A stretch of DNA of 64,000 bases from Psychroflexus aestuariivivens (GTDB lineage: Bacteria > Bacteroidota > Bacteroidia > Flavobacteriales > Flavobacteriaceae). The notes below the pieces were generated by a model, which ran no database searches, was not told where the DNA came from, and saw nothing but the letters and a program-made list of their open reading frames with translations. The DNA is taken from assembly GCF_004010055.1 (NCBI RefSeq), contig NZ_RQVT01000056.1, forward strand, positions 186,001 through 250,000, written 5' to 3'. The position numbers were made by a program, and so were the translations under genes. Of this stretch, positions 1 to 64,000 are shown piece after piece. The first letter of the stretch is position 1, and each line of letters starts with the position of its first letter.

Positions 1-1
1 A

Positions 2-124
2 CAAGCGCAGCAACAACTTTATACTGCACAAAATGAATTGCTACAAGCCATGTTGGACATTATTAATTCAAAAGCAGAAATCGAAAAAATCATCAATACA
101 CCAATACAAAATGCAGAAAATTAA
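2..124 (+). CDS. TolC-family outer-membrane efflux protein, C-terminal end only
   Basis: The open frame enters from the left edge and ends with TAA at 124, giving the last 40 residues of a protein. The residues are rich in Gln, Ala, Leu and Glu with a heptad-like spacing (QQQLYTAQNELLQAMLDIIN), as in the last periplasmic helix of TolC-type outer-membrane channels. Only 4 bases separate it from the RND adaptor that follows, which is the usual TolC-adaptor-pump gene order in flavobacteria. The identification rests mostly on that context, because no complete domain is visible. Confidence 0.6.
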   Translation, partial: QAQQQLYTAQNELLQAMLDIINSKAEIEKIINTPIQNAEN

Positions 125-128
125 ACCC

Positions 129-1307
129 ATGAAATATTTAGCCTACCTCAGCACTTTTAGCATTTTATTGTTAATTTCTTGTGGAAAAGAAGAAGAAAAA
201 ACAGTTGAAGAAATCATCGCTTCAGGAAACGAAACCGAAATACAAGAAAAGCGTGAATCTTTGAGTAAAGAAATGCGAGAAATAAATAGCAATTTAAAAA
301 AGCTAGATGAAAAATTAGAAAGTTTCGAAGACAACTCTGGCTTAGCTTTAGTTGAAGCTTTAAGACTAGACGCCAAAACTTTCAAACACTACATCAAAGT
401 ACAAGGCGATGTCCAAACCGATAAAAATATTTTAATTTATCCTGAGTTTTCAGGCGTTTTAGAAAAGATTTTTATAAAAGAGGGAGATGAAGTTAGAAAA
501 GGACAAAAGCTAGCGAAAATTGATGAAGGCGGTTTGTCTAGCCAACTTGCAGAAATGAAAGCTCAACGTGAATTAGCAAAAACCAGATTCGATCGTCAGA
601 AGCGATTATGGGAGGAGAATATCGGCTCAGAAATTCAATTTCTTGAAGCCAAAACTGCTTTTGAGCAACTTGACAACTCGGTAGAGCAAATGCAAAGTCA
701 ACTAAATAAAGCTACGATTTACGCACCTTTTGATGGCAAAATAGATGAAATTATTACTGATCAAGGACAAGTTGTAGCACCAAGCCAAACGCCAATTTTT
801 AGAATTTTAAATCTTGGAGAAATGTACGTTAGTGCTAATGTTCCTGAAAATTTTGTAGGCAGCATAGATGTGGGCACAGAAGCAATTGTAGATATTAGAG
901 CGATCAACAAAAGCTTTACTGCAAAAGTTTCACAAGTCTCTAGTAATATTTCAGAAAGCAACCGAAACTTTAGAGTTCGAGTTCCGATCCCAGACAGTAT
1001 AGACTTTGTGAAACCAAATCTTATTGCCACCGTGAAATTAAACGATTATTCTTCAGAAAATGCTATAGCGATTCCTGAAAATATTCTTCAGGAAAATGCT
1101 AGTGGGGAATCGTTCACTTTTGCATTGGATATGGAAAGTGACAAAATTGGTACTGCCGCTCAAAAAACGCTAAAAGTCGGAAAAAGTTACGAAGGTGAAA
1201 TTGAAATTCTAAAAGGATTGAAAGCCGATGATATTGTTGTTTCAGAAGGCGCACGCACCATTCAAAAAGACGAAAAAGTAAAAGTCGTAAATTTTGAAAA
1301 GAAATAA
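129..1307 (+). CDS. RND efflux periplasmic adaptor lipoprotein (membrane fusion protein)
   Basis: A 392-residue adaptor that would link the inner-membrane pump to the outer-membrane channel of a tripartite efflux system. The chosen ATG gives a lipoprotein signal with lipobox LISC and Cys18 as the lipidated residue; an upstream in-frame ATG at 33 lies inside the preceding gene and would bury this signal. Residues about 28-72 are charged and predicted coiled coil. A biotinyl-lipoyl-like half motif (SGVLEKIFIKEGDEVRKGQ) near residue 105 and its return strand (ATIYAPFDGKIDEI) near 200 flank an alpha-hairpin, followed by beta-barrel and membrane-proximal domains: the AcrA/HlyD order. It lies 2 bases before the pump gene. 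Substrate is unknown. Confidence 0.9.
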   Translation: MKYLAYLSTFSILLLISCGKEEEKTVEEIIASGNETEIQEKRESLSKEMREINSNLKKLDEKLESFEDNSGLALVEALRLDAKTFKHYIKVQGDVQTDKNILIYPEFSGVLEKIFIKEGDEVRKGQKLAKIDEGGLSSQLAEMKAQRELAKTRFDRQKRLWEENIGSEIQFLEAKTAFEQLDNSVEQMQSQLNKATIYAPFDGKIDEIITDQGQVVAPSQTPIFRILNLGEMYVSANVPENFVGSIDVGTEAIVDIRAINKSFTAKVSQVSSNISESNRNFRVRVPIPDSIDFVKPNLIATVKLNDYSSENAIAIPENILQENASGESFTFALDMESDKIGTAAQKTLKVGKSYEGEIEILKGLKADDIVVSEGARTIQKDEKVKVVNFEKK

Positions 1308-1309
1308 AA

Positions 1310-4300
1310 ATGGCTAAGAAAAACACTTATAAAGAATTTGGCATTGCGTCTTGGGCGATAGACAATAAGATGACGGTTTTTGTGATTATCGCAATAATCC
1401 TTATTGGCGGAACAATGTCTTACTACAATATGCCAAGAGAAGCGTTTCCAGAAATTGTAGAAACTAAAATTTATGTGAGTTCCGTTGAACCTGGAACTTC
1501 TGTAGAAGATGTTGAAAAGTTCATTACAGAACCTCTGGAAGAAGAATTTAAGGATGTGAAAGGTGTTCGCGAAATTACTTCATCCACCATGCAAGATTAC
1601 TCTATGGTGATTGTTGAATTTGAAGAAGACACCGAAGTTCAGGACGCTAAACAGCTTATCAAAGACAAAGTAGATTTAGTAAAGTCTGAAACCACTTGGC
1701 CGACTTTAGACAATGGTGCCAAAGTAGAACCCAATGTGTTCGACTTGAATATTTCTGAAGAATTTCCCATTTTGAATATCAGTCTTTCAGGTAATTATAA
1801 AATCCAAAAGCTGAAAGATTACGCTGAATATCTTCAGGATAAGATAGAACTTTTGCCACAAATCAAAGAAGCATCAATAAGAGGTGTAGACGACAAGGAA
1901 GTAGAAGTTGCTGTGGATATTTACAAAATGGCAGCGATGCAAATCAGTTTTACAGATGTCATCAACGCTATTCGAAGTGAAAACAAAACCATTTCTGGAG
2001 GAAATGTAATCACCAATGGTTTCCAAAAAAACATTAGAATCTTAGGTGAAATTGATAACCCACAAGAACTCAACGATATTGTCGTCAAAAATGAAGGTGG
2101 GGAAGTTTACCTTGGAGATATCGCAGAAATCAATTTTCAAACTAAAGATGCTACAACTTTTGCTAGAGAATATGGCGAACCTGTTGTTATGCTGGATATT
2201 AAGAAACGTGCCGGCAAAAATATGATAGAAGCCGTTGAGCAAATTAGAGATGTTGTAGCTCAAGAACAAGAGAATTATCTTCCAGAAGCCTTAAAAATTA
2301 GCTTTTCTAACGACCAATCTGTTAAGACTGAAAATCAAGTTAATGACTTGGTAAATAATATCATTTTTGGTGTATTATTAGTGATTGTTGTGCTGATGTT
2401 TTTTCTTGGTTTCAGAAATGCATTGTTCGTTGGTGTTGCCATCCCAATGTCCATGCTTTTATCGTTAATTATTCTATCAAGCCTTGGCTTCACTTTAAAC
2501 ACTATGGTGCTTTTCGGTTTAGTTATGGGACTAGGAATGTTGGTTGATAATGGAATTGTTGTGGTTGAAAATGTCTATTCTTTAATGGATCAAGGAATGT
2601 CTAGAACCGCCGCAGCTAAACAAGGTATTGGAGAAATTGCCTGGCCAATTATTGCCTCAACAGCAACAACTTTAGCTGCCTTTTTCCCACTTGGCTTGTG
2701 GCCAGGAACTATTGGAAAGTTTATGATTTACTTCCCTATCACTCTTTCTGTAGTTTTGGGCTCTTCATTGTTTGTAGCATTGATTATAAACTCTATGCTA
2801 ACATCAAAATACATGAAAATTGAGGAGAAAAAACTGACTTCAAAGAAGATGATTCGTTGGAGCCTTATTTTAGCTGTTGTCGGTATAATTTTACTTGTAG
2901 CTGGTTTTATATTAGATATTGGATTACTTAGAGGGGTCGGAAATATTACTATATTAAGTGTTATTCTACTATGGGTTTATAAATTATTTTTATTAAAAGC
3001 AATTTATTATTTTCAATATAAATTTTTGAAATGGCTTGAAAATTATTACGAAAACACCCTAAAATTTGCGTTATACAAAAAGAAAGCATACGTCTTTTTC
3101 TTCGGTACCATAATTTTATTAATTATCTCATTTGTTTTGGTAGGAATAGTTCAACCAAAAGTATTGTTTTTCCCAGAAAATGAGCCAAACCAAATCATGG
3201 CTTATATTGAATATCCTGAAGGTACAGATATTGATAAAACCAACAAACTGACCAAAAAAGTTGAGGAGCGCATTTATGATGTTATCGAAAAATATGAAGA
3301 TGAAGACGGTTATAACTTTATGGTAGAATCTGCTATTTCTCAAGTCGGAGTCGGCTCAGGAAATCCTAGAACTAGCGCTGGACAAGTTAATGAAATGCCT
3401 CACCGTGGAAAAGTAACATTATCTATGCGTGAATTCCGAAAACGAAGAGGCGTAGAAAGTAGTCAAGTTTTGGAAGAAGTTCGAGAAGCCGTTCAGGGTT
3501 TTCCAGGCGTTTCTATTATTGTTGAGAAGGACGAAGCCGGACCTCCACAAGGTTACCCTATCAATATTGAATTGAAAGGTGAAGATTATGACCTGATGCT
3601 TGCCGAAGCGGAGCGTATGCGAGAATATATTACTAAAGCTGGTATTGATGGTATAGAAGAGTTGAAAATTGACATCAATAAATCTAAACCAGAACTTGAT
3701 ATTATTGTCAATCGAGATAAAGCTGGAAAATTAGGCATCTCTACAGCACAAATTGGACAAACCATCCGACGTTCTATTTTTGGTGAAGAAGCTTCAACCT
3801 ACAAAGATGAAGACGATGATTACCAGATAAATGTTCGTTTCAACGAAGAACTGAGATATGATGAAAATGCTATTTTCAATCAGCCATTAACCTTTAGAAA
3901 CAATAAGGGAGAAATTATCCAAACCCCAATATCATCTCTAATAGAAACCAAACCATCCGCAACATTTTCTTCAATAAAAAGAAAAGACCTGAAGCGTGTC
4001 ATCACACTTTATTCTAACGTTCTAGGCGGTTATAATGGTAATGAAATTGTTCAGGAAATCGAAAAGGAATTGGAATACTTTGATATTGATAAAAGTGTAA
4101 ATTATAAATTTACTGGTGAGCAGGAAAAACAAGAAGAAAATTTGAATTTCTTAATCAAAGCCTTGCTAATTGCAGTTGGTGGTATTCTTTTAATTCTAGT
4201 TGCCCAATTCAATTCAATTTCAAAACCCGTTATCATTTTAACGGCGGTTATCTTAAGTTTGGCTGGCGTTTTCTTTGGATTAAGCATATTTCAGATGGAT

Positions 4301-4762
4301 TTTGTCATTATCATGACAATGATGGGAATCATTTCCTTAGCTGGAATTGTAGTTAATAACGCAATTGTACTGGTCGACTACACACAAATTTTAATAGATC
4401 GCAGAAAAGAAAAACTCGAAATAGAAGATGATGAAATGCTTGAAAAAGATCAGTACTTTGAGGAAATTGTGGCTGGCGGAAAATCACGTTTGCGTCCAGT
4501 TTTATTAACTGCAATTACCACTGTTTTAGGTTTAATCCCTTTAGCTGTAGGATTGAATATTGACTTTTTTGGTTTATTTGTAGATTATGCGCCTAGTGTT
4601 TATATAGGTGGTGATAATGTTATTTTCTGGGGACCTTTAGCTTGGACGGTTATTTTTGGGTTAATCTTCGCAACGTTTTTAACTTTAATTGTAGTACCGG
4701 TCATGTTTTACCTAGTCATCAGAGCCAAGTTGAGATTTAATAAAAAACCTGTAACTGCTTAA
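1310..4762 (+). CDS. RND efflux transporter permease (AcrB/HAE family)
   Basis: An 1150-residue inner-membrane proton-driven pump of the RND superfamily. One transmembrane segment near residue 35 precedes a large periplasmic region with the typical GTSVEDVEKFITEPLEEE segment; a membrane block at about 350-500 and a second periplasmic plus membrane half follow. In TM4 the proton-relay motif reads LVDNGIVVVENV near residue 412, so one of the two adjacent aspartates of AcrB is Asn here. Between TM6 and the second periplasmic half (about residues 513-570) two extra hydrophobic stretches occur that AcrB lacks. The gene follows its adaptor by 2 bases. Antibiotic, dye or lipid export cannot be told apart from sequence. 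Confidence 0.92.
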   Translation: MAKKNTYKEFGIASWAIDNKMTVFVIIAIILIGGTMSYYNMPREAFPEIVETKIYVSSVEPGTSVEDVEKFITEPLEEEFKDVKGVREITSSTMQDYSMVIVEFEEDTEVQDAKQLIKDKVDLVKSETTWPTLDNGAKVEPNVFDLNISEEFPILNISLSGNYKIQKLKDYAEYLQDKIELLPQIKEASIRGVDDKEVEVAVDIYKMAAMQISFTDVINAIRSENKTISGGNVITNGFQKNIRILGEIDNPQELNDIVVKNEGGEVYLGDIAEINFQTKDATTFAREYGEPVVMLDIKKRAGKNMIEAVEQIRDVVAQEQENYLPEALKISFSNDQSVKTENQVNDLVNNIIFGVLLVIVVLMFFLGFRNALFVGVAIPMSMLLSLIILSSLGFTLNTMVLFGLVMGLGMLVDNGIVVVENVYSLMDQGMSRTAAAKQGIGEIAWPIIASTATTLAAFFPLGLWPGTIGKFMIYFPITLSVVLGSSLFVALIINSMLTSKYMKIEEKKLTSKKMIRWSLILAVVGIILLVAGFILDIGLLRGVGNITILSVILLWVYKLFLLKAIYYFQYKFLKWLENYYENTLKFALYKKKAYVFFFGTIILLIISFVLVGIVQPKVLFFPENEPNQIMAYIEYPEGTDIDKTNKLTKKVEERIYDVIEKYEDEDGYNFMVESAISQVGVGSGNPRTSAGQVNEMPHRGKVTLSMREFRKRRGVESSQVLEEVREAVQGFPGVSIIVEKDEAGPPQGYPINIELKGEDYDLMLAEAERMREYITKAGIDGIEELKIDINKSKPELDIIVNRDKAGKLGISTAQIGQTIRRSIFGEEASTYKDEDDDYQINVRFNEELRYDENAIFNQPLTFRNNKGEIIQTPISSLIETKPSATFSSIKRKDLKRVITLYSNVLGGYNGNEIVQEIEKELEYFDIDKSVNYKFTGEQEKQEENLNFLIKALLIAVGGILLILVAQFNSISKPVIILTAVILSLAGVFFGLSIFQMDFVIIMTMMGIISLAGIVVNNAIVLVDYTQILIDRRKEKLEIEDDEMLEKDQYFEEIVAGGKSRLRPVLLTAITTVLGLIPLAVGLNIDFFGLFVDYAPSVYIGGDNVIFWGPLAWTVIFGLIFATFLTLIVVPVMFYLVIRAKLRFNKKPVTA

Positions 4763-4831
4763 TTACTAAAAGTCAAGAAATATTTGGTGAATGAAAATTT
4801 TTAATTTAATTTTAATTAAAATTAAATTCCA

Positions 4832-5128
4832 ATGACAAAGTTCGGAGATCTTATAGATATTGAACAACCAATTCTTCTGAATTTTTATACAGAATGGAGT
4901 GAGGACTGTGAGGAAATCCACGATTTATTAAAATCAGTTTCCGCCGCAGTCGGTGACAGAGCAAAAATCATTAAGATAGATGCTGAAAAAAATCAAGACT
5001 TGGTAGATGCTTTAAAAGTCAAAAAACTACCAACTTATATGCTTTATAAATCAGGAGATATGGTTTGGCGTGATAGTAAAAAATACAACGCAAATGAACT
5101 TATAAATCTCTTGGAAGATTTCAATTAA
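4832..5128 (+). CDS. Thioredoxin-like protein with a single active-site cysteine
   Basis: A 98-residue thioredoxin-fold protein without signal peptide, so probably cytoplasmic. The fold signature is clear: beta strand ILLNFYTEW, the active-site turn at residues 22-26, and the cis-proline loop KKLPTY with Pro67. The active site reads WSEDC instead of WCGPC, so the attacking N-terminal cysteine is a serine and only Cys26 remains. A normal dithiol-disulfide cycle is therefore unlikely; a monothiol, binding or structural role is inferred. It is 69 bases downstream of the RND pump and ends at a strong terminator. A complete TrxA with WCGPC is encoded separately at 6481-6798. Confidence 0.75.
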   Translation: MTKFGDLIDIEQPILLNFYTEWSEDCEEIHDLLKSVSAAVGDRAKIIKIDAEKNQDLVDALKVKKLPTYMLYKSGDMVWRDSKKYNANELINLLEDFN

Positions 5129-5130
5129 AA

Positions 5131-5160
5131 AAACAGGTTTAGAAAATTCTAAACCTGTTT
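5131..5160. terminator. Bidirectional intrinsic terminator
   Basis: A perfect 12-bp inverted repeat (AAACAGGTTTAG, loop of 6) is followed by a T-run on the + strand and, on the - strand, by another T-run from the preceding A stretch. It starts 2 bases after the thioredoxin-like stop codon. Confidence 0.88.
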
Positions 5161-5220
5161 TTTTTATAGATATTTTTAATGGATTGAAATGAAAAAACAC
5201 ACTTTATAGAAAACAAAAAA

Positions 5221-5240
5221 GCCCTTCCAAAAGGAAAGAC
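5221..5240 (-). terminator. Terminator of the tRNA-Asp transcript
   Basis: On the - strand GTCTTTCC and GGAAGGGC can pair across a TTTT loop (8 pairs including G-U) and are followed by six T. It sits about 70 bases downstream of the tRNA, leaving a trailer with two more small hairpins (5248-5266 and 5271-5288). Confidence 0.7.
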
Positions 5241-5311
5241 TTCAGATGGTTTAACAACTCTAAACCAAAGAATATCAGTTAAGATATTCACAACACAACT
5301 TCTTAAAAAAG

Positions 5312-5385
5312 CGGTCTGGACGAGACTCGAACTCGCGACCCCCTGCGTGACAGGCAGGTATTCTAACCAACTGAACTACCAGACC
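5312..5385 (-). tRNA. tRNA-Asp (anticodon GTC)
   Basis: The 74-base - strand sequence folds as a standard cloverleaf. The acceptor stem is GGTCTGG/CCAGACC with discriminator G. The anticodon loop CTGTCAC carries GTC, and the T loop is TTCGAGT. CCA is not encoded. The D arm contains AGTTGGTTAGA as in other Bacteroidota tRNA-Asp. Confidence 0.96.
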
Positions 5386-5469
5386 GTTGCTTAATTGCGA
5401 GTGCAAATATAAACCCTATTTTTAATTCCACAAGCAAGTTTGAAGAAAAAATTTTACCTTTTTTTCACC

Positions 5470-6402
5470 TTACGCATTTAGCTTCTGTGTTTCAACTAAA
5501 TAAGTCGATAAAACTTTTTCAAAATTTTTTCTTACATCTGTTTCAACGTATCTGATTTTATACTTTGCACATGTCATTTTTAATTCTTCGATAAAAGATG
5601 ACATCTTTTGCTTGTATTCTTTCTCGATTTGATCCGCATATAAATCTATCTTACTTCCGGTTTCCAAATCAAAAAAGCGTTTTGGGGAACTGCCAAAATC
5701 AAAATTGACTTCAGTTTTATAATCTAAAGTATGAAACAAAACCACTTGATGTTTGTTGTATTTCAAATGTCGCAATGCCTCAAAAAGCTCTCCTTTTGAA
5801 ACATCATATTGAAATAGGTCTGAAAATAAAAAAACCAATGAACGCCGTTTCAAATTCTCAGCTATTTCATGCAGAAATTTGTAAGTATTGGTGGTGTAGG
5901 ATTCGTTTCTATTTTGAATCACTTCTTCTAATTTACTATAAATCATTCTAAAATGCCGATCACTCCCCTTTTCTCTAGCTTGGAAATTCAATTTCTGATC
6001 ATAGATTGAAATTCCGGCAGCATCTCTTTGCTTTTTTAAAAGTTGCATAATACAAGCTATCGAAAGTGCGGAAAATGAAATTTTATCCAACTGCTCCGTA
6101 TTTATTTGATCGTATTCTGGATAATACATTGAAGACGATTGGTCAAGAATGAAATGGCATCGCAAATTGGTTTCTTCTTCGTATTTCTTGGTGTATAATT
6201 TATCTGTTTTAGCAAAAAGCTTCCAATCGATATGCTTAGTACTTTCACCTTTATTATAAAGCTTGTGTTCGGCAAATTCAGCTGAATACCCATGAAACGG
6301 ACTTTTGTGAATTCCAGATATGAAACCTTCAACCACTTGAGAAGCCAACAGCGGAAGGTTATTTATGAGCGAAGCTTGTTTGGAAGCGTTTTTAATATCC
6401 AT
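5470..6402 (-). CDS. DUF58 family protein (von Willebrand A-like)
   Basis: A 310-residue soluble protein of the DUF58 family. The family hallmark is seen near residues 38-62 (GYSAEFAEHKLYNKGE then HIDWKLFAKT), followed by a von Willebrand A-like domain with the metal-binding DxSxS motif at Asp87-Ser89-Ser91. DUF58 proteins usually stand beside a MoxR-type AAA ATPase and help metal-cofactor or aerotolerance functions in Bacteroidota (BatA-type operons). No MoxR gene is adjacent here: downstream is tRNA-Asp and upstream thioredoxin with a terminator between. The partner is thus outside this window or it acts alone; the exact role is unknown. Confidence 0.88.
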   Translation of the reverse strand: MDIKNASKQASLINNLPLLASQVVEGFISGIHKSPFHGYSAEFAEHKLYNKGESTKHIDWKLFAKTDKLYTKKYEEETNLRCHFILDQSSSMYYPEYDQINTEQLDKISFSALSIACIMQLLKKQRDAAGISIYDQKLNFQAREKGSDRHFRMIYSKLEEVIQNRNESYTTNTYKFLHEIAENLKRRSLVFLFSDLFQYDVSKGELFEALRHLKYNKHQVVLFHTLDYKTEVNFDFGSSPKRFFDLETGSKIDLYADQIEKEYKQKMSSFIEELKMTCAKYKIRYVETDVRKNFEKVLSTYLVETQKLNA

Positions 6403-6427
6403 AATCTGATTTTTACCGAATATAAAA

Positions 6428-6456
6428 AAAGGGTTTGGAAAAACACCAAACCCTTT
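6428..6456 (-). terminator. Intrinsic terminator downstream of trxA
   Basis: AAAGGGTTTGG pairs perfectly with CCAAACCCTTT across a 7-base loop. On the - strand it is followed by a T-run. It separates trxA from the DUF58 gene. Confidence 0.85.
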
Positions 6457-6480
6457 ACTAATTTTTTATGGTAATGAAGC

Positions 6481-6798
6481 TTATAACAAATTATCTATAG
6501 CTTCTTTATAAGTTTCTTTTTGTGCTACTCCAACCTGACGACTTACCATTTCACCATCTTTAAAAAATAAGACTGTAGGTATATTTCTGACACCATATTT
6601 GGCAGCAAATTCTTGATTTTGGTCTACATCTACTTTAGCGATTACAGCCTTGTCTGCATACTCACTGCTCAACTCATCTACAATTGGCGCTACCATTCGA
6701 CATGGACCACACCAAGCAGCCCAAAAGTCGACCATAACGGGTTTATCACTTTCTAGTACTTTTTCTTGAAAATCTTTATCTGTTATTTCTAAAGCCAT
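6481..6798 (-). CDS. trxA: Thioredoxin
   Basis: A 105-residue cytoplasmic thioredoxin, the general dithiol reductant recycled by thioredoxin reductase. The active site WCGPC is at residues 29-33 (Cys30 and Cys33), the cis-proline is in RNIPTVLFF, and the length matches the family. It has its own promoter (a TAATTTTG element at 6821-6828) and its own terminator, so it is probably monocistronic. Confidence 0.97.
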   Translation of the reverse strand: MALEITDKDFQEKVLESDKPVMVDFWAAWCGPCRMVAPIVDELSSEYADKAVIAKVDVDQNQEFAAKYGVRNIPTVLFFKDGEMVSRQVGVAQKETYKEAIDNLL

Positions 6799-6820
6799 AG
6801 TTTTTAAGTTTAAATTTAAA

Positions 6821-6828
6821 CAAAATTA
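6821..6828 (-). promoter_or_regulatory. Promoter -7 element for trxA (TAATTTTG)
   Basis: Matches the Bacteroidota primary-sigma -7 consensus TAnnTTTG 22 bases before the trxA ATG. No clear TTG -33 element at the usual distance. Confidence 0.55.
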
Positions 6829-6899
6829 GGAATTACAAATTAAAACTTTGCAGTTTTATACATTATTTAATCTTATTTCTGAATCAATTCTAACTATTG

Positions 6900-7460
6900 T
6901 TAATATTGTCGCCATTTGATATTGCATCCCATACTCGGTTTTTGAATTTTTGAGACTTCGCGATTATTTAGCAGAGCATCCAAAGCTTCTCTTATATTTC
7001 TGCCTGAAGTAGGAATCCCATTTTTAGGTCTAGAATCATCCATTTGTCCGCGATAAACTAACCTTGAAGCTTCATCGAATATATAAAAATCTGGAGTACA
7101 CGCCGCCTTATAGGCTTTAGCGACCTCTTGTGTTTCATCGTATAAATATGGAAAAGGGTAGTTCAAAAATCTAGCAGTTTTGAACATTTCATCAGGATGG
7201 TCGGCAGGATAGCTTTTGATATCATTGCTGGAAATAGCTATAAAATTGAATCCTAATATCCTGTAATCATTAGCCAAACGAACTATTTCTTCATTTACAT
7301 GCTTCACATACGGACAGTGATTGCAAATGAACATGATCACAGTTCCTTTTTCTCCTTTCAATTGGTCAAGTGAACAGTGTTCTCTAGAAATGGTATCGTA
7401 AAGCTGAAACCTTGGAGCCTTTGTGCCCAATTCCAACATGTTTGATGGCGTTAATGACAT
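6900..7460 (-). CDS. Thioredoxin-fold peroxiredoxin-like protein (AhpC/TSA-type)
   Basis: A 186-residue protein with the thioredoxin fold in its peroxiredoxin-like form. The motif MFICNHCPYVKHV gives a CxxC pair at Cys46 and Cys49, followed by the strand NFIAISSND, the stretch FPYLYDETQEVAKAYKAACTPDFYIFD with the cis-proline, and a resolving-type Cys in that segment. This is the widespread thioredoxin family protein of unknown substrate found beside redox genes. It has no signal peptide. It lies between the yajC terminator and trxA and points the same way, but trxA has its own promoter. A peroxide or disulfide reductase role is inferred only. Confidence 0.85.
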   Translation of the reverse strand: MSLTPSNMLELGTKAPRFQLYDTISREHCSLDQLKGEKGTVIMFICNHCPYVKHVNEEIVRLANDYRILGFNFIAISSNDIKSYPADHPDEMFKTARFLNYPFPYLYDETQEVAKAYKAACTPDFYIFDEASRLVYRGQMDDSRPKNGIPTSGRNIREALDALLNNREVSKIQKPSMGCNIKWRQY

Positions 7461-7500
7461 AAGTTATTTCTTTATTTTCCAGTTCAAATTTAAACAAAAA

Positions 7501-7522
7501 AAGCTGTCTTTTCAGACAGCTT
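7501..7522 (-). terminator. Intrinsic terminator downstream of yajC
   Basis: AAGCTGTCT and AGACAGCTT form a perfect 9-bp stem with a TTTC loop; T-runs occur on both strands. It ends the nusB-DUF1573-yajC operon. Confidence 0.87.
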
Positions 7523-7545
7523 TTAGTTTTTGAAGCAGATAATAT

Positions 7546-7851
7546 TTATTTTTTATCTGAACTTTCTTCTTTTTTAGGTGCGTTGATTTTTTGTGTCAAC
7601 TCATAAGATAATGATGACTTGTCAAAAGTCATTTTACCAGCACCTGTTTCAATAATTACCGCATCTAGTTTTTCACTCATATCAGCAATTTTACCATGTA
7701 ATCCACTTTTGGTAACAACTTTATCTCCACGTTTGATAGCATTAATAAAGTTTTTTTCTTGCTTTTGTTTTTTCATTTGTGGCCTTATCATAAAAAAATA
7801 TAAAACAACAAATAACAAGACTAAAGGCAGTAAACTTCCTAATTGATCCAT
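7546..7851 (-). CDS. yajC: Preprotein translocase subunit YajC
   Basis: A 101-residue inner-membrane protein that assists SecDF in protein export. One N-terminal membrane helix (about residues 5-22) ends in the family signature YFFMIRPQMKKQKQ. The cytoplasmic domain follows with GDKVVTKSGLHGKI, which is strongly conserved in YajC. It is 3 bases downstream of the DUF1573 lipoprotein gene and forms one operon with it and nusB, a common order in flavobacteria. Confidence 0.95.
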   Translation of the reverse strand: MDQLGSLLPLVLLFVVLYFFMIRPQMKKQKQEKNFINAIKRGDKVVTKSGLHGKIADMSEKLDAVIIETGAGKMTFDKSSLSYELTQKINAPKKEESSDKK

Positions 7852-7854
7852 AAA

Positions 7855-8349
7855 TTATTTTGTCTGAACTTTCATAGGTGAACCTGCATTTTTAGCACCT
7901 CCATTTTTTGGATTTACAAAAGCTTTGATTCTGATTGTTTCTTTACCTGTTTCAGTATTAGCAGTAATTCTAACTTGCTTCATTTGTTGGTTTGGTTTCC
8001 CTCTAGTATTGAATTTCACTAGCATTTCACCAGTTTCGCCAGGAGCAACTGGATCTTTTGTCCATGTAGGTACTGTACAACCACAAGATGCTTTAGCATT
8101 CGAAACGATAAGTGGAGCTTCACCTGTGTTTGTAAACATAAACGTGTGCTCTACAACATCTCCTTCTTCTACTGTACCAAAGTCATGTTCTGTTTCTTCA
8201 AATTCCATTACTGGAAACTCTTCTTGTTTAGAGTCACGCTCTTCGGCCATTTCTTTTTTCTCTTCATCTACTTTTTTAGACGCGTCATTTTTGCATGACA
8301 TCAAGCTAAACGTTGCTATAGCAACTGTGAATAACATTAATTTTTTCAT
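7855..8349 (-). CDS. DUF1573 lipoprotein
   Basis: A 164-residue lipoprotein: lipobox SLMSC gives Cys19, then a highly charged linker to about residue 45 and one DUF1573 Ig-like domain. The domain shows EHDFGTVEEGDVVEHTF, the strand FTNTGEAPLIV and the conserved ASCGCTVP with Cys89 and Cys91. DUF1573 proteins are abundant in Bacteroidota and structurally related to ASH/MSP domains; their function is not established. It sits between nusB and yajC. Confidence 0.9.
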   Translation of the reverse strand: MKKLMLFTVAIATFSLMSCKNDASKKVDEEKKEMAEERDSKQEEFPVMEFEETEHDFGTVEEGDVVEHTFMFTNTGEAPLIVSNAKASCGCTVPTWTKDPVAPGETGEMLVKFNTRGKPNQQMKQVRITANTETGKETIRIKAFVNPKNGGAKNAGSPMKVQTK

Positions 8350-8404
8350 TGTAACTAAAATTTTTAAAATTAAATTTATTTCAAAAGTATAATAATTTCT
8401 TCAA

Positions 8405-9346
8405 TTACATCAATCCGCGACCAATTTTATTAATTTTACCATCACTTTGGTATTCTTTTGAAACTGTATCCAAAACACCATTGATGAAAGTGCTGCTTTT
8501 TGGCGTACTGTATTCCTTGGCCAACTCTAGGTATTCATTGATGGTTACACGTACTGGAATAGATGGGAATTTTAAAAACTCACACAATGCCATTTTTATC
8601 AAAATGCTATCTAATTCAGCAATTCGATCTTGATCCCAATTCGGTGTTTTGCCTTTAATGATTTCAGATAATTGGTCGTCTGCAAGAAGTGTTTTTCTAA
8701 ATAATTCTTTTGCAAAACCTTCATCTTCAAAATTCTTATACAATCTTGGAATTTCTAAAATCCCGTCGGTTTTCTTTTGTTTCTGAAGAAATTTTAAAAA
8801 AGTAGTGTTCACAATAGGAAAATCATCAATCCACGTCAGATTTTGATCTTCATAATATTCGTAAAGATCATCGTTTGGTGCAATAATATTTTTGAAAATT
8901 TCAATCAAAAAATCCTTATCTTCTTTAAAATCTGAATTTTCAGTAAAAATATAATCAGAATATATCTCTGAATCCAAAATTTTGTCCCAAATCATCTTAG
9001 GAAATTCATCGTCCCTCTGCCAATTTTTCAATTTTCGGTCTTCAATCATTTGACTCAACTTTTCACTTTGTGAAATTCTATTGAGTAAAACATTGTTAAT
9101 AAATTTTTTATTAGGGTTTTTTTCTTCCTCTGTAGCTAGAAATTTTTTCTTGACAATGTTATAGTATTCCTCAGCGTATTCTCGCAACTTTACCAAAAGT
9201 TCCAAATTCAGAAGAAAAAGGTTGTACATTTCGTCAGTACTTTTTTTCAAGAACTTCTCTTCAACCTTCATCGTTTCTTGATTTCCCTGTTGAAAAGCAT
9301 AAATAGATTGCATTACTTTCGCGCGAATATGTCTTCTTGTGAGCAT
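8405..9346 (-). CDS. nusB: Transcription antitermination factor NusB (long Bacteroidota form)
   Basis: A 313-residue protein. It begins with the NusB signature LTRRHIRAKVMQSIYAFQ. The usual all-helical NusB core recurs in the C-terminal third, with NWDQDRIAELDSILIKMALCEFLKFPSIPVRVTINEYLELAKEYS and a final FINGVLD. E. coli NusB is about 140 residues; the roughly 150-residue insertion is typical of Bacteroidota. NusB with NusE (S10) binds boxA RNA and supports rRNA antitermination. First gene of an operon with the DUF1573 and yajC genes. Confidence 0.93.
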   Translation of the reverse strand: MLTRRHIRAKVMQSIYAFQQGNQETMKVEEKFLKKSTDEMYNLFLLNLELLVKLREYAEEYYNIVKKKFLATEEEKNPNKKFINNVLLNRISQSEKLSQMIEDRKLKNWQRDDEFPKMIWDKILDSEIYSDYIFTENSDFKEDKDFLIEIFKNIIAPNDDLYEYYEDQNLTWIDDFPIVNTTFLKFLQKQKKTDGILEIPRLYKNFEDEGFAKELFRKTLLADDQLSEIIKGKTPNWDQDRIAELDSILIKMALCEFLKFPSIPVRVTINEYLELAKEYSTPKSSTFINGVLDTVSKEYQSDGKINKIGRGLM

Positions 9347-9368
9347 GTTTTGATTCTAAAATTCTTGG

Positions 9369-9376
9369 CAAAAATA
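9369..9376 (-). promoter_or_regulatory. Promoter -7 element for the nusB operon (TATTTTTG)
   Basis: TAnnTTTG match about 22 bases before the nusB ATG, in the divergent gap facing the ABC exporter gene. Confidence 0.5.
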
Positions 9377-9464
9377 ATATTAAAATAAAGAGTTTTTGCT
9401 CTATTTTGAATTTTTTAGACCTATTAAACTTATGTTATCAAAATCACTGAAATTTTCTTTTGAT

Positions 9465-9472
9465 TACATTTG
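9465..9472 (+). promoter_or_regulatory. Promoter -7 element for the ABC exporter (TACATTTG)
   Basis: TAnnTTTG match 22 bases before the ATG at 9495. It lies inside a longer in-frame extension starting at 9396, which argues that the later ATG is the true start. Confidence 0.55.
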
Positions 9473-9494
9473 CAATCTGAAAGGTAAAACCTGC

Positions 9495-11255
9495 ATGAAA
9501 GCACTAAAAAGTCTCAACAAATATCTTTACAAATATAGAGGTCGCTTACTTTTGGGACTTATTATTACCATTGGCGCGCGCGTGTTTTCTGTTTTCACAC
9601 CTCAATTAATCAGAGATTCTACAAATGCCATTGAAGATTATATCAATGGTGAAGTTACCAGCATTGATGAGGTTAAGTCTGAACTGATGCTTAATATAGG
9701 ACTAATTATCGGTGCCGCTTTAGCTTCTGCAATTCTCACTTTTCTAATGCGTCAAACTTTTATAGTTGTCTCTAGATTTATTGAGTATGATCTGAAAAAC
9801 GAAGTTTACCAGCAGTATCAAGATTTATCGCTGAATTTCTACAAAAGAAACCGAACGGGTGACTTAATGAACAGGATTTCTGAAGATGTTTCTAAAGTAA
9901 GAATGTACGTCGGACCTGCTCTTATGTATGGCGTTCAAACGCTCACGCTTTTTGTAGTTGTCATTTCTTATATGATTAAAGCCGCACCAATGTTGACTTT
10001 ATACACTTTGGTTCCATTTCCAATTTTATCTTTTGCCATTTATAAATTGAGTGTAGCCATCAACAAACGAAGCACTGAAGTTCAGGAATTTTTGTCACAT
10101 CTGAATACTTACACCCAAGAAAGTTTCAGCGGTATTGCCGTGATTAAATCTTATGGTATACAAGAAAAATTTAATGATGACTTTGTAGAATTATCTGACA
10201 AAAGTAAAGACAAAAACGTTGATTTAGCTAAAGTTCAAGCCTTCTTCTTCCCTCTCATGGTACTTTTAATTGGCTTTAGTAATTTATTTGTAATATACTT
10301 CGGTGGCCAACAATATATCGATGGAAAAATAGACAATGTAGGTGTTATTGTAGAATTTTTGCTTTATGTCAATATGTTGACATGGCCAGTAGCCTCAGTG
10401 GGTTGGATAACTTCCATGGTTCAAAGAGCTGAAGCTTCTCAAGTACGAATTAATGAGTTTTTGGATGAAGAGCCAAGCATAAAAAATTACGCTGAAGGCG
10501 GTTTAGAAAATATAAAAGGTGAAATAGAATTCAAAAATGTGAGTTTCACTTATGAGGATACAAATATTACTGCGCTAAATGGTGTCTCATTCAAAATAAA
10601 ACCAGGAGAAACCTTAGCCATTATGGGTAAAACCGGCTCTGGAAAATCTACAATCCTAGAACTCATCGGCAGACTTTACGATGTGGATGAAGGTGAAATC
10701 ACCATTGACGGCAAGCCTATTGAAAAAATTGACCTTAATATTCTGCGTCAAGATATTGGTTATGTACCTCAAGATGCATTTCTGTTCAGCACATCCATTC
10801 GCGACAATATTAAGTTTGGCAAAGCCAATGCTACTGAAGAAGATATCATCGATGCAGCAAAAAATGCTGCAGTACATGACAATATTATCAATTTCAATAA
10901 AGGTTACGATACCATTTTGGGCGAGCGTGGCATTACGCTTTCAGGTGGACAAAAACAACGTGTTTCTATAGCAAGAGCTATCATAAAAGATCCAAAAATT
11001 GTATTATTTGATGATTGTCTTTCTGCTGTCGACACCGAAACAGAAGAGGAAATCTTCAATAAGTTGAATAAAATTTCTGACAACAAAACATCTGTAGTTG
11101 TAAGTCATCGTGCGTCTTCAGCTAAAAATGCAGATCAGATTATTGTTTTAGAAGACGGTAAAATCATAGAACATGGTTCTCATAATGAACTTATGAATAA
11201 AGGCGGATATTATAAAGAATTATATCAAGAACAGCTTACTAAAAAAGAAAATTGA
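9495..11255 (+). CDS. ABC exporter, transmembrane and ATPase domains fused (MdlB/MsbA-like)
   Basis: A 586-residue half-transporter. Residues 1-320 form the six-helix exporter domain with the coupling segment NRTGDLMNRISEDVSKVR; the ATPase follows with Walker A GKTGSGKS (about 378-385), Q-loop, LSGGQKQR (about 482-489), and Walker B ending LFDDCLSAVD. The catalytic Glu after Walker B is Asp, as in MdlA/MdlB-type heterodimeric exporters, so a partner subunit elsewhere is possible. The ATG at 9495 is preferred over 9396 because a -7 element lies between them and the protein then starts MKALKSLNKYL, common for the family. Substrate unknown, lipid or drug likely. Confidence 0.92.
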   Translation: MKALKSLNKYLYKYRGRLLLGLIITIGARVFSVFTPQLIRDSTNAIEDYINGEVTSIDEVKSELMLNIGLIIGAALASAILTFLMRQTFIVVSRFIEYDLKNEVYQQYQDLSLNFYKRNRTGDLMNRISEDVSKVRMYVGPALMYGVQTLTLFVVVISYMIKAAPMLTLYTLVPFPILSFAIYKLSVAINKRSTEVQEFLSHLNTYTQESFSGIAVIKSYGIQEKFNDDFVELSDKSKDKNVDLAKVQAFFFPLMVLLIGFSNLFVIYFGGQQYIDGKIDNVGVIVEFLLYVNMLTWPVASVGWITSMVQRAEASQVRINEFLDEEPSIKNYAEGGLENIKGEIEFKNVSFTYEDTNITALNGVSFKIKPGETLAIMGKTGSGKSTILELIGRLYDVDEGEITIDGKPIEKIDLNILRQDIGYVPQDAFLFSTSIRDNIKFGKANATEEDIIDAAKNAAVHDNIINFNKGYDTILGERGITLSGGQKQRVSIARAIIKDPKIVLFDDCLSAVDTETEEEIFNKLNKISDNKTSVVVSHRASSAKNADQIIVLEDGKIIEHGSHNELMNKGGYYKELYQEQLTKKEN

Positions 11256-11331
11256 TTTTTTATTGGGATTTTTAATTTTTTTTAAGATTTTTGAACCAAC
11301 ATTATACTAATCAAATTTAATCATAACAATT

Positions 11332-11724
11332 ATGGACGATCAAGGATCGATGAAGAATGAAGACATTTTCTCAAAAGTAATTAGAGCTGGAAGAAGAACT
11401 TACTTTTTTGACGTAAGATCTACCAAAGCTGACGATTATTATCTCACTATTACAGAAAGTAAAAAGTTCACCAACGACGATGGTTCTTTTTTCTACAGAA
11501 AACACAAAATCTATTTGTATAAAGAAGATTTTGAAGATTTCAAACAAGCACTGCAAGACACCACAGATTTCATCATTGACCAAAAAGGTGAAGAAGTCAT
11601 CAGTGAGCGGCACCAAAAAGACTTCACAAAACCTTCTGAAAGAGAAGATAACTTTAGTGCAGAAAGTGCTTCAACACACGGTACTGCAAAAGCTTTTACT
11701 AACGTCAGTTTTGACGATATTTAA
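11332..11724 (+). CDS. PUR family DNA/RNA-binding protein (DUF3276)
   Basis: A 130-residue protein whose first 85 residues form one PUR repeat: EDIFSKVIRAGRRTYFFDVR, then YYLTITESKK, and FYRKHKIYLYKEDFEDFKQAL. PUR proteins bind single-stranded nucleic acid and the Bacteroidota versions dimerise to form the PUR fold. The C-terminal 45 residues are acidic and probably disordered. It is 76 bases after the ABC exporter and ends at a strong terminator. An alternative start is Met7. Confidence 0.9.
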   Translation: MDDQGSMKNEDIFSKVIRAGRRTYFFDVRSTKADDYYLTITESKKFTNDDGSFFYRKHKIYLYKEDFEDFKQALQDTTDFIIDQKGEEVISERHQKDFTKPSEREDNFSAESASTHGTAKAFTNVSFDDI

Positions 11725-11747
11725 AATTTAAAGTTATTCATTTAAAA

Positions 11748-11778
11748 AAGCCGATTTAAATGTGATTTAAATCGGCTT
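11748..11778. terminator. Bidirectional intrinsic terminator
   Basis: A perfect 14-bp stem (AAGCCGATTTAAAT) with a 3-base loop lies between convergent genes; T-rich tracts on both sides serve the PUR gene on + and the membrane protein gene on -. Confidence 0.88.
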
Positions 11779-11798
11779 TCTTATGTAAAATCACGGAA

Positions 11799-12290
11799 TT
11801 ATTTTTTCACATACCAAGTTGAAATCATTACCGTAACAACTGAAGCGGCAAAGGCTAATGTCATTAGAATTCCAGAAATCATGATGACGTATTTCATCCA
11901 TAATATTCCACTCCAAAGTAAATAAATTCCGCCAAAAGTGCCTAAAATAGAAACAAAAGGCTCAATCATTAGTATTTTTTTGAAACCTATTTTCAGATTT
12001 GTCATGGCGACTAAAACGCCAGTCAAGAGAAAAATCATTGCCATAGACAATATATGAGTATGAACAATGTTCAACATCTCTTGTTTTGATTTTTTAAATT
12101 TCATTTCTGTAGCATCTTCATCAGATTCATTGCCCAGATAATTTTCTTGAATACCAAATGGTGTCTGGGCTGTCGTGTGATCCACAAAACGAATTCCGGT
12201 AAAGTAGCCTATACTCAACACCAATAAAAATGCCGTCACCAAATATTTCAAATGAAGTGGCAAAGATTTTAAAGTTCCTGAAATTTGCAT
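11799..12290 (-). CDS. Four-helix membrane protein of the flavin/haem operon
   Basis: A 163-residue membrane protein with four hydrophobic segments (about residues 14-32, 76-95, 103-123 and 130-155). Between TM1 and TM2 is an acidic periplasmic or cytoplasmic loop (NESDEDATEMKFKKSK). Helix 2 starts with IVHTHILSM, two histidines spaced by one residue that could ligate haem, though a second axial partner is not evident. Its start overlaps the stop of the FMN-binding gene by one base, so the two are co-translated. I know no named family; a membrane electron-transfer partner of the FMN-binding protein is inferred. Confidence 0.7.
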   Translation of the reverse strand: MQISGTLKSLPLHLKYLVTAFLLVLSIGYFTGIRFVDHTTAQTPFGIQENYLGNESDEDATEMKFKKSKQEMLNIVHTHILSMAMIFLLTGVLVAMTNLKIGFKKILMIEPFVSILGTFGGIYLLWSGILWMKYVIMISGILMTLAFAASVVTVMISTWYVKK

Positions 12291-12826
12291 TAATCTGTAA
12301 TTTTAGATTTCAAAATAGCCATCTGTTTTAAGGATTTTTTGATGGCATCGGTCATGGCAGTTGCCGTAATTGTAGCGCCAGAAACTGCGGCAATATCTTC
12401 GCCGTATTCCAAATTATTTTCACTCTTTTTTCCATTGAACTGCTTCAACCAACGTTGCGACCCGACTTGACGACCGTATTTTTCTCTATAAATCAAAATT
12501 TTAGATTTTTTGATGCTAAAATCTGTATCATACATCACAACGTAATCAAAAACATCTTTTTTAGAATTGGCTTCAGAAAGATAAGCGTAACCCACAACTT
12601 TGTCGACATCCAAAATTTTATAAATATGAAGCTGATCGTATTTCGGATCAGCTTCAAGTTCTAAATCTGATTTTGAAATTTCTTGAAGTTCAAAGCTTTC
12701 GACTTCATAAGTTGAACTTACAGCGGCATCTAATTTTGCTTTCAATCTTGCCGGAATCTCTTGTAATACTGAACTCCATAAAGATAAAGTTAAAATAAAA
12801 ACTCCGAATACTTTCAAAATTTTCAT
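12290..12826 (-). CDS. Extracytosolic FMN-binding domain protein (covalent flavinylation motif)
   Basis: A 178-residue exported protein with an N-terminal hydrophobic anchor or signal (residues 1-22) and an FMN-binding domain like that of NqrC and RnfG. The C-terminal motif AAVSGATITATAM has SGAT at residues 149-152; in this family ApbE attaches FMN to the threonine (here Thr152) through a phosphoester. The middle shows GYAYLSEA and FDYVVMYDTDFSIKKSKILIY as in the fold. It is the second gene of an operon with a DUF6607-like protein and a four-helix membrane protein, divergent from a haem receptor. No ApbE is in this window. Confidence 0.88.
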   Translation of the reverse strand: MKILKVFGVFILTLSLWSSVLQEIPARLKAKLDAAVSSTYEVESFELQEISKSDLELEADPKYDQLHIYKILDVDKVVGYAYLSEANSKKDVFDYVVMYDTDFSIKKSKILIYREKYGRQVGSQRWLKQFNGKKSENNLEYGEDIAAVSGATITATAMTDAIKKSLKQMAILKSKITD

Positions 12827-12828
12827 AC

Positions 12829-13725
12829 TTAGCTTTTTACAATGAATTTTTCAATCGTGGCTCTAATGTCCTTTTTATTCGGTGCATTTTCTGGCGTCAA
12901 ATGCATAAAAAGCGGGCGACCTTCTACAGATTTTTTCAATTGTAATTCAGCATGTTCAGCATAAACTTCATCCCAAATTTTTCTAACTTTAGACCAGTAT
13001 TTCTGATTTTCTTTCCACCAATCTTGCGCTATTTTACATTTTTCATCATCAACTTTTTCATAAGTATTGTAGCCTTTTTCCATCACCAACAATTCTTCCT
13101 CACCATTGTCATGCTTAATGATTTTTTTGTTGTCTTGTTCATGAATCCAACCATTTTGAGTAATTTCCTGACGATTGCCGCGTTTCATCAAATTGTAATC
13201 ATCTCTTTTGGAATATTCACGCCTTGGTAAAGGTGAATTCGCTTCATCTTCCCAATAGTGTTTTCCATCGTAATGCACCCAAGTAGCTGTTCCTGAGTAT
13301 CTCGGACTGTCATCTACTTGGTAGACTTTTTGTGTCCATTGCCCGTCATCATTATTGTTTTCATTATAGAACTTCCAAGTATTGTCAGTTTTATAACTGA
13401 AAAGCTTATCGTTTTCAAATAACCAATCTTGTCGCCAGTGTTTGATGACCGTTGAATCGTTGATCACTAATAGATGCTGAATAGAAATATCATCTTTGCC
13501 TTCTTCTACAACTTCTGCCCATTCCAAAGCATAAGCTGTATAATCTAGTTTTTTCTCATAGTCGATTTCGGGAGAAAAAGTTTCGGTGTACTTGAAACTC
13601 ACTTCAAAACAACCACACATGGATTTGATGGCGTCTTTGTCCATTGCTTTTTTTGATTCTTGGGCTTGCATCGACAAGATTCCCATTAAAAATACTGCTG
13701 AAAGGCGTAAAATTTTGTTTACCAT
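12829..13725 (-). CDS. DUF6607-like exported protein
   Basis: A 298-residue exported protein with a signal peptide ending at about MQAQ (residue 22). The mature N terminus carries a CGC motif (Cys37, Cys39) in MCGCFEVSFKYTETFSP, followed by a beta-rich body heavy in Trp and Tyr (HWRQDWLFEND, GTATWVHYDGKHYWED). It ends with a segment EVYAEHAELQLKKSVEGRPLF. I recognise it as DUF6607-like from the CGCFEV start; this family has no established function. It leads the operon that contains the FMN-binding protein and faces the haem receptor over a 113-base gap, which suggests a periplasmic haem or iron role. Confidence 0.72.
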   Translation of the reverse strand: MVNKILRLSAVFLMGILSMQAQESKKAMDKDAIKSMCGCFEVSFKYTETFSPEIDYEKKLDYTAYALEWAEVVEEGKDDISIQHLLVINDSTVIKHWRQDWLFENDKLFSYKTDNTWKFYNENNNDDGQWTQKVYQVDDSPRYSGTATWVHYDGKHYWEDEANSPLPRREYSKRDDYNLMKRGNRQEITQNGWIHEQDNKKIIKHDNGEEELLVMEKGYNTYEKVDDEKCKIAQDWWKENQKYWSKVRKIWDEVYAEHAELQLKKSVEGRPLFMHLTPENAPNKKDIRATIEKFIVKS

Positions 13726-13756
13726 TTGATTAAAGTTTTATGTTAAAATTCTTCGA

Positions 13757-13764
13757 CAAAAATA
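13757..13764 (-). promoter_or_regulatory. Promoter -7 element for the DUF6607 operon (TATTTTTG)
   Basis: TAnnTTTG match 31 bases before the ATG. It faces the hmuR-like promoter, with a candidate operator between the two. Confidence 0.5.
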
Positions 13765-13773
13765 TGTAATTTT

Positions 13774-13792
13774 ATTTAGATTAGATAAAAAT
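13774..13792. promoter_or_regulatory. Candidate iron-regulator operator between divergent haem operons
   Basis: ATTTAGA-TTAGA-TAAAAAT, a 19-bp imperfect inverted repeat with 7-5-7 geometry (5 of 7 arm positions pair). It lies between the two divergent -7 elements, immediately upstream of each. Three similar boxes occur at 23539, 24787 and 60672. Confidence 0.4.
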
Positions 13793-13797
13793 AAACA

Positions 13798-13805
13798 TAT
13801 ATTTG
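13798..13805 (+). promoter_or_regulatory. Promoter -7 element for the haem receptor operon (TATATTTG)
   Basis: TAnnTTTG match 33 bases before the ATG at 13839. Confidence 0.58.
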
Positions 13806-13838
13806 CGCCATTATTTTTATTAAGACTTATTCTATATA

Positions 13839-15968
13839 ATGAAAAGATTAAGACTCATACTAGCGTTTATAGGTGTTCTGAATATTTCAGCCCAAGAAAA
13901 AGATTCATTGGACTTCAAATTTGGTGAAATAAATGGTCTTGAAGAAGTCGTCGTCACTGGACAAATCAACCCACAAAGTGTTAACAAATCGGTTTTTGAA
14001 GTCAAAGTAATTAACAGAGAAACCATTGATCGATTGGCAGCAAATAACCTAGCAGATATTCTAAACCAGCAATTGAATATCAATATTATTCCAAACGCTT
14101 CAACAGGAAAATCTGGTGTCCAGTTATTTGGTTTGGATTCTCAATATTTCAAAATTTTAGTAGATAATATTCCTCTAATTAGTGATGAAGGTTTGGGAAA
14201 TAATGCAGATTTAACGCAGATTAACCTCGATGATATTGAACGAATAGAAATTGTTGAAGGTTCTATGGGCGTTCAATATGGTGCGAATGCAGTGTCTGGA
14301 ATCATCAATATAATCACCAAAAAAGATGCCCAATCCGAATGGCAAATCACACCCTATGTTCAAGAAGAAACTATCGGAGACGAATATAATTTTGAAGATG
14401 AAGGCAGACATATTCAATCTGTAAAAGTTGCTCACAATATCAATGACAATTGGTTTGCACAAATCAGTGCAACACGAAATGACTTCAAAGGAAGATTTGG
14501 TGAAAAACAAGGTCAAAATTACCAGCAAAACGACGGTCTTCGCGGTTACGAATGGTTGCCGAAATTGCAAAACAACTACAAAGCCTTGGTTCGTTTCAAA
14601 AGTAAAAATACCACAGCTTTTTATAAGTTAGAGTGGTTTGATGAAAGGGTAAAACGCTATTCTGAAAGTGTGCGACTCAATGAAAATTCGTCTACAGGAA
14701 CTATAAATCCAACGGCAAGCGACGATATTTTCAAAAGTGGAAGAATGTTCCATCATTTCAACCTCAACACAAAACTTTTTGAAAAAACTAACTTGAATAT
14801 TTCAACTTCTTTTCAGGAACAAAAACGCGATGTGGAAGAATTCACCTATAGAATAAAAACTGGTGAAAAGCTGAACATTAGAAAAAATGAATTCGAATCT
14901 CGACAAGCCATATTTTCAAGAGGAAATTTGAGTAATTTATTGAATTTTGAAAAATTTGACTTGCAAGTCGGCTATGAGTTGAATCTTATCGATGGATTTG
15001 CATCGCCAATGTCGAATCCTTTGCAATCTGATCCAGTAGATAGAAAACTGAATAATTACGATGTGTTTGCGACTTCAAAATATCAGTTCTCCGATAAGTT
15101 TTCTATCAGACCAGGAGTCAGAGCTTTATTTTCAAATCAATTTGACCCGTTAATGGCAGTTTCGCTGAGTAGCAAATATTTATTCAATGATGGCGTAGAA
15201 GCCAGAGCTGTTGTAGGAAGTTCACCTCGAACGCCAAGCTACGACGAGCTTTTCACCTATTTCGTAGATGTGAATCACGATGTGCGAGGCAATGAAAATT
15301 TAAAACCAGAACAAGGATTTTCGACTTTTATACATTTCAAAAAAACATTTTGGTCAGACGATTATAAATTGAAAATTAAACCAAAACTCAGTTTTTGGTA
15401 TTTAAATGTCAGCGACAGAATAGAATTGACTATCGTGAATCCAAGCCCACTCGCCTATCAATTTTCAAATATTGACAAATTTCAATCGATTGGGACGTCA
15501 ATGACCACAAGTTTAGAATACAAAAATATCTCGGGAAATATTGGACTATCACTGACTGGAGTTTCAAAAGTTTTGGACAGCCAAGACAATTTTAATGATG
15601 ATTTCTTGTACGGTTTGCAAGCCAATTCCAATATCAGTTACAGAATTCCAAAATGGGGCTTGACAAGTTCTGTTTTTTTCAAATACAACGGGCCGCAATA
15701 TCAATTTGTTCAGCAGCAAAATGAAGCTGATGAAACGGTTCTAACACGCGGCAAACAAGACGGTTTTGGATTGATGGACGCCAGTTTCAGAAAACGCTTA
15801 ATTAAGAACAAACTTGACTTAACATTCGGCATCAGAAATGTACTCGATGTTGACCGGGTCAATACGACAGCGGTTGAAGGCGGTGCACACGATGCCGCGC
15901 CTTCCAGTTTACTCTTAGCTTACGGACGTTCTTATTTTATCAAACTTTTATATCAATTTAAATTTTAA
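13839..15968 (+). CDS. TonB-dependent outer-membrane receptor, HmuR-like (haem uptake)
   Basis: A 709-residue TonB-dependent receptor. A signal peptide ends at ISAQ (about residue 20). A TonB-box-like stretch LEEVVVTG and the plug domain (RIEIVEGSMGVQYGANAVSGIINIITKK) follow, then a 22-strand barrel ending in the aromatic terminus LLYQFKF. The downstream gene, 4 bases away, encodes a HmuY-like haem-binding lipoprotein, which makes haem the likely ligand. No carboxypeptidase-regulatory N-terminal domain is present, unlike the receptor at 18518. The haem-ligand histidines typical of HmuR/ShuA were not clearly located, so the substrate is inferred from context. Confidence 0.88.
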   Translation: MKRLRLILAFIGVLNISAQEKDSLDFKFGEINGLEEVVVTGQINPQSVNKSVFEVKVINRETIDRLAANNLADILNQQLNINIIPNASTGKSGVQLFGLDSQYFKILVDNIPLISDEGLGNNADLTQINLDDIERIEIVEGSMGVQYGANAVSGIINIITKKDAQSEWQITPYVQEETIGDEYNFEDEGRHIQSVKVAHNINDNWFAQISATRNDFKGRFGEKQGQNYQQNDGLRGYEWLPKLQNNYKALVRFKSKNTTAFYKLEWFDERVKRYSESVRLNENSSTGTINPTASDDIFKSGRMFHHFNLNTKLFEKTNLNISTSFQEQKRDVEEFTYRIKTGEKLNIRKNEFESRQAIFSRGNLSNLLNFEKFDLQVGYELNLIDGFASPMSNPLQSDPVDRKLNNYDVFATSKYQFSDKFSIRPGVRALFSNQFDPLMAVSLSSKYLFNDGVEARAVVGSSPRTPSYDELFTYFVDVNHDVRGNENLKPEQGFSTFIHFKKTFWSDDYKLKIKPKLSFWYLNVSDRIELTIVNPSPLAYQFSNIDKFQSIGTSMTTSLEYKNISGNIGLSLTGVSKVLDSQDNFNDDFLYGLQANSNISYRIPKWGLTSSVFFKYNGPQYQFVQQQNEADETVLTRGKQDGFGLMDASFRKRLIKNKLDLTFGIRNVLDVDRVNTTAVEGGAHDAAPSSLLLAYGRSYFIKLLYQFKF

Positions 15969-15972
15969 AACA

Positions 15973-17385
15973 ATGAAACACTTAAAAATTACCTTACAAA
16001 TTCTACTTTTAGTCCTATTCATCAGCTGTGATAGCGATGATGACAATCCTGCGCAAAGCGAAATGGTGGTCGCTTTTGAAAACGCTTCAACAAGCTTTTC
16101 AGCAGAAGATGACCGAAAAACCATCAATTTGGTGTTTTCTTCACCAGCCACAGAAAATGGAAGTTTGATCGTTGACTGGAATTCAACAAATTCAGTTTAC
16201 GGAGAAGATTTCACCGTAATTCCTGAAGCCACGAACAATAGTTTTACTTTGGAATTTAATGCTGGAGATGAAGGTGTAAGTTTCGACATTAATAAACTTC
16301 AAAACCCTATTGAAGGCACACAAAAATCGGTGAATTTTGATATTATAGAAGTCAATCATCGTAATGCAATTGTGGGTGGAAATACCAGTTTGAATGTGGA
16401 TTTCACCGGAGCTGCAGCTGCGAGCGGAAATATTTCACCTGAAGTTGGCGGTCCAAATCAACCTAACCAAGTTTATGTAGATTTGAGTGGGCAAAATTCT
16501 ACTGCAATCAATCGTGCAGCTTGGGATTTGGCATTTTATCAAGGCGAAGAATTTCGTGTAAAACTAAATGGCTCTTTATTTATGGCAACCGCAGAATTGG
16601 ATGAAACTGACATTACAGCAATAACTTCTCAAGATGTCGCATCGCTTCAAGGTCAAGTTGCGGTTGGCACTTTCAACCCAAGTAATATGGCTTATGTCGA
16701 TGCTCCAAGTGGCGAAATTAACGAAACTGCAATTGCTGAAATCGCTAACAATAATGAAGATAATAAAGTGTATTTGTTGAATCTTGGGAATTCTGTCGGC
16801 ACTGAAACACCACAGCCAGGAAGTGTTGAATTATCTGGAGAACCAAGAGGTTGGAAGAAAATTAGAATTTTGAAAGACGGTATTAATTACATCTTACAAC
16901 ACGCAGATTTAGACGCAACTGAATTTGAAGAAATTTCGATTTCAAAATCTGGAAATAATGCTTTTGAATATGTGAATTTAGCTTCAAATTCTACTGTGGA
17001 AGTTGACCAAAATATCCAGTGGGATATAGAATTCACGACATTCACCAACGAAATTGAAGGTGCTGGTTCTTACGGATATTCAGATTTTGTTGTGAACAAT
17101 AGATTGGCAAATGTGAGTGCTTATGCAGTTGAAAATTCAGAAATTGAATATGCGGATTATAATATTGAAGATGTTTCTGATGAAGAATTTTCTTTAGACC
17201 AAAGAGCAATCGGTAGTAATTGGAGAGTTGGCGGCGGTCCAAATTCTTCGCCAACATTGAAGCAAGAATTGTTTTTTGTGCTGAAAGACAGCGACGAAAA
17301 TATATACAAAATTAGATTTACAGCCTTGACCGATGAAAATGGTGTGCGCGGTTTCCCAAAATTTGAATATGAAAAACTGAATTAG
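15973..17385 (+). CDS. HmuY-family haem-binding lipoprotein
   Basis: A 470-residue lipoprotein: lipobox LFISC with Cys19 followed by an acidic SDDDD stretch that matches surface-exposed flavobacterial lipoproteins. Residues about 30-140 resemble a Calx-beta-like domain (DDRKTINLVFSSPATENGSLIVDW, YGEDF). From about residue 160 the HmuY signature appears: QVYVDLSGQ, WDLAFYQGEEFRVKLNGS and later a return to WDIEFTTFTNEI and the final YKIRFTALTDENGVRGFPKFEYE. HmuY proteins take haem from host or environmental proteins and pass it to HmuR. This one is about twice the length of Porphyromonas HmuY because of the extra domain. Ends at a strong terminator. Confidence 0.88.
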   Translation: MKHLKITLQILLLVLFISCDSDDDNPAQSEMVVAFENASTSFSAEDDRKTINLVFSSPATENGSLIVDWNSTNSVYGEDFTVIPEATNNSFTLEFNAGDEGVSFDINKLQNPIEGTQKSVNFDIIEVNHRNAIVGGNTSLNVDFTGAAAASGNISPEVGGPNQPNQVYVDLSGQNSTAINRAAWDLAFYQGEEFRVKLNGSLFMATAELDETDITAITSQDVASLQGQVAVGTFNPSNMAYVDAPSGEINETAIAEIANNNEDNKVYLLNLGNSVGTETPQPGSVELSGEPRGWKKIRILKDGINYILQHADLDATEFEEISISKSGNNAFEYVNLASNSTVEVDQNIQWDIEFTTFTNEIEGAGSYGYSDFVVNNRLANVSAYAVENSEIEYADYNIEDVSDEEFSLDQRAIGSNWRVGGGPNSSPTLKQELFFVLKDSDENIYKIRFTALTDENGVRGFPKFEYEKLN

Positions 17386-17410
17386 CCATCCGATTTTTGA
17401 TTTTATAAAA

Positions 17411-17438
17411 ACCCCGTAAATAATTAATTTTACGGGGT
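17411..17438. terminator. Bidirectional intrinsic terminator
   Basis: ACCCCGTAAA pairs perfectly with TTTACGGGGT across an 8-base loop, with T-runs on both strands, between the convergent HmuY and TonB genes. Confidence 0.9.
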
Positions 17439-17451
17439 TTTTTATTTAATA

Positions 17452-18186
17452 TTAATCAGAAATATTGAAGCTAATCGGTATGGCAAAAATCACACCTACG
17501 GCTTTCCCACGCTGTTTGCCAGGTTGCATTTTGGGTAATTTTTCAATCACACGCTGACTTTCTTCTTTTAGTTTGGGATGCGAAGCTCTGGCATTTAGGA
17601 ATTCTACTTCACCTTTATGATTTATTTTGAAAGTGGTATAAATTCTATTTTTGCCCTCTAATCCTAAATCTGAAGCCAATCTGGTGTCAAATTCTTTGTT
17701 GATAAACTTTTGAATTTGCTTATTCATACAGGCTTTGCGTTCATCGTTATTGCTAAGGTTTTCGCAACCTGGAAAGATTGGTACATCTTCTATCAATTCA
17801 AAAGACATTTCTGTGATGGGTTCATCTTCAGTTTTTTCTAAATCTTTAAAATCGATGATACCAGTCGATTCGAGTGGCTCTGGTTCAGTGTCTTCTAGTT
17901 TTGAATCTGGGTCTGTTTCGATTTTGTCATCAACAATTTCAAAATCATCGATTTTTGGCTGTGGTTTAGAAATTGGCTTCACTTTTTTTTCAGGTAATTT
18001 CACAATTGGTATTTCTTCTGTTTTCAATATTTGATAATCCACTTGATCATGATCTGTCATCGTTCGGGCTTCAGTTTTCCATTCTACTGAAATTAATACA
18101 AGTGATAATACGGCAATGAGTCCAATTTGAAAGAAGAATACTTTCTTTTTGTTCAGGTTTTTGTGGTCATATTTTTTAGGTTTCAT
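17452..18186 (-). CDS. tonB: Energy transducer TonB
   Basis: A 244-residue inner-membrane protein that couples the ExbBD proton motor to outer-membrane receptors. One membrane helix lies at about residues 16-33. A Pro/Lys and Glu/Asp-rich periplasmic spacer follows (VKLPEKKVKPISKPQPK). After a segment typical of Bacteroidota TonB (EDVPIFPGCENL.. ERKACMNKQIQKFI) comes the TonB C-terminal domain TTFKINHKGEVEFLNARASHPKLKEESQRVIEKLP. It lies tail-to-tail with the HmuY gene and near two receptors, so it may be devoted to these systems. No exbB or exbD is adjacent. Confidence 0.93.
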   Translation of the reverse strand: MKPKKYDHKNLNKKKVFFFQIGLIAVLSLVLISVEWKTEARTMTDHDQVDYQILKTEEIPIVKLPEKKVKPISKPQPKIDDFEIVDDKIETDPDSKLEDTEPEPLESTGIIDFKDLEKTEDEPITEMSFELIEDVPIFPGCENLSNNDERKACMNKQIQKFINKEFDTRLASDLGLEGKNRIYTTFKINHKGEVEFLNARASHPKLKEESQRVIEKLPKMQPGKQRGKAVGVIFAIPISFNISD

Positions 18187-18517
18187 AACTAAAGTGTTTT
18201 AAAAATTTGAAATAAGAATTATTGAGCTACTCAGAGAAAAATCTGATAACTTTCAAGTTCACTAAAACGAATTCGTTATGAATAAATGGCCAATATTTGA
18301 TATTATTAGTTTTCCAACAACAATGCCAAAACTGTTCAGAAATTATAAAATCAAAATTTGGTTAAAGGGCTTGTTGCTCTTTTCTTAAGTTGCTTCCCAA
18401 ATAAATGACTGGATATCAAATATTTAAAATATATATTTTTAAATCAAACATTAAGCGTTAAAAAAAAATTATTTTCAATTTCAAAGTTTACAAAATAATT
18501 TTAGCCGATTCCTTTTT
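18187..18517. other. Intergenic region of 331 bases without a recognisable gene
   Basis: AT-rich DNA between the start of tonB and the end of the FecA-like receptor, both on the - strand. It must hold the tonB promoter, but I see no good TAnnTTTG element and no copy of the 19-bp box. A 36-codon frame at 18278-18388 has no supporting signal. No clear terminator hairpin follows the receptor gene. Confidence 0.6.
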
Positions 18518-20947
18518 TTAAAATTCTATAGCAAGAGTAGCATACCAATTCCTTGGCGCTGAAGGAATTATTCCTGGACCTGGATAACCAGTTGCTCTTC
18601 TCGTGAAATAGTTTTCATCTAGAAGGTTATTAATTCCTGTTTCAAGTTTGAAACTTTTGTATCTATAAGCTAAAGAAAAATCTAAAATGTCGTATTGAGG
18701 AATCTCTCCTACAATACCATTATTGGGAATTGCTCGAGAATTGTTTGCATCAGTAAATTGTTCTGAAAGGTAGGTGTATTGAAGGCTGGAAGAAAGATTC
18801 TTATAAGCAAATCTTATTCCTGTTTTCAAATTAAGATCAGGTATAAATTCTACTATATTTCCTTCAACTCCCTGTTGATCAGATCTTGTGTATTCTGAAT
18901 TTATTAGAGAAGTATTCACAAATAAGTTTAGACTATAAGCTGAATTTAATTTGAAAATTTTTTTAAAATTGAAATCAACTAAAGATTCCACACCATAAAT
19001 AATAGCGTCACCAACATTCGTCCGAAGAAGAATTGGACGATTATCGTCACGAACATCTTGAACTATTCCTATTCTGTCACGATAAGACAAAGCAAAAAGA
19101 CTGGCATCGTAAGAAATGTAATTATTAATTTTTCCTCGAAAACCAAAATCGGCAGTAAAGCCTTCCTCGTCTTTGATATCTTCATCTACTTCAAATGTTG
19201 GATTGGCGACATTAATATCTGAAAAAGTCACCGAGCGGTAATTTTCAGAAATATTTGCATAAAATTCAACAGCGTTAGTTGGCTTATAACTCATTCCTGC
19301 ACCTAACAAAACGAAAGAACGGTCAAGGCTTAATTGTTCTTCAACTATCTGCTCGTTTATAATATTGCCCGCTGCGTCAAAATTTAGTTCTGTAAAAACT
19401 GCGTCGCTCGCAGTTTTAATGTATTCAAAACGAAAACCTGGTGTAAAAGACAATTTATCTGTGATGTAAAAAATATTTTCACCAAAAATTGCCAAGTTGG
19501 TATTCGGCAAATCAGATATATATTGATTTGGATAACCTGGAAATTCTTCGTTCCTAAAACTAAAATCAGCATCGGAACCATCAGATCCAGGACCTTGTTG
19601 TTCTTGATTATCTGATTTATAAAATTTAGAACCAATCAAAAATGTAGCGTCTCTATCTAAAATCTTAAATTCATTGAGCAGTCTTACTTCAAAGCCGAAA
19701 TTACTAAAATCACTAACAATAAGATCTCGCTCCTCATTAGAGTCTAATTGGTCAACACGATTTGTTCTAAAACCAATAGCGCTACGTTTTGCCTGAAGCC
19801 CAAAAAAATTGAATGTAAAATTTGTCTGCTCAGAAAATTCATGCGAAAGTTTCAGGTTATACAAAAGCCAATCAACATCAAACCAATTCCGCTCTCGATT
19901 GCTCTGAAATGGGTCTTCAGCAAACATTTGGTCTGTTAATCCTCCTGCCTGTTGAGCTAAGTAATTCATATAAGTAACTTCAGCAGTTAGCTTAGTTTTT
20001 TCATTGAACTTATAGCCTAAATGTGAGAATATATTGATGGACTCATAGTCGGAGTTGGGTCTAAAACCATTTCCGCGTTTATAGTTCGTGTAGGCATAAT
20101 AGCTCAACTTACCTGAAGTCCCGCTTAAGCTTGTGAAATTTGTATATAAACCAAAACTACCTCCCGTATTTCTTGTAATGACATCCAAAGGTTGATTTGG
20201 ATTTGGTTCTTTCATAATGAAGTTTACCAGTCCGCCAAACTGAGTTCCATACTGCAAAGATGCGGCACCTCTTACTATTTGGATTTCTTTGAGACCTTCC
20301 GAAGCCGGCGTATAATAACTTTCTGGATATCCCAGTACATCCGCACTTATATCATAGCCATTCTGGCGTGTGTTGAAATTTGCTGTTCTATTCGGATTGA
20401 GACCTCTACCGCCTATATTTAGTTGTAAACCAGCGTCGTCATTTTGAAATATATTCAGCCCAGCGATCTGGCTATAGATTTGTCGAGCATTATTGGTTGC
20501 CAAATTGGCCATAGACTGATCGACCTGAATAACCTCTGTTTTTTTGCCTGCATAAATAGCTGTTCCTTCAACATCTTTTAGACGATTTAGCTCAAAAACC
20601 CTTTCTTTTTGAGCTATGATTTGAACTTCAGATAATTGTTCAGATAAAGCTTCAAGTGAAATATTTATATTTGATACTTCTTCTAGGTTAATTTGTTTTT
20701 CAAAGATTTGAAACTGAAATCCATAAAAGACTAAATCTATTTGTTTTTTTGAGGTTTTAAAGTTGAAATAACCCGAAGCATCAGTTTGTGCTAAAATACC
20801 ATAGTGTTTTTCGTATATATTAACTTCTTCTAATGGTTTTTGAGTGTCTTTATCATAAACATAACCCTCCAGTTGATAAGTTTGAGACCAACCCACAAGA
20901 GAAAATAAACATAAAACTAATATTTTACTAAAGTCCTTTGATGTCAT
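18518..20947 (-). CDS. TonB-dependent receptor, FecA-like, with N-terminal carboxypeptidase-regulatory-like domain
   Basis: An 809-residue outer-membrane receptor. The signal peptide ends at about GWSQ (residue 22). Residues 24-105 form the CarboxypepD_reg-like domain (LEGYVYDKDTQKPLEEVNIYEKHYG). The plug includes IGGRGLNPNRTANFNTRQNGYDIS and EIQIVRGAASLQYGTQFGGLVNFIMKEP, characteristic of Fe(III)-dicitrate/siderophore receptors. The barrel ends in YATLAIEF. Its first 20 bases overlap the end of the HTTM gene, so it is the last cistron of the DUF4856-imelysin-HTTM operon. A siderophore or iron-chelate substrate is inferred from family and neighbours. Confidence 0.9.
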   Translation of the reverse strand: MTSKDFSKILVLCLFSLVGWSQTYQLEGYVYDKDTQKPLEEVNIYEKHYGILAQTDASGYFNFKTSKKQIDLVFYGFQFQIFEKQINLEEVSNINISLEALSEQLSEVQIIAQKERVFELNRLKDVEGTAIYAGKKTEVIQVDQSMANLATNNARQIYSQIAGLNIFQNDDAGLQLNIGGRGLNPNRTANFNTRQNGYDISADVLGYPESYYTPASEGLKEIQIVRGAASLQYGTQFGGLVNFIMKEPNPNQPLDVITRNTGGSFGLYTNFTSLSGTSGKLSYYAYTNYKRGNGFRPNSDYESINIFSHLGYKFNEKTKLTAEVTYMNYLAQQAGGLTDQMFAEDPFQSNRERNWFDVDWLLYNLKLSHEFSEQTNFTFNFFGLQAKRSAIGFRTNRVDQLDSNEERDLIVSDFSNFGFEVRLLNEFKILDRDATFLIGSKFYKSDNQEQQGPGSDGSDADFSFRNEEFPGYPNQYISDLPNTNLAIFGENIFYITDKLSFTPGFRFEYIKTASDAVFTELNFDAAGNIINEQIVEEQLSLDRSFVLLGAGMSYKPTNAVEFYANISENYRSVTFSDINVANPTFEVDEDIKDEEGFTADFGFRGKINNYISYDASLFALSYRDRIGIVQDVRDDNRPILLRTNVGDAIIYGVESLVDFNFKKIFKLNSAYSLNLFVNTSLINSEYTRSDQQGVEGNIVEFIPDLNLKTGIRFAYKNLSSSLQYTYLSEQFTDANNSRAIPNNGIVGEIPQYDILDFSLAYRYKSFKLETGINNLLDENYFTRRATGYPGPGIIPSAPRNWYATLAIEF

Positions 20948-22292
20948 CTTTAAATGGTAAAATCCAAGTTTTTGACTTGAATGATTCGTATTGTTTTAAT
21001 AAATCTACACCTGGATCGATGTAAGGTTGACTTCTTCTCCCGTTGAGTGCTACATAACTTTCTACATAAATTTCAATAGGTTGATGACCTTGAGATTTGA
21101 AGTGATCACCGAGATAATGAGCATATTCCAAAATAAAATCAGGCTGAGTACTCATTTGTTTTTCCTGAAAAGAAGAAAGGAAATCTGAATTATCTACATA
21201 GAAATAGGTTTCCTTTTCTGGGTTAACAACTTTAAAGTTTGCGTATCCACGCTTTTCCATTAACATGACACGCCAAGAAAAGCGATAACCTTCCTCCCTC
21301 CAAAATAACTCACTAGGATATAAAACATATCTAAAAGGCAAGATAATCTGAATAACAAAAAATATTACCAAAACCAAAATTACTGGTTTTTGCCTCGATT
21401 TTAAGTAAGCTTCGGTTTTTACACCTTTAGGTTCTATATTGAATAATTGAAGCATTTTTTTTATAAAATTGATAATTTTATGATGAACTTCAGCATCAAA
21501 AAATATCAAACTTCCAATAATCATAATATAGGGAAACATGCCTATAGGAAAGAGAACTCTTGTAAAAATGTGAAAAAACACCACTAAAATAAAGGCAAAA
21601 ATTCGTGTTCTTTTATACAAGAGCAAAAAAGGAATCATTAAATCATACAACATTCCAGACCAGCTCATAACATAGTGAAACCATTCTTGATGCATTAAGT
21701 TCCCGCCAATGAGAGGTAAATCATATTTAGAAGGCAACCATATTTTCAAAGGCATTGCTTTGAATAACCAGTCACTGTTGAGTTTTGCCAAACCCGCATA
21801 AAAATAAACAATGGCAAGCATTAGTTTAATCGTATCTATGGTCCATTTTGGAATGAGGGCGTATTGCTTTTTTCTTATGATATTATCTATAGAATAAAAA
21901 GCATTGGCAGGTAGAAATATCATCAAAAAACTAACTAAACTGATAAAGTAGTAGTGATTGAGATAAGTGGTTTTATCCATGAATTCTATATAGGTAAAAC
22001 TCAAAAAGAATAAGACAATTGATAATCTATACTTTAGCCCAAGTGCTACAAACAAAGCAGAAATCCCGCAAATGATAAATATAAGATAAGTCCAATCTCC
22101 AAGAGGTTTCACCCATTCAAAACCATAGTATGAAAAATGAAATTTTGGATTCAGATAGAGCTTTTCAATCCAACCATAGCTCCAAAACCGAATAATACTG
22201 ATAAACATCATCAACCCAAAGCCTATTCTAAACACTGCCAGTGGTGCGGCTGAGACTTGTTTATGTAAGTAGGATTTAAAATGATTTAACAT
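20928..22292 (-). CDS. HTTM domain membrane protein (vitamin K-dependent carboxylase-like)
   Basis: A 454-residue polytopic membrane protein of the HTTM family, named for homology to the horizontally transferred transmembrane domain of vitamin K-dependent gamma-carboxylase. Its N terminus, AAPLAVFRIGFGLMMFISIIRFW, is typical, followed by about eight hydrophobic segments and motifs KTTYLNHYYFISLVSFLM and IKLMLAIVYFYAGLAKLNSDWL that are conserved in the family. The C-terminal 110 residues are soluble (RYVLYPSELFWREEGYRFSWRVML, then VESYVALNGRRSQPYIDPGVD). It overlaps the receptor gene and follows the imelysin gene. In bacteria the biochemical function is unknown; association with imelysin and a TonB receptor suggests iron handling. 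Confidence 0.85.
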   Translation of the reverse strand: MLNHFKSYLHKQVSAAPLAVFRIGFGLMMFISIIRFWSYGWIEKLYLNPKFHFSYYGFEWVKPLGDWTYLIFIICGISALFVALGLKYRLSIVLFFLSFTYIEFMDKTTYLNHYYFISLVSFLMIFLPANAFYSIDNIIRKKQYALIPKWTIDTIKLMLAIVYFYAGLAKLNSDWLFKAMPLKIWLPSKYDLPLIGGNLMHQEWFHYVMSWSGMLYDLMIPFLLLYKRTRIFAFILVVFFHIFTRVLFPIGMFPYIMIIGSLIFFDAEVHHKIINFIKKMLQLFNIEPKGVKTEAYLKSRQKPVILVLVIFFVIQIILPFRYVLYPSELFWREEGYRFSWRVMLMEKRGYANFKVVNPEKETYFYVDNSDFLSSFQEKQMSTQPDFILEYAHYLGDHFKSQGHQPIEIYVESYVALNGRRSQPYIDPGVDLLKQYESFKSKTWILPFKDDIKGL

Positions 22293-22301
22293 AAGAATAG
22301 A

Positions 22302-22330
22302 AAGGGATTTTCAAATTCTGAAAATCCCTT
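22302..22330. terminator. Hairpin between imelysin and HTTM genes
   Basis: AAGGGATTTTCA pairs perfectly with TGAAAATCCCTT across 5 bases. The T-run is better on the + strand than on the - strand, where the genes lie, so it may act as partial attenuator or mRNA end rather than a full terminator. Confidence 0.5.
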
Positions 22331-22360
22331 ATTTTTAATAATAATTTTACTTAGAATATA

Positions 22361-23485
22361 TTAATCTCCATCAGCATCAACATAATCTACACTTATATCC
22401 AAAGCCTGTAGCATATCAACTTTCAAAAAAACAACTCCAAGTTGGATAATGTCGAAAGTTTCGGTCATTGCCACACTGTTGTTTTCAACTTGTTCTGCAA
22501 AACTATCGTTCAGCGTATTAATCTTATTTTCTGCTGCAACAAATTGGTTATTGATCAGCGTGCTAAGATCTTCACCATCTTTAATGGTATTGAGAAAATC
22601 GAGATAGTCATCAAGACTTCTCCCTTCATTACCTCCAACATAAGCACGACCATTAAAAAAGTTTTTTATTGCATCAACAGCTTCAAGTGCTAATGTTTTG
22701 GAAAAATCACCGGCATAAAAAGCTTCTACTCGATCTGGTAAAGGATTTGGTGAAAAATTACCAGCTGGTATTCCAAACTTATTAGCTCTAAATCCCTTTT
22801 CATAGTAAAAGATAAAATCATTAACTACTAAATTGATTGATCCAGTTGCAGAATTGTCTGTATTATTTACAAAACTATCTCGGTAAGCATTTTTCCAATC
22901 GTCAAGTATAGCTTGGGTTAAGCTTTCCATCCTGTCTGTAAGATCAGATAAATAGGTTTTATAATTGTTAGAATCAGCTGAAGTTGAGTAGAATTCTAGA
23001 ATTTCAACATCAGAATCTCCTAAGCCATAAAGCATATAATCTAAAGCTGGAAAACCGACAGCATCATTATTATTGACGCTCGCTAAATCATAATTTTGAT
23101 TATCGATGTTTTGCTGAATATCTACAGTATTAGTTGGATACACATTCATCTGAAAGATATAATTTGTGTTTTCAGCTATCCCCACATTAAACATTTCTGC
23201 ATGCTGCCAAACTTTGTAAGCTTCTTTCCAGGAAGTTCTCATATTTTCAAGATTAGAAGTATTTGGTTCTGCAATAAAAATATTTTTTTGAGCAACCATT
23301 GCTTCTAGCTTTGTATCTAAATCTTCATAAACTGGAATGATGATATTATTAGCCCAATTGCTTAACATAGCTGAGCGATCGAAACCATCATTGACTGAGT
23401 TCCCAGAATCATTATCATCTGAACTACAAGCGACTATCATCATAACAGAAGCTAAAGTAAAAAGACCTAAAATGATTTTCTTCAT
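22361..23485 (-). CDS. Imelysin family lipoprotein
   Basis: A 374-residue lipoprotein: signal MKKIILGLFTLAS and lipobox IVAC give Cys20, then SSDDNDSGN. The imelysin (M75/IrpA/EfeO-like) domain shows NMRTSWKEAYKVWQHAEMF, the core motif VGFPALDYMLYGLGD, and FRANKFGIPAGNF. Imelysins are iron-regulated proteins, some binding iron in the periplasm; peptidase activity is not well supported. I chose the ATG at 23485: the frame can be extended to a TTG at 23506, but that TTG lies within a -7 promoter element (23504-23511). ATGs at 23494 and 23488 are also possible. Confidence 0.9.
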   Translation of the reverse strand: MKKIILGLFTLASVMMIVACSSDDNDSGNSVNDGFDRSAMLSNWANNIIIPVYEDLDTKLEAMVAQKNIFIAEPNTSNLENMRTSWKEAYKVWQHAEMFNVGIAENTNYIFQMNVYPTNTVDIQQNIDNQNYDLASVNNNDAVGFPALDYMLYGLGDSDVEILEFYSTSADSNNYKTYLSDLTDRMESLTQAILDDWKNAYRDSFVNNTDNSATGSINLVVNDFIFYYEKGFRANKFGIPAGNFSPNPLPDRVEAFYAGDFSKTLALEAVDAIKNFFNGRAYVGGNEGRSLDDYLDFLNTIKDGEDLSTLINNQFVAAENKINTLNDSFAEQVENNSVAMTETFDIIQLGVVFLKVDMLQALDISVDYVDADGD

Positions 23486-23503
23486 CATGTTCATTTTTTT
23501 TTG

Positions 23504-23511
23504 CAAATATA
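23504..23511 (-). promoter_or_regulatory. Promoter -7 element for the imelysin gene (TATATTTG)
   Basis: TAnnTTTG match directly upstream of the ATG cluster. It overlaps a misleading TTG codon and would give a very short leader. The 19-bp box at 23539 covers its -33 region. Confidence 0.5.
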
Positions 23512-23538
23512 AAAAGTAAGAAAGCTTTTTGGTACTTA

Positions 23539-23557
23539 ATTTAGTCTTAAACTAATT
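23539..23557. promoter_or_regulatory. Candidate iron-regulator operator upstream of imelysin
   Basis: ATTTAGT-CTTAA-ACTAATT, 19 bp, 7-5-7, arms matching at 6 of 7 positions; a longer TAATTTAG / CTAAATTA repeat also spans it. Located 28 bases upstream of the -7 element. Confidence 0.4.
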
Positions 23558-23562
23558 CTAAA

Positions 23563-24768
23563 TTAGCTTCCAGCTTGTTCTAAAGTAAAATTAAATCTGG
23601 CAGCTATTTGGCTAGCAAGTTCTTCTAATGTTTCTTCAGAAACATCCCAGAATCCATTACCTTCAAGTAAAGTATCTAGCATAGCATCAACTTCAGCTTT
23701 AGAAAAATAAGGCGCTTCAGTATCGTTATTTCTGGTAAATTGTAGACTGTAAATAAAACCAATTCCTTCGGACAAATCGTGAAATGCTGCACCTTTATCA
23801 TTAGCAATTACATTTTTTCCTTGTTCTAAATAATAAACAGCTCTGATGCCAATTATTTCAGAAACTCTCTCTTTTATAATTTCAGCTTGTTGATCTCTTA
23901 AACTATAATCTTTCGCAACTATTGCAGCACGACCTAATTTGAAAGCATTATAAATTTCATCTGCAATACCCTCAAAATCTGAATCATTTTCTACACGAGC
24001 TAAATACTTGTTCAAAAAGCTATCTTGACCAAGTTCTGGATTCAACTGATTATCTGTACCATATAAATAACCAAATGCCTCGTCCCATTTGTGTTCCATG
24101 GTAGTGTAATTTTTACCATCTTCTGTAATGTCATTATTATTGTTTTCAACATTATTAGCTTCATCTAATACAGAAACACTTAAATAATTATTGAGCATTT
24201 GATCTGTCATTACAGCGCCTATAAGAGACTTTAGCACCGCCTGATTATATTCAAGACCTTTAGCATTCACATATCGTACGCTTCCACCTCCTGCTTCTTG
24301 AATTTGACCAGCTTGACCAGGAGCAGCTGTCGTATTCCAATTTGGAAAAACTTCTATTACTTGCGCACTAATCCAATTATCAAATTGATTTTTGATTGCT
24401 TGTGCATCTGTAGTATTTGCAGAAAAATAATCTCTAGATGCTGCGGTTTTACTTCTTAAACTTTTATCAGATGCATTTAGGTCTGCATCAGAAAAATCAT
24501 TATCACCTTCTTGGTGCGCATACATAGATAATAAGTCAGTTTCTGTTTTGCTTGTGTTTTTCAATGCATCATCGAGCTCATTTCCCATCATAATTCTGGT
24601 CGTCTGACCTGAATAACTTACGGTTGAATTACCATCACGCTCAAAGCTATAAGTTTGTGGTGCTTCAACTTCTGGGGTAATAATTGCATTATCATCATCG
24701 TCACTACAAGAAGTCAAAAGCAATGCTACAGTAAAAAATAAGCTTAAAAATAAATTTGATTTTTTCAT
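23563..24768 (-). CDS. DUF4856 lipoprotein (imelysin-related)
   Basis: A 401-residue lipoprotein: signal MKKSNLFLSLFF, lipobox LLTSC with Cys21, then SDDDD, the acidic run common in surface lipoproteins of this group. The family features are YSFERDGNSTVSYSGQTTRI near residue 42, HKWDEAFGYLYG in the middle and AAFHDLSEGIGFIYSLQFTRN toward the end, as in DUF4856 proteins. The alpha-helical layout resembles imelysin, with the WDEAFGYLYG segment in the place of the imelysin core. It is first in an operon-like run with imelysin, HTTM and a receptor, and carries a good promoter with a candidate iron operator. Function not established. Confidence 0.88.
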   Translation of the reverse strand: MKKSNLFLSLFFTVALLLTSCSDDDDNAIITPEVEAPQTYSFERDGNSTVSYSGQTTRIMMGNELDDALKNTSKTETDLLSMYAHQEGDNDFSDADLNASDKSLRSKTAASRDYFSANTTDAQAIKNQFDNWISAQVIEVFPNWNTTAAPGQAGQIQEAGGGSVRYVNAKGLEYNQAVLKSLIGAVMTDQMLNNYLSVSVLDEANNVENNNNDITEDGKNYTTMEHKWDEAFGYLYGTDNQLNPELGQDSFLNKYLARVENDSDFEGIADEIYNAFKLGRAAIVAKDYSLRDQQAEIIKERVSEIIGIRAVYYLEQGKNVIANDKGAAFHDLSEGIGFIYSLQFTRNNDTEAPYFSKAEVDAMLDTLLEGNGFWDVSEETLEELASQIAARFNFTLEQAGS

Positions 24769-24786
24769 TCTAATTCGTTTGTTTTA

Positions 24787-24805
24787 ATTTAGACTTGTTA
24801 TAAAT
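24787..24805. promoter_or_regulatory. Candidate iron-regulator operator upstream of the DUF4856 gene
   Basis: ATTTAGA-CTTGT-TATAAAT, 19 bp, 7-5-7, arms matching at 6 of 7. It begins 6 bases downstream of the -7 element, so it covers the likely transcription start. Confidence 0.42.
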
Positions 24806-24811
24806 ACGATG

Positions 24812-24841
24812 CAAATATAAAACACTTCACAAATTCACCAA
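24812..24841 (-). promoter_or_regulatory. Promoter of the DUF4856 gene (TTG, 19-base spacer, TATATTTG)
   Basis: Both elements of the Bacteroidota promoter are present on the - strand: TTG at 24841-24839 and TATATTTG at 24819-24812, spaced 19 bases. This is one of the best promoter matches in the window. Confidence 0.68.
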
Positions 24842-24962
24842 ATTTTATTTGTATTAAGTTTAAATAACAATAGTTAAAATTCGAGGATGATCTTAGGATC
24901 AGAATCTTATTACCAAAAAAGTCTAGGAAATGATATTTAGTAGGCTAAAATCTATTTAAATA

Positions 24963-27557
24963 TCAACGTTTAAGTGTGAAATTCCCTGTTAGAACACGGC
25001 CATCAGCAAGAATAATCCGATACCAATAATCGTTGGAAGGCATTTTTCTACCGTTGTAAGTACCGTCCCAACCTCGAGAAGTAGTTGTAAAGCTATAAAG
25101 CATTTTGCCATATCTGTCAAAAATATCAATATGGACATCTCTATTTTCATCTTTATAAACACCTTTTAAATGCCAAACGTCATTAATGCCATCACTATTG
25201 GGAGTGAAAAAATTCATTGCACCAATAATTCCTATGGTTTTATTAGTCATTCCACAGCCGTTTTTATCACGTACATAAACGGTGAACACACCGGACTCTA
25301 AATTTTCAAAAACATTTTCATCTTGAAAATAATTACCATTAAGCGAATATTCATATTCACCTAAACTGCTTTCTAAAACAAAGATTTCGATTGAATTATT
25401 TCCTCCCATTCCATCTTCAATCTCTAAATCGAAAATCGCTTGATTGGAATTGATCACTTCAATGTTTTTTTGAATAGCACATCCTGAATCTAAATTACTG
25501 ACTTCTACTGAATAATTTCCAGGTTCATTAACCTGAATTGTTGGCGTGTTTTCAGAAGTTGACCAATAAAAATCATATTGATCTATGTTTTCATTATTTT
25601 TAAGAGCCGACAATGTTATTGGGTTTGGTAGATTTTCTAAACAATAAATTCTAATTTCATCTTCTAGATCGAGGTCTGGAAAATTTTCTACATTCAAATT
25701 CACTTTTGCAATAAATTTGCAACTTTCAAAAGACTTAATCAAGGTATAAATTTCAGTCAATCCTTCTGAATTGTCAAAATTTGAAATATTTGTAATTACG
25801 TTTTCTTCATTCTCAGCTTCCTCTTCAGAAATATAAAACGAAATATTTGCTTCATTTTGATTCAGATTAGCCTGATTTAAAAATTCTGAAGAAGCTTGAT
25901 TTAGGTCATAACTAACAAATTGTTCACCTATATTTTTACATTCCAGCAAATCGACCTCTTGAAAAATAGGAGGTTCAATAAAATTTATTGTAGCCACACC
26001 AAGCAAAGGACAACTGCCATCATTCAAACTAACTTCTAAACTATAATTTTCTTGGTAGGGTAAACTCACGTCTGGAGGCAATTCCACTTCCAACGAAGAA
26101 TCATTCTCATCAGAAATCTCTTCTCCATTTTTACTCCAAATATAAGTTGCACCATCAATATCTTCATAGCTTAAAGTAAAACTATACTCATCACAAAGAG
26201 TGACTTCAGTTCTTATTACTTGTTCCCCCGTATTCACAATACCAATTCTGGAACTAAATAAGGACTGTATAAATGGAGGTAAGCCAAATGTGTTGGTTCT
26301 TCCTGATAAGTTTATTGCGCCAAAAGCCACATTTTGACTATAATTGGCATCTGCACCTAAAGCATCTGGATTTTGAATAACAGCAAGCGTATTTGTTCCC
26401 AATACTGAATGATATATTCTGCCATTCGGAGCAAGTTGCAAAGCAGATGATGCTGAGATTTCAGTATCGAGAAGGTTAATAAAGCTATTGGATATATCAT
26501 CACTTTCCAAATCCCATTGGTAAAGTTTAAATCCGTTATCGTCTACTGTTGCATATGCTTTTGTAGCTTCTTGTGAAAATTCTACACCATAAGCATTTAC
26601 ATTATCTATGAGAAGCAACGGATTACTCACTTCTCCCGTTGCATTATCAAAATCATAAATGTAAACGCTTCCATCTCCCTCATCTTCAATAGTAGATTGG
26701 TTAAAATTTGTCGTGTTATGGGCTACTATAATTTTTTGACCGCTAGGTGAAGCTTTCAAATATCCAATGGCTGCTCTTCGGTAATTATCTGTCGTTATGT
26801 TTGGTGCAACAACAGATTCTACTGGCGTTTCATTAATGCCATTTTCATCGATTAAAAAAGAATAGTATGTATTTTTAAAATGAGTAATTACCCATACAGA
26901 ATTGCAATCTGCTCCGCGAACTGCGGTAATTTTTTCAGAAGATTTGTATTTTACATCTTCTGCATTATTTTCATCATAAGTGATTAGATGATTATTTCTT
27001 TCTCCACTCACAACATCACCCAAACCATTATTCAAGTTGATATCTACAATGGAATAATTAAATCCATTATTAAATCCATCGTCGTCTTGTGGCACAGAAT
27101 GACCTGGTACATCAGGATATTCTGAAATAGGATTTCCGTTTTGATCTGCAGGACCTTGGTCTGGATACGCAAATGCATTACTATGGTGAGGTTCATCTAC
27201 TGTGAAAACAAAATATAAATTTGGGCTTGTTGGATGAGGAACAATCAAACCACTTGAAGTACTTGAAGGATCACCGTGCAAGCCTGTAGCACCAAAATAA
27301 TCAGCATTTTGCATAATTTGATGTTCCCGATTCCAAATTGTTCTGCCATCGGTATAAAACAATAAATCGCCATTGGAATTTGAAATAGAAGAACAGCCCT
27401 CGTTTGTATATAATTGCCCGTCTAGGATTGAGCTTGGTGGGTTTGTGTTGAAAGTTATTCCTGCACCATTACCAAAATACCAGTTATTAGCTTCGCCTTG
27501 AGCAAAACTTGAAAGCGTAACAAAAATAAAAGTAAGAATAGTAAGTTTTTGAATCAA
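24963..27557 (-). CDS. Secreted T9SS cargo protein with type B C-terminal sorting domain
   Basis: About 864 residues. The N-terminal signal peptide (IQKLTILTFIFVTLSSFAQ) is followed by WYFGNGAGITF and a beta-propeller-like region with repeats of the type SPNLYFVFTVD, GRIYHSVLGTN. Two Ig/PKD-like stretches follow (YIWSKNGEEISDENDSSLEVE). The last 75 residues are the gliding-motility-associated type B sorting domain: NFFTPNSDGINDVW, HIDIFDRYGKMLY, WDGTYNGRKMPSNDYWY and FTLKR. It is thus exported by the type IX system. No ATG exists near the start. The frame begins at a TTG at 27575 that lies within a TATATTTG element, so the TTG at 27557 is preferred. Confidence 0.87.
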   Translation of the reverse strand: MIQKLTILTFIFVTLSSFAQGEANNWYFGNGAGITFNTNPPSSILDGQLYTNEGCSSISNSNGDLLFYTDGRTIWNREHQIMQNADYFGATGLHGDPSSTSSGLIVPHPTSPNLYFVFTVDEPHHSNAFAYPDQGPADQNGNPISEYPDVPGHSVPQDDDGFNNGFNYSIVDINLNNGLGDVVSGERNNHLITYDENNAEDVKYKSSEKITAVRGADCNSVWVITHFKNTYYSFLIDENGINETPVESVVAPNITTDNYRRAAIGYLKASPSGQKIIVAHNTTNFNQSTIEDEGDGSVYIYDFDNATGEVSNPLLLIDNVNAYGVEFSQEATKAYATVDDNGFKLYQWDLESDDISNSFINLLDTEISASSALQLAPNGRIYHSVLGTNTLAVIQNPDALGADANYSQNVAFGAINLSGRTNTFGLPPFIQSLFSSRIGIVNTGEQVIRTEVTLCDEYSFTLSYEDIDGATYIWSKNGEEISDENDSSLEVELPPDVSLPYQENYSLEVSLNDGSCPLLGVATINFIEPPIFQEVDLLECKNIGEQFVSYDLNQASSEFLNQANLNQNEANISFYISEEEAENEENVITNISNFDNSEGLTEIYTLIKSFESCKFIAKVNLNVENFPDLDLEDEIRIYCLENLPNPITLSALKNNENIDQYDFYWSTSENTPTIQVNEPGNYSVEVSNLDSGCAIQKNIEVINSNQAIFDLEIEDGMGGNNSIEIFVLESSLGEYEYSLNGNYFQDENVFENLESGVFTVYVRDKNGCGMTNKTIGIIGAMNFFTPNSDGINDVWHLKGVYKDENRDVHIDIFDRYGKMLYSFTTTSRGWDGTYNGRKMPSNDYWYRIILADGRVLTGNFTLKR

Positions 27558-27572
27558 ATTTTTGATTTTCCT

Positions 27573-27580
27573 CAAATATA
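27573..27580 (-). promoter_or_regulatory. Possible promoter -7 element of the T9SS cargo gene (TATATTTG)
   Basis: TAnnTTTG match that overlaps the first possible TTG of the frame. No -33 element is seen, so it could be chance. Confidence 0.38.
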
Positions 27581-27588
27581 AAAGGAAA

Positions 27589-28413
27589 TTACAAATCTCG
27601 ACGTTTTAATAGGTTATAAGACCCATAAACAAATATTAAAGTCCAAACAACAACTATAAGCATTCCGAACCAGCTAACGTCATAGTCTTTTTCAAATCCA
27701 GGATTGATTTGAGAGGCTGCAGATTTGATTGTACTGAGTTTTGTTATCGGTTCCACAATTAAATTAGACATCGATTGCAATGGCAGAAAATCAACAATAA
27801 AATCCAATGATTTGGCTTGAAATCTAACTACTAATTGAATAATTCCTTCAAAAATCCACAATAAAAAAAGAAAACCCAAAGCGAATGCAGAACGTTTCAA
27901 TAGAATTCCAAAAAACATGCATAAAGAAAAGAAGCCAGTCAGCTTGACAAAATAAGCTGGTAAATATTCCATTTCAGAAAAAATAATGTCAATTTCATCG
28001 TAATCGGAGAAAATTAAACCTAAAACCATGCTGACCAAAAACACCAAAATAGTTGAGGCTAATGCAAATACTAGAATGCTATAAAATTTCGATAAAATGA
28101 ATTCTTCTTTGCTTAAACCATCGATCAAGTTTTGCTTCAAAGTACGATTGGTATATTCGCTAGACATCATGGAGACGATTACAATGGCCAAAAACAACTT
28201 CAAAAAAGCTAGAAAATAGGTGTTGAAATGCCATATGTAAGGAAAATTGAAAATACCCTGATCAGCAACCCTGAAATCTATAGAGCCAAAATTGAAGCGA
28301 ATGGATGCAAACAAAGCGATAAAACAGAACAACACAAAATAGATAATACTTAGAATTTTGGAAGATTTGCTGTTCTTGAGTTTATGAAATTCTATAGATA
28401 ATAGTCTAAACAT
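27589..28413 (-). CDS. ABC-2 type transporter permease
   Basis: A 274-residue membrane protein with about six helices. It starts with LLSIEFHKLKNSKSSKILSIIYFVLF, typical of ABC-2 permeases, and has the interdomain segment YTNRTLKQNLIDGLSKEEFILSKFYSILVFAL that couples to the ATPase. It lies 6 bases after the ATPase gene. It does not show features of the gliding proteins GldF/GldG. Export substrate unknown. Confidence 0.88.
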   Translation of the reverse strand: MFRLLSIEFHKLKNSKSSKILSIIYFVLFCFIALFASIRFNFGSIDFRVADQGIFNFPYIWHFNTYFLAFLKLFLAIVIVSMMSSEYTNRTLKQNLIDGLSKEEFILSKFYSILVFALASTILVFLVSMVLGLIFSDYDEIDIIFSEMEYLPAYFVKLTGFFSLCMFFGILLKRSAFALGFLFLLWIFEGIIQLVVRFQAKSLDFIVDFLPLQSMSNLIVEPITKLSTIKSAASQINPGFEKDYDVSWFGMLIVVVWTLIFVYGSYNLLKRRDL

Positions 28414-28419
28414 AGTTTC

Positions 28420-29319
28420 TTATTTCTGGTTGGTAAGTTGTAAAAATTGTTCTTCAAGTGAATCTTTTCGCTGTACTAAATGCGAAAAAATAACGCCTTT
28501 AGCAAAGGCTTCTTCATTAAATTTTTGCGAATCGTAGGGTGAATCCAAAAAGGCTTTATATAAGTTATCTTCTAGTTCTGTAAATTTTTCAATCTTTGGG
28601 TGATTGCTTAAAAAGTCTTCAAGCTTGATTCGGTCATTACTTTTTACTTCAAAGAAACCATGTGTTGCATTCATTTGATCGACCAATCCAGAATATAGTT
28701 TCACACCATTACGAATTACAACCACGTGGGAACAGACCTTTTCAACTTCGTCCAACAGATGTGAAGCTAACAAAATAGTCATCCCATCAGCTGCGATATT
28801 CTTAATAATTTCTCTAATTTGGTGAATTCCTTGTGGATCTAAACCATTGGTAGGCTCATCTAGAATTAAAATTTCAGGATCATTCAAAAGTGCGGAGGCA
28901 ATTGCTAAACGCTGTTTCATTCCTAAAGAATAGCTTTTAAAACTGTGCTTTTTACGATCTAGCAAATTGACAATTTCCAGTTTTTCATCAATTTTACTGT
29001 AATCAACACCTTTGATTTTGCAGACTAATTTCAGATTATCTTCAGCACTCATGCTTGGATAAAAGTTTGGGCTTTCTATGATGGCACCGACTTTTTTTAA
29101 AGCTTCGTGAGTTTGTTTATTTCCGTTAAACCAAGAAAAATTTCCTGAAGTTTTGTTGACGACATTTAACACCATGCCGAGTGTTGTAGATTTCCCACTT
29201 CCATTTGGCCCTAAAATACCGTAAACATTACCTTTTTCTATTTCAAAAGACAAGCGATCTACAGCAACAAGATTTCCAAATTTCTTCGTGAGTTCATCTA
29301 TTTTAAGAATGGTTTCCAA
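28420..29319 (-). CDS. ABC transporter ATP-binding protein
   Basis: A 299-residue ATPase with Walker A GPNGSGKS (residues 37-44), signature YSLGMKQRLAIASALL, Walker B ILILDEPTNGLDP and the H-loop in LLASHLLDEVEKVC. The C-terminal 80 residues form the extension common in drug or bacteriocin-resistance ABC-2 ATPases. The start codon appears to be TTG (METILKIDELTKKFG); no ATG occurs before Walker A. It is paired with the permease at 27589. Confidence 0.92.
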   Translation of the reverse strand: METILKIDELTKKFGNLVAVDRLSFEIEKGNVYGILGPNGSGKSTTLGMVLNVVNKTSGNFSWFNGNKQTHEALKKVGAIIESPNFYPSMSAEDNLKLVCKIKGVDYSKIDEKLEIVNLLDRKKHSFKSYSLGMKQRLAIASALLNDPEILILDEPTNGLDPQGIHQIREIIKNIAADGMTILLASHLLDEVEKVCSHVVVIRNGVKLYSGLVDQMNATHGFFEVKSNDRIKLEDFLSNHPKIEKFTELEDNLYKAFLDSPYDSQKFNEEAFAKGVIFSHLVQRKDSLEEQFLQLTNQK

Positions 29320-29387
29320 TGGTTTTGCTTTTAGTGATTCGACGGTTGAGTTAAAAATATGTTACAAAAAAGGCATTCAAATTTCAT

Positions 29388-29395
29388 TATCTTTG
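29388..29395 (+). promoter_or_regulatory. Promoter -7 element (TATCTTTG)
   Basis: TAnnTTTG match 13 bases before the ATG at 29408 and 28 bases before that at 29423, supporting a start at one of these rather than at the far upstream frame start. Confidence 0.5.
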
Positions 29396-29407
29396 AAAAA
29401 AAAGTTG

Positions 29408-30454
29408 ATGGAACAAAAACTGATGTCCAAAAAGAAGCCGACTTTTCAAATAAATGTTCAGCTTCAAAAATATCTTCAAACTTACAACAGAAACACAAAA
29501 ATACCTGTGTCTTACGACGACTTATTACGTTTTTCTGGTTCTATTGTGGTTTACGACAGGCACGATGAAGATACGCTTTGGGTGCGTTGTTATTATCCTG
29601 ATTTTGAACGTGAGGAAATAGATAATAGCTTGAAACGTGTATATTTGATTCTGCATTCTGATGGTCGAAGTGAACATCTGGATTTTCTGAATGTGGACGC
29701 CATTGACTATTGTACATTTGGGAATTCAAAACCTTTCAGAATAAAAATCAGAAATGTTCTAAACGATAATTTCACCTATTTTTATGTCAAAAAAGCTGAT
29801 GCATCTAGAATTTATGGTTTAGATTTTGAACATATTCTATCACCAAATAGAATCAATTTTTTAGTTTATAAGGACACTTTAATTGAAGAACACATTGCCG
29901 GAATTCCAGGAGATGTTTTCATCAAAGAAGAATTGCCAGAATGCGATTCACGTGCGCAAACAGAAATTGCCAAACAGTTTGTAAAGTTCAACGAACGCTG
30001 TACTTTACGACTTCTGGGCGATATGCGTTCGTATAATTATGTGGTAATTCCTACCCATGATTTTGACCATGTCGATTACAAAATTCGCGCAATCGATTTT
30101 GACCAACAAAATTATGAAGGCAATTTGAAAGTTTACCAGCCACATTTTTTTAAAGAAAACCGTCCAATGGTCAATTTGGTCAGCGAACGTCTGGCAGAAT
30201 CTTCTATTGAACAATACAGAAAAGAAGAACGTTCGCAAGTTGCAAAACGATTAATTACTTCAGAAAAAAGATTCAGAATGTTGATTCGGTGCATGATAAA
30301 AGACACCGTTTCTAGTCAAGATAACGTGAACCAACTGCGCAGCGAATTGGTTACATATACCAAAGATATTCGCTTTAAACGCTGTAAAACCATGGGTCAT
30401 ATTCTAAAAACAGCTTTAGATTTCGTTAAAAGAAATTATCTGGACATTGAATAA
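29408..30454 (+). CDS. Conserved hypothetical cytoplasmic protein
   Basis: About 348 residues, no signal peptide and no membrane segment. I do not recognise a domain. Visible features: a start SKKKPTFQINVQLQKYLQTYNR, a central acidic and aromatic body (GLDFEHILSPNRINFLVYKD, LRLLGDMRSYNYVVIPTHDFDHVDYKIRAIDFDQQ) and a basic helical C terminus (EERSQVAKRLITSEKRFRMLIRCMIKD). The string THDFDHVDYKIRAIDFDQQ has clustered His and Asp and could bind a metal or resemble a kinase-like catalytic strand, but this is speculation. It is divergent from the ABC pair and monocistronic. The ATG at 29423 is an alternative start. Confidence 0.75.
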   Translation: MEQKLMSKKKPTFQINVQLQKYLQTYNRNTKIPVSYDDLLRFSGSIVVYDRHDEDTLWVRCYYPDFEREEIDNSLKRVYLILHSDGRSEHLDFLNVDAIDYCTFGNSKPFRIKIRNVLNDNFTYFYVKKADASRIYGLDFEHILSPNRINFLVYKDTLIEEHIAGIPGDVFIKEELPECDSRAQTEIAKQFVKFNERCTLRLLGDMRSYNYVVIPTHDFDHVDYKIRAIDFDQQNYEGNLKVYQPHFFKENRPMVNLVSERLAESSIEQYRKEERSQVAKRLITSEKRFRMLIRCMIKDTVSSQDNVNQLRSELVTYTKDIRFKRCKTMGHILKTALDFVKRNYLDIE

Positions 30455-30537
30455 AATCATTTGAAAACCTACAAATTGTAATAAACCAATTCAGTTTTTA
30501 TATTTTAGTGCCGAATAAATTTAAATCGAAAAATAAA

Positions 30538-32475
30538 ATGAAAATTATCTCTAAATTTTTATTGCTTTTAGGATGTAGCATCGTTTCCGCGGTAAGCTAC
30601 GGCCAAATTGAAAATAACCAAGATGTATTCGATGAATTCATGAATCGAAATGGTAACCAATACCGAACAGCCTCTGGTAAACCTGGACCAGCTTACTTCC
30701 AAAATGAAGCTGATTATAAAATTAAGGTTAGACTAAATCCTGAAAATCACAGCCTCGAAGGTCAAATTATTATGACCTACATCAATAACAGTCCTCAGGA
30801 CTTAGATTATATTTGGATGTTTTTGGAACAAAATAGATTTACTGAAAATTCTAGAGGTACGCTTACAACTCCGGCCGGAGGAAACCGTTATGTTGGCGAT
30901 ACTGGAAAAGGCGTCAAAATCACGAATTTGGAATCCAAAGTCAGACGCGCAACCTCAACAAAACACCTTATCAATGATACGCGAATGCAGGTCTTTTTTG
31001 ACCAACCTTTGAAAGCTGAAGGTGGCAAAGCTGAAGTTTCTATGAATTTTGAATTCAAAATCCCTGTAGATGGCATGGATCGTATGGGAAGATTGTCCAC
31101 CAAAAATGGTGAAATCTATGCGTTAGCACAATGGTTTCCACAAGTGGCAGTTTTCGATGACATTCAAGGTTGGAATATAGAACCTTATCTTGGTGCAGGT
31201 GAATTTTACTACGATTACGGCGATTTTGAAGTAGAAGTAACCGTCCCACATGATTATCTAGTCGTTGCTTCAGGTGAATTACTAAATCCTAAGGACGTAA
31301 TGTCTGATAAACTTTATAACAGATATGAAAAAGCACAAAATAGCGAAGAAACGGTATATTTGATCAAACCAGAAGAAATTGGTGATGCCAGTCTTTTTGC
31401 TAAAAGCTCAGGAACACAAACTTGGGAATTTCAAATCGAGAATTCAAGGGATTTTGCATTTTCAGCATCTAAAGCATTTATTTGGGATGCGGCTAAAATC
31501 AATTTGCAAAGCGGTGAAGACTGTCTTGCTCAATCAGCGTACCCGATAGAAAGTGATGGTCAAGACGCTTGGTCAAGATCAACAGAATATAGCAAAGCTT
31601 CCGTAGAACATTATTCCGAAATGTGGTTCGAATATCCTTACCCAGCGGCGGTCAATGTAGCTGCAGATATCGGCGGCATGGAATACCCAGGATTGAATTT
31701 TTGTAGTTGGCAGAGTAAAGGCGCTAGTCTTTGGGGCGTCACTGACCACGAATTCGGACACAATTGGTTTCCGATGATTGTCGGCAGCAACGAAAGACGC
31801 TACGCTTGGATGGATGAAGGTTTCAACACCTTTATCAATTATTACAGCACATTGGCTTTCAACGATGGCGAATATCCAGCAAGATTGGGACAACCTAGAA
31901 ATCTTACTGGTTGGTTTTTAAGCGACGAACGCGAAGGCATTGATACTTATCCAGATGTGGCAAATCTTAGAAATTTAGGTATGATTGCCTATTACAAGCC
32001 AGCTTTAGGCTTGATTATGTTAAGAGAATATATTTTAGGTGAAGAAAGATTTGACTTCGCTTTCCGTTCTTATATTGAAACTTGGGCTTACAAACATCCA
32101 CAACCTAAAGATTTTTTCAATCACATGGAAAATGCAGCCGGAGAAAACCTGAACTGGTTTTTTGGAAATTGGTTTTATGGCACTGGCAATATCGATTTAG
32201 CCATCGACTCGCTGCGTGAACGAAATGGCGAATATTTCTTAACTGTATCCAATAATGGCGAAGTGCCAATGCCAGTCAAAATGAAAATTACTTACCAAGA
32301 CGGAACCACTTCTATGAAAACTTTACCAGTTGAAATTTGGCAACGCGGCAATACTTGGACGCACAAATTTACGTCAGACAAAACAATCCAAAGCATAGAA
32401 ATTGATCCGGATAAAATCTTACCAGATGTGAATTATTCCAACGACAAATGGCCTGTAAATCTTTATAAAGACTAG
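30538..32475 (+). CDS. M1 family metallopeptidase (exported aminopeptidase-like)
   Basis: A 645-residue exported zinc peptidase. The signal peptide (MKIISKFLLLLGCSIVSAVSYGQ) fits the ATG at 30538. The zinc site is complete: HEFGH at residues 404-408 and the third ligand Glu427 in WMDEGFN, the HExxH-x18-E pattern. The substrate-amine loop reads IGGMEYPG in place of GAMEN. The N-terminal beta domain begins DYKIKVRLNPENHSLEGQIIMTY. A C-terminal beta-sandwich follows the helical part. Such secreted M1 proteins trim peptides for nutrition. Single gene ending at a strong terminator. Confidence 0.93.
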   Translation: MKIISKFLLLLGCSIVSAVSYGQIENNQDVFDEFMNRNGNQYRTASGKPGPAYFQNEADYKIKVRLNPENHSLEGQIIMTYINNSPQDLDYIWMFLEQNRFTENSRGTLTTPAGGNRYVGDTGKGVKITNLESKVRRATSTKHLINDTRMQVFFDQPLKAEGGKAEVSMNFEFKIPVDGMDRMGRLSTKNGEIYALAQWFPQVAVFDDIQGWNIEPYLGAGEFYYDYGDFEVEVTVPHDYLVVASGELLNPKDVMSDKLYNRYEKAQNSEETVYLIKPEEIGDASLFAKSSGTQTWEFQIENSRDFAFSASKAFIWDAAKINLQSGEDCLAQSAYPIESDGQDAWSRSTEYSKASVEHYSEMWFEYPYPAAVNVAADIGGMEYPGLNFCSWQSKGASLWGVTDHEFGHNWFPMIVGSNERRYAWMDEGFNTFINYYSTLAFNDGEYPARLGQPRNLTGWFLSDEREGIDTYPDVANLRNLGMIAYYKPALGLIMLREYILGEERFDFAFRSYIETWAYKHPQPKDFFNHMENAAGENLNWFFGNWFYGTGNIDLAIDSLRERNGEYFLTVSNNGEVPMPVKMKITYQDGTTSMKTLPVEIWQRGNTWTHKFTSDKTIQSIEIDPDKILPDVNYSNDKWPVNLYKD

Positions 32476-32501
32476 GAAAAAGAAACAAAATCTTAATATT
32501 T

Positions 32502-32531
32502 AAGCCATCCAAATTCAGTTTTGGATGGCTT
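32502..32531. terminator. Bidirectional intrinsic terminator
   Basis: AAGCCATCCAA pairs perfectly with TTGGATGGCTT across 8 bases, followed by seven T on +. It lies between the convergent M1 peptidase and DUF456 genes. Confidence 0.87.
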
Positions 32532-32539
32532 TTTTTTGA

Positions 32540-33037
32540 CTAAAAAATAAAATCTCGGAATTCTATGAGTTTGTAAATATACATTCCTGTAAATACCAAA
32601 GCGGTGATAAATTTCATAAACGTTGACGCTAAAAAGCCTAAAAATGAACCCCAAGCCGATCGAAAAGCCATTTTGGAATTGGATTTATTGAAAATCATTT
32701 CGCCTAAAAAAGCACCGACAAAAGGCCCAATTATAATTCCAAATGGTGGAAAAAACAAACCGACCACCAGCCCAATACTTGTGCCGTAAACCCCAAATTT
32801 ACTACCGCCATAGCGTTTTGTTCCTAAAACAGGAACGATATAATCCAAAATAAAAATCAGTGTTGCTACGCCAAAAGTTACCAACAAAAATGTAATGCTC
32901 AAATCGATTTCAGGCGTGAAGTACATAATCAAAAATCCTAACCAAGAAATGGGTGGTCCAGGCAAAACCGGTAAAAAACTACCGATAATCCCAGCAATAC
33001 AAAATAGAAATCCAAGGCTTAATAAAAATATCGTCAT
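32540..33037 (-). CDS. DUF456 family membrane protein
   Basis: A 165-residue protein with four to five hydrophobic segments. The family motifs are seen: IIGSFLPVLPGPPISWLGFLI near the N terminus, DYIVPVLGTKRYGGSKFGVYG in the middle and PPFGIIIGPFVGAFLGEMI. The glycine-rich helices are typical of DUF456, which has no known function. Monocistronic. Confidence 0.9.
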   Translation of the reverse strand: MTIFLLSLGFLFCIAGIIGSFLPVLPGPPISWLGFLIMYFTPEIDLSITFLLVTFGVATLIFILDYIVPVLGTKRYGGSKFGVYGTSIGLVVGLFFPPFGIIIGPFVGAFLGEMIFNKSNSKMAFRSAWGSFLGFLASTFMKFITALVFTGMYIYKLIEFRDFIF

Positions 33038-33096
33038 CTTTAGAATGTTGAAATTAAATTCAACCTAAAAGTACAGAAAAGCCGGAATTTAAAAAT

Positions 33097-33104
33097 TATT
33101 TTTG
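33097..33104 (+). promoter_or_regulatory. Promoter -7 element for hemW (TATTTTTG)
   Basis: TAnnTTTG match 14 bases before the hemW ATG. Confidence 0.5.
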
Positions 33105-33118
33105 CTGAAATTCTTGTT

Positions 33119-34249
33119 ATGTCGTCCATTTATATTCACATTCCATTTTGCAAACAAGCTTGTCACTACTGCGATTTTCACTTTTCTACCTCATTGAAAC
33201 ATAAGTCTGAACTCGTCGACGCTATTTGCAAAGAATTGGAAATGCGCAAAAATCATCTGCCGGACGAGATTCAAAATATTTATTTTGGTGGCGGCACGCC
33301 AAGCTTGTTGAGTTTCGAAGAATTGGAGCAGATTTTTGAAACCATTGACAAGCATTATCAAGTTTCAGAAAAACCAGAAATCACTTTGGAAGCCAATCCA
33401 GATGATTTATCTGAGGACTATTTAAAAAAATTATCCAAAACCCGAATCAATCGTTTAAGCATTGGCGTACAATCTTTTTTTCAGGAAGATTTAAAATTGA
33501 TGAATCGTGCTCATAATGCAGAAGAAGCTGAGCAGAGTATTCTGATGGCGCAGCGATATTTCGACAATATTTCTATCGATTTGATTTATGGCATTCCTAA
33601 AATGAGTGAAATGCGATGGACACAAAACATCGAAAAAACCATAGCTTTGGGCGTGCCACATATTTCCAGTTACGCCCTAACTGTTGAACCGAATACAGCA
33701 CTGAAATATTTTATAGACAAAGCGGTGATTCCGCCAATAGATGATGATTTAGCAAAATTGCATTACGATATTTTACTTCAAAAAACCGCTGAAGCTGGTT
33801 TTGATAATTATGAATTTTCAAACTTTGGAAAAAGCGGTTATTTTTCTCAAAACAATACCGCGTATTGGACGGGGAAATTTTATTTAGGCATCGGGCCATC
33901 GGCGCATGGTTTTATTGAAAATACCAGAAGTTGGAACGTCAATCACAACATCAAATACATTAAAGCCATCAATACTGGTGAATTGCCTCAGAACACCGAA
34001 GTTTTATCGAAAACGGACGCTTACAATGAATATGTAATGACGCGTCTGCGCACAAAATGGGGAGCAAATTTGTTAGAAATTGAAGACAAATTCGGTTTAA
34101 ATTTCAAAACCTATTTGCTTCAACAAGCTGAACCGCATTTCCAAAATGGATTATTGGAGGTGAATGAAAATTCAGTAAAAGTGACCAAAACTGGGAAGTT
34201 TCTTACCGATGGCATTGCTGCAGATTTATTCAAATTGAATTTAAAATAA
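33119..34249 (+). CDS. hemW: Radical SAM haem chaperone HemW
   Basis: A 376-residue radical SAM protein, formerly annotated as oxygen-independent coproporphyrinogen oxidase. The cluster motif is CxxxCxxC at Cys11, Cys15 and Cys18 (FCKQACHYCDF). IYFGGGTPSLLSFEELEQI and TLEANPDDL follow. HemW lacks the extra N-terminal cysteine of HemN, and this protein starts directly at the motif, which fits a haem-trafficking role rather than haem synthesis. The HemW C-terminal domain is present. Haem delivery fits with the haem-uptake loci nearby, but no operon link exists. Confidence 0.93.
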   Translation: MSSIYIHIPFCKQACHYCDFHFSTSLKHKSELVDAICKELEMRKNHLPDEIQNIYFGGGTPSLLSFEELEQIFETIDKHYQVSEKPEITLEANPDDLSEDYLKKLSKTRINRLSIGVQSFFQEDLKLMNRAHNAEEAEQSILMAQRYFDNISIDLIYGIPKMSEMRWTQNIEKTIALGVPHISSYALTVEPNTALKYFIDKAVIPPIDDDLAKLHYDILLQKTAEAGFDNYEFSNFGKSGYFSQNNTAYWTGKFYLGIGPSAHGFIENTRSWNVNHNIKYIKAINTGELPQNTEVLSKTDAYNEYVMTRLRTKWGANLLEIEDKFGLNFKTYLLQQAEPHFQNGLLEVNENSVKVTKTGKFLTDGIAADLFKLNLK

Positions 34250-34255
34250 TTAATC

Positions 34256-36877
34256 TTAAGCGTCTCGTTTGTTCTTCGGCTTGATCATTCGTTTAATTTC
34301 GTTCAATTTCATTAGCGCTTCAACTGGCGTAAGCGTATCAATATCCAAATCTAAAATTTCTTCTTTAATATTTTCTAACAAAGGATCATCCAGATTGAAA
34401 AAACTAAGTTGCGGTTCAATTTGAGCCGCCTGTGCGACTTGATTGGCATCGTCATTTTCACGGTAAGATTCCAATTTTTTCAATATTTTATTGGCACGTT
34501 GAATCACATATTGTGGCATGCCTGCCATTTTAGCAACATGAATCCCAAAACTGTGTTCACTACCGCCAGGCACAAGTTTTCGAAGAAATAGAACTTTGTC
34601 TTTCAACTCTTTGACAGATACATTGTAGTTTTTAATACGGTCAAACTCTTTGGACATTTCATTCAGTTCGTGGTAATGCGTCGCAAAAAGTGTGAGTGCT
34701 TTTGAAGGATGTTCGTGAATATATTCCGTGATTGCCCAAGCGATAGAAATCCCGTCGTATGTACTGGTACCACGCCCAATTTCATCAAGCAAAATCAGAC
34801 TGCGTTCAGAAATATTATTTAAAATACTGGCAGTTTCATTCATTTCTACCATAAATGTAGATTCTCCCATAGAAATGTTATCGCTCGCCCCTACTCTGGT
34901 GAAAATTTTATCAACCAAACCGATTTCAGCTTCATCTGCTGGAACAAAACATCCGATTTGACTTAACAAAACAATCAATGCGGTTTGTCTTAAAATAGCA
35001 GATTTACCACTCATATTTGGCCCAGTAATCATGATAATTTGATTGGTTTCTTTGTCGAGATGCACGTCATTACTGATATAAACATCTTCAGCTTTCAGTT
35101 GAGTTTCGATCACTGGGTGACGACCAGCTTTGATACTCAGATCGAAATGATCTGAAATTTGTGGGCGGTGATAATTGTTGGACAAGGCTAAAGCTGCAAA
35201 ACCACACAAACAATCTATTTTTGCAATTTGTGTCGCATTTTGCTGAATGACCCGAATATAATCTTGCGACCAATGCACCAAATCATTGAAAAGTTTTTGT
35301 TCTAGAACTGAAATTTTCTCTTCAGCATTCAGTATTTTTTCTTCCAGAATTTTTAAATCTTCCGTAATGTAACGCTCGGCGTTGACCAAAGTTTGTTTTC
35401 TTGTCCACGAGTCAGGCACTTTGTCTTTATGCGTATTTCTGACTTCAATATAATAGCCGTAAACATTGTTGCTCCCAATTTTCAAACTTGGAATTTTGGT
35501 TTCTTCAGAAGCTTTTTGAAGCAATTCATCTAAGTAATCGTGTCCAGAAAACGCCATTTTTCGATAAGAATCCAATTCGTCAGAAAAACCGTCTCGGATG
35601 GCGTTGCCTTTGGCAATATTGACAGGCGCGTCTTCATGCAAAGCTTTTTTGATTTTGTCACGAAAAAGCACGCATGGATTGATGTGGTCTGCAATGGTTT
35701 GCAAAGTTTCGTGTTTGGATTTCTGAAGTAAATCGATTATTACATCCAGCGCATCCAATGAATTTTTGAGCGTCACCAATTCTCTAGGCGTAATTTTCAG
35801 GGTGGCGATTTTCGAAATCAGGCGTTCGATATCTGAAATTTGTTTCAACTGTTGAACGATTCCTTGTTGAATTTCATAATTCGATTTCAAAAAAGCCACG
35901 CTATCAAGACGCTGATTGATTTTGAAAATATTCTTCAAAGGCAAAGCCAACCAACGTTTCAGCATTCGGCTGCCCATCGCCGAAGATGTCTTGTCAATTA
36001 CGTCTATCAAAGTGACGGCATTGGCTGAATTGGATTGGTAAAGTTCTAAATTACGAATAGTGAATTTATCCATCCACACAAAATCCTCTTTGACGATCCG
36101 AGAAATTTTATTGATATGCTGTAGTTGGTTGTGATTGGTTTCCGACAAATAATGAAGAATAGCTCCAGAAGCGATAATTCCTTCGTTGAATTCTTCAATA
36201 CCAAAACCTTTCATAGAGGTGGTTTTGAAATGAGAATTGAGCGCATCAATTCCAAAATCGAATGTATAAACCCAATCTTCAAGATAAAATAAGTTGTAGT
36301 TTTCAGTAAAGCTAGCACTGAATTCGGTTTTATGTTTTTTGGAAATTAAAACTTCACTAGGGTTAAAATTCTGCAGAAGTTTATCTATATCTTCTAAAGT
36401 GCCTTCCGAAGTCAGAAATTCTCCAGTCGAAACATCGAGAAATGCGATGCCAAGTCTTTTCTTTTTTCCGATAAAAATGGACGCTAAAAAGTTATTTGAT
36501 TTGCTATTAAGCACTTCATCATTCAGAGCGACTCCTGGCGTAACCAATTCTGTGACGCCACGTTTCACTATATTCTTTGTCGCTTTTGGATCTTCTAGTT
36601 GGTCGCAAATTGCAACGCGTTCTCCGGCTTTAACGAGTTTTGGCAAATAAGTATTGAGAGAATGGTGTGGAAATCCTGCCAATTCTGTTCGCTCACTTCC
36701 ATTGTTTCTATTGGTCAAAACAATATTGAGTATTCTAGAAGCTTTGACGGCATCTTCACCAAATGTTTCATAAAAATCACCAACTCTGAACAATAACATG
36801 GCATCAGGATGTTTCTCCTTGATAGCGTTGTATTGCTTCATTAGCGGTGTGACTTTATCACTTTTATTTTTAGCCAA
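34256..36877 (-). CDS. mutS: DNA mismatch repair protein MutS
   Basis: An 873-residue mismatch-recognition ATPase. The N-terminal mismatch-binding domain contains LLFRVGDFYETFGEDA with the Phe-x-Glu wedge. The connector, lever and clamp domains follow. The ATPase has Walker A GPNMSGKS at residues 619-626, DEIGRGTSTYDG (Walker B), and ATHYHEL. The last 40 residues include the LSFF segment typical of the C-terminal region. Full length compared with the family. It stands 6 bases from the convergent hemW stop. Confidence 0.97.
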   Translation of the reverse strand: MAKNKSDKVTPLMKQYNAIKEKHPDAMLLFRVGDFYETFGEDAVKASRILNIVLTNRNNGSERTELAGFPHHSLNTYLPKLVKAGERVAICDQLEDPKATKNIVKRGVTELVTPGVALNDEVLNSKSNNFLASIFIGKKKRLGIAFLDVSTGEFLTSEGTLEDIDKLLQNFNPSEVLISKKHKTEFSASFTENYNLFYLEDWVYTFDFGIDALNSHFKTTSMKGFGIEEFNEGIIASGAILHYLSETNHNQLQHINKISRIVKEDFVWMDKFTIRNLELYQSNSANAVTLIDVIDKTSSAMGSRMLKRWLALPLKNIFKINQRLDSVAFLKSNYEIQQGIVQQLKQISDIERLISKIATLKITPRELVTLKNSLDALDVIIDLLQKSKHETLQTIADHINPCVLFRDKIKKALHEDAPVNIAKGNAIRDGFSDELDSYRKMAFSGHDYLDELLQKASEETKIPSLKIGSNNVYGYYIEVRNTHKDKVPDSWTRKQTLVNAERYITEDLKILEEKILNAEEKISVLEQKLFNDLVHWSQDYIRVIQQNATQIAKIDCLCGFAALALSNNYHRPQISDHFDLSIKAGRHPVIETQLKAEDVYISNDVHLDKETNQIIMITGPNMSGKSAILRQTALIVLLSQIGCFVPADEAEIGLVDKIFTRVGASDNISMGESTFMVEMNETASILNNISERSLILLDEIGRGTSTYDGISIAWAITEYIHEHPSKALTLFATHYHELNEMSKEFDRIKNYNVSVKELKDKVLFLRKLVPGGSEHSFGIHVAKMAGMPQYVIQRANKILKKLESYRENDDANQVAQAAQIEPQLSFFNLDDPLLENIKEEILDLDIDTLTPVEALMKLNEIKRMIKPKNKRDA

Positions 36878-36896
36878 AATAAATTATTTTAAGGGG

Positions 36897-36904
36897 CAAA
36901 AATA
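36897..36904 (-). promoter_or_regulatory. Promoter -7 element for mutS (TATTTTTG)
   Basis: TAnnTTTG match 19 bases before the mutS start. Confidence 0.48.
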
Positions 36905-36943
36905 GCAAAAGGAAAATTCTTAGGATATTATTTATTCAAAACA

Positions 36944-36979
36944 AAAATCCATCTCAAATTATACTTTGAGATGGATTTT
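36944..36979 (-). terminator. Intrinsic terminator downstream of the DUF2383 gene
   Basis: AAAATCCATCTCAAA pairs perfectly with TTTGAGATGGATTTT (15 bp, 6-base loop), followed by TTTGTTTT on the - strand. Confidence 0.85.
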
Positions 36980-37010
36980 AAATATTTAAAATATAATTAA
37001 ATATGGAAAA

Positions 37011-37457
37011 TTAGATGAAGTCTTCAACTGTTTTTACCATATCTAATGCTGATTGAACACTATCACGTTGTTTCTCAAGCACTTTTTTGGTTGAAGGCGT
37101 GAGGTCTGCATTTTGAATAATTTTATTGTAATCTTCAAGCGCCGCTTTCTCACCTCTTATGGCTTCTTGTAGGATTGCATCATCACTGTTGCTTGAAAAA
37201 GTAGATTTTAGATTCATCCAAGCGCGGTGAGCTTCTCCTTTCCAACTTGTTCCTTTATCAGGCTCTTCACCATAAGATTTTATTTCGTCTTTGAGTTCAT
37301 GACCAAAATCATATCTATCGGTTGCTCTTTCCTTGAAAAAATTTTTAAGATTTGAATTTTTGACATTTTCTTTGGCTGCTATATAACCAGCTTCAGCATC
37401 GTAATTTTTCTCAAGTAATTCGTTTAACTTATTTGAAATTTCTTTTGTATACTTCAT
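37011..37457 (-). CDS. PA2169-type four-helix-bundle protein (DUF2383, ferritin-like)
   Basis: A 148-residue soluble all-helical protein. The DUF2383 pattern is visible: LNELLEKNYDAEAGYIAAKENVKN, then FKERATDRYDFGHELKDEI, a GEAHRAWMNLKSTF segment and RGEKAALEDYNKII. These proteins adopt a ferritin-like bundle; glutamate and histidine residues are at positions compatible with a di-metal site. They are usually stress-induced, with unproven function. Own promoter and terminator. Confidence 0.88.
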   Translation of the reverse strand: MKYTKEISNKLNELLEKNYDAEAGYIAAKENVKNSNLKNFFKERATDRYDFGHELKDEIKSYGEEPDKGTSWKGEAHRAWMNLKSTFSSNSDDAILQEAIRGEKAALEDYNKIIQNADLTPSTKKVLEKQRDSVQSALDMVKTVEDFI

Positions 37458-37931
37458 ATCTTATTTTTTATTTCAAATTAAGAACGAACATTACATTTAC
37501 AATAACTAAATAGTAGTTTAACACATTTATTAATAATATATTAGCACTACATTAACTAATTCAGGAATAATTTAATATTCTAAAAAGATCAGCGTAAAAA
37601 ATAAAAGCGTTTTTGTGATTGTTGAAGTTTTTCTATTCCAAATATGAAATAATTTAAATGAAAATTCACCCTTGAAGAAAATTACAGTTATGCTTATTTT
37701 TCAAAGGGTTTATTGAAGTATGAAGCCAAGATAGTCTCAATATTATATTCCTATTTTCAACATTCAGATATAATTCATTCTCCAACTATGCTGAATAATA
37801 TTGAAAACCTGTAACTCATAAAATTGTAACTAAAACATTTTTATATATCTAAAACAGGTACGTTGACGTGCTAAAGGAAAAAGTTGACTTTTGGATAAAT
37901 CTGGATAAATGCTAGTAAAGTAAAAATGATT
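37458..37931. other. Intergenic region of about 470 bases without a recognisable gene
   Basis: Very AT-rich DNA between the DUF2383 start and the tRNA-Asn terminator. It must contain the DUF2383 promoter near its left end. One weak imperfect hairpin is seen around 37669-37717 (CCCTT / AAGGG ends) without a T-run. No frame longer than about 25 codons has any supporting signal. Confidence 0.55.
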
Positions 37932-37967
37932 AAAAAAAGCCCAGTACGTGTGTACTAGGCTTTTTTT
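37932..37967 (-). terminator. Terminator of tRNA-Asn
   Basis: On the - strand AAAAAAAGCC, a mismatch, then GTACA-type pairing (AGTAC/GTACT) and GGCTTTTTTT form a hairpin with a T-run immediately after the tRNA 3' end. Confidence 0.82.
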
Positions 37968-37968
37968 G

Positions 37969-38042
37969 CTCCCCCTCAAGGACTCGAACCTTGGACCCTC
38001 TGATTAACAGTCAGATGCTCTAACCAACTGAGCTAAGGAGGA
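37969..38042 (-). tRNA. tRNA-Asn (anticodon GTT)
   Basis: A 74-base cloverleaf on the - strand: acceptor stem TCCTCCT/AGGGGGA, discriminator G, D arm with AGTTGGTTAGAGC, anticodon loop CTGTTAA with GTT, T loop TTCGAGT. CCA is not encoded. Confidence 0.96.
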
Positions 38043-38135
38043 ATATTTTCGTAAAACTTATTCCGTTTTGCGGATGCAAATATAAAACCAATTTTTAGTT
38101 ACACAAAACATTTTACATGAAAAATAAAATATTTT

Positions 38136-39500
38136 TTATCCACCAGTCAGCCAACGATACACATCATTACCATTAGCAAACAAAACCAAGGCTATAAGTA
38201 TAAAGAAACCAATCATTTGGGCGTATTCCATTACTTTTTCATTTGGTTTTCTTCCAGAAATCATTTCGTATAACAAGAACATGACGTGGCCACCATCTAA
38301 AGCAGGAATCGGTAAAATATTCATAAATGCTAAAATAATAGAGATAAATGCTGTCGTTGACCAAAACGCTTGCCAATCCCACGCATCTGGAAATAAACTT
38401 CCAATAGCGCCAAAACCTCCTACTTGTGTCGCGCCTTTTTCGGTGAACACATATTTAAATTGAGCTACATAATCGTGCAAAGTCCAATACGCATAATCGA
38501 AACCAGCAGAGATACTTTCTCCTAAGGTATAGGTTTTTGTTTTAATATCTGAAGATGTTAAAGACTTCACATAAACACCAACCATTCCCTCATCTGTTGT
38601 AGTTACGCTAACTTCTTGCATACCTTCTGTATTGAGCTCTCTATTTAAAGCTTTATTTTCTGACACAGAATTCACATAACCAATACGAATATTTTCACCT
38701 TTATTCGCCTCGACCATTTCTGTAAATTCATGCCAATATTCAACTTTATTTCCGTTGACAGAAGTGATTAAATCTCCCTTTTTTAAACCAGCTTTCATGG
38801 CTGGTGTATCTGGTTTCACACTATCGATTAAAGGTTTTCTTACTGGTGAAAAGGATTGCATCTCACCCGCTTGAAAAAGCTTTTGACCGATATCTTCTGG
38901 CAATTCAATCACCTCAACACTACCATCAGGATGCTTCACTTCAACAGTTTCTACACTTCTTAATAGTAAAAACTTATTAATATCAATCTGGCTATCTAAA
39001 GGTTTCTGATTCACATTTAGAATCTTATCTCCATTCTGAAACCCATAATCTTGCATTATTTCATTTGTAGCGAGTCCGTCATCAAAAACTGAAGGATCTA
39101 TATAATCTTCACCCCAAACAAAAAGCACCATCATATAAATGAAAAAACCAAGTACAATATTGACTGTCACGCCACCAATCATAATAATCAATCGTTGCCA
39201 TGTCGGTTTACTCCTAAATTCCCATGGTTCTGCGGGTTTTGCCATTTGCTCTTTATCCATACTTTCATCGATCATTCCAGATATTTTCACATAACCGCCG
39301 AGTGGTAACCAACCTATTCCATAGACAGTATCGCCTATTTTCTTTTTGAAAAGTGAAAATTTCACATCAAAAAATAAGTAGAATTTTTCAACACGAGTTT
39401 TGAATAATTTCGCAGGGATAAAATGTCCTAATTCGTGAAGGACAATCAATATAGACAAACTCAAAATGAGCTGAATGGCTTTAATAAGAAATGGATCCAT
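38136..39500 (-). CDS. rseP: Site-2 intramembrane zinc protease RseP
   Basis: A 454-residue inner-membrane metalloprotease that cuts anti-sigma factors and leftover signal peptides within the membrane. Zinc ligands are seen in HELGH at residues 22-26 (first helix) and in LDGGH (Asp402). About residues 195-260 form a PDZ domain (VKPDTPAMKAGLKKGDLITSVNG). The second half has the conserved NILPIPALDGGH. Four membrane helices match the family. A substrate anti-sigma factor is encoded at 44621, but whether RseP cuts it is unknown. Confidence 0.95.
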   Translation of the reverse strand: MDPFLIKAIQLILSLSILIVLHELGHFIPAKLFKTRVEKFYLFFDVKFSLFKKKIGDTVYGIGWLPLGGYVKISGMIDESMDKEQMAKPAEPWEFRSKPTWQRLIIMIGGVTVNIVLGFFIYMMVLFVWGEDYIDPSVFDDGLATNEIMQDYGFQNGDKILNVNQKPLDSQIDINKFLLLRSVETVEVKHPDGSVEVIELPEDIGQKLFQAGEMQSFSPVRKPLIDSVKPDTPAMKAGLKKGDLITSVNGNKVEYWHEFTEMVEANKGENIRIGYVNSVSENKALNRELNTEGMQEVSVTTTDEGMVGVYVKSLTSSDIKTKTYTLGESISAGFDYAYWTLHDYVAQFKYVFTEKGATQVGGFGAIGSLFPDAWDWQAFWSTTAFISIILAFMNILPIPALDGGHVMFLLYEMISGRKPNEKVMEYAQMIGFFILIALVLFANGNDVYRWLTGG

Positions 39501-39629
39501 TAATTTAAAATTTTTTCAAGGTGCAAAAGTAAACTTTTAATATGGTATAGAAAATTTTTCATCGGCATTCCATTTGGCTCTTAACATATTATTGTAACAG
39601 TCGTTAGGCTTATTTCAGCAAAATCGGTT

Positions 39630-39637
39630 TAATTTTG
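39630..39637 (+). promoter_or_regulatory. Promoter -7 element for the SCO1-like gene (TAATTTTG)
   Basis: TAnnTTTG match 16 bases before the ATG at 39654. Confidence 0.48.
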
Positions 39638-39653
39638 TAAAAAAGTTTTTTAC

Positions 39654-40331
39654 ATGCTGAAGTTTTTCGCCAAATACAAGTTTTTTGCAGTGGTCATGCT
39701 CATTCTATCTGCGATTATCATCACCTTGATTTATCAACAACTGAAACCAACACCTAAACTTCCGGTATATCAACCTAGCATGGTTACAGCAGATTTGGTG
39801 GACACCACCATTCAATACGTTAGGAAATATCATAAAATTGGTGATTTCAAATTGATAAACCAAAATGGTGACACAATTACTCAAGCAGATTTTAAAGATA
39901 AAATTTACGTTGCTGACTTCTTTTTCACCACTTGTCAAAGCATTTGCATAGACATGGCGAAAAGCATGCAAACTTTGCAAAAAGAGTTCAAAAATGATGA
40001 TGAAATCAAACTCCTATCCCACTCTGTTACACCAAAAATAGATAATGTGAAACAGCTCAAAAAATACGCTGAAGAAAAAGGTGTAATCGATGAAAAGTGG
40101 CAATTGGCAACTGGCGATAAAAAGCAAATTTATAGACTTGCCAGAAAAGAATACTTAGCCTCCAAAACCGAGGGCGATGGTGGGCCGTATGATTTGGTAC
40201 ACACGGAAAATTTTGTTTTAGTGGACAAAGAAAGACGCATCCGTGGGTTCTACGATGGCACCAATCCTGAAGAGATCGAACAACTTATCGATGATATTGC
40301 TATCTTGAAACTTGAATATGAAAAGCCTTGA
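39654..40331 (+). CDS. SCO1/SenC family protein (copper chaperone or thiol reductase)
   Basis: A 225-residue protein with one N-terminal membrane anchor (residues 8-27) and a thioredoxin-like SCO domain outside the cytoplasm. The copper ligands are complete: CxxxC at Cys94 and Cys98 (TTCQSIC) and His183 in LVHTENFVLVDK. SCO proteins assemble the CuA centre of cytochrome oxidase. Family members usually read C-P-x-x-C; here the position after the first Cys is Gln. Monocistronic. Confidence 0.92.
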   Translation: MLKFFAKYKFFAVVMLILSAIIITLIYQQLKPTPKLPVYQPSMVTADLVDTTIQYVRKYHKIGDFKLINQNGDTITQADFKDKIYVADFFFTTCQSICIDMAKSMQTLQKEFKNDDEIKLLSHSVTPKIDNVKQLKKYAEEKGVIDEKWQLATGDKKQIYRLARKEYLASKTEGDGGPYDLVHTENFVLVDKERRIRGFYDGTNPEEIEQLIDDIAILKLEYEKP

Positions 40332-40416
40332 TTCTAAAATTTTTAATCATCATATTTGAAGATTGGTTATATATTTTTTTTATAAATTTGAAATGATTTA
40401 ACTACAATTCAGCATT

Positions 40417-40932
40417 ATGAAAACTTTACTATTTATAATCACTTTCCTAATATTTTCCAATCCAAATAGTTTTATTGAAGAAGCTAATCAAATTAAACTT
40501 AAATCAATTGAAATTGCAACAAAAAATAAGGATGGCAGTTATGAAATGAATGAAAACATTCAAAATTTGATAGAAAGCGCTGAAAAATTTTTAAATTTTG
40601 AAATTGATAATATTGAAATCATTCAAGATCAAGTTGAAGATTCAAAAGAAAATTACATTTTTTTATTGCTTACAAGCGAAGATAATGGCTGGAAATTAGC
40701 CACCCGAATTTTCGAAAAGAATCAAAAAGTTTATCCAGGAACTGAACAATTTCCGATTCAAAATTTGGAAAATATGTGGTTAGCACCAAACGCTGTTGTT
40801 TGCCACGGCTGTATAAATGGTTGTAATCCGAAATTGTATAAGTTTGAAAGTCAGTTGAGCTGGTTTTGTACTAATTCTGAAACTAAAAATGAGTGCTTAA
40901 AATCTGAGGCTGCAAAGCTTCAAGCGGATTGA
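40417..40932 (+). CDS. Exported Cys-rich hypothetical protein
   Basis: A 171-residue protein with a signal peptide (MKTLLFIITFLIFSNPNS). I do not recognise the family. The mature part has a mixed helical stretch (residues 25-70) and a C-terminal cysteine cluster: Cys129, Cys132 and Cys136 in CHGCINGC, plus Cys151 and Cys160. The CxxCxxxC spacing with His130 could bind a metal or form disulfides. It follows the SCO1-like gene by 85 bases on the same strand; a copper-related role is a guess from this neighbour only. Confidence 0.68.
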   Translation: MKTLLFIITFLIFSNPNSFIEEANQIKLKSIEIATKNKDGSYEMNENIQNLIESAEKFLNFEIDNIEIIQDQVEDSKENYIFLLLTSEDNGWKLATRIFEKNQKVYPGTEQFPIQNLENMWLAPNAVVCHGCINGCNPKLYKFESQLSWFCTNSETKNECLKSEAAKLQAD

Positions 40933-40952
40933 AAATTTGATATTCGATTTAT

Positions 40953-41855
40953 TTAAAATAATTTCTTAATTAAGACATCAATATCAATTAAAACAATACT
41001 AAAAACACCTAATAGAATAATGAATTTCAACAAATTGTGAAGTAACAAATAGTGTAGCTTTTGCGCTGAACGCCACAATTGCCAAAGGAAGACAATAAGT
41101 AAAACGACACAAAGTAAAAAATAATAATCCATATAACCAGAATCGAATTTTGTCACCAATACCAAAGCCGGAACAATGGTAGATATGACCAAAATCGAAA
41201 TTAATTTTTTTGTAAATTTCACGTTGTATTTAACAGGTATAGTCTGATAATTTTGAGTAAAATCACCTTTAAGATTCTCCAAATCTTTCACCAATTCACG
41301 GATAAGAACCACCAAAAACAAAAATAAAGCGTGAACAAAAATCACCAATTCGAAATTTCTGTAATACACAAAAATTACAAAGAATGGCATAATAGCAAGC
41401 AAGCCTGCAGACAAGGTGCCCAAAAAAGCATATTTTTTTAATTTATGTGAATAAAACCAAAGTGAAAAAATATAAAAAGAAAAAAACAAAACCGCCTTAA
41501 AACCGACATAGCTTGCGATAATCACAGACAAGAAATTCAACAGGAAATAAACGCCAAGTTTAGTCTGTTGACTTACATAATTATCAAGCAAAGTTTTGCG
41601 TGGCCGATTTATTAAATCTTTTTCAGAATCGTAAAAATTATTAATCAGGTATCCAGAGGCAATAGCTAATGAAGTTGAAATGACAATCAAAAACAAATTA
41701 ACATCCAAAACCACATCAGAAATAGGCAAATGATGAGCCATTATGAAAATCGACGTAAGGTATTGAGCTATTACAATAACCAATATATTGTACCCGCGAA
41801 TAACCGAGAACAAACTCAAAAACTTGAGCCACAGATATCTGTTCTCTCTAGACAT
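40953..41855 (-). CDS. UbiA-type prenyltransferase, geranylgeranylglycerol-phosphate geranylgeranyltransferase-like
   Basis: A 300-residue polytopic membrane prenyltransferase with about eight helices. The first Asp-rich motif is NxxxDxxxD at Asn72, Asp76 and Asp80 (INNFYDSEKDLINRPRK). The second is LIRELVKDLENLKGDF. It lies 10 bases after the mevalonate kinase gene and forms an isoprenoid operon with the decarboxylase upstream. Homologues in flavobacteria are annotated as digeranylgeranylglyceryl phosphate synthase-like, the enzyme that attaches the second isoprenoid chain in archaeal ether lipids; menaquinone prenylation is the other possibility. Confidence 0.85.
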   Translation of the reverse strand: MSRENRYLWLKFLSLFSVIRGYNILVIVIAQYLTSIFIMAHHLPISDVVLDVNLFLIVISTSLAIASGYLINNFYDSEKDLINRPRKTLLDNYVSQQTKLGVYFLLNFLSVIIASYVGFKAVLFFSFYIFSLWFYSHKLKKYAFLGTLSAGLLAIMPFFVIFVYYRNFELVIFVHALFLFLVVLIRELVKDLENLKGDFTQNYQTIPVKYNVKFTKKLISILVISTIVPALVLVTKFDSGYMDYYFLLCVVLLIVFLWQLWRSAQKLHYLLLHNLLKFIILLGVFSIVLIDIDVLIKKLF

Positions 41856-41865
41856 GTAATGAAAT

Positions 41866-42804
41866 TTAGAAGGTGTAAACGACTTCTAGTTTGTAATCTT
41901 TTAAAGCTTTTTTGGCCTGTTCTAAATTTTCAGTAAACCCAAGAATATAACCTCCTCCACCTGAGCCACAAAGCTTTAAATAATAATCATTGGTTTCAAT
42001 TCCTTTTTTCCAAAGTTTATGAAATTGTTTTGGTATCATAGGTTTGAAATGATCCAAAACCACGTTGGACAAATGTTTGATATTACCAAAAAGTGTTTTG
42101 AAATCTCCTTCCAAAAAGTTCTCTACACAAGCATCTGTATGTTTTACAAACTTATCTTTAATAATATTTCTAAAACCTTCCTGCTTCATATTATCCATAA
42201 AAATTTTTACCATTGGTGCAGTTTCGCCAATGATGCCACTATCTAGTAAAAAAACAGCACCTTTACCATGTTTACTTTGCGAAGGAATACCAGCTGGCTC
42301 AATATTGTCTTTAGAATTGATAAGAATTGGCAAACTCAAATAGCTGTTTAATGGATCAAGACCAGATGAACTGCCATGAAAGAAAGATTCCATTTCGGAG
42401 AAAATCGTTTTAAGTTTCAATAATTTTTCTCGCTGTAAATTTTCTAAAACTGTAATTTTATTGAAGGCATATTTATCATAAATCGCTGCTACCAAAGCTC
42501 CGCTACTTCCAACTCCGTAACCTTGCGGAATGCTGCTATCGAAATACATGCCATTTTCTAAATCGGCTTTTAAGCTTTTCAAATCGAAACTGACTAAATC
42601 TTGATGTTTAGACTGAAAACTGCCTAAATAATCAGCAAATCTTTTCAACTCACGGTTGGATTGGATGGCTTTTTCATCGGGAGTTTCATCAACTTTTAAA
42701 GCGCCGTTGTAAAAATTATAAGGAATAGATAAGCCTTTAGAATCTTTGATGATACCATATTCACCAAACAAAAGAATTTTTGAGTAAAACAGAGGTCCTT
42801 TCAT
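41866..42804 (-). CDS. Mevalonate kinase (GHMP kinase family)
   Basis: A 312-residue GHMP kinase. Motif 1 is SKILLFGEYGII near the N terminus, motif 2 is the phosphate-binding loop PQGYGVGSSGA at residues 93-103, and motif 3 is KLCGSGGGGYILGF near the end. Between the decarboxylase and a prenyltransferase, the role is mevalonate to 5-phosphomevalonate in the mevalonate route. Phosphomevalonate kinase is not in this window. Flavobacterial members are shorter than eukaryotic mevalonate kinases. Phosphomevalonate kinase activity cannot be excluded by sequence alone. Confidence 0.85.
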   Translation of the reverse strand: MKGPLFYSKILLFGEYGIIKDSKGLSIPYNFYNGALKVDETPDEKAIQSNRELKRFADYLGSFQSKHQDLVSFDLKSLKADLENGMYFDSSIPQGYGVGSSGALVAAIYDKYAFNKITVLENLQREKLLKLKTIFSEMESFFHGSSSGLDPLNSYLSLPILINSKDNIEPAGIPSQSKHGKGAVFLLDSGIIGETAPMVKIFMDNMKQEGFRNIIKDKFVKHTDACVENFLEGDFKTLFGNIKHLSNVVLDHFKPMIPKQFHKLWKKGIETNDYYLKLCGSGGGGYILGFTENLEQAKKALKDYKLEVVYTF

Positions 42805-42979
42805 AGATATAACTTAAAGCAGATTAGCATTTTTCAATATGCAAAGATTAATCATTTTGGAATGATATTCATTCATTTAAATGAATATTTTTTTCTAGTT
42901 AAATTAAAATTTACCAGTCCATTATATTACAAATTTACAAAATATTGTTTATTTAATTAAACAAAAACATTTAACAAAA

Positions 42980-44047
42980 TCATATTTTCACATAATCTTT
43001 TATAAAACTTTGATTTTGACAAAAATATTTAAGTTTTTGTTCAATTAAATCCAAAACTTTTGATTCAGAAGATTTTGGATATAGCAAGTGAACATTCGCA
43101 CCTGCATCTAGAGTAAAACCGACTGGTGTCTGAGTTTCTTTTCTAAACGCCCAAATTGCATTGATGATTTCCAACGTATTCGGTTGCATCAAAAGAAAAT
43201 ACGGCTGACTTGTCATCATCATAGCATGAAGTGAAAGCGCTTCGAATTCTATCAAATTGATAAAAGACATTAAATCCCCAGATTCAAAAATAGCTTTGAT
43301 TTTTTCAATATTATCATCCGCTTGTTTGAATCTTTGTGATGCGAAAGGATGATTATGCATCAAATTATGCCCCACGCTACTACTCACTTCTTTTTTTCCT
43401 TGATCTACTAGCAAAATTGTATCGCAAAATGATTTAAAATTATCATGAACTTCGTATGGATAGTCTATTCCATAAAAATTTGAACTATTTTCTATTGATG
43501 AATGTTCACCCCAAACCACCAAGCCACCATTTGTGCTTCGGCTTGCACTACCTGAGCCTAATCTCGCTAAAAATGATGCTTTTTGAACTAAAAAATCTTC
43601 TTGCAAATCAACAAATATGTTTTGTTCCATCTGTAAAATACATTTAGCCAATGCTGCCATTCCACTTGCAGAAGAAGCGATACCGCTACTATGAGGAAAT
43701 GTATTTTGTGTTCTGATTTCAAATTTGAAAGATTTCAAAAAAGGTGCATATATTTCAATTCGCTTCAGAAAAGTCTTGATTTTAGGTTTAAAATCTGGTT
43801 TGAGGTAGTTATTGAAATAAACTTCAAAATGAAATTGGTCGTCTGCTTCAATTTTCTCCAACAAATGAACCTCAGTTTTAGTTTTGCATTCATTCAAAGT
43901 AAAACTAATAGAAGTGTTGGTTGGTAACTGTTCACCGTGTTTTCCCCAATATTTCACCAAGGCAATATTACTTGGTGCTTCTGCTTTATAACAGCCTAAT
44001 TTTGGCAAAAGTGAAGTGTTTTTGAAAATGAAGTTTGATGATTGCAT
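42980..44047 (-). CDS. mvaD: Diphosphomevalonate decarboxylase
   Basis: A 355-residue GHMP-superfamily enzyme that makes isopentenyl diphosphate from mevalonate diphosphate. The conserved start APSNIALVKYWGKHGEQLPTN is at residues 24-44. The phosphate-binding loop PHSSGIASSASG is at 118-129. The family-specific LGSGSASRSTNGGLVVWG and FTLDAGANVHLLYP follow. Leads the isoprenoid operon with a 175-base gap before the kinase gene. Confidence 0.95.
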   Translation of the reverse strand: MQSSNFIFKNTSLLPKLGCYKAEAPSNIALVKYWGKHGEQLPTNTSISFTLNECKTKTEVHLLEKIEADDQFHFEVYFNNYLKPDFKPKIKTFLKRIEIYAPFLKSFKFEIRTQNTFPHSSGIASSASGMAALAKCILQMEQNIFVDLQEDFLVQKASFLARLGSGSASRSTNGGLVVWGEHSSIENSSNFYGIDYPYEVHDNFKSFCDTILLVDQGKKEVSSSVGHNLMHNHPFASQRFKQADDNIEKIKAIFESGDLMSFINLIEFEALSLHAMMMTSQPYFLLMQPNTLEIINAIWAFRKETQTPVGFTLDAGANVHLLYPKSSESKVLDLIEQKLKYFCQNQSFIKDYVKI

Positions 44048-44141
44048 ACTAAAGTTTTGAACAAATATAATGAAAGACTGAATTTTTGACCCATATTGCT
44101 TTAATCAAAAAATATTAATATTTTGCTGAAAATCATAACTC

Positions 44142-44618
44142 ATGAAATCAAGACTTGCTATAAGAATTATCATATGTATTTTGATTTGTCTAGGCGTGGG
44201 CTTTTTGGGTTCTATTGCTACACAAACCAGTATAAATACTTGGTATGTAGAACTGAACAAACCAAGTTTCAATCCCCCGAATTGGATTTTCGCCCCAGTT
44301 TGGACATCGCTTTATATCTTGATGGGGATTTCCGCTGGAATCGTTTGGAGTCGGGGTTTACACCACCTTTGGGTTAAAACTGCTTTGTATCATTTTGCAT
44401 TTCAACTTATTTTGAATGCGATGTGGTCAATAGTATTTTTTGGATATCAATCTCCATTACTTGCATTTCTAGTCATTTTAGCCTTATTGATTTTGATAAT
44501 AATCACCATCAAATGGTTTAAGGTTGTTAACAACTTAGCTGCATACCTGCTAATTCCTTATCTTATTTGGGTTATTTTTGCAGCTATTTTGAATTTTGAA
44601 ATTTGGCGATTAAACTGA
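44142..44618 (+). CDS. tspO: TspO/MBR family protein
   Basis: A 158-residue five-helix membrane protein. The hallmark pattern is complete: GFLGSIATQTSINTWYVELNKPSFNPPNWIFAPVWTSLYILMGISA, then FQLILNAMWSIVFFGYQSP. TspO proteins bind porphyrins and sterols and respond to oxygen, light or stress. Short distance (3 bases) to the convergent anti-sigma gene. Confidence 0.95.
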   Translation: MKSRLAIRIIICILICLGVGFLGSIATQTSINTWYVELNKPSFNPPNWIFAPVWTSLYILMGISAGIVWSRGLHHLWVKTALYHFAFQLILNAMWSIVFFGYQSPLLAFLVILALLILIIITIKWFKVVNNLAAYLLIPYLIWVIFAAILNFEIWRLN

Positions 44619-44620
44619 TT

Positions 44621-45403
44621 TTAAATCGTTCCCAAAGCATACAATTGATCTAGATTTGGCGTCTTGCTTCCACCTTCTGGTTCCAAAGTAATTCCAAAAC
44701 CTTCGGTGTCTGGAATATCCTGGAGTTTGAAGATTTTATTTTCAGAACTAGGAGATTCTGCTAAAAGACCTACACTTGTAGGAGTAAGCGGTTCCATTTT
44801 TAGAGACCACACTTGGTAAACCATGCCTTTAGGTGGTTCTGGTAATTCTGTGACATCCAAAATCAATTCGTTATTTTCATCAGAATAAAAAGCTACAGCC
44901 CTGGTATTTGGTGCATTTATTTCATTTCCTGGAAGAGTTACTTTACGGAATTCAGGTGATTTTATGTTTTCTAAAATATCTTGTAAGTAATTCAGATTTT
45001 GTTCTGTAGAAACTACTTCAACTTTTTTATCATTCAATTCAGATTCCACAACCTGTATTTCAGTTTGCAAATCTTGGTTGAGTTTCAGTAACCATAGCAC
45101 GCCTCCAAGTAAAAGAATAGCGGCTGCCCAACCAAAATAACTGTAATTTGAGGTTACAATTTTGACTTTCTTATTGGATTTTTTATCTATATTTTGCAGC
45201 ACTTTTTGTTTTAAACCCTGATTTAAACCAGGTGAAACTAAACCTGACAATTCCATTAAAACAGTTTCTATAGCAACAACTTCACTTTGTAAATCCGGAT
45301 TTCTATTGACAACTTTAGCAACTGCCAAATGCTCGTCCTCAGGCAAAACGCCGTAAACGTACAATTCTAACAATCCAGAGTCTAAATAATCTTCAGCTTT
45401 CAT
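44621..45403 (-). CDS. Anti-sigma factor, RskA-like (membrane anchored)
   Basis: A 260-residue protein: N-terminal cytoplasmic anti-sigma region (DYLDSGLLELYVYGVLPEDE), one transmembrane helix (about residues 88-106, YFGWAAAILLLGGVLWLL), a periplasmic coiled coil (QVVESELNDKKVEVVSTEQNL) and the RskA/anti-sigma-K C-terminal domain (FYSDENNELILDVTELPEPPKGMVYQVWSLKMEP). Its ATG overlaps the stop of the sigma gene (TAATG). It would hold the ECF factor at the membrane until released, possibly by proteolysis. Confidence 0.93.
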   Translation of the reverse strand: MKAEDYLDSGLLELYVYGVLPEDEHLAVAKVVNRNPDLQSEVVAIETVLMELSGLVSPGLNQGLKQKVLQNIDKKSNKKVKIVTSNYSYFGWAAAILLLGGVLWLLKLNQDLQTEIQVVESELNDKKVEVVSTEQNLNYLQDILENIKSPEFRKVTLPGNEINAPNTRAVAFYSDENNELILDVTELPEPPKGMVYQVWSLKMEPLTPTSVGLLAESPSSENKIFKLQDIPDTEGFGITLEPEGGSKTPNLDQLYALGTI

Positions 45404-45930
45404 TATTCTATTGATTTTCTAAGTGAGTTTAAGCAATTTCTGTTTCTTGACTTGACTGTACCAATTGGCACATCCAAGGTTTCTGAAGCTTCTTTTTGTG
45501 TGTAGCCTTTAAAAAATAAAAGGTCAATAATCTTCACACACATCGGCTTGAGTTTTTGAACAAATTTTTCTAGTCCAAAACCTTCACTCTTCCGATCCAA
45601 ATCTTCACTATCTTTAATGAAAAATGAAAAATCATCAAAATCGGAATTTTTCATTTTATTTTTATAAGCTTTCGATCTTACTTTATCGATTGCTGCATTC
45701 CTTGAAATATTCAACAACCAAGTAAAAAAACGTCCTCTATCTTCAGAGTAAGATTCTGATTTTTCCCAAACTTTTATAAATATATCTTGTACTACTTCTT
45801 CAGCAATTTCCACATCATTTACAATATTGTAAACAATACCATGGATATTTTCAGAATACATGTCATATATTTGAGAAAAAGCGACTTGATTTTTCTGCTT
45901 CATTTGAGAAATTAGACCGTCTGGTTGCAT
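45403..45930 (-). CDS. RNA polymerase ECF sigma factor (sigma-70 family)
   Basis: A 175-residue extracytoplasmic-function sigma factor. Region 2 shows MYSENIHGIVYNIVNDVEIAEEVVQDIFIKVWE and FFTWLLNISRNAAIDKVRS. Region 4 shows LLFFKGYTQKEASETLDVPIGTVKSRNRNCLNSLRK, the helix-turn-helix for the -35 element. Co-translated with the anti-sigma factor. Target genes cannot be named; no other copy of its own promoter was identified. Confidence 0.95.
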   Translation of the reverse strand: MQPDGLISQMKQKNQVAFSQIYDMYSENIHGIVYNIVNDVEIAEEVVQDIFIKVWEKSESYSEDRGRFFTWLLNISRNAAIDKVRSKAYKNKMKNSDFDDFSFFIKDSEDLDRKSEGFGLEKFVQKLKPMCVKIIDLLFFKGYTQKEASETLDVPIGTVKSRNRNCLNSLRKSIE

Positions 45931-46065
45931 AAGGAAATTTTCTCTAAATCTACTTAAATAATTTAAAACGGCAAATTATAGATTCAATTCAGGTCAAAAA
46001 GATTTCTCATTTTTTATTTTCGAAAATTGAACATTAAAGATTATTAAAAAAGGAGACTGAAACTC

Positions 46066-46164
46066 ATGAAGCTAACAGCCTCCTTACTATCAACAAAAAA
46101 CAACCAAAACACAAATCGTTTCAATCACTTTATTCAATATTATTTACGAAAAAAATATAATTAA
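46066..46164 (+). CDS. Candidate small protein of 32 residues
   Basis: ATG with an AGGAG 10 bases upstream, unusual in this group, opens a frame of 32 residues starting MKLTASLLSTKNNQ and ending YYLRKKYN. The peptide is Asn/Gln-rich and basic. The AGGAG can pair with codons 6-8 in a hairpin that places the ATG in the loop. I do not recognise the peptide and the frame may be chance. Confidence 0.28.
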   Translation: MKLTASLLSTKNNQNTNRFNHFIQYYLRKKYN

Positions 46165-46218
46165 GGTTCATTTTTTTGAAATGGAATTGATTTTACTTCG
46201 ACTAAACATGGAAAACTG

Positions 46219-46226
46219 TACTTTTG
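46219..46226 (+). promoter_or_regulatory. Promoter -7 element for the glycosyltransferase operon (TACTTTTG)
   Basis: TAnnTTTG match only 6 bases before the ATG at 46233, giving an almost leaderless mRNA; no TTG at the usual spacing. Confidence 0.42.
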
Positions 46227-46232
46227 TGCGCT

Positions 46233-46922
46233 ATGAATCGTATTCGTGTTATTATTCCTGCTTTCAACGAAGCCGATGCCATCGTTTTGGTAATCCGAGA
46301 CATTCCTGATTTTGTAGAAGAAATTATTGTGGTGGACAATAACTCCTCAGACAAAACCGCTGAAAACGCGAAAAACGCAGGTGCAACTGTTCTTCATGAA
46401 CAAAACAAAGGCTATGGTTTTGCTTGCTTAAAAGGTATCGATTACATTAGGAACCATTCAAAAAAGACTGATATTATTGTATTTTTGGATGGAGATTATA
46501 GTGATTTTCCTGAAGAGATGAAAAAAATTGTTGCTCCTATTATAGATGAAAATTTTGATTTTGTGATAGGCGCTAGAGTAAATTCCAAAAGAGAATCTGG
46601 CGCAATGACTTTCCCTCAAATTTTTGGTAACTGGCTCGCTACAAATTTAATGCGTTTATTTTTCAATGCTAAATTTACAGATTTAGGACCATTTAGAGCA
46701 ATAAAATTCGAGAAACTTTTAGCTTTGAATATGCAAGACAAAACCTATGGATGGACGGTAGAAATGCAATTGAAAGCCTTAAAACAAAATTTATCTTACA
46801 CTGAAGTTGAAGTGAAATATAGAAACAGAATTGGCACATCCAAAGTATCGGGCACTCTAAAAGGTGCTGTTATGGCTGGAATAAAAATTCTATTTTGGAT
46901 TTTCAAATATACATTTAAATGA
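46233..46922 (+). CDS. Family 2 glycosyltransferase (polyprenyl-phosphate type)
   Basis: A 229-residue cytoplasmic GT2 with the GT-A fold: start RIRVIIPAFNEADAI, the nucleotide-binding VVDNNSSD, and DxD at Asp86-Asp88 (FLDGDYSDFP). The order matches dolichyl-phosphate mannose synthase-type enzymes that load a polyprenyl phosphate. The C terminus is hydrophobic (KGAVMAGIKILFWIFKY), perhaps membrane-associated. The start is the second ATG (46233) rather than 46224. It overlaps the next gene by 4 bases (ATGA). Confidence 0.88.
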   Translation: MNRIRVIIPAFNEADAIVLVIRDIPDFVEEIIVVDNNSSDKTAENAKNAGATVLHEQNKGYGFACLKGIDYIRNHSKKTDIIVFLDGDYSDFPEEMKKIVAPIIDENFDFVIGARVNSKRESGAMTFPQIFGNWLATNLMRLFFNAKFTDLGPFRAIKFEKLLALNMQDKTYGWTVEMQLKALKQNLSYTEVEVKYRNRIGTSKVSGTLKGAVMAGIKILFWIFKYTFK

Positions 46923-48388
46923 TTTTAGATTACGTTGTTTTATCAATCTATGCTTTGGCATTGTTAGCTATTTTTATTTACAGTTTGGCACAACTAGAAC
47001 TGATATTAAATTTCAAAAAAGCAAGTAAAAACAAAAGAATTGAAACTTTCGAAACGCTGGAAACTTGGCCAAAGGTTACAGTTCAGTTGCCACTCTACAA
47101 TGAAAAATATGTTGTAGAACGACTTTTAAAGCATATTTCTGAGTTGGATTATCCCAAATCTAAACTAGAAATTCAAGTTTTGGATGATTCTACAGACGAA
47201 TCTAAATTGCTTACCGAAAGTCTGACTCAAAAACTGAAGGATCAAGGTTTCAATGCCAAATATATTCACAGAATCAATCGTGAAAATTTTAAAGCAGGCG
47301 CTTTAAAAGCTGGTTTAGAAATTTCAGAAGGTGAATTTATTGCCATTTTCGATGCTGACTTTATGCCAAATCCAGATTGGCTGAAACAATGCCTTCCTCA
47401 TTTTGAAAATCAAAATATAGGCGTGGTCCAAACACGCTGGGGCCACGTCAATAGAAATTATAATTTACTAACAAAAATTCAAGCCTTCGCATTGGACTTT
47501 CACTTTTTAGTGGAACAAGTTGGACGACAATTCGGTGGTCATTTTATCAATTTTAATGGTACGGCCGGCATTTGGCGGAAAACTTGCATTATAGATGCAA
47601 ACAACTGGGAAGGCGATACACTTACCGAAGATTTGGATTTAAGCTACCGTGCCCAACTGAAAGGCTGGACTTTCAAATATTTGAAAGACGTGGTTACACC
47701 TGCAGAATTACCAATTGTACTGAGTGCAGCCAGATCTCAGCAATTCCGCTGGAATAAAGGGGCAGCGGAAAATTTCAAGAAAAACTTCAGAAAAGTATTC
47801 AAACACAAAAAATTATCTTTTTCAAATAAAATTCAAAGTTTTTTTCATTTGCTGAATTCTAGTATGTTCTTGGTAATTTTAGTCGTGGCTGTATTAAGTA
47901 TTCCTGTGTTGTACATAAAATTTCAGCAACAAAATCTAGATGTTGTCTTTTTTATAATGGCTGCATTGGGAAGCAGTACATTAATTTTTATTTGGGGATA
48001 TTGGACAAGCTACAAGGCTATTTATGGCAGTGGAATTTTGAATTTCATGAAGTTTTTAGGACTTTTTGTTTTATTTTTTTCAGTAGCAATGGGTTTATCT
48101 TTGCATAATACTTTGGCGATTTTGGAAGGACATTTCAATAAAAAATCAGATTTTATAAGAACGCCAAAATTCAATATTGAAAACAAAAAAGATACTTGGC
48201 GAGGTAAAATAGTGACCAGCAGAAAACTGTCTTTAATAAATTTCATGGAAGTTTTACTGATGCTATATTTTATTTTTGGACTGTATAGCGCATTCGTTAT
48301 TGAAGATTTTGGGCTGATAATTTTCCATTTAATGTTGACTTTCGGTTTTGGCTTCATTGCTTTCAAAACCTTATTCTTCAAAGTATGA
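46919..48388 (+). CDS. Family 2 glycosyltransferase, processive membrane type (cellulose synthase-like)
   Basis: A 489-residue membrane enzyme. One helix (residues 5-25) precedes the catalytic domain, which shows VQLPLYNEKYVVERLL, VLDDSTDES, the DxD in FDADFMPNPDW, the TED motif in LTEDLDLSYRA and QxxRW in SQQFRWNKG. Four C-terminal helices follow. This is the pattern of processive beta-glycosyltransferases or glucomannan synthase-like proteins. Co-translated with both neighbours. Confidence 0.9.
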   Translation: MILDYVVLSIYALALLAIFIYSLAQLELILNFKKASKNKRIETFETLETWPKVTVQLPLYNEKYVVERLLKHISELDYPKSKLEIQVLDDSTDESKLLTESLTQKLKDQGFNAKYIHRINRENFKAGALKAGLEISEGEFIAIFDADFMPNPDWLKQCLPHFENQNIGVVQTRWGHVNRNYNLLTKIQAFALDFHFLVEQVGRQFGGHFINFNGTAGIWRKTCIIDANNWEGDTLTEDLDLSYRAQLKGWTFKYLKDVVTPAELPIVLSAARSQQFRWNKGAAENFKKNFRKVFKHKKLSFSNKIQSFFHLLNSSMFLVILVVAVLSIPVLYIKFQQQNLDVVFFIMAALGSSTLIFIWGYWTSYKAIYGSGILNFMKFLGLFVLFFSVAMGLSLHNTLAILEGHFNKKSDFIRTPKFNIENKKDTWRGKIVTSRKLSLINFMEVLLMLYFIFGLYSAFVIEDFGLIIFHLMLTFGFGFIAFKTLFFKV

Positions 48389-49776
48389 AAGCCTTTTTGA
48401 ATCATAAAAGTATTCAAGTCTCAGCTATTTTGCTTCTGGCTTGTGCTTACGTCATAATAGGATATTTTACTGAAAGACATAATTTTATTCAGCTTTTCGG
48501 TCTTTACACTTTGGCTTTTATATGTTCGGTTTACTTATTCAAAAGTAAATTATCTCTAAGGTTTTTAATCGGTGTCGCTTTTGGTCTAAAACTAATTGTT
48601 TTGTTTACCATACCAAATCTGTCGCAAGATTTTTACCGCTTCATTTGGGATGGCATGTTGACCGCCAATGCACATAATCCATATTTGCATAAACCAGTAA
48701 ATATTATTGATGAAACTTTTGTTGAAAAATTTGAAATCAGCAAAATTCTATTTGAAAATATGGGTGATCTCAGCGCCAATAATTATTCGAATTATCCACC
48801 ATTTGCCCAATTAATTTACGCCTTGTCTTGGCAAATAGCGGGAGAGAATATACTACTGAATGCCATCACCTTAAGACTTTTCAACATTTTTGCTGAAGTT
48901 ATAATCTTAATTTATGGCTTAAAAATTCTAAAAACAATCAATCTACCAAAAAGACACATTTTGATTTTTATTTTGAATCCTTTGGTGATTATAGAGTCGA
49001 CAATCAATCTTCACTTTGAAGTGGTAATGATTGCTTTTCTGATGGTTGCGATTTATAAACTCTCCCAAACTAAATTGACATCAGCAGCCACATTTTGGGC
49101 TTTTTCGGTGGTTTCCAAATTGATGACCTTAATGTTTTTGCCTTTGCTGTGGAGTTTTTTTAGACACCTAAAATCAAAGATAAAACCTACATTCAAAACT
49201 GACCTTAGTTTTTATATTTTACTCAGCATTTTTATCATTGCGAGTTATATGCTGTTTTTTGACGAGGAATTTTTGGATCATTATCAAAATAGTTTAGGAC
49301 TGTATTTCAATAATTTTGAATTCAATGCAAGTATTTATTATGTTTTGAGATGGATTGGGTTTCAAATTGTAGGCTACAACCTGATTGCTGTTTTTGGAAA
49401 AGTTTTAGCAATTTTGACGTTGATTTTTGTGCTTTGGTTGAGTTTTAGAAAACGAAAAATCAATTTAAAAACACTTCTGAAACACATGCTTTTTGCATCT
49501 ACCGCTTATTATTTGCTTTCTACAACAGTTCATCCTTGGTATTTGCTGTTACCATTATCAATGAGCATTTTTACCAAATATAAATATATGTTGCTTTGGT
49601 CTTATTTGGTAATTTTAAGTTATGCAGCCTACGAAATAGATACTGTAAACGAAAAAAGCCTACTAATCACAATTCAATATATAATTGCGATCGTAAGCTT
49701 ATGTTTAGAAATTTTTTCTAAATCGCTTAAGCGATATTATTATCGTGCTTTTTCATCAACAAATAACCGCCAATAG
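48385..49776 (+). CDS. Polytopic membrane glycosyltransferase (GT-C-like, mannosyltransferase-type)
   Basis: A 463-residue protein with about 11-12 hydrophobic segments. The first lumenal-type loop has LSQDFYRFIWDGMLTANAHNPYLHKP, with an acidic Asp-x-x-R pattern like GT-C enzymes that use polyprenyl-phosphate sugars. NYPPFAQLIYALSW is also typical of this family. The donor may be made by the GT2 at 46233. Its 3' end overlaps the PID-CTERM gene on the other strand by 50 bases. Confidence 0.8.
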   Translation: MKAFLNHKSIQVSAILLLACAYVIIGYFTERHNFIQLFGLYTLAFICSVYLFKSKLSLRFLIGVAFGLKLIVLFTIPNLSQDFYRFIWDGMLTANAHNPYLHKPVNIIDETFVEKFEISKILFENMGDLSANNYSNYPPFAQLIYALSWQIAGENILLNAITLRLFNIFAEVIILIYGLKILKTINLPKRHILIFILNPLVIIESTINLHFEVVMIAFLMVAIYKLSQTKLTSAATFWAFSVVSKLMTLMFLPLLWSFFRHLKSKIKPTFKTDLSFYILLSIFIIASYMLFFDEEFLDHYQNSLGLYFNNFEFNASIYYVLRWIGFQIVGYNLIAVFGKVLAILTLIFVLWLSFRKRKINLKTLLKHMLFASTAYYLLSTTVHPWYLLLPLSMSIFTKYKYMLLWSYLVILSYAAYEIDTVNEKSLLITIQYIIAIVSLCLEIFSKSLKRYYYRAFSSTNNRQ

Positions 49777-49942
49777 CTACTCCACCGATAAGGCCTAGCC
49801 ATATTTGACTATCAATTGGTGCTTCAGGGACATCAGTTGTATTATCATCTGCATCACCTGGTGTACCAGGAAGTCCGCCTGGCTGAGCATAAAAAGAAAA
49901 GCTCATAGCTATAAAACTAAGCGATAAAATTATTTTTTTCAT
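49727..49942 (-). CDS. PID-CTERM sorting-domain small protein
   Basis: A 71-residue protein with signal peptide (MKKIILSLSFIAMSFSFYAQ), a Pro/Gly/Asp-rich spacer (PGGLPGTPGDADDNTTDVPE) and a C-terminal tripartite tail: APID motif, a glycine-rich hydrophobic stretch (WLGLIGGVAIGGYLLM) and a basic end (KKHDNN). This matches the PID-CTERM type of protein-sorting signal described for Bacteroidota. The processing enzyme is not in the window. It overlaps the 3' end of the GT-C-like gene antisense by 50 bases and has a TACATTTG element upstream. Confidence 0.75.
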   Translation of the reverse strand: MKKIILSLSFIAMSFSFYAQPGGLPGTPGDADDNTTDVPEAPIDSQIWLGLIGGVAIGGYLLMKKHDNNIA

Positions 49943-49969
49943 ATTATGGTATATTCTTAAATAATATTA

Positions 49970-49977
49970 CAAATGTA
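49970..49977 (-). promoter_or_regulatory. Promoter -7 element for the PID-CTERM gene (TACATTTG)
   Basis: TAnnTTTG match 27 bases before the ATG. Confidence 0.5.
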
Positions 49978-50091
49978 ATGAAATTTCATTTCTAATCTTT
50001 ACATAATAATTGCTAAATATTCATTTTAATTGTTTCCAAACGTTAAATTATATTCAAAACACTGGAATTCAGCCCTGAAGAGTGCTAAAAA

Positions 50092-50124
50092 TTGAAATTA
50101 TAACTAATATTTTCTTTACTTTTG
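50092..50124 (+). promoter_or_regulatory. Promoter (TTG, 22-base spacer, TACTTTTG)
   Basis: TTG at 50092-50094 and TACTTTTG at 50117-50124, 31 bases before the ATG at 50156; a full Bacteroidota-type promoter. Confidence 0.6.
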
Positions 50125-50155
50125 AAGTTACTTACTAACTAATCCTACTCAAATT

Positions 50156-50902
50156 ATGAGACTATTAATTTTATTTCTAGTGTCAATTCAGTGTGTTTTT
50201 GGACAAGTCAAAAACGATTTGGACAATAATATTTCTGTGGAAGTTTCCTCAGAAAATGAATTTTTAATCAACGGCAAATCTGTCGATTTTGACAACATTA
50301 GCCAATTTATTTCAAATTACATTTCACAACATTCTGATGACAAAAATTTCGATCCTTATGTTACACTTATAGCTAATGAAAACACAAGCGGCGAAACGAT
50401 AGATCATCTTAAAAATGCCATCAAAAAAACCAGTATTAAAGTTCTGAATCTTCAACGCCAGGTAATCGATCGCTATAATGATGGGCAAGAAGTCAATGAT
50501 GAAACCCTGAAACAATATAATACTTTGGTGAAAGATTGGGAAAATCTTTCTGAAGAAGCTCGATATTACAGACCTTCTGAATTGAAATTTGTAGCCTCAG
50601 TCAGCAAAAGAATGACCTTTGATCAGCGAATTAGAAATGAAAAACTTCCGAGTTACTTACCTATAGTTAAGGCTGAACCAATTAAAAATGATTTGAGTTC
50701 TGAGAAAATGAAGAGTTGGAAAACAGATGAAAATATTTTGGTTTTCCATAAAGGCCAACAACTTTCTAATGAAACTCTAAGTTCATTAAAAGTAGATGAC
50801 TTTTTCGGATATAGACTAAAGAAAAGAATTATAGATGAAAAGCGCAAAATTATTATTGAGTTGATTAATCATAAAGAAAATTCAGATTCAATTTCCTTTT
50901 AA
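50156..50902 (+). CDS. Exported protein with an ExbD-like segment
   Basis: A 248-residue exported protein (signal MRLLILFLVSIQCVFGQ). Residues about 30-110 resemble the periplasmic domain of ExbD/TolR: ISVEVSSENEFLINGKSVDF, then DPYVTLIANENTSGETIDHLKNAIKKTSIKVLNLQRQ. Unlike ExbD there is no N-terminal membrane helix left after signal cleavage, so it cannot act as a motor subunit in the usual way. The rest has no recognised domain. Its 3' end overlaps the convergent hydrolase gene by 15 bases. The ExbD similarity is a pattern judgement, not proven. Confidence 0.6.
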   Translation: MRLLILFLVSIQCVFGQVKNDLDNNISVEVSSENEFLINGKSVDFDNISQFISNYISQHSDDKNFDPYVTLIANENTSGETIDHLKNAIKKTSIKVLNLQRQVIDRYNDGQEVNDETLKQYNTLVKDWENLSEEARYYRPSELKFVASVSKRMTFDQRIRNEKLPSYLPIVKAEPIKNDLSSEKMKSWKTDENILVFHKGQQLSNETLSSLKVDDFFGYRLKKRIIDEKRKIIIELINHKENSDSISF

Positions 50903-51883
50903 CCGCATCCAGAGTTCTTTCAATAATTTCTTGCCATCTTCAGGAGTTTTAGGTTCTTCCTGTATTTCTATACCTTGTTCAGTTGCTACGAGTTTATAGG
51001 AAAATGCAAATTTCGTTTGTGTTGTATCCATACTTATTAAGCCAAATCGCAAATCGTTCAAATATAAATTTTCATTTTTCTTTGTAATTGTATACCAGCC
51101 CTTAGTAACATCTTTCAAACGCTCCAAGTTTTCAAATTGGGACAAATGAGAAATCTTCTCATGATTTTTAGGAAATCGTCTAAAAGAAATTGGTTTGCTA
51201 TCAAAGAATGAATATTCACCAATCAAAAACGCTGATTTTGTCTTCACATTAGCTGACCAAAGCAATGTATTGAAAGCACTTGGTCTTGTATCCATTTCGA
51301 TATAATTGATGTTTTGGTTTTCTAAAGCGGATTCAAACTTTTGATAACCAATAAATTTTAGGAATAAAGAAATCAACAAATAAAAAGTACTCACATACAA
51401 TCCCAATCGATTTATTTTTCTTCGCTTTGGATGGCTTTTTTTGAAACGCATGGCGAGAACAAGACAAGTCAAAAATGGTAAAGTGTAAAGCGGATCTATG
51501 ACAAATATTGACTTGAAAGCCAGACGATATTCAAATGGCCAAAACAATTGTGTTCCCCAAGTCGTAAACATGTCTAACAAAGGATGTGTGAACAAGCACC
51601 AAAACATCATCCAAGTCCAATTTTTGAAATTAGCATCGGAATGAATCTTAGACAAAACGTAACCCAAGATTGGAGATAATAATATAGCAAAACCTATAGA
51701 ATGCGAGAAACCACGATGAATTTCTAAAGCTGTGACCGTATCAAAAAAGTTTCCGACAATAATATCCAAATCAGGTATCGTACCAGCAATAGCGCCATAA
51801 ACAATTGCTTTGTTGCCGACTTTCCTTCCTAAAGCTGCTTCACCAACCGCTGCTCCCAGCACTATTTGAGTTAAAGAATCCAC
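50888..51883 (-). CDS. Membrane-bound metal-dependent hydrolase (YdjM/DUF457 family)
   Basis: A 331-residue membrane protein. It starts with the family signature DSLTQIVLGAAVGEAALGRKVG, then GAIAGTIPDLDI (Asp pair), HRGFSHS and THPLLDMFTTWGTQLFWP, whose His and Asp residues are likely metal ligands. Four or five helices make the N-terminal half; the C-terminal 130 residues are soluble. The start codon is GTG, which overlaps the TAG stop of the aspartate kinase gene (TAGTG). Function uncertain, phospholipase or stress-linked hydrolase in relatives. Confidence 0.88.
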   Translation of the reverse strand: MDSLTQIVLGAAVGEAALGRKVGNKAIVYGAIAGTIPDLDIIVGNFFDTVTALEIHRGFSHSIGFAILLSPILGYVLSKIHSDANFKNWTWMMFWCLFTHPLLDMFTTWGTQLFWPFEYRLAFKSIFVIDPLYTLPFLTCLVLAMRFKKSHPKRRKINRLGLYVSTFYLLISLFLKFIGYQKFESALENQNINYIEMDTRPSAFNTLLWSANVKTKSAFLIGEYSFFDSKPISFRRFPKNHEKISHLSQFENLERLKDVTKGWYTITKKNENLYLNDLRFGLISMDTTQTKFAFSYKLVATEQGIEIQEEPKTPEDGKKLLKELWMRLKGN

Positions 51884-53133
51884 TAAGTTGCGACGAGTTG
51901 AATGGTTTCTTTATGCATTTGTCTTAAAAGTATCGTTTTATCCTTCTCTATTCTTGCAATAGCTTCATCATCATAATGGCGAATAGTGAATAATGACACT
52001 CCTTTTTGGTAGGTGACTTTAAATTTCGCTTTTAAAATTTCAATGAGTTTGTCAACGTTTTTAAATTTATTATCAACGCACACAGAAAAACTAATGGCAG
52101 AATTTTGAATCAAGTCAACTTTTACTTGATGTTTATGAAATAAAGCAAAAACTTCACTAATATTTTCTTCAACGAAAAATGAAAAATCTAAAGTTGAAAG
52201 CGACATAAATACCAAGTTTCTTTTAACGATAAAACAAGGTAAAAGTGGATTTAGTAATTTACCTTTTCCAACTTTAGTTCCTGGATTTTCGGGATTGTAA
52301 AAAGATTTCACGAACAATGGAATTTCTTTTTGCTGCAAAGGCTGAAGCGTTTTTGGATGAATAACTGATGCGCCGTAAAACGCTAATTCTATAGCTTCTT
52401 CATATGAAATCTGTTCAAGCAAAGTTGTGTTTTCAAAAACATTAGGATCGCCATTTAGCACGCCTTGAACATCTTTCCATATCGTAACATTTTCAGCATT
52501 CAAACAATATGCGAAAATTCCGGCAGTGTAATCAGAGCCTTCCCGACCCAGTGTTGTCGAAAAATTATTTTGATCTGAACCTATAAATCCTTGTGTTAAG
52601 CTTAATTCGTCTGGATTGATATGTTTCAGGATTTTTTGCTGAGTATTATCCCAATTCACTTCGGCATCGCGATAAGTATCATCCGTATATATCAAATTTC
52701 TGCAATCATGCCAAGAATTTTCTAAACCTACAGATTTCAAATAATAGCTAATAATACTAGTGCTGATTAGCTCACCAAAACCAACGACTTGATCATAGAC
52801 AAAATCATAATTTGGTGATTTATTTCGGTCGAAAAAAATGCTTAGTTCGTCGAAAAAATAATTAACCTTAGTATACGCAGGATTATTTTTATCCTCAAAA
52901 AGTTCATCTAAAATATCGTAATGGGCTTTTTTGAGTTCAGCAATCGCAGCGGAAAAATCTTTGTTTTTTTCAAAATATAAATCAATAATGTATTCTAAAG
53001 CGTTGGTGGTTTTGCCCATAGCTGAAATCACAACAACCTTTTGTTTAGGACCAGTAGTTTTTAAAACTTTTGCAACATTCCTAACACCTTTTGCATCTTT
53101 GACCGATGCCCCACCAAATTTGAAAATCTGCAT
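51883..53133 (-). CDS. Aspartate kinase
   Basis: A 416-residue enzyme that phosphorylates aspartate in the first step of lysine, threonine and methionine synthesis. The kinase domain starts FKFGGASVKDAKGVRNVA and contains TLGREGSDYTAGIFAYCL and KDVQGVLNGDPNVF. C-terminal residues from about 300 form ACT domains (NISEVFALFHKHQVKVDLIQNSAISFSVCVDN), which would allow feedback inhibition. Monofunctional, without a homoserine dehydrogenase domain. Confidence 0.94.
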   Translation of the reverse strand: MQIFKFGGASVKDAKGVRNVAKVLKTTGPKQKVVVISAMGKTTNALEYIIDLYFEKNKDFSAAIAELKKAHYDILDELFEDKNNPAYTKVNYFFDELSIFFDRNKSPNYDFVYDQVVGFGELISTSIISYYLKSVGLENSWHDCRNLIYTDDTYRDAEVNWDNTQQKILKHINPDELSLTQGFIGSDQNNFSTTLGREGSDYTAGIFAYCLNAENVTIWKDVQGVLNGDPNVFENTTLLEQISYEEAIELAFYGASVIHPKTLQPLQQKEIPLFVKSFYNPENPGTKVGKGKLLNPLLPCFIVKRNLVFMSLSTLDFSFFVEENISEVFALFHKHQVKVDLIQNSAISFSVCVDNKFKNVDKLIEILKAKFKVTYQKGVSLFTIRHYDDEAIARIEKDKTILLRQMHKETIQLVAT

Positions 53134-53150
53134 ATTCTTAGTTTAGTTTT

Positions 53151-53621
53151 TTAATTGAAATTTTTAATTTGATCTTCATCCAATTGGACTGTTCGCCAAT
53201 CTTTGAATACTTTTGCGCCGTACTTTTCATAAAAACCAATAGCGTCGATGTTCCAATCCAAAACCACCCATTCTACCCGTTTTATCTTCTGAGTTTTAGC
53301 ATAAATTACAACAGCTTCAAAAAGTGTTTTTCCAATGGATTTGCCACGCATAGATTTGGTGACGATCAAATCTTCTAAATGAACCGTTTTACCTTTCCAA
53401 GTTGAAAATCGTGAATAAAACAAAGCCATTCCAACAACTTTCTGATCGACTTCAGCTACAAAGCATTTGAATAAAGGCGAATCACCAAAACCATAGGTTT
53501 TCAAATCTTTTACAGAAATTTTGACAGCGTCTGATTCTTTTTCAAAAGCAGCCAACTCCTTGATTAAATCTAGGATTTGAGGTAAATCTTCAGGAGTAGC
53601 AAAACGAATTTTAAAATCCAT
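53151..53621 (-). CDS. GNAT family N-acetyltransferase (diamine/thialysine acetyltransferase-like)
   Basis: A 156-residue GNAT enzyme. The acetyl-CoA loop is VTKSMRGKSIGKTLFEAVV. LEDLIVT before it and RVEWVVLDWNIDAIGFYEKYGAKVFKDW after it resemble eukaryotic SSAT2-type thialysine or diamine acetyltransferases. The ATG at 53621 is chosen because the 10-residue upstream extension does not fit the family. 17 bases upstream of the aspartate kinase gene. Confidence 0.88.
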   Translation of the reverse strand: MDFKIRFATPEDLPQILDLIKELAAFEKESDAVKISVKDLKTYGFGDSPLFKCFVAEVDQKVVGMALFYSRFSTWKGKTVHLEDLIVTKSMRGKSIGKTLFEAVVIYAKTQKIKRVEWVVLDWNIDAIGFYEKYGAKVFKDWRTVQLDEDQIKNFN

Positions 53622-53698
53622 AACCTTTATTTTTGGGGTAAAAATAATCAAGATGAAATTAAAAAGCCTCAGTTTATGAAATCGATAATGTTTTTTTC

Positions 53699-53706
53699 TA
53701 TTTTTG
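53699..53706 (+). promoter_or_regulatory. Promoter -7 element for fbp (TATTTTTG)
   Basis: TAnnTTTG match 22 bases before the ATG at 53729. Confidence 0.52.
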
Positions 53707-53728
53707 CCGAAACTACAACGTTTTCGTT

Positions 53729-54751
53729 ATGAAAAAAACCAACCAAACTCTAGGCGAGTTTATTATTGAAAATCAAAAAGCTTTTAAATATACTTCTGGT
53801 GAACTCTCACGACTTATTAATTCTATAAGATTAGCGGCTAAAGTGGTCAACCACGAAGTCAACAAAGCTGGTTTAGTCGATATTCTGGGAGATCATGGTG
53901 AACAAAACGTTCAAGGTGAAGATCAAAAAAAGTTGGACGTGTATGCCAACGAAAAATTTATCCAGACCTTAATCAATAGAGAAATTGTCTGTGGAATTGC
54001 TTCAGAAGAGAATGACAATTTTATCACCATTCAGGGAAATAACAAAGATCATAAAAATAAATATGTTGTCTTGATGGATCCACTTGACGGCAGTTCCAAT
54101 ATAGATGTGAATGTGTCTGTGGGAACAATTTTTTCAATTTACCGTCGCGTGACCCCAGTTGGACAACCGGTAGAAATTGAAGACTTTCTGCAACCAGGAA
54201 ATCAACAAGTTGCTGCAGGTTATATAATTTATGGGACATCTACAATGCTAGTATACACAACTGGTCACGGTGTCAATGGTTTCACACTGAATCCCGCTAT
54301 TGGGACATATTATTTGTCTCATCCTGACATTAAAATCCCAGAAGATGGCAAAATTTACTCCATCAACGAAGGAAATTATATTCATTTTCCACAAGGTGTA
54401 AAAGATTACATCAAATTCTGCCAAGCACAACGCGACATCGACCCTTATACTTCAAGATATATTGGCTCTTTGGTTTCGGATTTTCATAGAAATATGATCA
54501 AAGGTGGTATTTATATGTATCCAAAAAGTTCGAGTGCAGAAAAGGGAAAATTACGTTTGCTTTATGAATGCAACCCTATGGCATTTATCGCAGAACAGGC
54601 TGGCGGAATTGCTTCAGACGGTTATCAAAGAATTTTGGACATCAAACCAACCGAGCTTCATGAACGCGTGCCATTTTTTTGCGGTAGTAAAAACATGGTA
54701 AAAAAAGCTGAGGAATGTATGAAAAAAGCTGATGAAGTTCAGTCTTGTTGA
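53729..54751 (+). CDS. fbp: Fructose-1,6-bisphosphatase, class 1
   Basis: A 340-residue gluconeogenic enzyme. Metal and phosphate motifs are complete: EEND for the first site, [23 protein letters not shown], the substrate loop [23 protein letters not shown] and [20 protein letters not shown]. Length is usual for class 1. Single gene with its own promoter and a strong terminator. Confidence 0.97.
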
Positions 54752-54780
54752 ATTGAGTGTTAAGATTGATTTCTAAGCTG

Positions 54781-54818
54781 AAAACGGCTAAATGTAGTTT
54801 GTCACATTTAGCCGTTTT
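54781..54818. terminator. Bidirectional intrinsic terminator
   Basis: AAAACGGCTAAATG pairs perfectly with CATTTAGCCGTTTT (14 bp, 10-base loop), followed by TTTTTG on +. Between convergent fbp and the TerB-like gene. Confidence 0.87.
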
Positions 54819-54846
54819 TGATTTATATAGCTAGATTAATCAGAAA

Positions 54847-55275
54847 TTAATCATCTGAATCGATAAAATTCTTGTAAGTTTCAAATGAAAATTTTCCTGA
54901 GAATAATATTACCGATTTTCTTATAATTTCACTGGCATCTTGTTCAGTAAATCCAAGTCCAACTGCGTAGCGGTTCAATAAAAAAGACTCCACTTCATCC
55001 ATTTGTCCATCGATGAAAATAATTTTCAACAAATCGAAAAGATATTCTAAGCGCTGTTCTTTGGAGCCAATAGAGTGTACCGGATAAGCACCTGGATTTT
55101 CTAGAATTTGTTCATAATCTGAATCTGAAATATCAAATTTCTTGGAAAATCTTTTAAGCAAAGTTTCTTCAACAGGTGTTATTTTACCATCAGAAGCGGC
55201 TAAATTTACAATGTTTGCAAAATGGTTGATTCGTGTGGATTTTCTAGTATTTTCGTAAATATCTTCAGCTGACAT
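54847..55275 (-). CDS. TerB-like domain protein
   Basis: A 142-residue helical protein whose core matches the TerB/tellurite-resistance fold: FANIVNLAASDGKITPVEETLLKRFSKKFDIS, then LEYLFDLLKIIFIDGQMDEVESFLLNRYAVGLGF. Each repeat carries the D-G-K/D-G-Q pattern with a downstream Glu as in metal-coordinating TerB domains. The ATG at 55275 (MSAEDIYENTRK) is preferred over a longer frame. Function unknown in this context. Confidence 0.85.
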   Translation of the reverse strand: MSAEDIYENTRKSTRINHFANIVNLAASDGKITPVEETLLKRFSKKFDISDSDYEQILENPGAYPVHSIGSKEQRLEYLFDLLKIIFIDGQMDEVESFLLNRYAVGLGFTEQDASEIIRKSVILFSGKFSFETYKNFIDSDD

Positions 55276-55359
55276 AAAATAAAGTTTTTTAGGGTGTAAA
55301 GATAATATTATTTTGCGATGCCTATTTAAAAGAATATTGATTTTTGTAATTTGCAAAAT

Positions 55360-55791
55360 ATGAAAAAGAAAACAATTGGAAGATTAGATCGTGTGGAGTT
55401 TCCGGACCTTAACTTAAAAGAAATTTCGGTGAAAATTGACACGGGCGCCTACACTTCCTCCATTCACTGTGAAAATATTGAAGAAATTGATGGTGTTTTG
55501 CATTGTATTTTCCTTGATAATGAACATCCCGAATACAATCATAAAGCCTTTAGTTTCAATGAATACAATAAAATAAGAGTTAAAAGTAGTAACGGAATCG
55601 CACAAAGTAGGTATGAAATAAAATCCCGAATTAAAATTTTTGGAAAAATCTATAAAATTTCACTTTCTTTGAGCAATCGAAAAGAAATGAAGCATCCTGT
55701 ACTTTTGGGACGTAAATTTCTAAACAAAAAATTTATAGTTGACCCAGAATTGAAAGATTTATCATATAACGCCACTCAAAATGAACATTAA
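55360..55791 (+). CDS. Retropepsin-like aspartic protease of the RimK cluster
   Basis: A 143-residue single-domain aspartic protease. The catalytic motif is DTGAYTSS at residues 27-34. Hydrophobic strands [31 protein letters not shown] follow, including the conserved LLGR. Members are often labelled ATP-dependent zinc protease, but the DTG motif makes a retropepsin-like fold clear. It overlaps the rimK gene by 11 bases. Comparative work on ATP-grasp amidoligases links such proteases to RimK, probably to remove or trim added residues. Confidence 0.87.
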
Positions 55792-56653
55792 AATTCTCTC
55801 CAGAAATCCAAACCTTTATTCAACAAAAAGATTGGTGGAGGCTGCCAAAAAAAGAAAACATGACGTCCAAGTCATCGATCCGTTAAAATGCGATTTGGTG
55901 ATTGAAAAACGCAACCCAAATATCTATTATAAAGGTAATTATATTCTAGACACAGACGCCATTATTCCCAGAATTGGTGCCTCTGTAACCTTTTATGGAA
56001 CGGCAGTTGTAAGACAATTTGAAATGATGGGCGCTTTCAGTACTATTGATTCTGAAGCTTTGGTAAGAAGTCGAGATAAGCTGAGAAGTCTACAAGTTTT
56101 GTCCAGAGCTAAAATCGGTCTTCCAAAAACTGTTTTTACCAATTATTCCAGAGATGTCAACGGCGTTATTGAGCAAGTTGGTGGCACACCACTAGTTATT
56201 AAACTTTTGGAAGGCACGCAAGGTTTAGGAGTTGTTTTAGCCGAAACCAAAAACGCAGCGAAATCAGTAATAGAAGCTTTCAACGGTCTTCAAGCTAGAG
56301 TAATCGTTCAAGAATTTATCAAAGAAGCTAAAGGAGCAGATATCCGTGTTTTTGTGGTAGATGGTCACGTTGTTGGCGCAATGAAACGCCAAGGCAAAGA
56401 AGGTGAATTCAGATCCAACTTGCACCAAGGCGGTTCTGCTGAAGTGATTGAACTTTCTGACGAAGAAGAAATTGCGGCTATCAAAGCTGCAAAAGCTATG
56501 CGCTTGGGAGTTGCTGGTGTAGATTTATTACAGAGTTCACGTGGTCCTCTTATTTTGGAAGTCAATTCTTCTCCTGGATTGGAAGGCATCGAAAAGGCTA
56601 CTGGTAAAGATATTGCTAAAAACATTATTCAGTACATCGAAAAAAATGTTTAA
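55781..56653 (+). CDS. rimK: RimK family ATP-grasp ligase
   Basis: A 290-residue ATP-grasp amidoligase related to RimK, which adds glutamates to ribosomal protein S6. N-terminal domain begins [54 protein letters not shown] is a family signature. ATP binding includes [17 protein letters not shown]; the metal site is [13 protein letters not shown]. The preceding protease and following aspartoacylase-type hydrolase suggest a peptide-tagging and -removal system. Confidence 0.93.
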
Positions 56654-57622
56654 ATGCCGGAAATTGATTCTAAAAATGTACTCCATATATTAGACAGAAA
56701 AGTTTATCCTGGTGAAAAAGCGCGCATTAATTTCAACACAGCAAAACTTTACACGACAACCTCTGTAGAAGTTCCTGTTATTATTGAGCGTGCTAAAAAA
56801 TCTGGACCTGTTATTTTGATTACAGCCGGTATTCATGGCGACGAAATAAATGGTGTTGAGACCGTAAGGCAAATTATTTCAAAAGGCATCAACAAACCAA
56901 AGCGAGGCACTATAATTTGTGTTCCTGTTTTGAATGTGTTTGGGTTTTTGAATATGAAACGAGAATTTCCTGACGGTAGAGATTTAAACAGAATGTTTCC
57001 AGGAACGAAAAAAGGATCATTAGCAAGTCGATTTGCTTACCAATTTTCTACAGAAATATTACCGGTTGTGGATATTTGTTTAGACTTTCATACTGGCGGC
57101 GCGAGTCGATTCAATGCAGCGCAAATTAGAATCGACAAAAATGATCCTAACGCAGAAGATCTTGCCAAAATTTTCTGTGCACCATTTACAGTTTATTCCT
57201 CTACAATAAAAAACTCTTACCGAATGACTTGTGTTAAGCAAGGAAAGTCAGTTTTATTATTTGAAGGCGGAAAATCCCAAGACAATAATAAAGAAATTTC
57301 AAAATTTGGTGTAGACGGTATAAAACGCATTTTACATCATTTTGAAATGCTGAAACCAAACTTCGACATTGAAACGCCTGAAAGTGAAACTAAATTCATT
57401 TCTAGTACTTATTGGATTCGAGCAAAATATAGTGGTCTTTTGCATGTCAAAATTCCCATAGGAAAATTTGTGATAAAAGGCGAATTTATTGCAACAATTA
57501 CAGACCCTTATGGTACATTTCGACATAAAGTAAAAGCGAGTAACGATGGCTATATTATCAATGCCAACCAATCGCCCATTGTTTACCAAGGTGATGCTAT
57601 TTTTCATATTTCTAAATCATAA
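56654..57622 (+). CDS. Succinylglutamate desuccinylase/aspartoacylase-type carboxypeptidase
   Basis: A 322-residue zinc hydrolase of the M14-like AspA family. The zinc ligands are His61 and Glu64 (AGIHGDEINGVE) and His146 (LDFHTGGASRFNAAQIR). NRMFPGTKKGSLASRFAYQF contains the substrate-carboxylate Arg. The C-terminal region is a lipoyl-like domain (GLLHVKIPIGKFVIKGEFIATITDP). It begins the base after the rimK stop. Likely to cleave the acidic residues that RimK adds. Confidence 0.9.
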   Translation: MPEIDSKNVLHILDRKVYPGEKARINFNTAKLYTTTSVEVPVIIERAKKSGPVILITAGIHGDEINGVETVRQIISKGINKPKRGTIICVPVLNVFGFLNMKREFPDGRDLNRMFPGTKKGSLASRFAYQFSTEILPVVDICLDFHTGGASRFNAAQIRIDKNDPNAEDLAKIFCAPFTVYSSTIKNSYRMTCVKQGKSVLLFEGGKSQDNNKEISKFGVDGIKRILHHFEMLKPNFDIETPESETKFISSTYWIRAKYSGLLHVKIPIGKFVIKGEFIATITDPYGTFRHKVKASNDGYIINANQSPIVYQGDAIFHISKS

Positions 57623-57627
57623 TAGTT

Positions 57628-58203
57628 ATGACAAAATCTGAATTGAGACAGAAATATAAAAGATTACGCGCTGAAATGACTGAAACTGAAATTGACAATG
57701 AAAGCTTAAAAATTGCCAATAAATGTTTAGAGTTAGATATTTGGAATTTTGAATATTATCATCTTTTCTTATCGATAAAGCGTCAAAAAGAAATAAATAC
57801 AGAATACATTCTTCAAATTATTTACGGCAAAGATGGTAATGTCGTGGTTCCAAAGATGGATATTTCAGAACGAAGCCTTTCACATTTTCTTCTCACAGAT
57901 TCAACTTCATTGAAACTTAACGATTGGAATATTCCAGAGCCACAAAATGGAATTCAAGTTTTTCCTTCACAAATCGATGTGGTTTTTATCCCACTCATGG
58001 CTTTTGACAAAATCGGTAATCGTATAGGTTATGGAAAAGGTTTTTATGATGGGTTTCTGAAAGACTGCAAAGCAGATGTTATAAAAATAGGTTTGTCCTT
58101 TTTTTCTTCAGAAGACAATATTATTCCTACAGAACTACATGATATTCCTTTAGATTTTTGTGTAACGCCAGATAAAATTTACAAATTTAACAGCAAAGTA
58201 TAA
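57628..58203 (+). CDS. 5-formyltetrahydrofolate cyclo-ligase
   Basis: A 191-residue enzyme that converts 5-formyl-THF to methenyl-THF with ATP. N-terminal KSELRQKYKRLRAEMT, the folate-site VVPKM and PEP segments, and the ATP-site motif GNRIGYGKGFYDGFL are all present. Last gene of the RimK run (5-base gap). Its stop directly abuts the stop of the convergent small Cys-rich gene. Confidence 0.93.
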   Translation: MTKSELRQKYKRLRAEMTETEIDNESLKIANKCLELDIWNFEYYHLFLSIKRQKEINTEYILQIIYGKDGNVVVPKMDISERSLSHFLLTDSTSLKLNDWNIPEPQNGIQVFPSQIDVVFIPLMAFDKIGNRIGYGKGFYDGFLKDCKADVIKIGLSFFSSEDNIIPTELHDIPLDFCVTPDKIYKFNSKV

Positions 58204-58332
58204 TTATTTTGTACATCCACAATCTGAAATTCCACAAGCTGATTTAGATTTTTTTTGAGGCCAAAAATATTTTTTAACCAAAAATGTAAGTGCTAAAATA
58301 AATGTCAATAAGACTAAAATTTCCTGAATCAT
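58204..58332 (-). CDS. FeoB-associated Cys-rich membrane protein
   Basis: A 42-residue protein: one transmembrane helix (about residues 4-20, ILVLLTFILALTFLV), a basic turn (KKYFWPQKKSKS) and a C-terminal cysteine cluster ACGISDCGCTK with three Cys. This matches the FeoB-associated Cys-rich family that follows feoB in many bacteria and is thought to help FeoB, perhaps in place of FeoC. It starts 7 bases after feoB. Its stop is next to that of the convergent cyclo-ligase gene with no gap. Confidence 0.85.
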   Translation of the reverse strand: MIQEILVLLTFILALTFLVKKYFWPQKKSKSACGISDCGCTK

Positions 58333-58339
58333 ATTTCTT

Positions 58340-60442
58340 TTATTTTAAAATTTGAAATGCTAAAAATGCAACAACATATGCAAATCCCGACATTCCGAAA
58401 AGTTGTATTAACGGCCATTTCCAAGTGCCAGTTTCTATTTTTACAATTGCCAAAGTACTCATACATTGCATAGCAAAAGCATAAAATAATAATAAGCTGA
58501 TTCCGCTGGCAAATGTAAATAATGGACCACCTAAAACAGGATTGGTTTCTGCGGCCATTCGCTTTTTAATAGTTTGTTCATCTTCGCTTCCAACGCTATA
58601 GATAGTTGCTAAAGTTCCTACAAAAACCTCTCTAGCTGCAAAAGAACTAATAATGGCAATGCCAATTTTCCAATCGTAACCGAGTGGCGTTACCACTGGT
58701 TCGATAGCACGACCTGCATGTCCAATATAAGAATTCTTTAATTTATAAGACGCTATTTTAGTATCGATTTCTTCCTGTGTTAAGTTTTCAGTTTCAATAT
58801 TGTTGGTAACGATTTCTTCAGCATTATCAAAATCGTCCGTTGGACCGTAACTCGCCAATACCCACAAAATAATAGAAATGGCAAGTATTATTTTCCCTGC
58901 ACCAACCACAAAAGATTTGGTTTTTTCAAAGACAGTAAATGCAATATTTTTTAAAATCGGCATTTTGTAATCTGGCATTTCTACTACAAAATAAGATTTG
59001 AATTTTATTTTTAGAACTTTACTCGCCAACCAACCTGAAAGCACTGCTGTGGCAAAGCCAAGTAAATACAGCAACATTAATGTAATTCCTTGGTAATTGA
59101 ATAATCCAAGCCAACGCTCATCTGGAATAACTAAAGCAATTATAATGAGATAGACTGGCAATCTTGCTGAACATGTAGTAAACGGAACAACAAGAATTGT
59201 GACTAAACGTTCTTTCCAGCTTTCAATATTTCTGGCTGCCATTACGGCTGGAATGGCACAAGCCGTTCCAGAAATTAGCGGAACAACACTTTTACCACTC
59301 ATTCCAAATTTCCGCATGATTCTGTCCATTAAGAAAACAACACGACTCATATAGCCAGTTTCTTCCAAAATCGAAATAAATAGAAAAAGAAAGGCAATTT
59401 GAGGTACAAAAATTACAATTCCGCCTATGCCAGGTATAATGCCTTCTGAAATTAGATCTGTAAACATTCCAGGAGGAAGCGTGCTTGTAACAAATTCACT
59501 AAGTTTCAGAAAACTTTCATCAATTAAATCCATTGGATAAGCTGACCATTCATAAATAGTCTGAAAAATTAAAAATAAAATAGCAACGAAAATTACATAA
59601 CCCCAAACTTTGTGAATTAATATTCTATCTAAAGTTGCTCTTAAGCCTTTCGCCAATGCTAAATCTTTAGTCAAAGTGGCTTTCAAAGTTTCATTTATAA
59701 ATTGGTAACGCTTGATGGTTTCTTTCTGCTGAAGACGTTTCAAATCAGAGGTTGACTTAGGAGTGAAACCATTTTGTGTTTGAATTTCATTTCGCTTTGT
59801 CGTCCCGAAATTGACGTCTTGGGTAATTACCAACCATAATTTGTACAAATCTTGATTTGGATAAGCTTTTCTAAGTGCGCCAAAATATTCAGTGTCTATT
59901 TCTGAAGCTTGCAAACAAGGTTTTGTAGAAAGATTTTGGTAATTGGCAATTTGTTGTTTCAAGCCGTCAAAACCTGTCCCTTTTCTAGCACTTATCAAAC
60001 TAATTTTAGTGTTTAGACGTTTTTCCAAACCTTCAACATCCAGTTCAATACCTTTGCGCTCCATACGATCCGCCATATTAATGGCTAGAATTGTTGGTAA
60101 GCCAAGATCTTTGATTTGTGTGAAAAGCAACAAATTCCTTTTCAGATTTTCAATATCACTAACCACAACCACAACATCTGGATAATCTTTATCCTTCTTA
60201 TTCATCAATAATTCGATGACAACGTTTTCGTCCAAAGATGTGGCATTCAAACTATAAGTTCCTGGAAGATCTAGAATATGAGCTTTCAGGTTTCTACTTA
60301 GTTTTATAGAGCCTTCCTTCTTATCAACCGTAATTCCAGGATAATTTCCTACTTTTTGATTGAGGCCTGTAAGATTATTAAAGACTGAGGTTTTGCCTGT
60401 ATTGGGATTACCAACTAAAGCAACATTGATTTGTTTACTCAT
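58340..60442 (-). CDS. feoB: Ferrous iron transport protein B
   Basis: A 700-residue inner-membrane Fe(II) transporter. The GTPase domain has G1 GNPNTGKT (residues 11-18), DLPG (58-61) and NMAD (122-125). After a spacer of about 100 residues the two Gate domains carry FVPQIAFLFLFISILEETGYMSR, SGTACAIPAVMAAR, TTCSARLPVYLI and AREVFVG. Length is usual. It overlaps feoA by 8 bases. Confidence 0.97.
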   Translation of the reverse strand: MSKQINVALVGNPNTGKTSVFNNLTGLNQKVGNYPGITVDKKEGSIKLSRNLKAHILDLPGTYSLNATSLDENVVIELLMNKKDKDYPDVVVVVSDIENLKRNLLLFTQIKDLGLPTILAINMADRMERKGIELDVEGLEKRLNTKISLISARKGTGFDGLKQQIANYQNLSTKPCLQASEIDTEYFGALRKAYPNQDLYKLWLVITQDVNFGTTKRNEIQTQNGFTPKSTSDLKRLQQKETIKRYQFINETLKATLTKDLALAKGLRATLDRILIHKVWGYVIFVAILFLIFQTIYEWSAYPMDLIDESFLKLSEFVTSTLPPGMFTDLISEGIIPGIGGIVIFVPQIAFLFLFISILEETGYMSRVVFLMDRIMRKFGMSGKSVVPLISGTACAIPAVMAARNIESWKERLVTILVVPFTTCSARLPVYLIIIALVIPDERWLGLFNYQGITLMLLYLLGFATAVLSGWLASKVLKIKFKSYFVVEMPDYKMPILKNIAFTVFEKTKSFVVGAGKIILAISIILWVLASYGPTDDFDNAEEIVTNNIETENLTQEEIDTKIASYKLKNSYIGHAGRAIEPVVTPLGYDWKIGIAIISSFAAREVFVGTLATIYSVGSEDEQTIKKRMAAETNPVLGGPLFTFASGISLLLFYAFAMQCMSTLAIVKIETGTWKWPLIQLFGMSGFAYVVAFLAFQILK

Positions 60443-60668
60443 CCACTTTTAATTCAATATTAATCAATCTAGCAGTTTCCCTTCGTATTGACAGGTAAGT
60501 ATCATTTATATTAAGATATAATGGATCTTTGAAAGGTGCTATTTGAACCAATTCGACTTCATTTCCAGGCAAGCAACCCATTTCAAGAAGTTTCAATGGA
60601 ATATCATCAGAATTCATTTCACCGATAATAGCTTTCTGTCCTTTTTTGAGATCAATGATTGTCAGCAT
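60435..60668 (-). CDS. feoA: Ferrous iron transport protein A
   Basis: A 77-residue SH3-like protein: LTIIDLKKGQKAIIGEM then LKLLEMGCLPGNEVELVQIAPFKDPLYLNIND, a full FeoA fold. The ATG at 60668 is chosen; an upstream in-frame start (60692) would lie over the -7 element and operator. First gene of feoA-feoB-Cys-rich. Confidence 0.95.
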   Translation of the reverse strand: MLTIIDLKKGQKAIIGEMNSDDIPLKLLEMGCLPGNEVELVQIAPFKDPLYLNINDTYLSIRRETARLINIELKVDE

Positions 60669-60671
60669 GCT

Positions 60672-60690
60672 ATTTAGAATAATTTTAAAC
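60672..60690. promoter_or_regulatory. Candidate iron-regulator operator upstream of feoA
   Basis: ATTTAGA-ATAAT-TTTAAAC, 19 bp, 7-5-7, arms matching at 5 of 7. It lies between the -7 element and the ATG, over the expected transcription start. Confidence 0.42.
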
Positions 60691-60697
60691 AAAAGTA
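60690..60697 (-). promoter_or_regulatory. Promoter -7 element for feoAB (TACTTTTG)
   Basis: TAnnTTTG match 21 bases before the feoA ATG. Confidence 0.55.
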
Positions 60698-60788
60698 ATA
60701 AAGTTTTATTTAATTTATCTCTGTGAGCACAACTTTTCTGATGAATTTCTGTAAAACTTAAGTAAGTATTAGCAGAATTAAAATAAAA

Positions 60789-60819
60789 AATCCGGCAAAT
60801 AAGATGAATTTGCCGGATT
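60789..60819 (-). terminator. Terminator pointing toward feoA
   Basis: AATCCGGCAAAT pairs perfectly with ATTTGCCGGATT (12 bp, 7-base loop); on the - strand it is followed by TTTTATTTT. No protein gene ends here. Confidence 0.75.
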
Positions 60820-60907
60820 AAATTTAGTTAGGTAAAGTGGACTTCCACAATAGATTACCTAAGCAATATGAGACTTTACAATATTAAATAAATAAATAGC
60901 TGTCCGC

Positions 60908-60931
60908 AATACCTAGTATTAGGTATTTTTT
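60908..60931 (+). terminator. Terminator-like inverted repeat pointing toward asnS
   Basis: AATACCTA-GTAT-TAGGTATT, a perfect 8-bp stem with 4-base loop followed by a T-run on +. The same sequence is a 7-2-7 inverted heptamer (TACCTAG-TA-TTAGGTA) of the type bound by NarL/FixJ regulators. Confidence 0.6.
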
Positions 60932-60966
60932 GTTGATTTTGCCTTAAAGTATTTTGTGAAATCCTT

Positions 60967-60997
60967 TTGTAAAGGCTTGAAGAAAAAATTATCTTTG
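60967..60997 (+). promoter_or_regulatory. Promoter of asnS (TTG, 20-base spacer, TATCTTTG)
   Basis: TTG at 60967-60969 and TATCTTTG at 60990-60997, 22 bases before the asnS ATG. It lies downstream of the terminator-like repeat, so asnS does not depend on read-through. Confidence 0.68.
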
Positions 60998-61019
60998 TCA
61001 TTCTCAAAAAAAGTCAAGA

Positions 61020-62462
61020 ATGATCACAAAAAAGGTATCAGAATTACTGCAAAGTGACCAAATTTTGCAAGAATATAAAGTTAGCGGTTGGGTTAGAGCC
61101 TTTAGAAGCAATCGGTTTATTGCGCTAAATGATGGCTCAACACTTCATAACATTCAATGTGTTGTTGATTTTGAAAACACCGATGAAGAGGTTTTAAAAC
61201 AAATAAATATTGGTGCAGCCGTTGCTATTGAAGGAACTTTGAAAGAAAGTGAAGGCAAAGGCCAACGTGTAGAAATAGAAGTAAAAAGCATTGAAATTCT
61301 TGGTGAAGCTCAACCAGAAGACATAAAAAAAACTATTCTCCAGCCAAAGCGTCACAGTTTAGAAAAACTGAGAGAACAAGCACATCTACGTGTTAGAACC
61401 AACACCTTTGGAGCCGTAATGCGTGTACGTTCAAAACTTGCTTTTGCTGTCCACGAATATTTCAACAACAAAGGATTTTATTACGTCAACACACCTGTAA
61501 TTACTGGAAGTGATGCTGAAGGTGCTGGTGAAATGTTCAAGGTCACCAATATGGATTTAAAAAATCCACCAAAAGACGAGAAAGGCAATATAGATTTTTC
61601 AAAAGATTTTTTTGGTAAAGAAACCAACCTCACTGTTAGTGGGCAATTAGAAGCAGAAACTTTCGCCTTAGGCTTAGGACAAGTTTATACTTTCGGACCT
61701 ACTTTCAGGGCAGAAAACTCTAATACTTCTCGTCATTTAGCAGAATTTTGGATGATTGAACCAGAAGTTGCATTTTGTGATTTGGAAGGCAATATAGATT
61801 TGGCTGAAGATTTCATTCAGTATGTATTAAAATACATCACCGAACATTGTAAAGATGATCTTGAATTTTTGGAAAATCGCTTGCTTCAGGAAGAAAAATC
61901 AAAACCTGAAAAAGACCGTTCACCTATGCCACTGAGAGAAAAAATTGATTTTGTTTTGAAAAACAATTTCAAAAGAGTCTCTTACACTGAAGCTATTGAT
62001 ATTTTAAAAAATTCCAAACCCAATAAAAAGAAAAAATTCAATTATATAATTGAAGAATGGGGCGCAGATTTACAAAGTGAACACGAGCGTTATTTGGTTG
62101 AAAAACACTTTAAATGTCCTGTTGTTTTGTTCGATTATCCTGCAGATATCAAAGCATTCTACATGCGACTGAATGATGATGGCAAAACCGTTCGTGCGAT
62201 GGATATTCTTTTCCCTGGAATAGGTGAAATTGTTGGCGGTTCTCAAAGAGAGGAACGCTACGACGTTTTGCTTTCCAAGATGAAAGAGTTGGGTGTCGAT
62301 GAAAAAGAATTATGGTGGTATCTGGAAACTAGAAAATTTGGAACTTGTAAGCATTCTGGATTTGGTTTAGGTTTTGAAAGATTGGTGCTTTTTGCCACAG
62401 GAATGACCAATATCCGAGACGTCATTCCTTACCCAAGAACACCACAAAACGCAGAATTTTAA
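61020..62462 (+). CDS. asnS: Asparaginyl-tRNA synthetase
   Basis: A 480-residue class II synthetase. The N-terminal OB-fold (VSGWVRAFRSNRFIALNDGS) binds the anticodon. Motif 2 is FGPTFRAENSNTSRHLAEFWMIEPE and motif 3 is GFGLGFERLVLFATGMTNIRDVIPYPR. The combination is AsnRS rather than AspRS. Its cognate tRNA-Asn is at 37969. Length is usual. Followed after 3 bases by a pseudouridine synthase gene. Confidence 0.96.
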   Translation: MITKKVSELLQSDQILQEYKVSGWVRAFRSNRFIALNDGSTLHNIQCVVDFENTDEEVLKQINIGAAVAIEGTLKESEGKGQRVEIEVKSIEILGEAQPEDIKKTILQPKRHSLEKLREQAHLRVRTNTFGAVMRVRSKLAFAVHEYFNNKGFYYVNTPVITGSDAEGAGEMFKVTNMDLKNPPKDEKGNIDFSKDFFGKETNLTVSGQLEAETFALGLGQVYTFGPTFRAENSNTSRHLAEFWMIEPEVAFCDLEGNIDLAEDFIQYVLKYITEHCKDDLEFLENRLLQEEKSKPEKDRSPMPLREKIDFVLKNNFKRVSYTEAIDILKNSKPNKKKKFNYIIEEWGADLQSEHERYLVEKHFKCPVVLFDYPADIKAFYMRLNDDGKTVRAMDILFPGIGEIVGGSQREERYDVLLSKMKELGVDEKELWWYLETRKFGTCKHSGFGLGFERLVLFATGMTNIRDVIPYPRTPQNAEF

Positions 62463-62465
62463 GTT

Positions 62466-63329
62466 TTGAAAATTACAGAACAACACCGTGTTCAAGCAAT
62501 TTCTGAAAAGATAAGATTGCAGGAATACGGTGTTGGTATTTTTGATGCGCTACAAACAAAAAGTGCTTTAAAAAAAGCCATCAAACGCAAATCTATTTTA
62601 ATTGATGGTGAAGTTGCCGAAACTTCTACGTGGATTCAGGAAGGTCAACTTATAGAATTGAAAGCAGGACAAATTGATACCGAGAGAAAAGTTTTCAATT
62701 TAAAACTGAATGTTGTTTATGAAGATGAAGATTTGGCTGTTATAGAAAAACCCGTTGGATTTCCAACGAATGGCAATTATTTTAAAACCATTGAAAATGC
62801 ATTGCCTTTTAATTTAAAAACTAGTACAAAAAAAGATTTTTTGCCCTACCCACAGCCTGTTCATCGATTAGACAATCCAACTTCTGGGTTACTTTTGGTC
62901 GCCAAAACAAATTCAGCGAAAACCTTATTATCAGTTTCATTTGAAAACAATTCAATTCATAAAACTTACATAGCAATTGCTCATGGCAGTTTTGAAGAAA
63001 CGGCAGGTGTTTTCGATAGCAAAATTGATAATAAAGACAGTAAAACTAGATTTCAGGTTTTAGAGAAAAATAATATAGGAGTAGCAAATTATTCGTTTTT
63101 GAAATTATTTCCATCGACAGGCAGAACACATCAAATTAGAATTCATCTTTCAAATTCAGGGCATCCAATTTTAGGAGATTCAATTTATGGATTAACAGAT
63201 GACAAACAGAAAAAGTTATTTCTTCATGCAGTGGGCATACAATTTCTTCATCCAAAAAAAGAAGTTGAAATGAGTTTTGAGACCGATATTCCAAAAAGAT
63301 TTCTTAAATTTATAGAAGATAGAAATTGA
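62466..63329 (+). CDS. RluA family RNA pseudouridine synthase
   Basis: A 287-residue enzyme. An S4-like N-terminal region (LKKAIKRKSILIDGEVAETSTWIQEGQLIEL) precedes the catalytic domain with VHRLDNPTSGLLLVAKT, where the Asp of HRLD is the nucleophile. GRTHQIRIHLSNSGHPILGDSIYG follows. The start codon appears to be TTG; no ATG occurs nearby in frame and the 3-base gap to asnS suggests translational coupling. Target uridine in rRNA or tRNA unknown. Confidence 0.9.
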   Translation: MKITEQHRVQAISEKIRLQEYGVGIFDALQTKSALKKAIKRKSILIDGEVAETSTWIQEGQLIELKAGQIDTERKVFNLKLNVVYEDEDLAVIEKPVGFPTNGNYFKTIENALPFNLKTSTKKDFLPYPQPVHRLDNPTSGLLLVAKTNSAKTLLSVSFENNSIHKTYIAIAHGSFEETAGVFDSKIDNKDSKTRFQVLEKNNIGVANYSFLKLFPSTGRTHQIRIHLSNSGHPILGDSIYGLTDDKQKKLFLHAVGIQFLHPKKEVEMSFETDIPKRFLKFIEDRN

Positions 63330-63401
63330 TATTTTCAGGGTTCGCATTTATCAATTTTATATTCATTATTTAATATTAGCAATTAACAACATTTCTGATT
63401 T

Positions 63402-64000
63402 ATGCTTAAACAGCGGCTAAATTTAAAATTATCTCAAAAATTATCACCTCAGCAAATTCAGCTGATGAAGCTGATACAATTGCCAACACAAGCTTTTGAA
63501 CAACGTGTAAAACAAGAATTTGAAGAAAATCCAGCATTAGATTCTGGCAAAGATGAAGAGGATTATCAAGATGAATTCAGCAATGAAGATCAGCAAGAAG
63601 AACACGATATTATTGAAACTGAATTCGATGTAGACGATTATTTGAGTGATGACGAGATTCCAAGTTATAAATTAAAAGCTAACAATTACAGTGCAGACGA
63701 TGAAGACAAGCAGGTGCCATATGCATCTGGAACATCGTTTTCACAATTTCTAAAAGATCAGCTACAAACCTTCAATTTTAAAGACAATCAGGAAGATATT
63801 GCATTTTTTTTGGTCGGCAGTGTAGATGATAGTGGCTACATTCGAAGAAATATGATGGATATCGTAGACGATTTAGCGTTTACACAAAACATTATTACAG
63901 ATGAAACTACTGTAGAGAAAGTACTTAAACTTGTTCAAACTTTAGATCCACCGGGAGTTGGGGCTAGAGATTTGAGAGAGTGCTTATTAATTCAACTTGA
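63402..64000 (+). CDS. rpoN: RNA polymerase sigma-54 factor, N-terminal part (runs off the window)
   Basis: 199 codons open to the right edge without a stop. It begins LKQRLNLKLSQKLSPQQIQLMKLIQLP, the Gln/Leu-rich region I that contacts enhancer-binding proteins. Region II is very acidic (DEEDYQDEFSNEDQQEE). The region III start FSQFLKDQLQTFNFKDNQEDIAFFLVGSVDDSGYI and VLKLVQTLDPPGVGARDLRECLLIQL are diagnostic. So the organism uses sigma-54. Confidence 0.95.
   Translation, partial: MLKQRLNLKLSQKLSPQQIQLMKLIQLPTQAFEQRVKQEFEENPALDSGKDEEDYQDEFSNEDQQEEHDIIETEFDVDDYLSDDEIPSYKLKANNYSADDEDKQVPYASGTSFSQFLKDQLQTFNFKDNQEDIAFFLVGSVDDSGYIRRNMMDIVDDLAFTQNIITDETTVEKVLKLVQTLDPPGVGARDLRECLLIQL

Follow-up and report, generated by a model that had tools for sequence, protein, structure and literature searches.

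The haem uptake locus in the window (the whole 64,000-nucleotide stretch of DNA analysed here) carries, directly behind the gene of a modelled RhuH-type haemophore, genes for an exported FMN-binding protein (FMNb) and a four-helix membrane protein (TM4), and we propose with moderate confidence that these form an ApbE-dependent flavin relay serving haem or iron uptake. The proposal draws on the layout of the locus, the fold and residues of the haemophore, the flavinylation motif of FMNb together with ApbE, the linkage and joint retention of FMNb and TM4, and a likely single recruitment of FMNb to the locus. What is new is that a flavin carrier and an undescribed membrane partner are added to a known haem-scavenging set. 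The sequence-only reading of this DNA had placed a HmuR-like receptor and a HmuY protein opposite an operon of DUF6607-like, FMN-binding and four-helix proteins; the listing of open reading frames (ORFs) returned all five at the positions named there, and four of them matched the Pfam families, TM4 being the exception. The features are the following.

11799..12290, minus strand: TM4, four-helix membrane protein, 163 aa (ORF)
12054..12062, minus strand: codons of His77-Thr78-His79 of TM4 (alignment)
12290..12826, minus strand: FMNb, FMN_bind protein, 178 aa, exported as judged by eye (PF04205)
12371..12382, minus strand: codons of the SGAT flavinylation motif, Ser149-Thr152 of FMNb (alignment)
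12829..13725, minus strand: DUF6607 protein, modelled as a RhuH-type haemophore, 298 aa (PF20311, fold match to 8XJC)
13438..13440, minus strand: His96 codon of the DUF6607 protein, equivalent to the RhuH haem ligand His96
13774..13792, no strand assigned: Fur-box-like 19-mer in the shared divergent promoter (hand count against the consensus)
13839..15968, plus strand: HmuR/RhuR-like TonB-dependent receptor, 709 aa (Pfam and NCBIfam profiles)
15973..17385, plus strand: HmuY-family protein, 470 aa (PF14064)

FMNb overlaps the start of TM4 by 1 base and is separated from the DUF6607 gene by 2 bases, and the divergent gap between the DUF6607 and receptor genes is 113 bases. An operon of the DUF4856-imelysin-HTTM-FecA type adjoins the locus.

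The DUF6607 protein matched PF20311 at 352.6 bits (Pfam cut-off 27), and its N-terminus resembles a signal peptide as judged by eye. Its structure model (pLDDT 87.4) matched PDB 8XJC, which is RhuH, the haemophore of Riemerella anatipestifer (PMC11967795), with a Foldseek E of 1.5e-28 and, in VIA-align, a Z of 32.2 and an rmsd of 2.2 over 269 aligned residues at 47% identity. In RhuH, His96 is the haem ligand, and Arg143, Tyr144, Arg170, Arg183 and Gln198 bind the propionates (PMC11967795). The equivalents in the window protein, H96, R142, Y143, R169, R182 and Q197, were each kept in all 80 full-length relatives (81 rows, one of them cut off by a contig end). RhuH binds haem with a Kd of 3.4e-11 M, compared with about 2e-5 M for the H96A variant and 2.7e-5 M for iron-free porphyrin, haem being bound almost only via its iron (PMC11967795); the same paper reports that RhuH binds haem with high affinity and supports growth on haemoglobin, claims a conserved function for three homologues, and describes outer-membrane vesicles that carry released RhuH. 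Judged by its model, the window protein is a RhuH-type haemophore, and haem binding would follow from its likeness to RhuH. The earlier view that DUF6607 has no defined function has thus been superseded, since the function of RhuH is published and RhuH matches the window model; a literature search for DUF6607 by name, with few subscription journals covered, found no report. Being a haemophore, the protein is unlikely to act as an electron carrier. The CGC motif highlighted in the sequence-only reading does lie at residues 37-39, but it is not a feature of the family, in which the first Cys is absent from 11 and the second from 6 of 81 proteins. CGC was present in 42 of 43 FMNb-linked DUF6607 proteins and in 28 of the 38 without FMNb, and RhuH itself has AGC at this position; as an electron or metal motif it was rejected, being dispensable.

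On the other side of the promoter, the receptor has the TonB plug and barrel domains (Pfam). It scored 88.2 bits over residues 34-707 against TIGR01785 (TonB-dependent haem receptor), below the cut-off of 316.85, and 90.7 bits against a BtuB model with a cut-off of 836, so that by profile it is only haem-like; its presumed haem role comes from its neighbours and the layout of the RhuR locus. The HmuY protein matched PF14064 at 97.3 bits (cut-off 27) with the domain near the C-terminus, its start looks lipoprotein-like by eye, and a search for PDB relatives at E 0.01 found none. Of 81 DUF6607 loci, 75 had a receptor of the same kind no more than four genes away, and 69 had receptor and HmuY together nearby, the receptor, HmuY and porin labels being profiles or clusters built for this analysis that may include other proteins. 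The neighbourhood of DUF6607, receptor and HmuY is more than chance. The 19-mer in the shared promoter agreed with the R. anatipestifer consensus at 14 of 19 positions in one orientation and 13 of 19 in the other (hand count). A similar motif occurred in 55 of 60 divergent loci and was lacking in 5, with 0.25 expected from shuffles; the loci are related, and the motif was drawn up after some of them had been viewed. These 60 come from 63 divergent loci, from which one containing masked bases and two with a gap above 300 bases were left out. The results suggested a putative Fur-type box in the shared promoter, as in the published rhuH locus.

FMNb matched PF04205 at 33.0 bits (Pfam cut-off 22) and carries SGAT at residues 149-152, with Thr152 as the motif threonine, in agreement with the sequence-only reading. 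GAT with Thr152 was found in 36 of 36 aligned FMNb proteins, and Ser149 in 92%. From this motif, FMNb is a likely ApbE substrate that would carry covalent FMN on Thr152. The window genome has one ApbE, encoded outside the haem locus near a gene that we took, by eye, to be nqrF; the ApbE gene seems to lie inside an NQR operon. The suggested co-occurrence with apbE was borne out, ApbE being present in 41 of 41 other TM4-positive genomes tested; it is also common, with 7 of 14 control genomes having it. It was the sole copy and within 3 kb of the FMNb-TM4 pair in 14 of 35 TM4-positive genomes of the phylum sample.

TM4 has predicted helices at residues 12-41, 69-95, 101-126 and 132-159 (model pLDDT 77.6), and His-Thr-His (77-79) falls inside the second of these, as had been read from the sequence. 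The alignment of 50 rows represents 48 distinct sequences, as the window and L084 proteins each occur twice in it. Both His of the His-x-His were invariant there, as was a Pro, and a Glu was conserved at 98%; all of these lie within predicted helices. Pfam gave no family at E 0.01, PepSY_TM (PF03929) included, and at E 1 only LysE, below its cut-off; there was likewise no Pfam match to PF14358 (DUF4405) or PF01794 (MsrQ-like). No name above cut-off was returned for the window protein and L142 in Pfam and NCBIfam, or for L157 in NCBIfam. Foldseek found no match below E 1.8, and the best VIA-align Z of 7.5 is within the chance range for helical bundles. Since TM4 has neither a recognised cytochrome or quinone-site family nor a significant fold match, electron transfer by TM4 is proposed only; the conserved residues suggest a cofactor or quinol site in a candidate membrane electron donor of FMNb. 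The locus thus exposes a conserved membrane family with an invariant His-x-His next to a likely ApbE substrate.

The TM4 family was present in 36 of 390 genomes of the phylum. All 36 also matched FMNb, and of the 37 genomes in which FMNb matched at E <= 1e-12 only one was without TM4. In each of the 36 loci FMNb was the gene immediately preceding TM4, so the partnership of the two proteins put forward earlier was upheld by their adjacency and, as described below, by joint retention. A porin-like gene preceded the pair in 31 of 34 loci of this sample. The pair forms an independent module that mostly occurs without DUF6607. FMNb of the window kind was found at 41 of 45 close-relative DUF6607 loci, gathered by peptide patterns of the window protein and hence biased to close relatives, versus 1 of 35 wider-sample loci, the other 34 lacking FMNb. 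TM4 was found at 14 of all 81 DUF6607 loci. Where a haem locus has FMNb, its gene comes directly after that of the haemophore, in the same orientation (43 of 43). TM4 follows at 14 of the 43, and in 6 of those 14 loci 306 to 405 bases separate it from FMNb. The 15 DUF6607 genomes of genus g2 were all absent from the 51 FMNb matches, G355 of the window's own genus has DUF6607 without TM4 or FMNb of the window kind, and an alphaproteobacterial plasmid carries DUF6607 with no FMN_bind nearby; the window TM4 was absent from the plasmid collection searched. All three haemophore loci of another family, f29, include a flavodoxin, and two of them a PepSY_TM protein as well. Genome-wide co-occurrence of DUF6607 and TM4 was rejected as support, only two genomes (G000 and G158) being shared among 36 positives each, at or below chance, in phylum samples that are not identical (395 genomes for DUF6607, 390 for TM4 and FMNb). 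Conservation of the five-gene neighbourhood, proposed as a check by the sequence-only reading, holds widely for receptor and HmuY, while FMNb and TM4 join them in only some lineages and loci, so that the full set of five is restricted and uneven in its distribution. That reading had also named association of the FMN-binding gene with a different pathway as evidence against it; this was found in the wider family but not on the haem-locus branch.

In the tree, the haem-locus FMNb sequences fell on one side of one branch with support 93, which makes a single recruitment of FMNb to the haem locus likely; the tree, from a quick search, held 27 of the 43 haem-locus sequences and 43 'porin' rows, 3 of them without a porin-like gene in view. 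We then considered 20 genomes hand-picked from the 45 named loci, none of which has TM4 at the haem locus. In every genome, TM4 and FMNb were either both present (18) or both absent (2), and 11 of the 20 keep two FMNb. Six have no FMNb other than the haem-locus copy; each of them retains TM4 at another site, with no close homologue of the porin. Survival of TM4 in such genomes argues that the haem-locus FMNb and TM4 probably work together. Five of the six were placed on a second tree, also from a quick search, where they need three label changes, of which the starred branches force one. Searched for porin homologues, the window genome, G158, G396, G400, G402 and G404 gave no match, G397 a 27% match and G399 a weak one, compared with 65-80% identity in four controls. 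These eight genomes all have a haem-locus FMNb and TM4; for G399, the TM4 region was left out of the retrieved regions.

In the mechanism that we infer, haemophore, divergent TonB receptor and HmuY would stand under one Fur-type promoter, with the relay as an addition downstream of the haemophore gene. TM4 would sit in the inner membrane and draw electrons from a donor in the membrane or the cytosol, quinol being a guess, and would pass them to FMN attached to Thr152 of exported FMNb by the genome's single ApbE. The reduced flavin would reduce the ferric iron of haem from the receptor or haemophore, or iron released from haem, and the reduced iron would leave its His ligand or enter ferrous-iron import. 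A link to iron is favoured by the position of FMNb behind the haemophore gene, by the FecA-type receptors close to TM4 in L197 and L206, and by the flavodoxin and PepSY_TM genes at the f29 haemophore loci. The relay is dispensable for haem capture, since DUF6607, receptor and HmuY occur in many genomes that lack FMNb-TM4. Unloading of the haemophore itself, in which the TM4-fed covalent-flavin protein would reduce His96-bound ferric haem and so make the haemophore or its partner give up haem or iron outside the cytoplasm, is a tentative and somewhat unlikely form of this mechanism. RhuH holds haem almost only via iron, so a redox change of the iron would be a natural release switch, and the relay lies directly behind the haemophore gene, where redox-driven release would fit. 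The reported release of RhuH in outer-membrane vesicles means that haemophore and relay need not meet. In a search for haem breakdown enzymes, the window genome had no match to CobN PF02514, Heme_oxygenase PF01126 or HemS PF05171.

The relay could instead reduce ferric iron in the periplasm generally, from siderophores or as free iron, lying behind rhuH for iron regulation and never touching haem. This rather unlikely reading would explain why TM4 follows a DUF4856-imelysin-HTTM-FecA operon in L197, 27 bases behind the FecA-type receptor, and in L206, near such a receptor, an operon type that also adjoins the window locus, and it accords with PepSY-like flavinylation clusters, which published work ties to iron and siderophore reduction; it sits poorly with the strict position of FMNb behind the haemophore gene. 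We consider it unlikely that TM4, instead of donating electrons, anchors FMNb to the membrane or assists its assembly, with electrons coming from elsewhere, e.g. NQR. The presumed nqrF near the single ApbE and the lack of a recognised redox family for TM4 would suit such a role, whereas the invariant His pair and Pro and the conserved Glu suggest a cofactor or quinol site, and other flavinylation clusters carry a membrane cytochrome.

Quite improbable, in our view, is that the pair keeps a porin-linked role, e.g. handing electrons to an acceptor at the outer membrane or outside the cell, and reached the haem locus by passive relocation. The porin-like gene in most wider loci, the lack of co-occurrence of DUF6607 and TM4 beyond chance across the phylum, and a betaproteobacterial plasmid with di-haem peroxidase, porin-like gene, FMN_bind and ApbE in consecutive order all speak for it. 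(The small membrane protein of that cassette was rejected as a TM4, having no homology and only a weak DUF4405 match, E 0.0067, below cut-off.) Against it, the eight genomes above have no close porin homologue, and two FMNb copies in 11 of 20 chosen genomes would be expected if roles had diverged. We retain the flavin relay serving haem or iron uptake as our reading.

A literature search for a haem-uptake locus paired with a flavinylated FMN-binding protein, with few subscription journals covered, found no report. The locus shares a HmuY family protein and TonB receptor pair with HmuY-HmuR of Porphyromonas gingivalis; it differs in that the window genome lacks a CobN-type protein (the HmuS kind) and has a RhuH-type haemophore and the candidate flavin relay. 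FoxB and PepSY-like reductases likewise link an electron donor in the membrane with iron uptake through TonB receptors, whereas TM4 has no PepSY_TM domain and electrons in the window system would travel via a separate covalent-flavin protein. Flavinylation-based extracytosolic electron transfer, as set out in sections of Meheust et al. 2021 (PMC8238504), has in common an SGAT FMN_bind protein, ApbE, a membrane partner and iron-linked clusters; TM4, however, matches none of the membrane classes given there by Pfam, those sections include no haemophore locus among the clusters, and 'porin' has 0 occurrences in the main text. Closest is the R. anatipestifer rhuH/rhuR-rhuA locus (PMC11967795), which has the same haemophore fold, haem-binding residues, divergent receptor operon and, in the shared promoter, a Fur-type box. 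In that paper, the legend of Figure 1a names rhuH, rhuR and rhuA alone, and 'FMN' does not occur in the main text; to this arrangement, the window locus adds FMNb and TM4.

All five open reading frames that the sequence-only reading had assigned to this locus were recovered, together with two neighbouring features:

11799-13725, minus strand: a packed row of DUF6607 (RhuH-type haemophore gene; 298 aa), FMNb (exported FMN_bind protein with the SGAT motif; 178 aa) and TM4 (four-helix membrane protein; 163 aa)
13839-17385, plus strand: the receptor and HmuY genes, divergent from this row across 113 bases
17452-18186, minus strand: a TonB C-terminal domain protein directly past the HmuY gene, which may energise receptors
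18518-24768, minus strand: adjoining the haem locus, consecutive genes for a FecA-type receptor, an HTTM protein with a vitamin K-dependent carboxylase lumenal domain, an imelysin (M75) and DUF4856

In the minus-strand row, a 2-base gap separates DUF6607 from FMNb, and FMNb overlaps TM4 by one base. The window proteins matched FMN_bind, DUF6607, HmuY and TonB receptor domains in Pfam, TM4 matched no Pfam family at E 0.01, and the receptor scored under the curated haem-receptor cut-off. Among the relatives with names, the closest that were found belong to Psychroflexus.

The AlphaFold model of the DUF6607 protein (built from 37 sequences; pLDDT 87.4) was matched to PDB 8XJC, described as 'a novel haemophore of Riemerella anatipestifer' (E 1.5e-28, 47% identity; Z 32.2 across 269 residues), and the sequence-only comparison gave E 4.6e-82; the next-best folds were barrels with Z of 8 to 11, including nitrobindins. 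According to PMC11967795, this haemophore, RhuH, binds haem with a Kd of 3.44e-11 M through His96, and an AlphaFold3 model assigns propionate binding to Arg143, Tyr144, Arg170, Arg183 and Gln198. The six haem-binding residues were retained in all 80 full-length DUF6607 sequences, including that of the window. DUF6607 is thus RhuH, and the earlier remark that the family had no defined function is out of date; the CGC motif pointed out in the same protein proved dispensable across relatives.

As that paper also describes, rhuH faces rhuR-rhuA divergently, with a bidirectional promoter and a Fur box between them. The published R. anatipestifer Fur box is ATTTAGAATTATCCTAAAT. Of 60 intergenic regions between the divergent genes, 55 carry a similar motif, where shuffled sequences would give 0.25; this excess is only descriptive because the pattern was written after some loci had been viewed and the loci are related. 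By hand count, the window copy shares with the published consensus 14 of its 19 positions when read one way and 13 when read the other. Since FMNb and TM4 stand in one tight row with DUF6607, they would share its putative Fur-type control.

A search of 395 Bacteroidota genomes turned up DUF6607 in 36, and 81 loci were compared (45 from close relatives, 35 from the wider sample, and the window). A related receptor lay within four genes of DUF6607 in 75 of them. The proposed conservation of the five-gene neighbourhood held for the receptor-HmuY core (69/81) and, in close relatives, for FMNb (41/45), but FMNb occurred at only 1 of the 35 wider-sample loci, and TM4 followed it in 14 of the 43 haem loci with FMNb (window and locus L084 included), in six of these at a distance of 306 to 405 bases. 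Genome G355, from the window's own genus, carries DUF6607 and gave neither FMNb nor TM4. On a Sphingomonas plasmid, a receptor annotated as haemoglobin/transferrin/lactoferrin type is followed by DUF6607, and no FMNb match was obtained in that stretch. The core haem locus is therefore wider in distribution than the relay formed by FMNb and TM4. At loci L077 and L078, DUF6607 has no receptor within four genes and no CGC cysteines, and in L077 it adjoins a protein resembling, by eye, a heavy-metal-associated domain. Behind DUF6607 or FMNb, a small DUF6686-type protein of about 117 aa turns up repeatedly (L034, L098, gene clusters 10 and 23), its Pfam match being strong in L098 and under the cut-off in L034.

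The relay is a module of its own. Among 390 phylum genomes, TM4 occurred in 36, all of which belong to the 51 that matched FMNb at E ≤ 0.001; at E ≤ 1e-12, 36 of 37 FMNb genomes had TM4. FMNb lay directly upstream of TM4 in 36/36 loci (34 others, the window and L084), and a porin-like outer-membrane gene preceded the pair in 31 of the 34 others, this label resting on weak Pfam matches (two examples gave Porin_4 below the cut-off, and one gave OMP_b-brl above it) and sequence appearance. The suggested co-occurrence with apbE was borne out in 41/41 TM4-positive genomes tested. For 14 of the 35 among them that came from the phylum sample, the sole ApbE lay within 3 kb of the pair (positions compared by eye). 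The single ApbE of the window genome is near a gene that we take, by eye, to be nqrF; the sole other FMN_bind match, which we infer to be NqrC, lies about 3.3 kb before this site on the same contig. An Ideonella dechloratans plasmid (L209, 2460-6847) carries a di-haem peroxidase, a porin-like gene, FMN_bind and ApbE; in the position that TM4 would be expected to take, it has a small membrane protein with a weak resemblance to DUF4405. When 70 FMNb sequences were placed in a quick maximum-likelihood tree, the 27 from haem loci fell on one side of a single branch (SH-aLRT 93, not starred) and grouped with 13 flavobacterial porin-side sequences (support 99), which suggests that FMNb was probably recruited once to the haem locus. 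The haem-locus TM4 formed a single group less clearly (two changes, one forced).

We then considered 20 hand-picked genomes, each with a haemophore locus without TM4. TM4 and FMNb were jointly present in 18 and jointly absent in 2; eleven had two FMNb copies, and in all eight of these whose TM4 region was examined, the porin-FMNb-TM4 set was separate from the haem locus. G410 had this set alone. In G396, G397, G399, G400, G402 and G404, the sole FMNb is the haem-locus copy, and TM4 is nonetheless kept; in the five regions examined, it adjoins a 490-aa gene at the same kind of site, with no porin-like gene or FMNb. Porin searches gave 65-80% identical matches in four control genomes and none in the window genome, G158 or four of these six genomes; of the remaining two, G397 gave a match of 27% and G399 a weak match. 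The five orphans required three label changes in the TM4 tree, one forced by starred branches. The orphan TM4 may have been kept for a second, different partner; its retention despite the loss of porin and FMNb is best explained if it works with the haem-locus FMNb.

Orphan TM4 genes at L197 and L206 stand behind a DUF4856-imelysin-HTTM-FecA operon, the same gene set as at window 18518-24768; in L197, TM4 lies 27 bases past the receptor stop. In another Bacteroidota family, the haemophore loci (L082, L085, L086) combine a receptor with an HmuY-type protein, DUF6607, flavodoxin and a small protein that looks membrane-like by eye. With flavodoxin in 3/3 of these and a PepSY_TM protein in 2/3 (L082, L085), beside the window-type relay, redox genes seem to have been recruited to the haem locus at least twice.

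According to PMC8238504 and PMC10979944, ApbE-flavinylated FMN_bind proteins are electron carriers outside the cytosol, and some flavinylation gene clusters co-localise with iron transport. In the route that we propose here, electrons from quinol or another donor would enter TM4 (His77/His79, Glu110), pass to the FMN on Thr152 of FMNb and reach haem iron held by RhuH, by HmuY or free in the periplasm, through which RhuH-like vesicle cargo may well pass first. As RhuH affinity depends on iron coordination, reduction is a plausible release switch. We lean modestly towards a RhuH-type haem locus with an ApbE-dependent flavin relay that reduces haem or its iron, our confidence being lowered by a shade because of the patchy distribution within the genus and the TM4 count. 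Compared with described systems, the haem locus itself is already known, and the addition is a proposed flavin relay particular to this lineage, together with an undescribed membrane family, TM4.
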